A stretch of 35,807 nt of DNA from Actinomycetota bacterium (lineage in GTDB: Bacteria > Actinomycetota > Thermoleophilia > Miltoncostaeales > Miltoncostaeaceae), in the NCBI GenBank assembly GCA_963169235.1, contig CAUJCX010000034.1:1-35807 (forward strand), given 5' to 3'. Shown piece by piece: positions 1-35,807 of the stretch. Made by a program: the position numbers and the translations under genes. Each line of letters opens with the position of its first letter. Position 1 is the stretch's first letter. The notes under the pieces were generated by a model. That model was not told where the DNA came from and ran no database searches. It saw only the letters and a program-made list of their open reading frames with translations.

Positions 1-381
1 GGCGCCCAGCTCGGCCTTGCCCCGGGCCCCCACGCCGGCGCGGGCGGCCGCGTGGGCGCCCGCGACCGCGTCGGCGTCGCGGGGGTCGGCGTCACCGCAC
101 GTGGTGGCGGCCCGCAGGAACGCCGTGCCGAACAGCGGACCGCTGGCCCCGCCGACCGTGGAGATGAGCGTGGTCGCCACCAGCTTCAGCACGTCACCCG
201 GGGTGTCCGGCGTGCCGTCGCTGAGTTTCTTCATGACCGCCTGGAAACCGCGGGAGAGGTTTTCGCCGTGGTCGCTGTCGCCGATCTCGCGGTCGAGGTT
301 GGTCAGCTCGGCCTTGTGGTCGGCCACCGTGTCGGCCACGGCCGTGATGGCCGCGGCCACGCTGGCGGCGTCGCACCCCAC
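1..381 (-). CDS. dhaL: Dihydroxyacetone kinase subunit DhaL (partial, C-terminus off window)
   Basis: DhaL is the ADP/ATP-carrying subunit that phosphorylates dihydroxyacetone bound to DhaK. The reading frame on the minus strand begins at a GTG two bases after the dhaK stop and runs off the left edge after 127 codons. It shows the DhaL nucleotide/Mg-binding signature DREIGDSDHGENLSRGF near residue 28 and the helix motif GGASGPLFGT near residue 70. The tight spacing means one transcript with dhaK. Separate K and L proteins, rather than a single fused kinase, are typical of the phosphotransferase-dependent type, whose third gene (dhaM) would lie further left; that gene is not visible, so the phosphate donor is inferred. 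Confidence 0.9.
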   Translation of the reverse strand, partial: MGCDAASVAAAITAVADTVADHKAELTNLDREIGDSDHGENLSRGFQAVMKKLSDGTPDTPGDVLKLVATTLISTVGGASGPLFGTAFLRAATTCGDADPRDADAVAGAHAAARAGVGARGKAELGA

Positions 382-383
382 GC

Positions 384-1385
384 TCAGGCCCCCCAGCGCA
401 GGGCCGCGGTGTGCACCGGGGCGTCCCACAGCGTGGTCATGTCGCCGTCGAGCTTCAGGAGCGTGATCGACATGCCCTGCATCTCGAGCGACGTGATGTA
501 GTTGCCCACCAGCGAGCGGGTGACGTTGATGCCCTTGTCCTTCAGGAACGCGACGCTGGAGTTGTAGGCCAGGTACAGCTCGATCAGCGGCGTGCCGCCC
601 ATGCCGTTGACGAACAGCAGGGTGTCGTCGCCCGAGGAGAACGGCAGGTCCTCCACCACGCTGCCCAGCATGGTGGCCACCATCTCGTCGGCCGACGTCA
701 GCTTCACGCGCTCGCGGCCGGGCTCGCCGTGGATGCCGACGCCCATCTCCATCTCGTCCTCGCCCAGCGAGAACGACGGCTCGCCGGCGTGCGGCACCGT
801 GCAGGCGGTGAGGGCCAAGCCCATCGAACGCACCTGTCCGTTCACCTTCTCGGCCAGCGCCTTGCACGCGGCCAGATCGTCCCCGCGGTCGGCGGCCGCG
901 CCGACGATCTTCTCCAGCAGCACCGTGCCGCCCACGCCGCGGCGGCCTGCCGTCCACGTGGAGTCCTTCACCGCCACGTCGTCGTCGACCACGACGGCTT
1001 CGACCGAGATGCCCTCGGCCATCGCCAACTCGGCCGCGGTCTCGAAGTTCAGCACGTCGCCGGTGTAGTTCTTGACGATGTGCAGCACGCCCGCGCCGCC
1101 GTCGACGGCCTTGGTGGCGTCGAGGATCTGGTCGGGCGTGGGCGACGTGAACACGGCGCCGGGTGCGGCCGCGTCGAGCATGCCCTTGCCCACGAAGCCG
1201 CCGTGCAGCGGCTCGTGCCCGGAGCCTCCGCCCGACACCAGCGCGACCTTGCCCTTTACCGGGGCGTCGGCGCGGGTGATGTACGCGGGCTCGTAGTTGA
1301 CCTTCAGAAGATCGGCGTGGGCGATGGCCATGCCGTGCAGGGCCTCGTCGACGACGGTGGTCGGGTCGTTGATGATCTTCTTCAT
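384..1385 (-). CDS. dhaK: Dihydroxyacetone kinase subunit DhaK
   Basis: This 333-residue protein is the substrate-binding subunit of dihydroxyacetone kinase in the cytosol. It has the usual start of the family (IINDPTTVVDEALHGM), the glycine-rich substrate loop SGGGSGHEPLHGGFVGKGML, and the motif GIHGEPG, whose His forms the covalent hemiaminal bond with dihydroxyacetone in known DhaK proteins. Length and order fit the E. coli-type subunit (about 356 residues). The ATG is preceded by an AAGGAAG ribosome site at 5 nt. It is the first gene of a dhaK-dhaL unit. Assignment is secure; only the donor (PTS or ATP) is open. Confidence 0.95.
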   Translation of the reverse strand: MKKIINDPTTVVDEALHGMAIAHADLLKVNYEPAYITRADAPVKGKVALVSGGGSGHEPLHGGFVGKGMLDAAAPGAVFTSPTPDQILDATKAVDGGAGVLHIVKNYTGDVLNFETAAELAMAEGISVEAVVVDDDVAVKDSTWTAGRRGVGGTVLLEKIVGAAADRGDDLAACKALAEKVNGQVRSMGLALTACTVPHAGEPSFSLGEDEMEMGVGIHGEPGRERVKLTSADEMVATMLGSVVEDLPFSSGDDTLLFVNGMGGTPLIELYLAYNSSVAFLKDKGINVTRSLVGNYITSLEMQGMSITLLKLDGDMTTLWDAPVHTAALRWGA

Positions 1386-1501
1386 GACGGCTTCCTTCGC
1401 GAGGGGACGGCAATGGGCGCGCGGAGCCCGGCTCGGTCGAGGAAACGGCCGGTCGCGTCGCCGCCGGTGTCAAACCTATTTGCCCGGCGCCCGTATGTCT
1501 A

Positions 1502-1517
1502 TGTGACGGTTGTGACG
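1502..1517. repeat. Direct repeat TGTGACG upstream of dhaK
   Basis: TGTGACG occurs twice (1502-1508 and 1511-1517) with a two-base gap, about 120 bases upstream of dhaK. TGTGA is a common half-site of CRP/FNR-type regulators, but the copies are direct, not inverted. A role in dha control is only a guess. Confidence 0.25.
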
Positions 1518-1559
1518 AACGTGCGACGACGCCGGTGCCCTCCAGCGCCCCGGGGCGGG

Positions 1560-2288
1560 TCAGCCCTCGGGGATGCGGCAGGCGATGCCGGCCACGAACG
1601 TCTCGATGCCGAACGCGAAGCGGTCGTCGCCGTCGCCCTCGATCATCGCGTCGGCGTGGGTGGTGATGAACGGGTAGCGCTCGGGCGGCAGCGCCCGGAA
1701 CCGCTCGTGGACCCCGCGGAAGTGCTCCATCGCCAGGTCCTCCAGCGGCCGGCCGGAGCCGTCGTCGAACTGCTGGGCCATCATCCAGCCCTCGAACACG
1801 TCGGCCGTGACGTACAGCGTCAGCGCGTCGATGGCCCACGCCGCCACCTGGGGCGGCACGCCCGCGCCGATCATCGCGCCCAGCACGCGCTCGCACCCCT
1901 CAAGCAGCGCGTCCCCGTTGGGCACGCGCCCGAAGCACAGCCGGGCGGCGTCGTTGTGGCGCTGGAACGCGTCGCGCTGGGCGTGACACCAGCCGATGAC
2001 GACCTCGCGCCAGTCGTCGCCGTCGGGGATCTGGATCTCGTCGAGGATGCGGGCCAGCACCAGGCCCAGGAGCTCGTCCTTGCCGGCCACGTGCGAGTAC
2101 AGCGTGGCGGGACCGGTGTCGAAGTCGGCCGCCAGGCGCCGCATCGAGACGGCGTCGAGGCCCTCGGCGTCGATGATCTCGAGCGCCCGGCCGACCAGCG
2201 CGTCGACGTCCAGCACCGGCCGGCGGCGGGTGCGCGCGGCGCGGGCCCGGCTGCGCTCGGGCCGGGAGACGGGCGACGGATCGGTCAT
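1560..2288 (-). CDS. TetR/AcrR-family transcriptional repressor
   Basis: A helix-turn-helix repressor of about 242 residues. After a basic N-terminal arm (ARAARTRRRPVL) comes the TetR DNA-binding domain, residues about 25-75, with the recognition pattern MRRLAADFDTGPATLYSHVA. The remainder is a helical ligand domain like that of the TetR_C group. It is transcribed divergently from the efflux gene and three copies of one palindrome lie between the two, so it very likely represses the pump and itself and is released by a substrate of the pump. A GTG at 2294 gives two more residues, but the ATG at 2288 is preferred because a TACCAT box lies 8 nt before it. The ligand is unknown. Confidence 0.9.
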   Translation of the reverse strand: MTDPSPVSRPERSRARAARTRRRPVLDVDALVGRALEIIDAEGLDAVSMRRLAADFDTGPATLYSHVAGKDELLGLVLARILDEIQIPDGDDWREVVIGWCHAQRDAFQRHNDAARLCFGRVPNGDALLEGCERVLGAMIGAGVPPQVAAWAIDALTLYVTADVFEGWMMAQQFDDGSGRPLEDLAMEHFRGVHERFRALPPERYPFITTHADAMIEGDGDDRFAFGIETFVAGIACRIPEG

Positions 2289-2296
2289 CCCCACCG

Positions 2297-2302
2297 ATGG
2301 TA
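2297..2302 (-). promoter_or_regulatory. -10 box of the tetR-type gene (near-leaderless)
   Basis: TACCAT on the minus strand ends 8 nt before the ATG at 2288, so transcription would begin at or one base before the start codon. The expected -35 area (about 2320-2325) touches the third operator, which would allow self-repression. Confidence 0.4.
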
Positions 2303-2322
2303 GCGACTCCCGGCGCGATCAC

Positions 2323-2333
2323 GAACGCCGTTC
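2323..2333. promoter_or_regulatory. TetR operator O3
   Basis: GAACG-C-CGTTC is an inverted repeat with the same GAACn-C-nGTTC plan as O1 and O2. It overlaps the expected -35 area of the repressor gene. Confidence 0.5.
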
Positions 2334-2362
2334 TTGACACGAACACTGTTCGTCGCTAAAAC
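2334..2362 (+). promoter_or_regulatory. Promoter of the efflux gene
   Basis: A perfect -35 TTGACA (2334-2339) is followed after exactly 17 bases by TAAAAC (2357-2362, 4 of 6 matches). Operator O1 fills the spacer, so a bound repressor would exclude RNA polymerase. Confidence 0.75.
2339..2353. promoter_or_regulatory. TetR operator O1
   Basis: ACGAACA-C-TGTTCGT is a perfect 15-base inverted repeat with a single central base, lying between the -35 and -10 of the efflux promoter. Confidence 0.75.
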
Positions 2363-2373
2363 ACCGTTCGACG

Positions 2374-2388
2374 TCGAACACTGTTCGA
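2374..2388. promoter_or_regulatory. TetR operator O2
   Basis: TCGAACA-C-TGTTCGA is a second perfect 15-base repeat sharing the core CGAACACTGTTCG with O1. It lies just after the expected transcription start, 35 bases from O1. It shares its left half-site with a second, overlapping palindrome, GTTCGACGTCGAAC (2366-2379). Confidence 0.7.
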
Positions 2389-2401
2389 GAACGGAGACGT
2401 G

Positions 2402-3910
2402 ATGGCGACCGATACCCCCGCACCCGCAGCGACCGCCGCGCCCGCGGCGACCGAGCCCCCGGCGGGCTCCCCCTGGCCGGACGGCTACCCCCTGCGCTGG
2501 ATCGCGTTCGCGGTCGTGTTGGCCGCGGAGATCATGGACCTCCTCGATGCCCTCATCACCACCATCGCGGGGCCCACGATCGTGCGCGACCTCGGCGGTG
2601 GTGACACGCTGATCCAATGGCTCGCGGCCGGGTACACGCTGGCCATGGCGGCGGGCCTGCTGGTGGGCGGCCGGCTGGGCGACATCTACGGCCGCCGTCG
2701 CGTGTTCCTGGTGGGCATGGCGGGCTTCACGCTGATGTCGCTGGCGTGTGCGCTGGCGCCGTCCCCCGAGGCGCTGATCGCGTTCCGCGTGCTGCAGGGC
2801 GGCATCGGCGCCGTGATGCTGCCGCAGGGCCTCGGCCTCATCAAGGAGATGTTCCCGCCGCGGCAGCTGGCGAAGGCGTTCGGCGCGTTCGGCCCCGTGA
2901 TGGGCCTGTCGGCCGTGGCCGGTCCCATCCTGGCGGGCTGGCTGGTGGACGCCGACGTGGCCGGCATGGGCTGGCGGGCGATCTTCGCGATCAACCTGCC
3001 GCTGGGCGTCGCCGCGCTGGTGGTGGGGCTGCGCGCGCTGCCGCCGTCGCGTCCCGACCGATCGCTGCACGTCGACGTGCCCAGCGCCGCGCTGGCGGGC
3101 GCGTCGATGGTGGCGCTGATCTACCCGCTCATCCAGGGCCGCGAGCTGGGCTGGCCGTGGTGGACGTTCGCGCTGGCCGCCGCCGGGGTGGCGGGCTTCG
3201 CCCTGCTGGCGGTGCTGGAGGCGCGGCGCGACCGCATGGGGCGGGTGACGCTCATCACGCCGACGCTGTTTCGCAAGCGGGCGTTCTCGGCCGGGCTGGT
3301 GGCCGGCATGGGGCTGTTCAGCGCGCTGATGGGCCTCAGCATCGTGTTCACGCTGTTCGTGCAGTTCGGCCTGGGCTTCGACCCGCTGAAGGCGGGCATC
3401 GCGGGCATCCCGGAGGCCATCGGGATGATCGTCGGCTTCGTCGCCTCCCAGAAGATGATCGAACGCTTCGGTGGCCGCCGCGCGATGCACGTGGGCGTGG
3501 CGGTCAGCGCCGTGGGGCTGGGCCTGTTCATCCTCACGCTGCGCCTGGCCGGCGACGGCATCGGCATCCTCGACATGACGCCCGCGATGGCCGTGATGGG
3601 CGTCGGTTTCGGCCTCGCCATGGCGCCGTTCTTCGACATCGTGCTGGCGGGCGTGGACGACCACGAGTCGGGCTCCGCGTCGGGTCTCCTGACCGCCGTG
3701 CAGCAGCTGGGTGGCGCCGTCGGCGTCGCGGCGCTGGGGACGCTCTTCTTCCACGCGCTCGACGGTGCGGGTCGCGGCGCGACCCGGGTGACGGAGTTCC
3801 GCGACGCGACGTCGCTGTCACTGTGGCTCGCCGTCGCGCTTCTGGGCGTCACGTTCGTGCTGACGTGGCTCCTCCCCCGCCGGGCCCGGGAGGGAGCGGC
3901 GGGACACTGA
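2402..3910 (+). CDS. MFS drug efflux transporter, DHA2 (EmrB/QacA) type
   Basis: A 502-residue inner-membrane protein, predicted to exchange drugs or other toxic organic molecules for protons. About fourteen hydrophobic segments follow a short Ala/Pro-rich cytosolic N-terminus. Family motif A is visible as GGRLGDIYGRRRVF after the second segment and a motif C-like stretch as GLSAVAGPILAGW. The first segment carries the Asp-rich sequence AAEIMDLLDALITTIAGPTI common in DHA2 pumps. The ATG at 2402 is preferred over the GTG at 2399 because the GGAG at 2393-2396 lies 5 nt from the ATG but only 2 nt from the GTG. Regulation by the divergent TetR protein is strongly suggested by the operators. The substrate cannot be told. 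Confidence 0.92.
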   Translation: MATDTPAPAATAAPAATEPPAGSPWPDGYPLRWIAFAVVLAAEIMDLLDALITTIAGPTIVRDLGGGDTLIQWLAAGYTLAMAAGLLVGGRLGDIYGRRRVFLVGMAGFTLMSLACALAPSPEALIAFRVLQGGIGAVMLPQGLGLIKEMFPPRQLAKAFGAFGPVMGLSAVAGPILAGWLVDADVAGMGWRAIFAINLPLGVAALVVGLRALPPSRPDRSLHVDVPSAALAGASMVALIYPLIQGRELGWPWWTFALAAAGVAGFALLAVLEARRDRMGRVTLITPTLFRKRAFSAGLVAGMGLFSALMGLSIVFTLFVQFGLGFDPLKAGIAGIPEAIGMIVGFVASQKMIERFGGRRAMHVGVAVSAVGLGLFILTLRLAGDGIGILDMTPAMAVMGVGFGLAMAPFFDIVLAGVDDHESGSASGLLTAVQQLGGAVGVAALGTLFFHALDGAGRGATRVTEFRDATSLSLWLAVALLGVTFVLTWLLPRRAREGAAGH

Positions 3911-3920
3911 GGCAGTGCGA

Positions 3921-3934
3921 CAAGGGCACCCTTG
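3921..3934. promoter_or_regulatory. Inverted repeat before the antitoxin gene
   Basis: CAAGGG-CA-CCCTTG is a perfect 6-base inverted repeat with two central bases. It sits 12 bases upstream of the antitoxin -10 box, which suits an operator for antitoxin self-repression. A two-base loop is too tight for a good terminator of the efflux gene. Confidence 0.4.
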
Positions 3935-3945
3935 GCCAACCGCGC

Positions 3946-3951
3946 TACCGT
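3946..3951 (+). promoter_or_regulatory. -10 box of the antitoxin gene (leaderless)
   Basis: TACCGT ends 6 nt before the ATG at 3958, the spacing expected when transcription begins at the start codon. Confidence 0.45.
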
Positions 3952-3957
3952 CGGGGC

Positions 3958-4221
3958 ATGCGCGTCAACGTCGGACAGGCGAAGAACGACCTCTCCAAGC
4001 TCCTTACGCGGGTCGAGGCCGGGCACAGCGTCGAGATCGCCCGCAACGGGGTCCCGGTGGCCCGGCTCGTGCCCATCGAGGCCGGCGAGCGGCCGGGGCG
4101 ACGCTTCGTGGCCACCTACGGAGCGCTTGCCGGGCAGATCGTCGTCGGCGACGACGTCGAGTTCACCGACGCGGAACTGGACGAGATGCTCGCCGGCGAC
4201 GAGTCGCGGATCCGCCCCTGA
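3958..4221 (+). CDS. Type II toxin-antitoxin antitoxin, Phd/YefM family
   Basis: An 87-residue protein of the Phd/YefM antitoxin family. The N-terminal DNA-binding fold is plain: the start MRVNVGQAKNDLSKLL is the family's strand-helix signature, followed by VEAGHSVEIARNGVPVARLV. The C-terminal tail (VVGDDVEFTDAELDEMLAGD) is the acidic toxin-binding region. The gene looks complete, but the matching PIN toxin next to it is only a stump, so this is an orphan antitoxin. It may persist as a self-regulating DNA-binding protein or protect against a toxin elsewhere. Its own leaderless promoter and an upstream inverted repeat remain in place. Confidence 0.88.
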   Translation: MRVNVGQAKNDLSKLLTRVEAGHSVEIARNGVPVARLVPIEAGERPGRRFVATYGALAGQIVVGDDVEFTDAELDEMLAGDESRIRP

Positions 4222-4344
4222 TCCATCGCGACCCTTTCGACGGCCTGCTGGTGGCGCAGGCGCGGGTGGAGGATCTGGCCATCGTCACCGCCGATGAGCG
4301 CATCCCGCAGTACGAGGTCCGCGCGGTGGCGGCGTCGCCGGGCG
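4218..4344 (+). pseudogene. VapC-like PIN-domain toxin, C-terminal remnant
   Basis: Immediately at the end of the antitoxin gene, in another frame, the sequence reads IHRDPFDGLLVAQA then LAIVTADERIPQYEV. These are the two C-terminal acidic motifs of VapC ribonucleases (usual form HRDPFDRLL...LVTAD). The N-terminal two thirds, with the first catalytic Asp, are missing, no start codon is present, and no stop follows where the family ends; the frame runs on into the antisense of the sirtuin gene. The simplest reading is an internal deletion that removed about 90 codons and left the antitoxin. The right boundary is approximate. Confidence 0.75.
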
Positions 4345-4353
4345 CGCCGCGCG

Positions 4354-5202
4354 TCAGGCTCCCAGCGCGTCCGCCAGCGCCGGGAGGGCGTCCCCCAGCC
4401 GCGCGTCCAGGCGCAGCGTCGCCTCCCCATCGCCCCGGGTGGGTCCCTGCGTGATGATCACCACGGGCTTCGCGGCCGCCGCCGCGTGCTTCACGAACCG
4501 GTAGCCCGAGAACACGGTGAGCGACGAGCCCAGCACCAGCAGGCCATCCGCGGCGTCGACGGCGGCGAACGCCTGCGCCACCCGCTCCTTCGGCACCGAC
4601 TCGCCGAAGAACACCACGTCCGGCTTGAGCGAATCGCCCCCGCAGGCGCCGCAGAGCGGGGCGACGAACGCGGCGAACTCATCGTCGGCGACGTCCACGT
4701 CACCGTCGGGGCGCAGCGCCCGCCCGGACACGGCCTCGGCGTACGCGGGATTGGCCTCGCGGATGGAGGTATGCACGTCGTCACGCGCGGCCTCCCGCCC
4801 GCAGCCGAGGCACCGCACCCGGTCGAGCGTGCCGTGCAGGTCGATGACGTCGCCCGTGCCCGCGCGCTGGTGCAGACGGTCGACGTTCTGGGTGATGACG
4901 GTGCCCACGACGCCGGCGCGCTGGAGCGCCGCGACCGCCACGTGGCCGGCGTTGGGACCGGCCCCCGAGAAGCGCACCCATCCGGCATACGCCCGGGCCC
5001 AGTAGCGGCGTCGCGCCTCGGGGCCCGAGCGGAAGTCGCGGTACGTCATGGGCGTCACGCGCATCACCCCGTCGGGGCCCCGGTAGTCGGGGATGCCCGA
5101 CTCGGTCGAGATCCCCGCCCCGGTGAGTACCGCGAACGTGCGCCCGCGCATCAGCGCACCCACGGCGGCGACGTCCGTCGCGGTGGCGGACTCCCCAGAC
5201 AT
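4354..5202 (-). CDS. NAD-dependent protein deacylase, Sir2 (sirtuin) family
   Basis: A 282-residue sirtuin that removes acyl groups from lysines with consumption of NAD. All core motifs are present: the NAD-binding GAGISTESGIPDYRGPDG near residue 30, TQNVDRLHQRAG and the catalytic His in DLHGTLDRVRC, the zinc site CLGC with CGAC further on, LKPDVVFFGE, and GSSLTVFSGYRF near the C-terminus. The GAGISTESGIPDYRG form is typical of the SIRT4-like class. The gene is alone on its strand; its 3' end meets the toxin remnant head-on. Target proteins are not indicated by context. Confidence 0.93.
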   Translation of the reverse strand: MSGESATATDVAAVGALMRGRTFAVLTGAGISTESGIPDYRGPDGVMRVTPMTYRDFRSGPEARRRYWARAYAGWVRFSGAGPNAGHVAVAALQRAGVVGTVITQNVDRLHQRAGTGDVIDLHGTLDRVRCLGCGREAARDDVHTSIREANPAYAEAVSGRALRPDGDVDVADDEFAAFVAPLCGACGGDSLKPDVVFFGESVPKERVAQAFAAVDAADGLLVLGSSLTVFSGYRFVKHAAAAAKPVVIITQGPTRGDGEATLRLDARLGDALPALADALGA

Positions 5203-5209
5203 GGCGGAC

Positions 5210-5215
5210 AGTGTC
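5210..5215 (-). promoter_or_regulatory. Possible -10 box of the sirtuin gene
   Basis: GACACT on the minus strand lies 7 nt before the ATG. It keeps only the A and final T of TAnnnT, so it is weaker than the other leaderless boxes of this window. Confidence 0.25.
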
Positions 5216-5333
5216 CCACAGGCCGACCGGGGACAGGGCTCGCGTCGGGTGAACCGGTGCAGTCACGCTGGACGCAGGTGTCACGACGCCAGGCTGCCCG
5301 GTGATGGACGTGCGAAACGCCCTGAGTGGCCCC

Positions 5334-5366
5334 GGGGCGGCCGGACCAAGCCGGGCCGGCCGCCCC
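5334..5366 (-). terminator. GC-rich hairpin after the glsB-like gene
   Basis: GGGGCGGCCGG (5334-5344) and CCGGCCGCCCC (5356-5366) form a perfect 11-bp stem with an 11-nt loop, 17 nt after the stop of the glsB-like gene. There is no U-run, as often in GC-rich actinobacteria. It could also stop read-through from the right side. Confidence 0.55.
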
Positions 5367-5382
5367 GCGAGCGTCGTTCGGG

Positions 5383-5640
5383 TCAGCGGCGGTTGGTCAC
5401 CAGCCGGTAGCCGAAGATCAGGATCATGCTGCCGACGATGGCGGTGATCCAGGTGGAGATGTCGAAGAAGTCGTCCAGCGGGTGCTTGTTGAACAACTGG
5501 GCTGCCAGCCACCCGCCCACCAGCGCGCCGACGATGCCGAGGATGCACGTGAGGATGAGCCCGTCGGGCCCGCCGCCCATGATCTTCTTGGCGATGATGC
5601 CGGCCAGCAGGCCGAGAACGATGAATGCGAGAATGCCCAT
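5383..5640 (-). CDS. GlsB/YeaQ/YmgE family stress-response membrane protein
   Basis: An 85-residue membrane protein with three hydrophobic segments (about residues 1-16, 27-47 and 62-80). The family patterns are visible: ILAFIVLGLLAGIIAKKIM, then GGGPDGLILTCILGIVGALVGGWLA. Such proteins are induced by stress in many bacteria, but their molecular role is unknown; the name transglycosylase-associated is historical. A GAGG lies 9 nt before the ATG. A near-perfect palindrome at 5689-5701 lies in its upstream region and a strong hairpin follows the gene. Confidence 0.88.
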   Translation of the reverse strand: MGILAFIVLGLLAGIIAKKIMGGGPDGLILTCILGIVGALVGGWLAAQLFNKHPLDDFFDISTWITAIVGSMILIFGYRLVTNRR

Positions 5641-5688
5641 GAAAGAGGACCTCGTTCTATTCGGGGTTGCGCCGCCGATGCAGCGCGT

Positions 5689-5701
5689 GGACGAATTGTC
5701 C
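5689..5701. promoter_or_regulatory. Operator-like palindrome upstream of the glsB-like gene
   Basis: GGACGAATTGTCC pairs at five of its six symmetric positions. It lies 49 bases upstream of the glsB-like ATG, where a regulator of the gene could bind. No -35/-10 pair could be placed with confidence nearby. Confidence 0.3.
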
Positions 5702-5724
5702 CCAATGGGCCCACTCTCCCCGTC

Positions 5725-5742
5725 TCGATTCGCCAGAATCGA
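5725..5742 (-). terminator. Hairpin downstream of the rpiB-like gene
   Basis: TCGATTC-GCCA-GAATCGA is a perfect 7-bp stem with a 4-nt loop, 20 nt after the rpiB stop. It is unusually AT-rich for this window. There is no U-run, so termination is likely but not certain. Confidence 0.4.
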
Positions 5743-5761
5743 CGAGTGGATTCACCAGTTC

Positions 5762-6211
5762 TCAATCGTGTGACGGGTCCGCCCGCGACTCGAGCGCGGC
5801 CACGTTGCGGTGATCGAACGCGTCGTCGCCCCAGGGCGCCTCGAGGAACGCGCGCACGATCTCGCCGCCCATCGCCTCGGTGGTGGAGCGCATGCTGAGG
5901 GCCAGCACGTTGGCGTGGTTGTAGCGGCGCGCCATGCGGGCCGTGTCGGCGTCGGCGCACAGCGCGGCGCGCACCCCGGGCACCTTGTTCGCCGCGATCG
6001 ACGCGCCGGTGCCCGTCCAGCACACCACGACGGCCGCGTCGGCCTCGCCCGACGCGACCGCGCGGGCCGCGGCCGCCGACACCTCGGCCCACTCCCCCTC
6101 GCCGCCCGCCAGGACGCCGAACGGCATCACCTCGTCGCCCCTCGCCTGCAACTCGGCCAGGACGCTGCGGGGCAGTGCGCCGTCCTCGTCGGTGGAGATC
6201 GCAACCCTCAT
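5762..6211 (-). CDS. RpiB/LacA/LacB family sugar-phosphate isomerase
   Basis: A 149-residue cytosolic protein of the ribose-5-phosphate isomerase B family, which interconverts aldose and ketose phosphates. The nucleotide-like fold begins MRVAISTDEDG. The family's catalytic Cys lies in VVVCWTGTGASIAANK (usual form CGTGIGMSIAANK), followed by GVRAALCADADTARMARRYN and HANVLALS. The usual Gly after the Cys is Trp here, which may alter the substrate. An ATG at 6220 would add three residues, but it lies inside a TAGGAT box that is 7 nt from the ATG at 6211, so the later start is chosen. It has no pentose-pathway neighbours. Confidence 0.85.
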   Translation of the reverse strand: MRVAISTDEDGALPRSVLAELQARGDEVMPFGVLAGGEGEWAEVSAAAARAVASGEADAAVVVCWTGTGASIAANKVPGVRAALCADADTARMARRYNHANVLALSMRSTTEAMGGEIVRAFLEAPWGDDAFDHRNVAALESRADPSHD

Positions 6212-6218
6212 GCCGCGC

Positions 6219-6224
6219 ATCCTA
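6219..6224 (-). promoter_or_regulatory. -10 box of the rpiB-like gene, overlapping the yeiH-like stop
   Basis: TAGGAT on the minus strand ends 7 nt before the ATG at 6211. Its first three bases are the TAG stop codon of the upstream gene, so the two genes abut but the second probably has its own leaderless transcript. Confidence 0.45.
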
Positions 6225-7244
6225 GGCCAGCGCGGCCACCACTCCCGCCAGGCCCGCGACCACCAGGGTCGTGACGCCCGCCACGGCGATGGGCCTCAGC
6301 CCCGCCGCCCGGATGCCCGTCCAATGCACCGACGTGCCCAGCGCGAACATGGCGGCGCCCAAGAGCAGCCCCTGAAGGGTGGTCGCGTCGTGCACCACGT
6401 CGGCGGGCAGCACGCCCGTGCTGCGCAGCGCCACGGCCCCGATGAACGCGACGACGAACAGCGGCACCGGCGGCGGCAGCGTGCCCCCCTCGCCCGCCCC
6501 GCGGCGGCGCTCGAGCCACGACGCCCCCGCCAGCACCGGCGCCAGGCACAGCACCCGCATCAGCTTGACGAGCACCGCGATCTTCAGCACGGCCACGCTC
6601 ACCAGGCCGGACGCGGCCACCACCTGGGCCACCTCGTGCACCGACCCGCCGATCCACACGCCCGCCCGGCGGTCGCCCACGCCCAGCGCGGCGACCACCA
6701 GGGGCGCCAGGCCGATCATCAGCGTGCCGAACAGCACCACCAGCGCGATGGCGGTGGCCGCCTCGTCGCGCCGGGGCCGGCGCAGCACGCTCTGGAGTCC
6801 CGCGACGGCGGCCGCGCCGCAGATCGAGAAGCCGCACGCGATCAGCGCCGCCTGGTCGCGTTCGAGGCCCAGCCGCCGCCCCACCCACATCGCCGTCGCC
6901 ATACCGCCGGCCACGATGGCGCCCACGCCCAGGGCCGTCGTCCACCCCACGGCGGCGATGTCGGCCAGGCTCAGCTGGAGCCCCAGCAGCACGATGCCCG
7001 CCCGCAGCAGGCGGCGGGCGGCGAACCCCAGGCCCGGCTGCATCACCGTCCACGCGGCAGGCCGCGTCAGCGCGTGCCGCACCGCGACGCCCAGCAGGAT
7101 GCAGACCAGCAGGGGGCTGAGGGCGGGGATCTTCCGGTTGATCGCGACGGCGACGGCGGCGGCGGCCAGCGCAGCGGCGAGCCCTGCCCAGCGGCGCGAT
7201 GACCACCATGCGGGCGAGGCGCGGAACGGGATCGAGTGCGTCAT
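6222..7244 (-). CDS. YeiH/UPF0324 family membrane protein
   Basis: A polytopic inner-membrane protein of about 340 residues with roughly nine to ten hydrophobic segments. Family marks are seen in the order INRKIPALSPLLVCILLGV, LLRAGIVLLGLQLSLADI, ACGFSICGAAAVAG, the motif WIGGSVHEVAQVVAA, and the end MFALGTSVHWTGIRAAGLRP. UPF0324 proteins are poorly characterised; in enterobacteria yeiH lies beside yeiE, a LysR gene linked to sulfite, and this gene too lies head-to-head with a LysR gene. A role in exporting a small sulfur or carboxylate compound is inference only. The ATG at 7244 is chosen; one at 7271 is also possible and neither has a clear ribosome site. Confidence 0.85.
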   Translation of the reverse strand: MTHSIPFRASPAWWSSRRWAGLAAALAAAAVAVAINRKIPALSPLLVCILLGVAVRHALTRPAAWTVMQPGLGFAARRLLRAGIVLLGLQLSLADIAAVGWTTALGVGAIVAGGMATAMWVGRRLGLERDQAALIACGFSICGAAAVAGLQSVLRRPRRDEAATAIALVVLFGTLMIGLAPLVVAALGVGDRRAGVWIGGSVHEVAQVVAASGLVSVAVLKIAVLVKLMRVLCLAPVLAGASWLERRRGAGEGGTLPPPVPLFVVAFIGAVALRSTGVLPADVVHDATTLQGLLLGAAMFALGTSVHWTGIRAAGLRPIAVAGVTTLVVAGLAGVVAALA

Positions 7245-7300
7245 GCCTCGGACGATGAACCCGTCGGCCATATCGCGGTAGGCCCCAATGCGGCATGTCG

Positions 7301-7308
7301 GATATATC
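7301..7308. promoter_or_regulatory. AT-rich palindrome in the yeiH/lysR divergent region
   Basis: GATATATC is a perfect palindrome, enclosed in GGAT-ATATC-ATCC (7300-7312), in the 72-base gap between the two divergent starts. It overlaps the LysR -10 box. It is the best candidate for the LysR binding site, though a clear T-N11-A pair is not resolved. Confidence 0.3.
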
Positions 7309-7310
7309 AT
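7305..7310 (+). promoter_or_regulatory. -10 box of the lysR-type gene (leaderless)
   Basis: TATCAT ends 6 nt before the ATG at 7317. This spacing supports that ATG over an upstream in-frame ATG at 7236. Confidence 0.5.
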
Positions 7311-7316
7311 CCGGGT

Positions 7317-8276
7317 ATGCGTCATCCGTCCCTGCTGCCGCACCTGGGCGACCTCGCCGTGCTGGTGGCCATCGGCGAGCACGGGTCGATCAGCGCGGGC
7401 GCGCGCTCCATCGGCGTGGCACAGCCCAACGCCAGCCGCACGCTTGCCCGGCTGGAACAGCGGTTCGGCCTGGAGCTGGTGCGGCGCGGGGCGCGCGGCA
7501 GCGCGCTCACCGAGCACGGCGTGCTGATGGCCGACTGGGCCCGCGACGTGCTGCGCGCCGCCGACCGGCTGGAGGCGGGCGCCGCGGGCCTGGCGCGCGG
7601 GGCCGACGGCCCCCTGCGCATCGCCGCGTCGCAGACCGTCGCCGAGGCCCTCTTGCCGCGCTGGCTGGGCGCGCTCCACGCCGCCGAACCCGGCCTGCGG
7701 GTGGGCATCACCGTGGGCAACTCCGACGACGTCGGTCGCATGGTGAGCGCGGGGGACGTGCTGGGGTTCGTGGAGAGCCCGGACCTGCCGGCGACGATCG
7801 CGGGCGACGTGGAGGAGCGCATCATCACCACCGACCGGCTGGTGGTGGTCACCGGCCCCGGCCACCCGTGGGCGCTGCGCACGCGGCCGGTGGCGCTGGG
7901 CGAGTTGCGGGCGACGCCGCTGGTGGTGCGCGAGCCCGGCTCCGGCACGCGCGTGGCCCTGGAGGACGCCATGTCCGGGCACCGCATGGCGCCGCCCGCC
8001 CTGGAGCTCGCCAGCAACGCCGCCGTGCGCCTGGCCGTGGCGTCGGGCGTGGGCCCGGCGGTGCTGAGCGAGCACGCGGTGCGTGCCGCCGTGGCGGCGG
8101 GCGAGCTGCGGGCGGTGATGGTGGACGGCCTGGTGGTGGAGCGCCCGCTGCGGGCCGTCTGGGCGGCCGGCGCCGACTTGCCGGCGGCGGGAGCCCACCT
8201 GGTGGAGCTCGCCACCCGCCTGGAGACGGGCGGCGACGGCGCCGGGCCCGATGCCTACCTCGGCTGGGGGCTGTAG
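7317..8276 (+). CDS. LysR-family transcriptional regulator
   Basis: A 319-residue LysR regulator. The N-terminal winged helix-turn-helix is clear: LVAIGEHGSISAGARSIGVA then QPNASRTLARLEQRFGLELV (residues about 14-55). The effector domain follows, with LRIAASQTVAEALLPRWLGA at about residue 100 and a second lobe ending at LRAVMVDGLVVERPLRAVW. The effector-domain opening resembles the CysL/YeiE branch, which reads sulfur-related effectors in some bacteria, but this cannot be fixed from sequence alone. It is divergent from the YeiH-type gene and probably controls it. An in-frame ATG at 7236 would add 27 residues without family similarity and is rejected. Confidence 0.9.
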   Translation: MRHPSLLPHLGDLAVLVAIGEHGSISAGARSIGVAQPNASRTLARLEQRFGLELVRRGARGSALTEHGVLMADWARDVLRAADRLEAGAAGLARGADGPLRIAASQTVAEALLPRWLGALHAAEPGLRVGITVGNSDDVGRMVSAGDVLGFVESPDLPATIAGDVEERIITTDRLVVVTGPGHPWALRTRPVALGELRATPLVVREPGSGTRVALEDAMSGHRMAPPALELASNAAVRLAVASGVGPAVLSEHAVRAAVAAGELRAVMVDGLVVERPLRAVWAAGADLPAAGAHLVELATRLETGGDGAGPDAYLGWGL

Positions 8277-8290
8277 CGGCGCGCGAGCGG

Positions 8291-8296
8291 TACGCT
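8291..8296 (+). promoter_or_regulatory. -10 box of the hydrolase-mrp unit
   Basis: TACGCT lies 41 nt before the GTG at 8338, giving a short leader that includes the AGGAG ribosome site. No convincing -35 is visible. Confidence 0.35.
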
Positions 8297-8337
8297 CGGA
8301 GGCCGGATCCCACATCCCGAGACCAGGAGCGACGCAC

Positions 8338-8973
8338 GTGATCATCAAGGGCGGCACGTTCGGCCCCGTCGCCACCAACTCGTACGTGGTGTTCGGCGAG
8401 CGCGGCGGCCCCGCGATCGTGGTGGACGCGCCGCTCGGCGCCGAGCCCTGGGTGGAGCACACCCTGGCGCAGAACGACCTCACCCCCGAGGCGCTCTACC
8501 TGACGCACGGCCACTGGGACCACTGCGTCGACGCCTACCTGTGGGCGCGCAAGGGCGTGCCGGTGTGGGCCGGTGGCGGTGACGAGGACTGGATCGCCGA
8601 CCCCGCGCCGTTCAACCCGGCGCTGTTCGGTTTCCCCCCCAAGACCCCCGGGGTCGCCCTGGACCGCGTGCTGGGCGAGGGCGACACGTTCGCGGTGGGC
8701 GACCTGGAGTTCACCATGATGCACACGCCCGGCCACTCGCCGGGCTGCTGGGTGGCGTGGGAGAAGCACCACGGCGAGGTGCTGGTGGGCGACCTCATCT
8801 TCGCCCAGGGCATCGGGCGCACCGACTTCCCGCGCTCCGACCCCGGCGCGATGATCACGAGCCTCGGGCGGGTGCTGACCGAGATCCCCGGCGAGCACCG
8901 CATCTACCCGGGCCACGGTCCGTGGGCCGCCACCATGGCCGAGGCCGAGCCCTGGGCCAGGATGTTCATGTGA
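8338..8973 (+). CDS. Metallo-beta-lactamase-fold hydrolase (glyoxalase II-like)
   Basis: A 211-residue cytosolic metal-dependent hydrolase. It begins VIIKGGTFGPVATNSYVV, as in glyoxalase II-like proteins. All metal ligands are present: THGHWDHCVD (HxHxDH) near residue 59, HTPGHSPGC, GDLIFAQGIGRTDFP with the bridging Asp, and the final His in YPGHGP. The exact substrate is not given by these motifs; a thioester such as a glutathione- or mycothiol-type adduct is one possibility. GTG at 8338 is chosen because AGGAG lies about 9 nt upstream; an earlier ATG lies inside the LysR gene. Its stop overlaps the mrp start in GTGA, so the two are translated together. Confidence 0.85.
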   Translation: MIIKGGTFGPVATNSYVVFGERGGPAIVVDAPLGAEPWVEHTLAQNDLTPEALYLTHGHWDHCVDAYLWARKGVPVWAGGGDEDWIADPAPFNPALFGFPPKTPGVALDRVLGEGDTFAVGDLEFTMMHTPGHSPGCWVAWEKHHGEVLVGDLIFAQGIGRTDFPRSDPGAMITSLGRVLTEIPGEHRIYPGHGPWAATMAEAEPWARMFM

Positions 8974-10085
8974 CGCCTCCCGACCGCGACGCCGTCATGG
9001 CCGTGCTGGACACGGTGCACGACCCGGAGCTGCGCCGCAGCATCGTGGCGCTCAACATGGTGCGCGACGTGGTCATCGACGCGGGCGCCGTCACCATCGA
9101 CGTCAAGCTCACCACCGCGGGTTGCCCGCTGAAGGACGAGATCCAGCGCCGGGTGACCGACGCGGTCACGCCGATGGAGGGCGTGACGGCGGTCACGGTG
9201 CACCTGGAGGCGATGACCGACGAGGAGCGCGCCGCGCTGCGGCACGGCATCGGCGGCGGCCCCGCGCACGTGAGCCCGTTCGCCGAGGGCGCCCGCACCA
9301 AGGTGATCGGCGTCGCGTCCGGCAAGGGCGGCGTGGGCAAGTCGAGCGTCACCGCCAACCTCGCGGTCGCGCTGGCCCGCCAGGGGCACAGCGTCGGGGT
9401 GCTCGACGCCGACGTCTACGGCTACTCGATCCCCCGCATGATGGGCATCCACCGCTCGGCCGTGATGGTGGAGGACCTGATGCTGCCGGTGGAGGCCCAC
9501 GGCGTGCGGCTCATCTCGATGGGCTTCCTGGCCAAGGACGACTCCCCGGTGATCTGGCGCGGCCCGATGCTGCACAAGGCGCTCACCAGCTTCGTCACCG
9601 ACGTCTTCTGGGACGACCCCGACTTCCTGCTGATCGACCTGCCGCCCGGCACCGGCGACGTGGCGCTCACCATCGCGCAGCTCATCCCCACCGCCCACAT
9701 GGTCATCGTCACCACCCCCCCGCTGACGGCCCAGAAGGTGGCCAGCCGGTCGGCGGCGATGGCCCGCCGCGTGAGCCTGCCGGTGGTGGGCGTCATCGAG
9801 AACATGAGCTACTTCGTGGCCCCCGACACCGGCGTGCGCTACGACATCTTCGCGGGCGGCGGCGGCGAGGCCCTGGCGACCGAACTGGGCGTGCCGCTTC
9901 TGGGCCGCGTGCCCCTGGAGGCCGACGTGGCCCGCGCCGGCGACGACGGGCTGCCGGTGGTGGCCGCCCGCCCCGACTCGGTGGCCGCGCGCGAGCTGGC
10001 CACGTGCGCCGATGCCATCGTGGACGCCGTCGGCGTGCCCGACCCGGCCCCCGTCGGCACCCGGGACGCCGCCGCCCACGGTTGA
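8970..10085 (+). CDS. mrp: Mrp/NBP35-family iron-sulfur carrier ATPase (ApbC-like)
   Basis: A 371-residue protein that, in the family, binds and transfers iron-sulfur clusters using ATP. Residues 1-85 form an MIP18/DUF59 domain (VLDTVHDPELRRSIV, TTAGCPLKDEI). The P-loop ATPase follows with the deviant Walker A ASGKGGVGKSS near residue 113, DADVYGYSIPRMMG, and DLPPGTGDVALT. The usual CxxC after ENMSYF is replaced by VAPDTG, so the two cluster-binding Cys are absent; this is known in actinobacterial members and raises the question of how the cluster is held. Translation is coupled to the hydrolase by a GTGA overlap. Proximity to ferredoxin and the suf operon fits the role. Confidence 0.9.
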   Translation: MTPPDRDAVMAVLDTVHDPELRRSIVALNMVRDVVIDAGAVTIDVKLTTAGCPLKDEIQRRVTDAVTPMEGVTAVTVHLEAMTDEERAALRHGIGGGPAHVSPFAEGARTKVIGVASGKGGVGKSSVTANLAVALARQGHSVGVLDADVYGYSIPRMMGIHRSAVMVEDLMLPVEAHGVRLISMGFLAKDDSPVIWRGPMLHKALTSFVTDVFWDDPDFLLIDLPPGTGDVALTIAQLIPTAHMVIVTTPPLTAQKVASRSAAMARRVSLPVVGVIENMSYFVAPDTGVRYDIFAGGGGEALATELGVPLLGRVPLEADVARAGDDGLPVVAARPDSVAARELATCADAIVDAVGVPDPAPVGTRDAAAHG

Positions 10086-10107
10086 CCCCGGCGCCGGTGC
10101 GTCGGCG

Positions 10108-10779
10108 TCACTCGGCCAGGCGGGCCTTACGACGGTGGCGGTACCACTCCCACGCGATGGGGATGATCGAGAACGCCAGGATGGCGATGATGGCCAGGTC
10201 GATGTTCTTGCCCAGGGCGGGGAACGCCTCGCCCAGGAAGTAGCCCAGCAGCACGATCGACACCACCCACAGGATGGCTCCCACCAGGCTCCACACCAGG
10301 AACCGGGCGCGGCTCATCCGGGTGACGCCCGCCACCACCGTGATGAACGTGCGCACGAACGGCACGAAGCGACCGATCACCAGGGCCTTGTTGCCGTGCT
10401 TCTCGAAGAACGCGTGCGTCTGGTCGAAGTAGGACCTCTTCACGATGCGGCCGTCGCGCGCGTACAGCCAGGGGCCCGCCAGGCGGCCGATCTCGTAGCC
10501 GGCCACGTTGCCCAGGAAGGCCGCGGTCGCCAGCATCACCATCGCGATCACCAGCTCGGTGGCCGCCTCGCCCGGCAGCACGTCCAGCTTGCCTCCCGCG
10601 ATGAACAGCCCCACCGCGAACAGCAGCGTGTCGCCCGGCAGGAACGGGAACAGGAGGCCGCACTCGATGAACACGATGAGGAGGCTGATCCACACGAACT
10701 GCGTGCCGAACTCGGCCAGCAGCCAGTTGGGATCCATCCACTTCATGCCCAGGAGAAGCGGGAAGAAAGAGAAGCTCAC
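10108..10779 (-). CDS. DedA-family (VTT domain) membrane protein
   Basis: A 223-residue membrane protein of the DedA family, members of which flip polyprenyl- or phospholipids across the membrane. The features are CGLLFPFLPGDTLLFAVGLF (residues about 39-58), a helix with GNVAGYEIGRLAGPWL, the conserved basic loop GRFVPFVRTFITVVAGVTRM, and two C-terminal membrane helices before a basic tail. The GTG start at 10779 is supported by a TAGAGT box 8 nt upstream; internal ATGs at codons 12 and 15 are less likely. It is convergent with mrp, with only 22 bases between the stops. Confidence 0.9.
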   Translation of the reverse strand: MSFSFFPLLLGMKWMDPNWLLAEFGTQFVWISLLIVFIECGLLFPFLPGDTLLFAVGLFIAGGKLDVLPGEAATELVIAMVMLATAAFLGNVAGYEIGRLAGPWLYARDGRIVKRSYFDQTHAFFEKHGNKALVIGRFVPFVRTFITVVAGVTRMSRARFLVWSLVGAILWVVSIVLLGYFLGEAFPALGKNIDLAIIAILAFSIIPIAWEWYRHRRKARLAE

Positions 10780-10787
10780 GGCGGGGC

Positions 10788-10793
10788 ACTCTA
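10788..10793 (-). promoter_or_regulatory. -10 box of the dedA-like gene (near-leaderless)
   Basis: TAGAGT on the minus strand ends 8 nt before the GTG at 10779, giving a leader of at most one or two bases. Confidence 0.4.
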
Positions 10794-10900
10794 CGCGGAC
10801 GCGACGTCGCCGGGCCGTGAGCCGGGTCGCTGACGGGGGTGGCGTGCCACGCGCCAGGGTCGATCGGCCCTCCGCGGGCGGGGGCGGTCACCGCGGCGAT

Positions 10901-10909
10901 TGCTACCTT
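10901..10909 (+). promoter_or_regulatory. Extended -10 promoter of the ferredoxin gene
   Basis: TGC-TACCTT has an extended -10 form (TGn before TAnnnT). The start would be near 10916, leaving a leader of about 54 nt with GAGGAG about 10 nt before the ATG. GTGAG and CTCAC (10948-10968) flank the ribosome site and could pair over it. Confidence 0.4.
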
Positions 10910-10969
10910 TCATGGTCGCGTCCCAGAACGACGCGTTCGGCATCCCTGTGAGCGAGGAGCGTTCTCACG

Positions 10970-11281
10970 ATGGCCTACGTCATCACCGAGCCCTGCATCG
11001 GCACGAAGGACACGGCGTGCGCCGACGTCTGCCCGGTGGACTGCATCCATCCCGCCAAGGGTGAGGACGGCCACCCCGAGGCGACGATGCTGTACATCGA
11101 CCCCGACGAGTGCATCGACTGCGACGCGTGCGTCGAGGCCTGCCCGGTCGACGCGACCATGTCCGAGGACGACGTGCCCGAGCAGTGGGAGATCTTCAAG
11201 GAGATCAACCGCGTGTACTACGTCGAGGGCGTCGAGGCCGGCGAGAAGATGGTGCAGGACTACCTCGCGAGCAAGGCCTGA
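10970..11281 (+). CDS. fdxA: Seven-iron ferredoxin (3Fe-4S/4Fe-4S), FdxA type
   Basis: A 103-residue soluble electron carrier. Cys9, Cys17, Cys21 (CxxxxxxxCxxxCP) plus Cys58 fit the 3Fe-4S site, and Cys25, Cys48, Cys51 and Cys54 (PDECIDCDACVEACP) the 4Fe-4S site, the standard seven-iron arrangement of actinobacterial FdxA (TEPCIG... CPVDCIHPAKG). The C-terminal 40 residues are the usual capping extension. The ATG has GAGGAG upstream. It is a single-gene unit ending in a hairpin. Partners are not identified; oxidoreductases or P450 systems are usual. Confidence 0.95.
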   Translation: MAYVITEPCIGTKDTACADVCPVDCIHPAKGEDGHPEATMLYIDPDECIDCDACVEACPVDATMSEDDVPEQWEIFKEINRVYYVEGVEAGEKMVQDYLASKA

Positions 11282-11298
11282 CCCCACGGTGACGAGGC

Positions 11299-11322
11299 GA
11301 CGCCCGGTCCGCTCCGGGCGTC
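11299..11322. terminator. Hairpin terminator between fdxA and the convergent secreted-protein gene
   Basis: GACGCCCGG-TCCGCT-CCGGGCGTC is a perfect 9-bp stem with a 6-nt loop, 18 nt after the fdxA stop. It reaches into the stop codon of the convergent gene. There is no U-run on either strand. Confidence 0.6.
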
Positions 11323-11797
11323 ACGGCCTCAGCGTCACCCGGCCCGGCGCGGCGACCCGGAAGCCGTGCCCCTGGCGGTTGCGGCACGCGAGCTCGGTCT
11401 CGGCGGCGAGGCCGCGTCCCCGCGCGACGGCGCGGCACGCGACGCCGCCCGACGCCCATCGCTGGTTCACCATGAGGGTGGGCGCGCCGCCGCCGTCGCG
11501 CGTGACGTAGCACCGGCGCACCACGCGGGCGCGACCGCGGGCGGGCAGCACCACCTCGCGCCACCGCTTTCCCGGCCGCCCGTCGACGCGGCACGACCCG
11601 ACGGGGCGCAGCGCCATGGGCATGCACGACACGCCGCCCTTCGCGCCCGAGGCGCCCGAGGCGCAGTGCACCGCCGGGGCCTCCGCCACGCCCTCGCCTC
11701 CCAGGTACACCATGAAATCGGGGCTGCGCAGGGCGGCCTGCGCGGGCGTGGCGATCGCCGCCGCGACGGTCGCGGTCAGCAGCACGCGTATGAGCAT
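11321..11797 (-). CDS. Small secreted protein, DUF6636-like, function unknown
   Basis: A 158-residue exported protein. A signal peptide (MLIRVLLTATVAAAIATPAQA) is followed by a mature domain with six Cys, probably disulfide-linked outside the membrane. The first part has SPDFMVY and two short Cys motifs (VHCASG, SCMPMAL); the end (LACRNRQGHGFRVA) matches the pattern CRNRxGHGF that I associate with DUF6636 proteins of Thermoleophilia. No function is known. The ATG at 11797 has GAGGGG about 9 nt upstream; an upstream ATG at 11863 would bury the signal peptide and is rejected. Confidence 0.7.
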   Translation of the reverse strand: MLIRVLLTATVAAAIATPAQAALRSPDFMVYLGGEGVAEAPAVHCASGASGAKGGVSCMPMALRPVGSCRVDGRPGKRWREVVLPARGRARVVRRCYVTRDGGGAPTLMVNQRWASGGVACRAVARGRGLAAETELACRNRQGHGFRVAAPGRVTLRP

Positions 11798-11872
11798 GGT
11801 GTCGGTCCCCTCGTCGGTGCGGGTGCGATCCCGGCCATCTTCCGCCCCGTGCCGCCGCGGCACAAGGAAGGG

Positions 11873-12184
11873 CTACCCCCCAGCGTCGCGGGTGGGTGAC
11901 GTCGCGCCGCCGCCCTCCAACGCAGCCGCCTGCGCCTCCTGGGCCGCGGCCCGGCACAGCGCCTGCGTCACCTTCCTCACCGGCGCGACGCCGGCGGTGC
12001 GCGCGGAGAGGTCGTGCGCCCGCGCCAGGCGCGCCGCCGCCTGCACGTACGGCGCCGCGGACGTGCCCTCGGCCGCCCGGGCGGCCTGAGCCAGCAGCGG
12101 ACCGGTGACCGCGTCGCGGCGCACCAGGCACATCTCGATGGCCCCCAGCATCGCCACCAGGCGCACGGCGTCCACGCGGTTCAC
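11873..12184 (-). CDS. Hypothetical helical protein coupled to the amidohydrolase
   Basis: A 103-residue protein I do not recognise. It starts at a GTG whose bases overlap the amidohydrolase stop (GTGA), which is good evidence that it is real and made along with that enzyme. It is Ala-rich and mainly helical (RVDAVRLVAMLGAIEMCLV, then LLAQAARAAEG, then VRKVTQALCRAAAQEAQAAA) with a loose Gly/Thr tail, two Cys, no signal peptide and no membrane segment. It could be a small partner or stabiliser of the enzyme, but nothing in the sequence shows this. Confidence 0.65.
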   Translation of the reverse strand: MNRVDAVRLVAMLGAIEMCLVRRDAVTGPLLAQAARAAEGTSAAPYVQAAARLARAHDLSARTAGVAPVRKVTQALCRAAAQEAQAAALEGGGATSPTRDAGG

Positions 12185-13017
12185 GGGGCGAGCCCCAGGA
12201 GCGCGTGGGCGTTGCCCCACAGCACGCCCTCCACCTGCGCGGGAGTCCACCCCGCCACCCGGGCGGCCAGCGCCACCAGCTGACGGGCCGTCGCGTGCTC
12301 CCCGTAGGGCCGGTCGGCCCCGAACAGCACCCGCTCGGGGGGCAGCGCCACCAGGTCGGGCAACGCCGCCAGCGACGTGTCGAACCACAGCCCGTCGCGC
12401 TCGCGGGCCAGCTGCGCCACGGCCCGGGCGTCACCGCGGGCCCCGTGCGCGAGGATGAGCCGGGCACCCGGCACCTCGTCGGTGAGCGTGGCCAGCGCCG
12501 CCGCCAGCGGCCGGGCCCCGAAACCCGCGTGCACCAGCACCGGCCACCCGCGCCCGGTGGCGTCGGCCACGGCCGCGACGCAGGCCGCGTCGTCCAGGGC
12601 GAAGCGTTGCGCCACCGGGTGCAGCTTCAGCCCCACAGCCCCGTCCGCCGCGGCCCGCTGCATGGTCTCGGCCGCCCGGACGGCGGGATCGACCCGGCAG
12701 AACGGCACGACCCGCCCGGGATGCTCCGCGGCCGCCCGGGCGACGGCGGCGTTCGCGGCGGCGAAGTCGCCCGCGTCCCCCGGCTGGTTGGCGGGGAAGC
12801 AGACGGCGCCCGCAATGCCATGAGCGTCCATGTCGGCCACCAGGTCGGCGACGTCCAGGTGGTGCCCGTCGGCGTCGGTACCCAGGTGCGCGTGCACGTC
12901 CACCACGGGCCCCTCCGGCAGACGCAATCCGGCGACGAGGGCGTCCTCCACCTGCGCCAGCGCGTCCGCTGCCGGCACACCCGCATGCGCCTCCCCCCAC
13001 ACCCGTCGCTCAGGCAT
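12181..13017 (-). CDS. Amidohydrolase family 2 protein (TIM-barrel hydrolase/decarboxylase)
   Basis: A 278-residue metal-dependent barrel enzyme of the amidohydrolase-2 (ACMSD-like) family, whose members decarboxylate or hydrolyse small acids. The metal motif VDVHAHLGTDADGH lies near residue 39, then VGLKLHP, the His of VLVHAGFG, LILAHGARGD, and the closing Asp in VLFGADRPYGEH. All expected ligands are seen. It is the middle gene of a three-gene unit: the upstream thioesterase overlaps by 8 bases and the downstream small gene by 4. The substrate is unknown; the neighbour suggests a small acid released from a CoA thioester. Confidence 0.85.
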   Translation of the reverse strand: MPERRVWGEAHAGVPAADALAQVEDALVAGLRLPEGPVVDVHAHLGTDADGHHLDVADLVADMDAHGIAGAVCFPANQPGDAGDFAAANAAVARAAAEHPGRVVPFCRVDPAVRAAETMQRAAADGAVGLKLHPVAQRFALDDAACVAAVADATGRGWPVLVHAGFGARPLAAALATLTDEVPGARLILAHGARGDARAVAQLARERDGLWFDTSLAALPDLVALPPERVLFGADRPYGEHATARQLVALAARVAGWTPAQVEGVLWGNAHALLGLAP

Positions 13018-13462
13018 CGCCCTCGAACGCGCGCAGGGTCTCGGCCAGGTCGGCGGGCAGACGCGTGGGCCGCGGATCGTCGTACGCGGCGATGCCCACC
13101 AGGGTGACCGTGGCCCGCGCCAGGGCCCGCGTCGGGGCGCCCGGATCGTGGTGGGTCACCTCCACCTCCATGGTGTGGCTGGTGCGGCCCACCTCACGGG
13201 TGCGCACCCAGATGCCCAGCACCTGGTCGAACCGCGCCGCCGCCAGGTAGTCGACGTGCAGCGCGCGCACCACGAACAGGTGCCCGGGGGGCCCCAGCGG
13301 CGGGATGTCGAGGTGGCGGCGATACGCCAGCACGCCCCGGTCGACGAAGTGCGCGTAGCGGCCGTAGTAGACGATGCCGCCGAGGTCGGTGTCGGTGACC
13401 TCCACGCGGGAGTGCATCACGAAGCGGAAGTCCGCACGCTCATCCGGGACGACGCTGGCCAT
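13010..13462 (-). CDS. Acyl-CoA thioesterase, 4HBT (YbgC/FadM-like) family
   Basis: A 150-residue hotdog-fold thioesterase. The family's active-site stretch is seen near residue 22 as VTDTDLGGIVYYGRYAHFVD, with the Asp and Tyr that act in YbgC relatives, followed by VVRALHVDYLAAARFDQVL and the strand TSHTMEVEVTHH. It cleaves acyl-CoA thioesters in the cytosol; chain length is not predictable. It is the first gene of the operon with the amidohydrolase. The ATG is backed by a TAGCCT box 6 nt upstream. Confidence 0.9.
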   Translation of the reverse strand: MASVVPDERADFRFVMHSRVEVTDTDLGGIVYYGRYAHFVDRGVLAYRRHLDIPPLGPPGHLFVVRALHVDYLAAARFDQVLGIWVRTREVGRTSHTMEVEVTHHDPGAPTRALARATVTLVGIAAYDDPRPTRLPADLAETLRAFEGDA

Positions 13463-13468
13463 ACGCCA

Positions 13469-13474
13469 AGGCTA
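13469..13474 (-). promoter_or_regulatory. -10 box of the thioesterase operon (leaderless)
   Basis: TAGCCT on the minus strand ends 6 nt before the ATG at 13462. Confidence 0.5.
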
Positions 13475-13486
13475 CCTCCCCATGGG

Positions 13487-13510
13487 GGGCCGCGGCGCCC
13501 CCCGCGGCCC
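13487..13510. promoter_or_regulatory. Inverted repeat between two divergent leaderless promoters
   Basis: GGGCCGCGG-CGCCCC-CCGCGGCCC is a perfect 9-base inverted repeat with a 6-base centre. It covers the expected -35 areas of both the thioesterase operon and the small membrane protein gene, so it may be a shared operator. A chance GC repeat is possible. Confidence 0.35.
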
Positions 13511-13525
13511 GCCCGTGGCGGCTGC

Positions 13526-13531
13526 TACTCT
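13526..13531 (+). promoter_or_regulatory. -10 box of the small membrane protein gene (leaderless)
   Basis: TACTCT ends 6 nt before the GTG at 13538. This supports the GTG as the true start. Confidence 0.5.
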
Positions 13532-13537
13532 CGCCCG

Positions 13538-13810
13538 GTGATCAACAAGGGAAAGAGCGCCAAGCCGGGCGGCCGGCGGCGCAACTATCAGAGCGTCGAT
13601 GAGAAGAGCGCCATCGCCGAGAAGCTGCCGCGCGGCTGGGCCAACTGGCTGGGGTTCGTGCTGTTCGCGTTCTGTGGCCTGGCGGTGCTGGCCTTCGCCA
13701 TCGTGTACGTGGTGAAGGCCGACTGGGTCGATGCCGCCGTCGCCGCGGCCGTGGGTGTGGCGCTTCTGTACTTCGTCTACCTGTTCGGCACCACCCACCT
13801 GAAGGTGTGA
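13538..13810 (+). CDS. Small two-helix membrane protein, function unknown
   Basis: A 90-residue protein with a basic cytosolic N-terminus (INKGKSAKPGGRRRNYQ), a short acidic linker, and two membrane helices: WLGFVLFAFCGLAVLAFAIV (about residues 36-55) and VDAAVAAAVGVALLYFVYLF, ending in TTHLKV. I recognise no family. The start is supported by the leaderless promoter pattern. It faces the thioesterase operon across an inverted repeat and is convergent with the FHA gene. Confidence 0.75.
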   Translation: MINKGKSAKPGGRRRNYQSVDEKSAIAEKLPRGWANWLGFVLFAFCGLAVLAFAIVYVVKADWVDAAVAAAVGVALLYFVYLFGTTHLKV

Positions 13811-13829
13811 CGGCGGCCCGCCGGCCGCG

Positions 13830-15362
13830 TCACTTCTTCAGCCGGAACCAGCTCTTTCCGCCGCGCTTGCCCTGCTTGGGCTCCTGCAGCCACGCCGCGA
13901 CGTCGGGAGACACCTGGTCGAGGCCGGGGGAGCTGCCGGGCGGCGGGTAGCCACCGGGAGGCGGGTAGCCGCTGCCCTGCGCGGGCTGAGGGGACGCCGC
14001 CTGCTGCGGCTCGGCGCCCGCAGGCGCGGAGCCGGGCGGAGCCCATCCCGACCCCTGGGACACCGGCTCGATGACCGTGGGCGTGGACGGGGTCTCACTC
14101 TGAGGCGGCTGCCAGGCACCCTCGGGCGCCGGGGTGGCAGCCGGGCCGGGCCACGCGTCCGCGGGAGCCGGCTCGGGCTGTCCCGCGGGCGCCGGGGCGG
14201 GCCACGCGTCGGCCGCCGGAGCCGCAGCCGGGTCGGGCTGTCCGGCGGGTGCCGGAGCGGGCCACGCGTCCCCCGCCGGGGCCGCGACCGGGTCGGACTG
14301 CCCGGCGGGCGCCGGGGCGGGCCACGCGTCCGCGGGGGCCGGAGCCGCCGCCGGGTCGGACTCCGCCGCAGGCGCAGGAGCGGGCCACGGGTCGTCCGCG
14401 GGAGCCGGGTCGGGCTGCCCGGCAGGCGCGGGAGCGGGCCAGGCGTCCGCGGGGGCCGGAGCCGCCGCCGGGTCGGACTCCGCCGCAGGCGCCGGAGCGG
14501 GCTCGGGCTCGCCGGCGGGCGCCGGAGCGGGCCACGAATCCGCGGAGGCCGGAGCCTCCGCCGGGTCGGACTCCGCCGCGGGCGCCGGAGCGGACTCGCC
14601 GGCAGGCGCAGGAGCGGGCCACGCGTCGGAGGACGGAGCCCCAGCCGGGTCGGACTCCGCCGCAGGCGCCGGAGCGGGCTCGTCGGCGGGTGCGGGAGCG
14701 GGCCACGCGTCGGCCGCGGGCTGCACCAGCGTGGAGTCCGGCGACGCGGCGTCCGACGGGGCGGCCTCGGCGGCGGCGTCGGGCTCGCCCGCCGGCGGCT
14801 CCGCACCGGTATCGGTGTCACCGGACGGGGCCGCGTCGGCCTCGACGGGCGCCGCCGCATCCGATGGGGTCGCCTCCGCGCCGGACGCGGGGCCCTCGGG
14901 AACGTCGGCCTCAGCCCCGGCAGCGGGAACGGGCGGTGCGGCAGCGGGCGGCCAGGCGGCCCGCTGAGCGTCGCCGGCGGACGGGGCCGCGGCGGGCTCG
15001 CCGGAGCGGGGCTCCAGCAGCTCCTCGGGGATCGTGCCGATCATGGTGGCGGCCGGTGCGGGCACCCAGTCGACGCGCATCTCGCACGCGCCCAGCGCCA
15101 GCACGTCGCCGCGCCGCAGCGGCATGGGCCGGTCGAGGCGCATGCCGTTGAGCGTGGTGCCCGCCGTCGAGCCGAGGTCTTCCGCCATCAGCACGCCGCG
15201 GTCATCCCACACGCGCAGGTGGTTGCGCGACACGCGCGGGTCGTTCAGCACGGCGTCGACCGACTCGGGGTCACGTCCGACGCGCAGCGCTCCGTCGACG
15301 AGCGCGAACGCGGCGCCCTGCTCGGGGCCCTGGGTCACGGTCAGGACACTGGGGGAAGTCAT
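13830..15362 (-). CDS. FHA-domain protein with long Ala/Pro repeat region
   Basis: A 510-residue protein. Residues about 5-98 are a forkhead-associated domain, which binds phosphothreonine peptides: GALRVGRDPESVDAVLNDPR, then VSRNHLRVWDD and STAGTTLNGMRL hold the conserved Gly-Arg, Ser-x-x-His and Asn. A disordered Ala/Pro/Asp region follows, with nine copies of a unit beginning DxWPAPAPA (about residues 215-410), then PPPGGYPPPG, and a compact tail DVAAWLQEPKQGKRGGKSWF ending RLKK. No membrane segment is seen. It begins 19 nt after the SufR-like gene with GGGAG 5 nt before its ATG, so the two share a transcript. The link to iron-sulfur control is inferred from position only; it would also imply a Ser/Thr kinase elsewhere in the genome. 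Confidence 0.88.
   Translation of the reverse strand: MTSPSVLTVTQGPEQGAAFALVDGALRVGRDPESVDAVLNDPRVSRNHLRVWDDRGVLMAEDLGSTAGTTLNGMRLDRPMPLRRGDVLALGACEMRVDWVPAPAATMIGTIPEELLEPRSGEPAAAPSAGDAQRAAWPPAAAPPVPAAGAEADVPEGPASGAEATPSDAAAPVEADAAPSGDTDTGAEPPAGEPDAAAEAAPSDAASPDSTLVQPAADAWPAPAPADEPAPAPAAESDPAGAPSSDAWPAPAPAGESAPAPAAESDPAEAPASADSWPAPAPAGEPEPAPAPAAESDPAAAPAPADAWPAPAPAGQPDPAPADDPWPAPAPAAESDPAAAPAPADAWPAPAPAGQSDPVAAPAGDAWPAPAPAGQPDPAAAPAADAWPAPAPAGQPEPAPADAWPGPAATPAPEGAWQPPQSETPSTPTVIEPVSQGSGWAPPGSAPAGAEPQQAASPQPAQGSGYPPPGGYPPPGSSPGLDQVSPDVAAWLQEPKQGKRGGKSWFRLKK
14145..14715. repeat. Tandem coding repeat, nine DxWPAPAPA units
   Basis: Within the FHA gene, near-identical blocks of about 60-90 bases repeat nine times; their Trp codons lie near 14151, 14201, 14261, 14321, 14381, 14440, 14531, 14619 and 14702. 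The leftmost unit is diverged (DAWPGPAATPA). Lengths are whole codons, so copy-number changes would keep the frame. Confidence 0.85.
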
Positions 15363-15381
15363 CGTGGCTCCCGGGTCGGGG

Positions 15382-16149
15382 TCAGGCGGGATCGGAATGT
15401 GCGGGCGCCACCTCGGCGAGGCACGCCGCCGCGCCCAAGGCGCGGGTGTCGGCCACGTCGAGCGTCGCCGACTTGTCGAACGCGGCCAGCATGCCGCGCC
15501 AGATGGCGCGATCGAGCCCGCAGACGCGCAGCGGGTCGGCCTTCGCGAGCTCCTCGAACGGGCACGAGGACGCGCGGATCACGCCGGGGCTCGACTCCTG
15601 CGCCGCGAAGCCGAAGCGCGACAACAGGCGTACCACCTCGGCCACCGCATCGGCGCCCTGCTTGCCGGGCGACCGGCGGCCCTCCTCGGCCTCGGCCTGG
15701 CCGACGCGGAAGCCAAACGCGTAGCCCACCCGCTCGAGGGCGTGCTCGCGCGACTCGCCCGAGTCGGCGGCGGCGGCTTCGAGCAGAAGCGACGCCAGCA
15801 GGTCGTAGTGGCGCTCGGGGAGCACCGTGGCCGGCTCGCCGTGGGGGAAGCGGTAGAGCTTGGCGGGGCGGCCCGCGCCGGGACCGTTGCGGCCGCTGCG
15901 GCGCTGGAAGTCGGCCTCCAGGAACGACAGCTCCACCAGCTTGTCGAGGTGGTGACCGGCCAGGCGGCGGTCGATGCCGACGGCCTCGGCCACCTCGTCC
16001 TTGCTGAGCCACCCCGTGTCGTGGCGGACGGCGAAGAAGACCTTGCGGCGGGTGGGGTCACCCAGGGCGTTGGCAAGGCGCCCGATCTCCTCCTCGTTCT
16101 GATCGAGCCCAGGAAGGCCCACGGTCTGGCCCCTTGCGGTGTCGTTCAC
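15382..16149 (-). CDS. sufR: SufR-like ArsR-type iron-sulfur repressor
   Basis: A 255-residue regulator. An ArsR-type winged helix (ANALGDPTRRKVFFAVR, then LSKDEVAEAVGIDRRLAGHH) occupies residues about 25-80, followed by a helical region and a C-terminal Cys cluster: Cys196 in SSCPFEELAKADPLRVC, Cys210, and Cys243 in AAACLAEV. SufR proteins hold a 4Fe-4S cluster with such Cys and repress the suf operon while cluster supply is sufficient. The gene is head-to-head with sufB, the standard place for sufR in actinobacteria. The GTG at 16149 has GGGGGA just upstream; an earlier ATG at 16323 adds 58 residues of non-family sequence and is rejected. It is followed by the FHA gene on the same transcript. 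Confidence 0.82.
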   Translation of the reverse strand: MNDTARGQTVGLPGLDQNEEEIGRLANALGDPTRRKVFFAVRHDTGWLSKDEVAEAVGIDRRLAGHHLDKLVELSFLEADFQRRSGRNGPGAGRPAKLYRFPHGEPATVLPERHYDLLASLLLEAAAADSGESREHALERVGYAFGFRVGQAEAEEGRRSPGKQGADAVAEVVRLLSRFGFAAQESSPGVIRASSCPFEELAKADPLRVCGLDRAIWRGMLAAFDKSATLDVADTRALGAAACLAEVAPAHSDPA

Positions 16150-16473
16150 GCGTCCCCCTTTCCCGACCGGATGCCTTTTCAGGCTAGCACCAGCGCCGCC
16201 TGCGACCGGGAGACCCGGCCGCGGGTCCCGCGTTACGCGGACGGCCCTGGAGGATGCATCCGCGTCAGTTGCGCAACCGCGTCCGGCCGCCCCTCCCCGC
16301 GTCCCCTGGGCGCCTCTCGACAACCTCGGCGACTTTGTTTCGTCAACGGGGGTATCCTAAAGAGCGGCGACCCGGCTCCGGCGTGCGTATCCTGACCGGG
16401 GCGCGCCTCGCTGCCGGTCACACGGCCGCTCCGCGGCGTTCGCGCACGCTCGGTTCCCTACACAGGAGGAACG
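16150..16473. promoter_or_regulatory. sufR/sufB divergent control region
   Basis: This 324-base gap holds no gene. It has a perfect palindrome GTTGCGCAAC (16268-16277), a candidate SufR site because cyanobacterial SufR uses CAAC/GTTG half-sites, though in the other order. Two copies of GTATCCT lie at 16352-16358 and 16387-16393, each containing a TATCCT -10-like box, so sufB may have tandem promoters with leaders of about 109 and 74 nt. A TAGCCT box on the minus strand near 16181-16186 may serve sufR. No clear -35 elements are visible. Confidence 0.4.
16464..16469 (+). promoter_or_regulatory. Strong ribosome binding site of sufB
   Basis: AGGAGG, a full match to the 16S anti-SD, lies 4 nt before the GTG at 16474 and fixes the sufB start. 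It is the best such site in the window. Confidence 0.8.
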
Positions 16474-17883
16474 GTGTCCACGTCTGCACACCCTGAGCTC
16501 GACGGAATCGGGCAGTACAAGTTCGGCTGGCACGACCCGACGCACTACGCGTCCGAGCCCAAGAAGGGCCTCAGCGCCGATGTGGTGCGTGACATCTCGG
16601 CGCTCAAGAACGAGCCCGAGTGGATGACCAAGTTCCGCCTGCGGGCGTTGCAGCTGTTCGACAAGAAGCCGATGCCGACGTGGGGCGCCGACCTGTCGGA
16701 AATCGACTTCCAGGACATCTACTACTTCATCCGCGCGGCCGAGAAGCAGGGGCGCGACTGGGACGAGGTGCCGCCGGACATCAAGCGGACGTTCGACCGC
16801 CTGGGCATCCCCGAGGCCGAGCAGAAGTACCTGTCGGGCGTGTCGGCCCAGTACGAGAGCGAGGTCGTGTACCACTCGGTGCGCGAGGACCTCGCCAAGA
16901 TGGGCGTGATCTTCTGCGACACCGACACGGCCCTGCGCGAGCACGAGGAGCTTCTGAAGAAGCACTTCGCCACCGTGATCCCGCCCGGCGACAACAAGAT
17001 GGCGGCGCTCAACAGCGCGGTGTGGTCCGGCGGGTCGTTCATCTGGGTGCCCGCGGGCGTCCGCGTGGAGGTGCCGCTGCAGGCGTACTTCCGCATCAAC
17101 CAGGAGAACATGGGGCAGTTCGAGCGCACGCTGATCATCTGCGAGCCCGGATCGTTCGTGCACTACGTCGAGGGCTGCACGGCCCCGACGTACTCCGGCG
17201 ACAGCCTGCACTCGGCGGTGGTGGAGATCATCGTCAAGGAGGGCGCGCGCTGCCGCTACACGACCATCCAGAACTGGTCGAACAACGTCTACAACCTCGT
17301 CACCAAGCGCGCCGTCTGCGAGGAGAACGCCACCATGGAGTGGGTGGACGGCAACCTGGGTTCCAAGGTCACCATGAAGTACCCGGCGGTGTGGCTGAAG
17401 GGCCGCGGCGCCCGCGGTGAGGTGCTGTCGGTGGCGTTCGCCGGCGAGGGGATGCACCTGGACGCCGGCGCCAAGATGGTGCACGTGGCGCCCGACACGT
17501 CGTCGACCATCGTCAGCAAGTCCATCTCCAAGGACGGCGGGCGCGCGGGCTACCGCGGCCTGGTGCAGGTGGACCCCGGCGCGACCCGCGCCAAGGCCAG
17601 CGTCGTGTGCGACGCCCTGTTGCTCGACGACGACAGCCGCTCCGACACGTACCCGTACATGGACATCAACGAGGAGAACACGTCCATCGGGCACGAGGCG
17701 ACGGTGTCGAAGGTGGCGGACGACCAGATCTTCTACCTGCAGAGCCGCGGCCTGTCCGAGGAGGAGGCCACCGCGATGATCGTGCGTGGCTTCATCGAGC
17801 CGATCGCGAAGGAGCTCCCCATGGAGTACGCGGTCGAGCTGAACCGCCTGATCGAACTTCAGATGGAGGGCTCCATTGGCTAG
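16474..17883 (+). CDS. sufB: Fe-S cluster assembly scaffold SufB
   Basis: A 469-residue subunit of the SufBCD scaffold on which iron-sulfur clusters are built in the cytosol. It spans the whole family: an N-terminal segment ([20 protein letters not shown]), the beta-helix core with [20 protein letters not shown], and the conserved end [20 protein letters not shown] followed by [20 protein letters not shown]. At the place of the E. coli Cys405 it has FYLQSRG, the normal form in Gram-positive SufB. First gene of an eight-gene operon (16474-22691) behind a very strong ribosome site and likely repressed by SufR. Confidence 0.97.
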
Positions 17884-19108
17884 TTGGGTCGCCGAGACGC
17901 GCGACGAGGCCGAGCGCAACCTCGCGTCCCTCCCCGCCCTCACGGGGCAGGAGGAGGACTGGCGCTTCACCAAGCCGGCGTCGCTCGGCATGGACGGAGC
18001 GCCGCTGGACGCGCCCGGCCCCAGCGGCTCCCCGCGCGTGGGCGACGAGGCCGGCCGCGCGGCCTGGCTGGTGCTGGACGACGGCCGGCCCGCCGCGCCG
18101 AACGTGGTCGACCTGCCCGACGGCGTCATCGTGGCCGAGCTGTCCGACGCGCTCACCGCGCACGAAGACCTGGTGCGCGCCCACCTCAACTCGCTGGTGG
18201 GCATCGACTCGCACGCCGGCGCGCTGAACGCGGCCCGCTGGGACGGCGGCCTGTTCGTGTACGTCCCCCGCGGCGTGCACGTCGAGCGGCCCATCGAGGC
18301 CGTGCTGACGGCGACGGGCGCCGAGGGACGCATCTACGGACGCACGCTGGTGGTGCTGGAGGAGGGCGCCAAGGCCACCGTCATCGACCGCTACGTCTCG
18401 CCCGACCTGGGCGGCACGGTGCAGGCGTCGACCGTGGCCGAGCTCGTGGTGGCCCAGGGGGCCGAGCTCGAGCACATGACGTCGGTGAGCTGGGGCAGTG
18501 GCGTCCATCACCACGCCACCATCGCCGCGGCGGCCGGCCGTGACTCGAAGGTGCGCAGCGTCGTGGTGACGCTGGGCGGCGACGTGGTGCGGGTCGAGCC
18601 GACCCTGCGCGTCGTCGGCCCCGGTGCCGACGCGCGGGCGCTGGGCCTGTTCTTCGCGTCGGACGATCAGCACTTCGAGCACCGCGTGGTGTCGGTGCAC
18701 GAGGCGCCCGACTCGTACAGCAACCTGCTGTACAAGGGCGCGCTCAAGGACACCAGCCGCACGGTGTTCTACGGCAACCTCATCGTGCCGCCGGGTGCCC
18801 CCCACACCGACGCGTACCAGACCAATCGCAACCTCATCCTCAACGACGGGGCGTCCGCCGAGACCATCCCGTTCCTCGAGATCGAGACGGCCGAGGTGAA
18901 GTGCTCGCACGCCGGGGCCGTCGGCCGCGTGGACGACGAGCACCTGTTCTACCTCCGCTCGCGCGGCGTGCCCGAGGTGGAGGCCAAGCAGCTGATCGTG
19001 CTGGGCTTCCTCCAGGAGGTGCTCGAGATGGTGGCGCTGGAGGAGCTGCGCGAGGAGCTGCACGAGGCCATCGCCGCGAAGCTGACCCCCAAGGTGGCCG
19101 CGTCGTGA
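17876..19108 (+). CDS. sufD: Fe-S cluster assembly scaffold SufD
   Basis: A 410-residue partner of SufB in the SufBC2D complex. It has the SufD N-terminal domain ([19 protein letters not shown]) and the beta-helix core ending in [20 protein letters not shown], where the His corresponds to the one used by SufD, followed by [17 protein letters not shown]. The start is TTG at 17876, inside the last codons of sufB (8-base overlap); GGAGGG lies 5 nt upstream of it within sufB, which supports this rare start and shows tight coupling. Confidence 0.95.
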
Positions 19109-19431
19109 TCGACGTCGCCGCGTTCAGCGACCTTGAGGACGAGACCCCGGTGCGGGTCGACGTCAAGGGCATACCGGTCTGTCTGGTGCGGATGAACGAC
19201 GTCGTGCACGCGCTGCACGACGTGTGCACGCACGCGCAGGCCTCGCTGGCCGACGGCGTGGTGTACGACGGCGTCATCGAATGCCCGCGGCACGGGGCGC
19301 AGTTCCGCCTCACCGACGGGGCCGTGATGGCTCCCCCCGCGTCGCAGCCGGCGCCGCTGTTTCCCGTCGAGATCCGCGACGGCCGGGTGCTCGTCGACCC
19401 CGTGCCGTCGTACCCCCACCCTTTTCACTGA
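19105..19431 (+). CDS. Rieske-type ferredoxin of the suf operon
   Basis: A 108-residue soluble protein with one Rieske 2Fe-2S site: CTHAQAS and, seventeen residues after its His, CPRHGAQF supply the two Cys and two His. Such small ferredoxins lie between sufD and sufC in many actinobacteria and are often named as oxygenase ferredoxin subunits, but here there is no oxygenase; an electron-supplying role in cluster assembly is the likely reading. The start GTG overlaps the sufD stop in GTGA. Confidence 0.88.
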   Translation: MIDVAAFSDLEDETPVRVDVKGIPVCLVRMNDVVHALHDVCTHAQASLADGVVYDGVIECPRHGAQFRLTDGAVMAPPASQPAPLFPVEIRDGRVLVDPVPSYPHPFH

Positions 19432-19453
19432 CCCGACCCGGAGAAGATTTCGC

Positions 19454-20221
<768 letters not shown>

Positions 20222-20234
20222 CACCCGCATCGCC

Positions 20235-21479
20235 GTGACGGAGGCCCGCCTGGACTCCCTCGCCGTCCGCGCCGACGTGCCGATCCTCGCACGGCCGTCG
20301 GCGTCGGGCAGGCCCCTCGTCTACCTCGACTCGGCGGCCACGTCCCAGAAGCCGATGCCGGTGCTGGACGCGATGGACGACTACTACCGGGCGGCCAACG
20401 CCAACGTGCATCGGGGCGTCTACGCGCTGGCCGCCGAGGCCACCGAGCGCTTCGAGCAGGGCCGCGCCGATGTCGCCCGCTTCGTCGGCAGCCGCCCCGA
20501 GGGCACGGTGTTCGCCAAGAACGCCACCGAGGCCGTGAACCTGGTGGCGTACGCGTGGGGCCTGCGCCACCTGACCGCGGGCGACGTGGTGGTGGTGACC
20601 GAGATGGAGCACCACTCCAACATCGTCCCGTGGCAGATCGTCGCGGGGCTCACGGGCGCCCGCGTGGAGTTCGTGCCGGTGGTCGACGACGGCGTGCTCG
20701 ACCTCGCGGTGCTCAGGGACCTGCTGGCGACGGAGCCCGTGAAGATGGTGGCCGTGGTGCACGTCTCGAACGTGCTGGGCACCATCAACCCCGTCGCCGA
20801 CATCACCCGCATGGCCCGCGACGCGGGCGCGCGCAGCCTGGTGGACGCCTCCCAGAGCGTGCCGCACATGCCGGTGTCGCTGGCGGCCACCGGCGCCGAC
20901 GCGATGGTGTTCACGGGCCACAAGATGCTGGGCCCCACCGGCATCGGCGTGCTGGCGGCCGACCCCGCGTGGCTGGACGGCCTCGAGCCGTTCCTCGGCG
21001 GCGGCGAGATGATCAGCGACGTGCGCCGCGAGGGGTCCACGTGGGCCGACCTGCCGCACAAGTTCGAGGCGGGCACCCCTCCCATCGCGGAGGCGGTCGG
21101 CCTGGGCGCCGCCGTGCGCTACCTCGAGGGCCTCGGCATGGACGCGGTGCGCGCGCACGAGGTCGAGCTCACCACGCGCCTGCTCGCCGTGCTGGGCGGC
21201 GTGGAGGACGCCACGGTGTACGGCCCGCGCGACCCCGCGCGGCGGGGCTCGCCGGTGAGCTTCTCGCTGCCCGACCTGCACCCGCACGACATCGCGCAGC
21301 TGGTCGACCGCGAGGGCGTGTGCGTGCGCGCCGGCCACCACTGCGCCAAGCCGCTGATGCGGGCGCTGGGCGTGCCGGCCACCACCCGCGCCAGCACGTA
21401 CGTGTACAACACCGCCGACGACGTCGACGCGCTGGGCGCGGCGCTCGCGTCGGCGCGGGCGTTCATGGGACGGGTGTGA
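20235..21479 (+). CDS. sufS: Cysteine desulfurase SufS
   Basis: A 414-residue PLP enzyme of the SufS/CsdA (class II) type that takes sulfur from L-cysteine to form a persulfide. Motifs: EMEHHSNIVPWQ near residue 121, the PLP-binding Lys in FTGHKMLGPTGIGVL, GEMISDVRREGSTW, and the catalytic Cys in RAGHHCAKPLM near residue 370. It passes sulfur to SufU, whose gene is next and overlaps by one base (TGATG). GTG start, 13 bases after sufC. Confidence 0.96.
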   Translation: MTEARLDSLAVRADVPILARPSASGRPLVYLDSAATSQKPMPVLDAMDDYYRAANANVHRGVYALAAEATERFEQGRADVARFVGSRPEGTVFAKNATEAVNLVAYAWGLRHLTAGDVVVVTEMEHHSNIVPWQIVAGLTGARVEFVPVVDDGVLDLAVLRDLLATEPVKMVAVVHVSNVLGTINPVADITRMARDAGARSLVDASQSVPHMPVSLAATGADAMVFTGHKMLGPTGIGVLAADPAWLDGLEPFLGGGEMISDVRREGSTWADLPHKFEAGTPPIAEAVGLGAAVRYLEGLGMDAVRAHEVELTTRLLAVLGGVEDATVYGPRDPARRGSPVSFSLPDLHPHDIAQLVDREGVCVRAGHHCAKPLMRALGVPATTRASTYVYNTADDVDALGAALASARAFMGRV

Positions 21480-21937
21480 TGGGCGGCATCGAAGACCTGT
21501 ACCAGGAGATGATCCTGTCGCACTACCGGGCCCCCCGGAACCGCGGCACGCTGACGAATCCCACCGTCTCGGTGACGCAGAACAACCCCATGTGCGGCGA
21601 CGAGATCCAGGTGGACGTGCTGCTTGACGACGACGGCCGCATCGTCGAGCTGGCCCACAGCGGCCAGGGATGCTCCATCTCCCAGAGCGCGGCGTCCATG
21701 ATGAGCGAGAAGGTGATGGGCACCACGCGCGACGAGGCGCAGCACCTGATCGAGGTGTTCCGCCGCATGATGCACGGCGACGATCCCCCCGCCGACGTGG
21801 ACCTGGGCGACTCGGAGGCCCTGGCGGGGGTGGCGCGGTTCCCGGCCCGGGTGAAGTGCGCCCTGCTTCCGTGGATGGCGCTGAAGGACGCGCTTCAATC
21901 GGTGGGTACGACCAAGGAGACACCGCATGGCCAGTGA
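21479..21937 (+). CDS. sufU: SufU, zinc-dependent sulfurtransferase partner of SufS
   Basis: A 152-residue IscU-like protein. The three zinc-site Cys lie in NNPMCGDEIQV, GQGCSISQSAAS and RVKCALLPW, together with the conserved Asp next to the first. In Gram-positive bacteria SufU accepts sulfur from SufS by zinc-ligand exchange and hands it to the scaffold; the insert before the third Cys is the mark that separates SufU from IscU. The ATG overlaps the sufS stop by one base. Confidence 0.95.
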   Translation: MGGIEDLYQEMILSHYRAPRNRGTLTNPTVSVTQNNPMCGDEIQVDVLLDDDGRIVELAHSGQGCSISQSAASMMSEKVMGTTRDEAQHLIEVFRRMMHGDDPPADVDLGDSEALAGVARFPARVKCALLPWMALKDALQSVGTTKETPHGQ

Positions 21938-22235
21938 GGAAGAGATCCGCAGCGCGATGAAGTCGGTGGAGGACCCCGAGCTGGGGATCAACGTCGTGGA
22001 CCTCGGGCTGCTGTACGCCGTCAACCAGGACGCCGACGGCAACGTGGTGCTCGACATGACGCTGACGTCCATGGGGTGCCCGCTGACCGAGAAGATCAAG
22101 GGCGACGCCCGCGAGGCGCTGGAGCCCCTCGACGGCGTCACCAGCGTCGACGTCAACTTCGTGTGGGACCCGCCGTGGTCGCCCGAGGCGATGAGCGAGG
22201 AGGGCAAGTTCATGATGAAGGTGATGGGCTGGTGA
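21927..22235 (+). CDS. sufT: SufT-type MIP18/DUF59 iron-sulfur maturation protein
   Basis: A 102-residue one-domain protein: MKSVEDPELGINVVDLGLLY, then LTSMGCPLTEKIKGDAREAL with its single conserved Cys, and the end VNFVWDPPWSPEAMSEEG. Members help maturation of Fe-S proteins, mostly under high demand. It overlaps sufU by 11 bases. The same domain forms the N-terminus of the Mrp protein 13 kb to the left. Confidence 0.92.
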   Translation: MASEEEIRSAMKSVEDPELGINVVDLGLLYAVNQDADGNVVLDMTLTSMGCPLTEKIKGDAREALEPLDGVTSVDVNFVWDPPWSPEAMSEEGKFMMKVMGW

Positions 22236-22241
22236 CCCGGC

Positions 22242-22691
22242 ATGGCTGAGGCGACATCACCCTCGGCCGACGTGCCGCTGACGCTGGAGCAGAAGAAGGA
22301 GGCCGCCCGGGCCCGCGCGCGGGCGGCCCGCGCGGCCCAGCAGGCGGGCGGCGGCGACGCCGTGGTGGGGCTCAGCGAGGGAGCGGCGACGTACATCCGC
22401 CGGGTCGCCGGCGAGCGGGGCCAGGAGCCCGGCGTGCGCCTGCGCATCCTCGCGGGCGGCTGCTCGGGCCTCGAGTACAAGCTCGACCTGCTCGACCCGT
22501 CCCAGCCGCCCACGCCGGACGAGCGGGTGATGGACGTGCGCGGCGTCCGCCTGGTGATGGACCTCAAGAGCGCCATCCACGTCACCGGGTCCGAGATCGA
22601 CTACGAAGACGGCCTCCTGCGGCGCGGGTTCCGCATCAAGAACCCCAACGCCACCACCACCTGCAGCTGCGGCGACTCGTTCAGCGCGTAG
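22242..22691 (+). CDS. A-type Fe-S carrier (SufA/ErpA/HesB family)
   Basis: A 149-residue protein; the last 108 residues are the HesB/IscA fold with the three cluster-binding Cys: RILAGGCSGLEYKL and TTTCSCGDSFSA. A-type carriers pass clusters to target enzymes. The first 40 residues are an added charged, Ala/Arg-rich helix (LTLEQKKEAARARARAARAA) not found in E. coli SufA or ErpA; it may be a dimer or partner contact. It lies 6 bases after sufT and ends the operon, 18 bases before the end of the convergent GGDEF gene. Confidence 0.92.
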   Translation: MAEATSPSADVPLTLEQKKEAARARARAARAAQQAGGGDAVVGLSEGAATYIRRVAGERGQEPGVRLRILAGGCSGLEYKLDLLDPSQPPTPDERVMDVRGVRLVMDLKSAIHVTGSEIDYEDGLLRRGFRIKNPNATTTCSCGDSFSA

Positions 22692-22709
22692 GCCGCAGCC
22701 GCCGCGGGC

Positions 22710-24797
22710 TCACCGCGTAAGGCCGTCGCGCCGGTCGATCACCAGGTTGCTCCCCTCCATCGCCTTGCCCGTGGCCTTGAGCTCGGCGGCGATCTCGCCC
22801 ACCCGGATGTAGTCGCTGACGCCGCTCGTCTCCGAGTTCACGGCGCAGATGGTCATGGTCATCACGGGGAACGTCGTGTGGCGGTCGTGCCGATCGGTGG
22901 CTGTGATGCCGCCGTGCTCGAGGTCGGCCGCGTCGTAGAAGTCGTGGATCATCGCGTCGAACCCCTCGGCGGTGCTGAGGCAGATCGCCTCGAACCGCGT
23001 CGTCGCCGCGACCACCACGAAGTCGTCGCCCCCGATGTGCCCCACGAAGTCGTCGCGCCCGCCGTGCTGGGCCAGCGCGCTCTGGATGAGGCGCGCCGTC
23101 TGCTTCAGCACCAGGTTGCCGCGGCTGTATCCGTACCGGTCGTTGAACGGCTTGAAGTTGTCGAGATCGAACATGCAGAACGCGAACGGGACGCCCTGGT
23201 CGAGGCGCCGCTGCACCTCGAGCTCGATGCTGACGCCGCCGGGCAGGCCGGTGAGCGGGCTGGCGTCGCGGTACGTCGCCTCCAGCTCGATCAGCCGCCG
23301 GGTCATCTCGTTGAAGCCGTCCACGAGCCGGGCGATGTCGCCCTTGGCCGCCACGTGCGTGTCGCCGCGCAGGTCCCCCTGGGCGATGCGCTGCACCTTG
23401 CGGCTGAGCTCGCGCACGGGGCCGGCGGTGTTGTCGAGCATCTGGTTGATGGCCCCGGCCATCTGCCCCACCTCGTCGCGCGAACGCACGGTGGTGCGCT
23501 TCGCCAAGTCGCCCGTGGCGGCGATCTCGTGCAGCTCGCCGCGGATGGTCTCGAGCGGCGCCAGCGTGCGCCGCACCACGAACCAGATGAGGGCCAGCAG
23601 CGCGGCCAGGCCGATCAGCGAGATCAGGATGTCGCGGCGCTGGGCGGCGTCCGCGTGGGCCATCGTGTCCTTCTCCGACACGCTGGTGAGCAGCTTCCAG
23701 CCCACCTCCGGCACGGTCGCGAACGCCACCAGGCGCCGCTCGCCGGCGATCGTCCACTCGACGACGCCCGAGCCGCGTCCGCGCGTGGCGTCGTACAGGC
23801 GGGCGATGTCGCGATGGGACGGGTTCTCCATGAGGTCGGGGTCGTCGTACGTGCGCACGCGGTCGCCGAGCGCGTCGTCGCGGCTGGAGTAGATGTACTT
23901 CGGGCGGGCGGGCACGAACGCGGTGTCCCTCTCGGTGCCCCGCGAGAAGATGGTGATCTGCGCGTCGCGCTGGTTGAACGAGCGCAGGAGCGCGTCCATG
24001 ATCGGCTTGATCGAGATACCGGCGGCCAGCGTCCCCCGGGTGCCGTCCACGGTGATGAACGTACCGCCGCTGACCAGCGCCTCCTTGGTGCGACGCTCGG
24101 CGTAGGGCTCGGTGAACACCACCCGGTGCCGCCCGGCCGCCTGGCCCGCGAGGTACCACGGGCGCTCGAACGGGCTGTACGGGGCGTCCACCCGCGCGTC
24201 GGGTACCCACAGCGACGAGTCCTGGTACTCGTCGTACCGGCGCATGGTGGGGTCGGGGTCCGTCGAGCGCACGCCGATGTAGAAGAACTTCATGCCGTCG
24301 CCGAACTTGTTGCCGGGCGCCGTCACCGTGGCCAGCATCTTTCGCAGCTGCGGCGTGAGCCGGGCGTCCGACAGCTCGTCGCCGCGCCGGTAGGCGGCGA
24401 GCTTGCGCCGGAACGACTGGGCGTAGATGCGTCCGCGAGGCGTGTCGTCGAACACCTTCTCGCCCGTCAGCGCCGCGATGTGCACCCACATCTGACCGCG
24501 CGTGTCGTACCACTCCAGCTCGTCGCGCACGGCCAGGAGGATGGTGGCGCGATCGTGGAACACCGACGAGATGGTGTGCACGTAGCCGTCGTTGCGGCTC
24601 TGCAGGTCGTGCAGCACCGACTGGCGCAGCTGTGACCGGGAGTTGTTGGACGTCACCATGATGACGATCAGGAAGACGACGATCACGACGCTTCCCGTCA
24701 GCAGCACCAGCGTGTTCCGGATCGAGCGGCCGGGCAGCCAGCGGGTCACGGAGCCTCGCCGTGGGCGCCGGTGCGGGCGTGCGGGCGCACGCGACAT
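22710..24797 (-). CDS. Membrane GGDEF-domain protein with extracytoplasmic sensor and two HAMP domains
   Basis: A 695-residue signalling protein. Membrane helix 1 (about residues 30-48) is followed by a large outside domain of the Cache type (about 50-395), helix 2 (ISLIGLAALLALIWFVV), two HAMP domains (LAPLETIRGELHEIAATGD and GPVRELSRKVQRIAQGDLRG), and a GGDEF domain from about residue 510. That domain opens TGLPGG and has DLDNFKPFNDRYG, but its signature is GGDDF (589-593), with Asp for Glu, and there is no RxxD inhibitory site upstream. So cyclase activity is uncertain; it may instead bind nucleotide as a sensor. The ATG has no ribosome site. No EAL domain. Confidence 0.88.
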   Translation of the reverse strand: MSRAPARPHRRPRRGSVTRWLPGRSIRNTLVLLTGSVVIVVFLIVIMVTSNNSRSQLRQSVLHDLQSRNDGYVHTISSVFHDRATILLAVRDELEWYDTRGQMWVHIAALTGEKVFDDTPRGRIYAQSFRRKLAAYRRGDELSDARLTPQLRKMLATVTAPGNKFGDGMKFFYIGVRSTDPDPTMRRYDEYQDSSLWVPDARVDAPYSPFERPWYLAGQAAGRHRVVFTEPYAERRTKEALVSGGTFITVDGTRGTLAAGISIKPIMDALLRSFNQRDAQITIFSRGTERDTAFVPARPKYIYSSRDDALGDRVRTYDDPDLMENPSHRDIARLYDATRGRGSGVVEWTIAGERRLVAFATVPEVGWKLLTSVSEKDTMAHADAAQRRDILISLIGLAALLALIWFVVRRTLAPLETIRGELHEIAATGDLAKRTTVRSRDEVGQMAGAINQMLDNTAGPVRELSRKVQRIAQGDLRGDTHVAAKGDIARLVDGFNEMTRRLIELEATYRDASPLTGLPGGVSIELEVQRRLDQGVPFAFCMFDLDNFKPFNDRYGYSRGNLVLKQTARLIQSALAQHGGRDDFVGHIGGDDFVVVAATTRFEAICLSTAEGFDAMIHDFYDAADLEHGGITATDRHDRHTTFPVMTMTICAVNSETSGVSDYIRVGEIAAELKATGKAMEGSNLVIDRRDGLTR

Positions 24798-24868
24798 GGG
24801 CTCGGGAGGAGGGACAACGCGGGTCTACCCTGTGTTATCGACACGGCGGTGGCGGTTCTGACCGGCGC

Positions 24869-24949
24869 GTGAGGTGTCGCCCGGCGCACCGCGGCGGGGC
24901 GCACGCGTGCGGTCCCGACGGCCCCCGCCGCGCGTGTGACACCCCTCAC
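24869..24949 (-). promoter_or_regulatory. Nested stem structure, candidate structured leader of the GGDEF gene
   Basis: The outer stem pairs 24869-24878 (GTGAGGTGTC) with 24938-24949 (GACACCCCTCAC), 10 bp with a 2-nt bulge. The inner stem pairs 24890-24899 (CGCGGCGGGG) with 24923-24932 (CCCCGCCGCG), a perfect 10 bp. At its tip lies the palindrome GCACGCGTGC (24901-24910). It lies between divergent genes, so it is not an ordinary terminator. I match it to no known riboswitch. Confidence 0.4.
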
Positions 24950-25075
24950 CCAGATCGGCGGTGCGGAGCCTAGCGACCCGTTACGGTTCGAGGGGGCGCG
25001 CGCACACGCCGGAACCTGTCGCGCCTGGGGATGTCGGCCGACGCCGCGACTAACGTATCGGGTGCTTGAGACAAA

Positions 25076-25094
25076 CGGCACGTTCTGCGTGCCG
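25076..25094 (+). promoter_or_regulatory. Leader hairpin of the acidic-protein gene
   Basis: CGGCACG-TTCTG-CGTGCCG is a perfect 7-bp stem with a 5-nt loop, ending 13 nt before the ATG at 25108 and just before the GGGG ribosome site. If the TAACGT box is the promoter, this hairpin is most of the leader and could set translation level. Confidence 0.4.
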
Positions 25095-25107
25095 GTGATG
25101 GGGTGAC

Positions 25108-25926
25108 ATGGTTCGGAAGCGCTACACGGTGGCGGTGGTGGGGCTGGGCGGAGCGACCGCCGCTCAGCGCAGCGAAGTGTCCCGGCATCGCCGGGAGCGC
25201 GACGCGCTCGCCGCCGCGGGTGACGAACGCGACCGTCTGGCCATCACGTATGGCCACGCGGCGCGTAACTACCACATCTCCGTGGAATGCGACGGCGAGG
25301 TGATCCACAAGCTGCACCTCGAGAGCAACGAGGTTCTCAGCGACGTGGAGATCGTCCGCCGTCATGTCCCGTCGGACTCGCCCGGGGAGCGCAGCGCCCC
25401 GGACGACGTCGAGGGCTCCGACGGGGGCACGGCGGAGCACCCGCTCGTGTCCTCCGATGTGGTGCCCGCCGCCGACCCGCACGACGCGGAGTCCACGCGG
25501 CCCGACGAGGCCGGTGACGCCGGCCGGGGCGTCCCGTGGCCGGACGATCCCGACAGCGCTTCCGACACGATCCTCGACGCACCTCGGCCCGCTCCGGAGC
25601 CCGAGGTCGAGGTTGCCGACGACGACGCCGACCCACCGGTGACCGCCGGGCCGGCCGACGACGACGTCGCGCCGGACGATGTCCCCCTGTCTCCTCCCGC
25701 ACACGACACCGACGAGGAGCCCGTCATGCACGACACCGCCAGCGCCATCCTGCCTGGTGCCCGCTTCGCCCGTAGCCAGAGCACGTCGCGGCGTGCCGCG
25801 ATGCCGACGTGGGACGACGTGCCGTCAGGCCCCGTCCCGGCGGAGGTGCTGCGCTACTTCGAGTCGGCCGTCGAGCGTGAGGAGGCGCGGCACGCCCAGC
25901 GCGGCCGCGACGAAGACGCCGCCTGA
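25108..25926 (+). CDS. Acidic protein of unknown function
   Basis: A 272-residue protein I do not recognise. The first 90 residues look folded: a beta strand with glycine turn (YTVAVVGLGGATAAQ), a charged helix (EVSRHRRERDALAAAGDERD), then two strands (NYHISVECDGEVIHKLHLE). Residues 95-210 are a low-complexity Asp/Pro/Ala-rich linker, strongly acidic. The last 55 residues are again ordered (RAAMPTWDDVPSGPVPAEVL, then RYFESAVEREEARHAQRGRD). No signal peptide or membrane helix. It is divergent from the GGDEF gene and convergent with the M23 gene. The two end domains joined by an acidic linker suggest an adaptor, but this is a guess. Confidence 0.7.
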   Translation: MVRKRYTVAVVGLGGATAAQRSEVSRHRRERDALAAAGDERDRLAITYGHAARNYHISVECDGEVIHKLHLESNEVLSDVEIVRRHVPSDSPGERSAPDDVEGSDGGTAEHPLVSSDVVPAADPHDAESTRPDEAGDAGRGVPWPDDPDSASDTILDAPRPAPEPEVEVADDDADPPVTAGPADDDVAPDDVPLSPPAHDTDEEPVMHDTASAILPGARFARSQSTSRRAAMPTWDDVPSGPVPAEVLRYFESAVEREEARHAQRGRDEDAA

Positions 25927-25950
25927 CGGCACCCTGCAGTCATCCCCGAC

Positions 25951-26005
25951 GACCACGGAAGGGGGGCCCGGAGACTGGCGTCCCCTCCGTCCCCCTTCCC
26001 TGGTC
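25951..26005. terminator. Long hairpin between convergent genes
   Basis: GACCA pairs with TGGTC, then after one C/C mismatch GGAAGGGGG (25957-25965) pairs with CCCCCTTCC (25991-25999), then after a small internal loop CGGAG (25969-25973) pairs with CTCCG (25985-25989). The 55-nt hairpin sits between the ends of the acidic-protein and M23 genes and would work on both strands. Confidence 0.6.
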
Positions 26006-26065
26006 TGATGCCGAGGGTGCGGCCGACGGCTGCCGCCCCCGGACGTCTGGGCCGCTCGCGCGCGC

Positions 26066-27514
26066 TCAGCGCGCCGATGTGGCGCGCCCGGTACCCGTGA
26101 CGGGGCCGGTGGGCCGGTCGACGTCGGCGCCCACGACCACGGCGCCCGCGGCGGCGTCCGGGCCCGCGGGGGTGCCGCCGGGGGCCTCGGTGCCCTGCGA
26201 CGTGAGGCCCGCGGCCTGCGGGGTCGCCTCCCACGCCTGAAGGAACGCGAACGGATCGACGCTGGCGCCGTCGACACCGCCCGCCGGGTGGATCTCGAAG
26301 TGCAGGTGCGGCGGCGTGGTGGCGGCCTGGCCCGTGTTGCCGACGTACCCGATGACGTCGCCCGCCCGCACCACGGCCCCGTCGACGGCCGAGGCGGAGT
26401 ACGCCGACAGGTGCGCGTAGTAGTACGCCGCGCCCCCGCCGTCGGTGAGCCACAGGCGGTTGCCGCCCAGGTCGTTCCAGCCCACCTTCGACAGCGTGCC
26501 GTCGGCGACGGCCACCACCGGAGTGCCCACGGGCGCGAACACGTCGTTGCCGTGGTGCCAGCCGGTGCCCGCGCGCGGTGCCCCGTAGTCGTCCGAGTAC
26601 GTGTAGGCCCCCTGCACCGGGAAGCGGTTGCCCTGCACGCCGGTCGCCGCGGGCTCGGTGCCGGGCAACGCGTGCGCCTCGGGCCGCACCGGGGCCTGGG
26701 GCGCCACGGGCACGGTGGGCGCCGCGGGGCTGACGCGGATGGGCGGACCCACCCGGTCGGGGCGCGTGGCGGGGTCGGTGGTGTCGGGACGCCCCGGCTC
26801 GGCCGACGCGTCCGGCGGGCCGGCGGGCGCCGCGTCGGGCGGCGCGGCCGGCAGCGGCACAGTCACAGCGGGGGCGGACAGGTCGGCCCCGGCGCGCGCG
26901 GTGACGTCGAAGTGGCCGATCACCAGGGGCGCCTGCCCGGCCGTGCCGTCGGCGCTCACGCGCAACACGTTGACGCGCACGGTGCCGTCGGCCTCGCGGG
27001 TGGACTCGCCGAACGCCACCTCGCCCGCGCCGGGTACGCTGATGACGGTGCCGGGGCCCACGGGCACGGGCTGGTCATCGACCACCACCCGTCCCACCTG
27101 CAGGTAGTCGAGCGCCGCATCGCCGGAGGCGGAGTCGGCGTGGCCGGCGACGCCGGCGCTGAGCGAGTCCACGATCACCCGGCCACCGAACAGCCGGATG
27201 CCCGACGCGGTCACCGTGCCCCGCAGGTCGCTGCCGTCGGTGCCGCGCTCGGCGCGCGCCACCACCACGACGGAGCCCACCTGGCCGCGGTCGTCGGCGA
27301 TTCCGGCCGCCCGGGCGCTGCGCCGGGCCGTGCCCGCAACGTTCGCAACAGCGGTCGCGGAGCCGCCGGATTGGCTGAGAACCCCGTAGCCACGCACGCT
27401 CGCGGCCCCCGGGGAGGGTGCGGCCCCCTGCGCCACCTGCAACGCGGCGTTCACGCCCACGGGCGACACTGCGGCGGTGGCCACGACCACCGCGATCTTC
27501 AACCGTGACTTCAC
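26066..27514 (-). CDS. Secreted M23-family metallopeptidase (LytM-type)
   Basis: A 482-residue exported cell-wall peptidase. A signal peptide (VKSRLKIAVVVATAAVSPVG) leads to a beta-rich region of about 200 residues resembling the repeats of choice-of-anchor proteins (SGIRLFGGRVIVDSLSAG, VRVNVLRV), then a Pro/Ala linker, then the M23 domain from about residue 300. Zinc ligands are intact: His320-x3-Asp324 in WHHGNDVFAPVGTP and the HLHFEIHP motif, with YYYAHLSAY between. It should cut peptide cross-bridges in peptidoglycan. GTG at 27514 is chosen from the signal peptide and a CAGAAT box 6 nt upstream. It faces the NlpC/P60 gene. Confidence 0.9.
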   Translation of the reverse strand: MKSRLKIAVVVATAAVSPVGVNAALQVAQGAAPSPGAASVRGYGVLSQSGGSATAVANVAGTARRSARAAGIADDRGQVGSVVVVARAERGTDGSDLRGTVTASGIRLFGGRVIVDSLSAGVAGHADSASGDAALDYLQVGRVVVDDQPVPVGPGTVISVPGAGEVAFGESTREADGTVRVNVLRVSADGTAGQAPLVIGHFDVTARAGADLSAPAVTVPLPAAPPDAAPAGPPDASAEPGRPDTTDPATRPDRVGPPIRVSPAAPTVPVAPQAPVRPEAHALPGTEPAATGVQGNRFPVQGAYTYSDDYGAPRAGTGWHHGNDVFAPVGTPVVAVADGTLSKVGWNDLGGNRLWLTDGGGAAYYYAHLSAYSASAVDGAVVRAGDVIGYVGNTGQAATTPPHLHFEIHPAGGVDGASVDPFAFLQAWEATPQAAGLTSQGTEAPGGTPAGPDAAAGAVVVGADVDRPTGPVTGTGRATSAR

Positions 27515-27520
27515 GTTGCC

Positions 27521-27526
27521 ATTCTG
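27521..27526 (-). promoter_or_regulatory. -10 box of the M23 gene (leaderless)
   Basis: CAGAAT on the minus strand ends 6 nt before the GTG at 27514. Confidence 0.4.
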
Positions 27527-27598
27527 CCGACCGCGGCGGACCACGCCCAGGTTAAAGGGCGACGCGTTGCAGTCCGACACCAAGTGCACCGCCCCGGT

Positions 27599-27627
27599 TT
27601 GACCACGCCGCAATTTCCGACAATCAT
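27599..27627 (+). promoter_or_regulatory. Possible promoter of the NlpC/P60 gene
   Basis: TTGACC (27599-27604) and AATCAT (27622-27627) are 17 bases apart, with 5 and 4 consensus matches. This would leave a leader of about 70 nt. Confidence 0.35.
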
Positions 27628-27702
27628 GGGTGGTCCGCGACATGCCCCGCGTCGCTGTCCCCCGCTCCCCAGCGAGGAGTTCCGCCGATCCGCTCTGATC
27701 GC

Positions 27703-28851
27703 TTGACTGTCGGTACCCGTCTGACCGCCGGTGTGCTGACCACGTGCGCCCTGCTGGTCTCCGTACCCGCCGCGGTCGTCGCCGAGCCGGCCAAGATCGC
27801 CGAGCAGCGCGCCCAGGTGGAGCGCCTCGAGGCCCAGCTGGCCGACATCGACGCGCAGGCCGGGCGGGCGGCGGAGGCCTACAACGGGGCCCGCTGGCGC
27901 CAGCAGCAGATCGAGGGGCGCATCGAGGTCAACACCCGGCGCACCACCGACACGACCAAGCGTCTGCGGCGCTCGCAGGCGACGCTGGCCGAGCGCCTGC
28001 GCGGCATGTACGCCAACCCCGAGCCGTCGCTGGTGGAGATCATCGCGTCCAGCGGCAGCGTGGTGAGCGCGGTCGACGGCGCCCAGCTGCTCGAGCGCAT
28101 CGGCCGGCGGGACGGCGCCACGGTGGTGGCCGTCCGCACCGACCTGGGGCAACTGAAGCGCGCGCGGGTGCAGCTGAACGAGGATCGCGCGGCCGTGAAG
28201 GTGCAGGTCACCGAGGCCGCCCGCCAGCGCGAGCAGGTGCTGGCCATCCTGGCCCAGCGCAAGCGACTGGTGGATGGCGCCCGCGGCGAGCTGCGCACCA
28301 TGCTGGCCGCCGAGGAGGCCCGCAAGCGCCGCGAGGCCGAGGAGCAGCGCCGGCGTGCGGAGGAGGCCCAGCGCGCCATCGCGGCCGCAGAGCGCCGCAA
28401 CAGCCCCAGCACCCCGGCGTCGCCCTCCACGCCCTCCTCGCCGTCCGCCCCGTCGTCGCCGTCGTCGCCGGCCGCTCCCGCCGCGCCCCTCCCCGACGCC
28501 ACCGGCAACGCCGCGGCCGTGCAGGTGGCCATGCGCTACCTGGGCGTGCCGTACGTGTGGGGCGGAGCGTCCCCCTCCGGCTTCGACTGCTCCGGCCTCA
28601 TGTCGTACGCGTACGCGCAGATCGGCAAGAACGTGCCCCACTACACCGGGGCCATCTGGGCGGCGTTCCCCAAGGTGCCCTCCAGCGACCTGCAGCCCGG
28701 CGACATGGTGTTCTTCTACAGCGACCTGCACCACGTGGGCATGTACATCGGCAACGGCCAGTTCATCCACGCGCCGCACACCGGCGACGTGGTGAAGATC
28801 TCGTCGCTGTCAGAGCGCGCATCGGTGTACGCCGGAGCCGTCCGCCCCTGA
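27703..28851 (+). CDS. Secreted NlpC/P60 peptidoglycan endopeptidase with coiled-coil domain
   Basis: A 382-residue exported enzyme. Signal peptide (LTAGVLTTCALLVSVPAAVV), then a long coiled coil (residues about 30-230, AEQRAQVERLEAQLADIDAQ onward), a Ser/Pro linker, and the C-terminal NlpC/P60 domain with a complete triad: Cys296 in GFDCSGLMSYAY, His344 in HHVGMYIGNG, His356 in FIHAPH. This layout is that of RipA-type daughter-cell-separation hydrolases, which the coiled coil keeps inactive until needed. The start is TTG at 27703, as no ATG or GTG in frame precedes the signal peptide; the only ribosome site (GAGGAG) is too far, so the start is less certain than the gene. Confidence 0.9.
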   Translation: MTVGTRLTAGVLTTCALLVSVPAAVVAEPAKIAEQRAQVERLEAQLADIDAQAGRAAEAYNGARWRQQQIEGRIEVNTRRTTDTTKRLRRSQATLAERLRGMYANPEPSLVEIIASSGSVVSAVDGAQLLERIGRRDGATVVAVRTDLGQLKRARVQLNEDRAAVKVQVTEAARQREQVLAILAQRKRLVDGARGELRTMLAAEEARKRREAEEQRRRAEEAQRAIAAAERRNSPSTPASPSTPSSPSAPSSPSSPAAPAAPLPDATGNAAAVQVAMRYLGVPYVWGGASPSGFDCSGLMSYAYAQIGKNVPHYTGAIWAAFPKVPSSDLQPGDMVFFYSDLHHVGMYIGNGQFIHAPHTGDVVKISSLSERASVYAGAVRP

Positions 28852-28867
28852 CGCGGGCGGCGCCGGG

Positions 28868-30718
28868 TCACCCCAGGCGCCGGTCGACGTAGCACCAGCG
28901 CCAGGCCTCACCGGGCTCGGCGCTGCGGATGACGGGGTGCCCCGTCTCGTCGTGGTGCCGGGTCGCGTGGCGCGCCGGTGAGCTGTCGCAGCAGCCCATG
29001 GCGCCGCACGCCACGCACTGGCGCAGGTTCACCCACTGCGTGCCCTCGGCCACGCACGCGGGGCACACGTCACCGGGGGGTGGCAGGCTCGGGCTGTCGG
29101 GGGCGTTCAGGTGGACGCAGCGCTCGTCCCAGCGGCCGCGGACGTCGGCGTCCCGAGCGTGCCGATCACGCTCGATCACGCGGCCCAGCACGACCTCCTC
29201 CAGGTCGACGGCGCTCAGCACGGGCCGCAGCACCTCGCTGTCGTAGCGGCCGCTGTCGCGCTGGGCCAGAAGCTCGGCCCGTTCCGCGTCGAGCATCTCG
29301 CGTCGCAGCCGTGCGTACGTGGCCGCCGGTGAGTCGGAGCCGGGCCCGACGGCCTCCCACAGCGCGTCGGCGCGCGAGTCGGCGGCCGCCCGCAGCCGGG
29401 CGATCACCTCGGGCGGCTCGTCGCCGGTGACGATGGCCTCCAGGCGGTCGTGCCCCGCCTGCACGGCCCGCTGGTAGACCGATGCCTGCTGCAAGAGGTC
29501 CTCGTGGAACCCGGGGCCGCGCACCCCCAGCCGGCGGGTCAGCCACGGCAGCGTGAGGCCCTGCACCGTCAAGGTCAGCACGGTGACGGCGAACGCGATG
29601 AACACCAGCACGTCGCGGTGCACGGTGTCGACCGGCAGCAGGAACACGGCGGCCAGCGTCACCACGCCCCGCATGCCCGCCCATCCCACCACCAGCAGCT
29701 CGCGACCGCCGAGCGCCGCGTCGCCCGGGGCCCGCAGGAGGCGCGCCCCCCACGCGGCCGACACCCACGCCATCCGCAGCACGACGGTGGCCGCGAACAC
29801 GCCCGCGGTGGCCAGGGCGATGGTGAGCGCCGGCACGCCGGCGTCGGCCACGTTGCCCAGGATGGTGCGCAGTTGCAGGCCGATCAGCAGGAACACGGCC
29901 CCCTCGAGCACGAAGCCGATGGTGGCCCAGTTGGTGCCCTCCAGCAGGCGTGACTGGGCCGACTGGATGGCTGGGGAGGCGTGCCCGACGATGAGGCCGG
30001 CGATCACCACCGCCAGCACGCCCGACGCGTGGAAGTGCTCGGCCGGAAGGTACGCCAGCCACGGCGTCACCAGCGACAGGCCCACGTCGGTGAGGGTGTC
30101 GTCCACGTGGCGGCGCACCTTGGCGACGGCGAACGCGACGGCCACGCCGACGACCGCGCCGCCGACGGCCGACAGCAGCACCTGCTGGCCCAGCCAGCCC
30201 AGCGTCACGGTGCCGCCCAGCGCCGCGATGGCCGCCCGCAACGCCACCAGCGCCGTGGCGTCGTTCAGCAGGCTCTCGCCCTCGAGCACCGACACCACCC
30301 GCCGCGGCATCCCCACCTGGCGCGCCACGGTGGTGGCCGCGACGGCGTCCGGGGGCGCCACCACGGCGCCCAGCGCCAGGGCGGCGGCGAACGACACCGG
30401 CAGCAGCCACCAGGCCACCACGCCGACGCCGACCGTGGTGAACAGCACGAGGCCCACCGACAGCATCCCGATGGCCCGCGCGTCGCGGCGCACGTCCACC
30501 AGCACGGTGCGGATGGCGGCGTTGTAGAGCAGCGGCGGCAGCAGGCCCAGCAGCACCAGGTCGGGCGTCAGCTCGACGGACGGCGCCCGGGGCACGAGCG
30601 ACACGCCCATCCCGACCACCAGCAGCGCGAGGGGTCCGGGCAGGCCCACCCGCCGGGCCCCGGCCGAGACGGCCAGCACCAGGACTCCGATGACCACCAC
30701 ATCGACGGCGGTTTCCAC
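28868..30718 (-). CDS. CPA1-family Na+/H+ antiporter with C-terminal UBP-type zinc finger
   Basis: A 616-residue membrane protein. Residues 1-410 are a cation/proton exchanger with about twelve helices; motifs include LGLLPPLLYNAAI, the pore-region GAVVAPPDAVAATTVARQVG, EGESLLNDATALV, and GWAGMRGVVTLAAVFLLP. A charged cytosolic helix region follows (about 420-530). The last 80 residues are a UBP-type zinc finger with all ligands: CVHL, CPAC, CVACGAMGCCDSS, RHATRHHDETGHPVI and WRWCYVD. In eukaryotes this finger binds the free end of ubiquitin; in bacteria its ligand is unknown, possibly a C-terminal Gly-Gly tail. GTG start with a CAGACT box 6 nt upstream. Confidence 0.92.
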   Translation of the reverse strand: METAVDVVVIGVLVLAVSAGARRVGLPGPLALLVVGMGVSLVPRAPSVELTPDLVLLGLLPPLLYNAAIRTVLVDVRRDARAIGMLSVGLVLFTTVGVGVVAWWLLPVSFAAALALGAVVAPPDAVAATTVARQVGMPRRVVSVLEGESLLNDATALVALRAAIAALGGTVTLGWLGQQVLLSAVGGAVVGVAVAFAVAKVRRHVDDTLTDVGLSLVTPWLAYLPAEHFHASGVLAVVIAGLIVGHASPAIQSAQSRLLEGTNWATIGFVLEGAVFLLIGLQLRTILGNVADAGVPALTIALATAGVFAATVVLRMAWVSAAWGARLLRAPGDAALGGRELLVVGWAGMRGVVTLAAVFLLPVDTVHRDVLVFIAFAVTVLTLTVQGLTLPWLTRRLGVRGPGFHEDLLQQASVYQRAVQAGHDRLEAIVTGDEPPEVIARLRAAADSRADALWEAVGPGSDSPAATYARLRREMLDAERAELLAQRDSGRYDSEVLRPVLSAVDLEEVVLGRVIERDRHARDADVRGRWDERCVHLNAPDSPSLPPPGDVCPACVAEGTQWVNLRQCVACGAMGCCDSSPARHATRHHDETGHPVIRSAEPGEAWRWCYVDRRLG

Positions 30719-30724
30719 GCGGGC

Positions 30725-30730
30725 AGTCTG
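30725..30730 (-). promoter_or_regulatory. -10 box of the antiporter gene (leaderless)
   Basis: CAGACT on the minus strand ends 6 nt before the GTG at 30718; it differs from TAnnnT only in the first base. Confidence 0.35.
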
Positions 30731-30795
30731 GCAGAGACACCCGGACCCCGACCCTCAAGCTTTTGCGTCTCCAGGGCGATCTCATGGAGGACCCC

Positions 30796-32175
30796 ATGAC
30801 CCGTGCCTTCCGACTACTCGCGGGGCTTGCGGTGGCCGGTGCCCTGGCCGCCGTGTCTCCCGCCTACGCCCAGACCGTCTCCGACGCCGCGGACGCCGTG
30901 GCCGCGTCGCCGCGCGTGGAGCGCGCGCAGGAGCGCATCGCCACCGCCCAGGCCCAGGCCGACGCGGCCTCGGCGCGCCTGGCGGAGGCCCGCGCCCGCC
31001 TGGCGGCCGCGGCGCCCGAGGACGCGCCCGCACGCCGGCGCGACGTCGAACGATGGGAGGCCGTGAAGGACCTGCGCGTGCAGTCGGTACACGAGAGCGC
31101 CGAGTCCGCGGCCCAGATCGCGCGCGAGGAGGCCGACGCCGCGGCGAAGGACGCGGCCGTGCTGGACGAGCCGGCTCCCCAGGCGCAGGAGTCGCTCACC
31201 GGCATCGTGCTGGCCCCGCAGGCGGCGGCGACCGCGAGCGCCACCGCGACGGCGCCCGCGGCCGCACCCGCCTCCCCGGTGGCCGCCTCCCCCGCGGTGA
31301 CCACGTCGCCGGACGCCGCCGCGATCGACGCGTTCCTGGCCTCCAAGGGCAGCCCGCTGACGGGCCTGGGCGCCGTGTTCGTGGCCGAGGGCGACGCCGT
31401 CGGGCTCGACCCGCGCATGCTGGTGGCCATCGCCGGCGCGGAGACCGCGTTCGGCACGTACGGCCCCAGCCAGGGCATCCACAACCCGTTCGGCCTCGGC
31501 CCGGGCATGCAGTTCGCCACGTGGGCGGACGCCATCCGCTACGCCGCGCGCAACCTCGCGGGCCCGCTGTACCGCGGCGCCGGCCACGTCACCATCCCCG
31601 CGATCAACGCCGTCTGGGCCCCCGCGGGCGCGTCCAACGACCCCACCAACCTCAACTCCCACTGGTCGGGGAACGTCTCGACGTACTATGCGGCGCTGGG
31701 CGGCGACCCGTCCGGCTCGGTGTTCACGGGCGTGGCGGCGCCCGCCGCGGACGCGGCCGCGGCCATGCCGTTCGCCCCGTCCGGGGGCCTGGCGGCCGCC
31801 ACGGTGACGAACACCGGCCCCAAGGCCGCCGAGGACGCGCTGACGATGCTGGGCACGCCCAACGCCGCCGACGCCGACGGCGGGCTGGACGACATGGGCC
31901 TGGTGCGGGCCGTGTACCAGGCGCAAGGGGTGGAGCTGCCTGACCGTCCCAACGCGGTGGGCGTGGCGGGCGTGTCGGTCTCACCCGACCAGTTGCGTCC
32001 CGGGGACATCCTCTTGTTCGGCGGGCCCGACACCGGCAACGACGTCACCCACATGGGCCTGTACGCCGGCGGTGGCGTGTTCGTGCACGCGCCCGGGGCG
32101 GGCGACGTGGTGCGCCTGGCGTCCCTGTACGACGCGGCGTGGGCCAACGCGTACCTGGGTGCCCGCCGCGTCTGA
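30796..32175 (+). CDS. Secreted muramidase-like protein fused to an inactive NlpC/P60 domain
   Basis: A 459-residue exported protein. Signal peptide (LLAGLAVAGALAAVSPAYA), an Ala-rich coiled coil (about 28-125), an Ala/Thr/Pro linker, then a lysozyme-fold glucosaminidase-like domain (about 175-310) with the likely catalytic Glu216 in AIAGAETAFGTYGPSQGIHN, followed by NPFGLGPGM. The C-terminal 115 residues have the NlpC/P60 fold (LRPGDILLFGGPDTG, VTHMGLYAGGGVFVHAPG) with His419 and His431 kept, but the Cys motif DCSGL reads DDMGL (residues 365-369), so the nucleophile is lost. This domain probably binds wall peptide rather than cutting it. ATG at 30796 is chosen because GGAGG lies 5 nt upstream. 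Its end is 2 bases from the convergent deacetylase. Confidence 0.85.
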   Translation: MTRAFRLLAGLAVAGALAAVSPAYAQTVSDAADAVAASPRVERAQERIATAQAQADAASARLAEARARLAAAAPEDAPARRRDVERWEAVKDLRVQSVHESAESAAQIAREEADAAAKDAAVLDEPAPQAQESLTGIVLAPQAAATASATATAPAAAPASPVAASPAVTTSPDAAAIDAFLASKGSPLTGLGAVFVAEGDAVGLDPRMLVAIAGAETAFGTYGPSQGIHNPFGLGPGMQFATWADAIRYAARNLAGPLYRGAGHVTIPAINAVWAPAGASNDPTNLNSHWSGNVSTYYAALGGDPSGSVFTGVAAPAADAAAAMPFAPSGGLAAATVTNTGPKAAEDALTMLGTPNAADADGGLDDMGLVRAVYQAQGVELPDRPNAVGVAGVSVSPDQLRPGDILLFGGPDTGNDVTHMGLYAGGGVFVHAPGAGDVVRLASLYDAAWANAYLGARRV

Positions 32176-32177
32176 GC

Positions 32178-33137
32178 CTACGAGGCGGTGGTGCCCGCCG
32201 GAGCCGTCGTGGTGGACGCGCCCGAGCCGCCCTCGCCGGGGGCGTTGGGGAAGTCGTCGCGGATCAGGCGCATCAGGGCGTCGGGCGCGATGGTGCCCAC
32301 GGCGACCCGCCGGATGCTGAACATGGGCGCGCGCGCGTTGGCGGGCTCGGCCAGCTGGAACGCCGACGTGTAGCCCGCCTTCTGCAGCGGGCCGATGACG
32401 CGCGGGGTGGTGATGCCGAACGGGTACGCGAACGTGGTCACGGGCTTGCCGGTGATCTCCTCGAGCGTCGTCCGCGGCTGGCGGAACTGGGTGCGGAAGT
32501 CGGCCGCCGTCGTGAGCTTCGTGACCGCCTGGTGGTCCCAGCTGTGCGAGCCGATCTCGATGCCGGCCGCGGACGTCTCGGCCACCTGGTCGCGCGTCAT
32601 CCACCCCTCGTTGCCCAGCACCACCGTCATCACGAAGAACGTGGCGGTCATGCCGTGGCGCTGCAGGATGGGCAGTGCCTCGGAGTAGTGGCCCTCGGAC
32701 GCGTCGTCGAACGTCAGCACGATGGGCTTGGGCGGCAGCACCGTTCCGCGCAGCACGTGGTCGGCGTACTGGCCCGCCGTCACCGTGGTGTAGCCCGCGT
32801 CGGCGATGGCGGTGAGGTGCGCGTCGAGCTGCTCCGGGGACGTGACGTACGCGGCGCTGTCGTTGCCCGTGGGCTCGCGGATCTGGTGGTAGCACAGCAC
32901 CGGCACGGTGGCGCGGGCCAGGCGCGCGGCCGTGTCGGTGGGGGCGCCGGCGGGTACCTGGCCCACCGTCGCGGTGGTGGACGCCGGCGCGGAGCCCGCC
33001 GAGGGGCCGTCGTCGCCACCGGTGAGGCCGCGCACGGCCCAGACGACGCCCACCACGACCAGGAGCAGCGCGGCCGCCGCCACCGCGCGGCGCACGACGT
33101 ACTTGTCGAGGCCGCGGGAGCGGGACCGGGGCGTCAC
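32178..33137 (-). CDS. Membrane-anchored polysaccharide deacetylase (NodB domain)
   Basis: A 319-residue envelope enzyme. One N-terminal helix (AVAAAALLLVVVGVVWAV) anchors it outside the cell. The NodB-type domain begins PVLCYHQI and shows IVLTFDDASEGHYSEAL (the catalytic Asp and metal Asp), the metal His pair in GSHSWDHQAV, and TFAYPFGI. It should remove acetyl groups from peptidoglycan or another polysaccharide. An acidic Ser/Thr tail ends the protein. The GTG start at 33137 overlaps the stop of the cobalamin adenosyltransferase (GTGA), so the two are co-translated, an unusual pairing. Confidence 0.9.
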   Translation of the reverse strand: MTPRSRSRGLDKYVVRRAVAAAALLLVVVGVVWAVRGLTGGDDGPSAGSAPASTTATVGQVPAGAPTDTAARLARATVPVLCYHQIREPTGNDSAAYVTSPEQLDAHLTAIADAGYTTVTAGQYADHVLRGTVLPPKPIVLTFDDASEGHYSEALPILQRHGMTATFFVMTVVLGNEGWMTRDQVAETSAAGIEIGSHSWDHQAVTKLTTAADFRTQFRQPRTTLEEITGKPVTTFAYPFGITTPRVIGPLQKAGYTSAFQLAEPANARAPMFSIRRVAVGTIAPDALMRLIRDDFPNAPGEGGSGASTTTAPAGTTAS

Positions 33138-33700
33138 GGGGCGTCCGCCCCGGCCGCCGGCCGCCACAGCACGTCGTCGCCCCCGTTGGCAGTGCGCGCC
33201 AGGATGAACAGCAGGTCGGACAGCCGGTTGAGGTAGCGCAGCGCCTCCTCGTTCACCGGCTCGGCCGCGGCCAGCGCCACCACCGCCCGCTCGGCGCGAC
33301 GCGTGACCGCGCGGGCCACGTGCAGGTGCGCGGCCAGCGGCGTGCCCGCGGGCAGCACGAAGCTGGTGAGTGGCGCCAGGGCCTCGTTGGCCTCGTCGCA
33401 CCAGCGCTCCAGGCGCTCCACCTGCCCCGCGGTGACGCGCAGCGGCGGATGCGCGGGGGCGGGATGGTCGGGCGTGCACAGGTCGGCGCCGACGTCGAAC
33501 AGGTCGTTCTGCACGGCCGCCAGCCAGGCATCGACGGCCTCGTCGGCCTGCAGGCGGGCCACGCCGACGGCGCTGTTGGCCTCGTCGACCTCGCCGAACG
33601 CGGTCACCCGCAGGCCCGCCTTGCTGACCCGCGACATGTCGCCCAGGTGCGTCTGGCCGCCGTCGCCCAGGCGGGTGTAGATGCGGGTGAGCCGGACCAT
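33134..33700 (-). CDS. pduO: Cob(I)alamin adenosyltransferase, PduO type
   Basis: A 188-residue enzyme that moves the adenosyl group of ATP to cob(I)alamin, making coenzyme B12. The N-terminal ATP-binding region reads LTRIYTRLGDGGQTHLGD with MSRVSKAGLRVTAFGEVDEA next, and the C-terminal helix has EALRYLNRLSDLLFILAR, both marks of the PduO family. No B12-dependent enzyme is near. The ATG at 33700 is supported by a TAGGCT box 6 nt upstream. Its stop overlaps the deacetylase start. Confidence 0.93.
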   Translation of the reverse strand: MVRLTRIYTRLGDGGQTHLGDMSRVSKAGLRVTAFGEVDEANSAVGVARLQADEAVDAWLAAVQNDLFDVGADLCTPDHPAPAHPPLRVTAGQVERLERWCDEANEALAPLTSFVLPAGTPLAAHLHVARAVTRRAERAVVALAAAEPVNEEALRYLNRLSDLLFILARTANGGDDVLWRPAAGADAP

Positions 33701-33706
33701 GCCGCC

Positions 33707-33712
33707 AGCCTA
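33707..33712 (-). promoter_or_regulatory. -10 box of the pduO gene (leaderless)
   Basis: TAGGCT on the minus strand ends 6 nt before the ATG at 33700, inside the 23-base gap after the CAP gene. Confidence 0.5.
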
Positions 33713-33723
33713 CCGGCGCGGGG

Positions 33724-34167
33724 TCAGCCGGTGAAGTTCACCGTCACCATCAGGCCGCCGTTGCACGCCCGCGCGGCCGACACGCCCATGCGGCGGTACG
33801 AGGGGTCGAGGATGGCCGCGCGATGCGGCGCGCTGGACAGCATGGCGCGGTACACCTGGCCGGACGTGCTGCCGCCGCCGACGTTCTGGCCGGCGTGGCC
33901 GCGGGCCCACGTGCTGAGGTCGTGCCACAGCCGGCCGGCGGTGGCCATGGCCAGGCTGTGCGTGCGGGCGGGACGGGTGACGGCGCGGGAGCGCTCGAGC
34001 GGAGCGAGCCCGCTGGCGACGCGCGTGGCGTTGACGGCCTGGAAGAGCGCGCGCGACGAACGCGGCTCCTGAGAGGGGCACTGGGCGGCGTGGACGCTCG
34101 CTCCCGCCGCGCTGAAACAGGCGGAGGCGAGCATCGCCACCCTTACGGGGCGATGAATACGGGGCAC
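33724..34167 (-). CDS. Secreted CAP (SCP/PR1-like) domain protein
   Basis: A 147-residue exported protein. The signal peptide (RVAMLASACFSAAGASVHA) is followed by a CAP domain: LFQAVNATRVASGLAPLE, then THSLAMATAGRLWHDL, GQNVGGG, and SSAPHRAAILDPSYRRMGVS. In CAP proteins two His and a Glu line the cavity; here the Glu of the usual GENxG is Gln. Two Cys (in AAQCPSQ and ARACNGG) may form a disulfide. The role of bacterial CAP proteins is little known. The GTG start is backed by a TAGGGT box 6 nt upstream. Confidence 0.87.
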   Translation of the reverse strand: MPRIHRPVRVAMLASACFSAAGASVHAAQCPSQEPRSSRALFQAVNATRVASGLAPLERSRAVTRPARTHSLAMATAGRLWHDLSTWARGHAGQNVGGGSTSGQVYRAMLSSAPHRAAILDPSYRRMGVSAARACNGGLMVTVNFTG

Positions 34168-34173
34168 GGCTCG

Positions 34174-34179
34174 ACCCTA
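34174..34179 (-). promoter_or_regulatory. -10 box of the CAP gene (leaderless)
   Basis: TAGGGT on the minus strand ends 6 nt before the GTG at 34167. Confidence 0.5.
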
Positions 34180-34255
34180 GGCGGTGGGCCCGTGACACCA
34201 AGCCCAAACCGCCGATACCGGCACCTCGGACCCCGGGCCGGGTCATCCGTCCCCC

Positions 34256-35698
34256 TCACCCCGCGTCGCTTCTTGCCGCCCAATCTCGCACAAAACGCAA
34301 TGCATACGCTCGAGTCATGCCGGGACGCACGACCTGCTGCTCGCGCAGGGCCGCGACCGCCCTGGCCAGCCACGGGCCCGCGGGGAGGCCGACGGCCTCG
34401 GCGATCTCGTCGCCGCGCAGAACCGGGGGCTGTTGCACAAGCTGTCGAAGCCTCGAGGCGGTTCTCGCCAGATCGCGCGCCAGCACCAAATGCCTGCGAA
34501 TCTGGGTGTCATTCGTCTTGGGCCCGTCGGTCGCCAACCGGTCCGCGACGCTGAGCACGAGCGACTCCTCCACCACGGGCTCCAGGCGCTCGACGACCCG
34601 GTACACCTGGCGCAGCGACAGCGGCTGCCGGTGCACCATGAAGCCGATGACCAGGTGGTGGCGCACGCACGCCGCCACCGCGTCGCGCACGCGGTGCGAG
34701 AAGCGCAGGGCGTCCAGCAGCGTCGCGGCCATCTGGGCCCCCACCACGTCGTGCCGCATGAACGTGACGCGCCCGTCCGGGGCGTGGTCGCGCGTGGCGG
34801 GCTTGGCCATGTCGTGCAGCAGCAAGGCGAGCACGGCCACCTCGCGCCGGGTGAGCCCGTCCCCCACCGGCTCGGCGAGCGCCTGGGCGATGCCGGGCCC
34901 GGCGGCACCGAACACCCGCGCCGGGTCGGCGGCGATGTCCGCCCCGTGCGCGACGACCTCCAGGGTATGCCCCAGCACGTCCTTGTGGTGGTACGCGTTC
35001 TGCTCCATCCCCCGGGCCTCGCCCAGTTGCGGCGCCAGCACGGCCAGGCCGCCCAGGTCGTCGAGGGCCGCGAACGCCCGGTCGGGATGGCGCAGCCGGG
35101 TCATCGCGGCGATCTCGCCCCGCAGGCGCTCGCCGGGCGCGTCCCACAGGCGGGGCGCCGCGGCCCGGCACAGCGCGACCGTCGCGGGGTCGGCGGTGAG
35201 GCCGTGCTGCTGGCCAAGGCGCGCGGCGCGCAGGACCCGCACGGGGTCGTCGGCGAGCGCGTGGTCGCTGACGGCGCGCAGCCGCCGGGCCTCCGCGTCG
35301 GCCAGGCCACCGTACGGATCGATGACCGCCCCGTCGCCGGCGATCGCCATGGCCATCGCGTTGATGGCGAAGTCGCGGCGGCCGAGGTCGTCGTCAAGCG
35401 GGCCCTGCAGCGGCGTCACGTCGACGTCGACGGGCAGGCTCCCGCCGTGCAGGCGCCACGAGCCGAACGCGCCGGACAGGCGGAAGCGTGTGGCGCCGCT
35501 GGCCTTCGCCAGGCGCCGGGACGGCTCGGCGGCGTCGCCCGGCACCGCCACGTCCACATCGGTGACCGAGGCCCCCAGGGCCGCGTCGCGCACGCAGCCC
35601 CCCACCAGCCACGCCTCGCCCAGCGGGGCCAGCTGCGCCCGGATGTCGTCGAGGCCCGTCAGATCAGGACGCGCGGCACCCGCGCCGACACGGCGCAC
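34256..35698 (-). CDS. cca: CCA-adding tRNA nucleotidyltransferase with HD domain
   Basis: A 480-residue enzyme that adds or repairs the CCA end of tRNAs. The nucleotidyltransferase head has [20 protein letters not shown] with the two catalytic Asp, then the [15 protein letters not shown] motif and [12 protein letters not shown] of the neck. An HD hydrolase domain follows: [32 protein letters not shown] and VRHHLVIGF, which may remove phosphates at the tRNA end. The GTG start lies 40 bases inside the end of the alanine racemase gene, with GAGG 4 nt upstream; no later start would keep the catalytic head. Confidence 0.92.
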
Positions 35699-35807
35699 GT
35701 GACCTCGTAGTTGATGGTGCCGCGCAGGGCCGCGAGCTCCTCGGCGGTGACGCGCTCGTCGCCGTCGGCGCCCAGCAGCACCACCGGCTCTCCCGGCGTC
35801 TCGGTGG
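35659..35807 (-). CDS. alr: Alanine racemase (C-terminal 49 codons only)
   Basis: The minus-strand frame entering at the right edge reads [20 protein letters not shown] then [20 protein letters not shown] and stops. This is the standard end of alanine racemase, the PLP enzyme that makes D-alanine for peptidoglycan; the segment TINYEVTC lies next to the active site of the partner subunit. It overlaps the CCA-enzyme gene by 40 bases. Confidence 0.88.

Follow-up and report, generated by a model that had tools for sequence, protein, structure and literature searches.

A predicted GH73-type glucosaminidase fused to an NlpC/P60 domain that lacks its catalytic cysteine

The window, which is the whole stretch of 35,807 nucleotides analysed here, carries on its forward strand a gene at 30796..32175 (ATG at 30796, end of the stop codon at 32175) encoding a probably secreted protein of 459 aa composed of a coiled coil, a GH73-like glucosaminidase domain and a Cys-less NlpC/P60 domain. 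All features of this gene are given on the same strand. A probable signal peptide, recognised by eye in the translation, covers approximately residues 1-26 (30796..30873) and ends in ...SPAYAQ, suggesting that the protein is secreted. The structure of the protein was modelled with AlphaFold2 from an alignment of 15 orthologues (mean pLDDT of 74.7, with much of both domains above 80). The coiled coil (residues 39-123; 30910..31164) was predicted as two long helices, which span 39-71 and 74-123 with pLDDT values mostly of 80-97, which agrees with the coiled coil placed ahead of the glycosidase in the original prediction. The GH73-like N-acetylglucosaminidase domain, assigned by fold match and phmmer, occupies residues 170-315 (31303..31740), and Glu216, its predicted catalytic acid, is encoded at 31441..31443. 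The NlpC/P60 fold without the catalytic Cys, assigned by Pfam and fold match, occupies residues 338-459 (31807..32172). In this domain, DDMGL (31888..31902) stands where enzymes have DCSGL, so that the Cys position, residue 366, is Asp, and the second and third catalytic positions are retained as His419 (32050..32052) and His431 (32086..32088); the latter is Asn in the orthologue of genome G015 and Gln in that of G012. The residue numbers given earlier (E216, D365, D366, M367, H419 and H431) were all exact in the translation.

Two other wall genes lie upstream. A conserved neighbour at 27703..28851 on the forward strand encodes a RipC-like coiled-coil NlpC/P60 protein with an intact DCSG motif (Pfam E=1.5e-28; synteny); it matches the NCBIfam RipC model along its full length (E=1.9e-34), under the strict cut-off of that model. 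This is the active NlpC/P60 protein that had been placed ca. 2 kb upstream, and its actual distance is ca. 1.9 kb; it shares the strand of the fusion gene and is syntenic. Divergent from it, a conserved M23 (LytM) peptidase gene was found at 26066..27643 on the reverse strand (Pfam E=1.2e-22; synteny). Within this gene, ARAGORN reported an undetermined tRNA at 26157-26242, very probably a spurious prediction in GC-rich DNA. Between the two NlpC/P60 genes lies a Na+/H+ antiporter-like gene (28868..30718, reverse strand), which is named by sequence appearance only and was not found at the loci of relatives in the sequence comparison. The conserved gene order is M23, the divergent coiled-coil DCSG NlpC/P60 gene, the fusion gene and three further genes, which we take from their appearance to encode a cobalamin adenosyltransferase-like, a CAP-domain protein-like and a CCA-adding enzyme-like protein. 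The fusion gene follows the DCSG NlpC/P60 gene on the same strand at every locus with enough contig. Since the locus was present without the fusion gene in five genomes (G005, G008, G009, G011 and G018), the RipC-like neighbour is the core component and the fusion an accessory one. Elsewhere in the window, an ordinary suf iron-sulphur operon (16474-21479), containing genes for two SufBD-core proteins, an ABC ATPase and a class V aminotransferase, and a gene for a HAMP-GGDEF protein (22713-24797) were observed.

The glycosidase half had been called a muramidase, a name that did not hold, as its fold and Glu216 fit GH73 N-acetylglucosaminidases instead. The closest solved GH73 structure to the domain model was the glucosaminidase of Clostridioides difficile Ecd09610 (8yxk; Z=17.4), followed by pneumococcal LytB (7pj3; Z=14.3) and Staphylococcus aureus AtlE (4pi7; Z=12.1). 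In a phmmer comparison, the glycosidase region matched 8yxk with E=4.9e-5, and Glu216 was aligned to a Glu of Ecd09610. The single catalytic residue shared in GH73 is one Glu (Glu138 in AtlE; PMC5330529). Since the Pfam PF01832 score was only 18.9 bits, under the gathering cut-off of 30.2, with all orthologues scanned also below the cut-off, this divergent domain is labelled here as GH73-like. Glu216 and 46 other GH73 columns were invariant in all 15 orthologues, indicating that the domain is strongly constrained. From the sequence and the model, we infer that it would cleave glycan at the GlcNAc-MurNAc bond as a GH73-type N-acetylglucosaminidase using Glu216.

The NlpC/P60 half retains its fold. 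Pfam NLPC_P60 (PF00877) matched residues 363-458 with E=1.5e-15 and 57.5 bits (gathering cut-off, 23), and structure modelling, proposed with the original prediction, gave a papain-like NlpC/P60 fold with Z up to 19.3 (rmsd of 1.9 A over 119 residues) and pLDDT values of 82-93 over most of the domain; the NlpC/P60 structures matched with Z values of 15-19. As for the residues of a catalytic C40 peptidase, the nucleophilic Cys is absent (Asp366), and both His419 and the third polar residue, His431, are present. The Pfam match begins at position 13 of the profile, leaving the earlier part of the profile, which bears YVWGG, unmatched. In active NlpC/P60 enzymes, the YVWGG motif precedes DCSG. The NlpC/P60 label of an annotation alone is no proof of endopeptidase activity.

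Orthologues were collected from a sample of 42 genomes of the family to which the window belongs, 15 of which carried one. A contig scan with the single protein had yielded two distant matches only, and the orthologues came from a whole-genome search; all 15 belong to this family. A profile search of 299 genomes of the class gave no full-length fusion outside the family among the matches listed, and the fusion candidates found elsewhere proved to be GH73 proteins that had either a different partner or none, or SLT-like lysozyme-fold domains joined to a DCSG NlpC/P60 domain. The NlpC/P60 domain was kept in 14 of the 15 orthologues; two of them (G007 and G010) have DCSG, and the Cys is absent from the other 12. 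The motifs of the Cys-less forms are DDMG, DDVG, DAAA (2), DDAG (2), DAAG (2), NDVQ, NDVE, TDAQ and SPEE. The absence of the Cys is shared by most orthologues, and the exact motif, whose conservation had been in question together with it, varies from one orthologue to another. Given the Pfam and fold matches and the 12 Cys-less copies among 14, the loss of the catalytic Cys from a domain that keeps its fold and both His is confirmed. The alternative of a sequencing or assembly error, or of a recent mutation in one genome, might be raised by the draft state of the assembly (65 contigs), yet it is refuted by the orthologues and deserves practically no credence: G001, which is of the same genus as the window, has DDVG, and ten further separate assemblies are also Cys-less.

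The changes extend beyond the Cys. YVWGG (residues 350-364 in the window protein; 31843-31887) is lost in every Cys-less orthologue, indicating that the active site was altered more widely. Of the 12 Cys-less forms, 11 retain His419 and 10 retain His431. Residue 434 (32095-32097) is Gly in all 11 better-preserved Cys-less copies, that is, in all except that of G003, whereas the two Cys-bearing copies have His or Arg there; judged from the alignment, Gly434 is a derived mark of the Cys-less clade. Asp366 had been named as the nucleophile, and the retention of both His positions could be taken to mean that the domain is a still-active hydrolase with Asp366 as an alternative nucleophile. However, four orthologues (G006, G015, G012 and G025) have Ala at residue 366 and that of G003 has Pro; Asp366 is therefore one replacement among several rather than a nucleophile. 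In addition, all Cys-less forms are without YVWGG and without the Ser of DCSG, and we know of no NlpC/P60 enzyme with an Asp nucleophile. An active hydrolase is therefore considered very improbable. The orthologue alignment and the fold matches support the view, already taken in the original prediction, that a lysozyme-fold glycosidase and a peptidase-dead NlpC/P60 domain are joined in one protein of the wall-hydrolase type.

Two orthologues have gone further. The copy of the domain in G003 is very degraded, and in G004 (G004:C156; L015, L049) the whole NlpC/P60 domain is deleted, the gene ending directly after GH73 and the next gene starting within a few bases of its shortened end. Since active, dead, badly degraded and deleted forms occur at one conserved locus, the effect of losing the peptidase is testable on natural versions of the protein.

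The age of the loss was evaluated with trees. In an rpoB tree, for which two other families served as the outgroup, the Cys-bearing G007 and G010 branched early and the Cys-less genomes formed one group (86/88), suggesting that the Cys was probably lost once. A single Cys-less clade was also seen in the tree of the NlpC domain (99/95), and one Cys change suffices on the locus tree. The tree of the GH73 domain placed G007 and G010 weakly beside G013, G020 and G023 (80/79), a topology that would require more than one loss or a regain; it was set aside because its support is weak and the rpoB and NlpC-domain trees disagree with it. The Cys and YVWGG were thus probably lost a single time, in a common ancestor of several genera that make up most of the gene-bearing genera of the family, and the majority of its descendants retain the dead domain. 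Close relatives with a Cys, for which a search had been suggested, were not seen among the orthologues; the Cys was found only in the two early-branching genera, which argues that the loss is old.

Whether the dead domain has been under constraint since then was assessed from sequence identities. Over 45 pairs of Cys-less genomes, the mean identity was 70% in GH73 and 73% in the active NlpC domain of the neighbour but 52% in the dead domain, which was less identical than the NlpC domain of the neighbour in 44 of these pairs. In the one Cys-bearing pair (G007 and G010), the values were 76% for GH73, 69% for its own NlpC/P60 domain and 67% for the NlpC domain of the neighbour. For the dead domain, close pairs gave a dN/dS of 0.10-0.21, indicating purifying selection, by the Nei-Gojobori method, which is crude at this GC content; values for distant pairs are unreliable at this GC content. 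The frame of the dead domain was open in 12 genomes of five genera, and its core positions were invariant. Since the dead domain evolves faster and yet shows low dN/dS and open frames, the constraint was relaxed after the loss, but not wholly. The main rival to a functional reading is slow decay, in which the dead domain would be a remnant with hardly any function left, drifting to loss because its peptide cutting was redundant with the RipC-like neighbour. Slow decay would account for the faster change of the dead domain than of its partner domain in 44 of the 45 pairs, set against a Cys-bearing pair in which it is as slow as the partner, for the gradation of forms, which runs from active in G007 and G010 over Cys-less to badly degraded in G003 and deleted in G004, and for the wandering of residue 366 among D, A and P. 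On the other hand, neither the open frames and the dN/dS values in close pairs nor the fact that the 11 better-preserved copies share an invariant His419 and the newly acquired Gly434, all kept after an old loss, would be expected under free decay. We regard decay as a serious but rather unlikely explanation, and the pattern as more consistent with a role that is altered and reduced than with none.

The protein was compared with known systems to see what such a role might be. Dead NlpC/P60 domains are rarely described, and RipD (Rv1566c of Mycobacterium tuberculosis; PDB 4jxb and 4lj1) was the main example found; as summarised in PMC12067865, which cites Both et al. 2014, RipD is a non-catalytic NlpC/P60 protein that binds peptidoglycan. 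It shares with the window protein an NlpC/P60 fold without the catalytic residues and was among the structural matches to the dead domain (Z=15.3). It differs in that its dead domain is N-terminal, with penta-peptide repeats at the C terminus and no glycosidase, and in that its triad positions are Ala-Ser-Glu as against Asp-His-His. As the NCBIfam RipD model NF033743 gave a weak match of 27.4 bits against a cut-off of 215, the window protein was not filed as RipD. Ecd09610 has GH73 and NlpC/P60 domains in the same order; however, both of its domains are active, its catalytic Cys, His and Asp being reported as conserved (PMC9405191), whereas the peptidase of the window protein is dead, and it is an endolysin of the phage type, unlike the product of the window gene, which lies in a conserved chromosomal wall locus. 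Enzymes of the RipC/CwlO type, to which the product of the adjacent gene corresponds, likewise have a secreted coiled coil followed by NlpC/P60, but possess the catalytic Cys and no glycosidase domain; RipC is regulated by FtsEX (PMC12067865). CwlT-type bifunctional wall hydrolases (such as PDB 4fdy and 4hpe) also combine a lysozyme-fold glycosidase with a C-terminal NlpC/P60 domain; the window protein departs from them in the lost Cys of its peptidase and in a glycosidase half for which GH73 glucosaminidases are the best fit.

On this evidence, the protein is somewhat more probably than otherwise a secreted GH73-type glucosaminidase in which the one-time peptidase domain has turned into a non-catalytic module for wall binding or positioning, with the neighbour cutting peptides. 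The ancestor would have been a bifunctional protein with a working NlpC/P60 Cys. The signal peptide would direct the export of the present protein, the coiled coil would hold it, and the GH73 domain would cut glycan strands with Glu216. The folded, peptidase-dead domain may use its old substrate cleft to keep the glucosaminidase on peptidoglycan or to set its orientation there, in a RipD-like manner, and the stem peptides at the same place would be cut by the adjacent RipC-like NlpC/P60 enzyme. A partnership with the active NlpC/P60 or the M23 enzyme, as put forward in the original prediction, is hinted at by the shared locus only. Against such a module, the loss of YVWGG next to the active site means that the old substrate may no longer bind, the deletion in G004 and the degraded copy in G003 suggest that the role of the dead domain is not essential everywhere, and several related genomes carry the locus without the gene.

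The genome of the window also contains a paralogue (L053:3692-4855, reverse strand; G000:C47, near 126 kb) in which GH73 is fused to a LytM/M23 fold. Its GH73 domain matched 8yxk with Z=17.2, and its LytM fold matched EnvC and DipM with Z values of 11.0 and 11.3, respectively. Since this fold has no conserved His, the metal ligands of M23 are missing. At least 13 further genomes of the family contain relatives of the paralogue. Activation of hydrolases is known for some degenerate LytM proteins (PMC8416486, PMC8360153), and the dead NlpC/P60 domain might similarly be a regulatory pseudoenzyme that binds the RipC-like NlpC/P60 protein (or M23) and switches or recruits it. Such a regulator would be in line with the joint occurrence of the fusion and RipC-like genes at every locus with enough contig, with the predicted coiled coil here and the match of the neighbour to coiled-coil RipC along its full length, and with the presence in the same genome of a GH73 protein fused to a LytM fold without metal ligands, a type of domain that the amidase activator EnvC also has. 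The five genomes that have the partner alone at the same locus imply, however, that the partner needs no fusion protein, and we consider a regulatory pseudoenzyme improbable.

Together with the binding or positioning module preferred above, the paralogue raises the tentative and rather speculative idea that dead peptidase folds, NlpC/P60 in one case and LytM without metal ligands in the other, were repeatedly recruited as GH73 partners in this lineage. The NlpC/P60 version would have gained a new conserved surface at Gly434 and might direct or regulate glycan cleavage beside the RipC-like peptidase, and living relatives would keep the active, two-enzyme form of the ancestor. The same genome encodes another GH73 protein (L054:4358-5113, reverse strand; G000:C26), the N terminus of which might suit a flagellar (FlgJ-like) setting.
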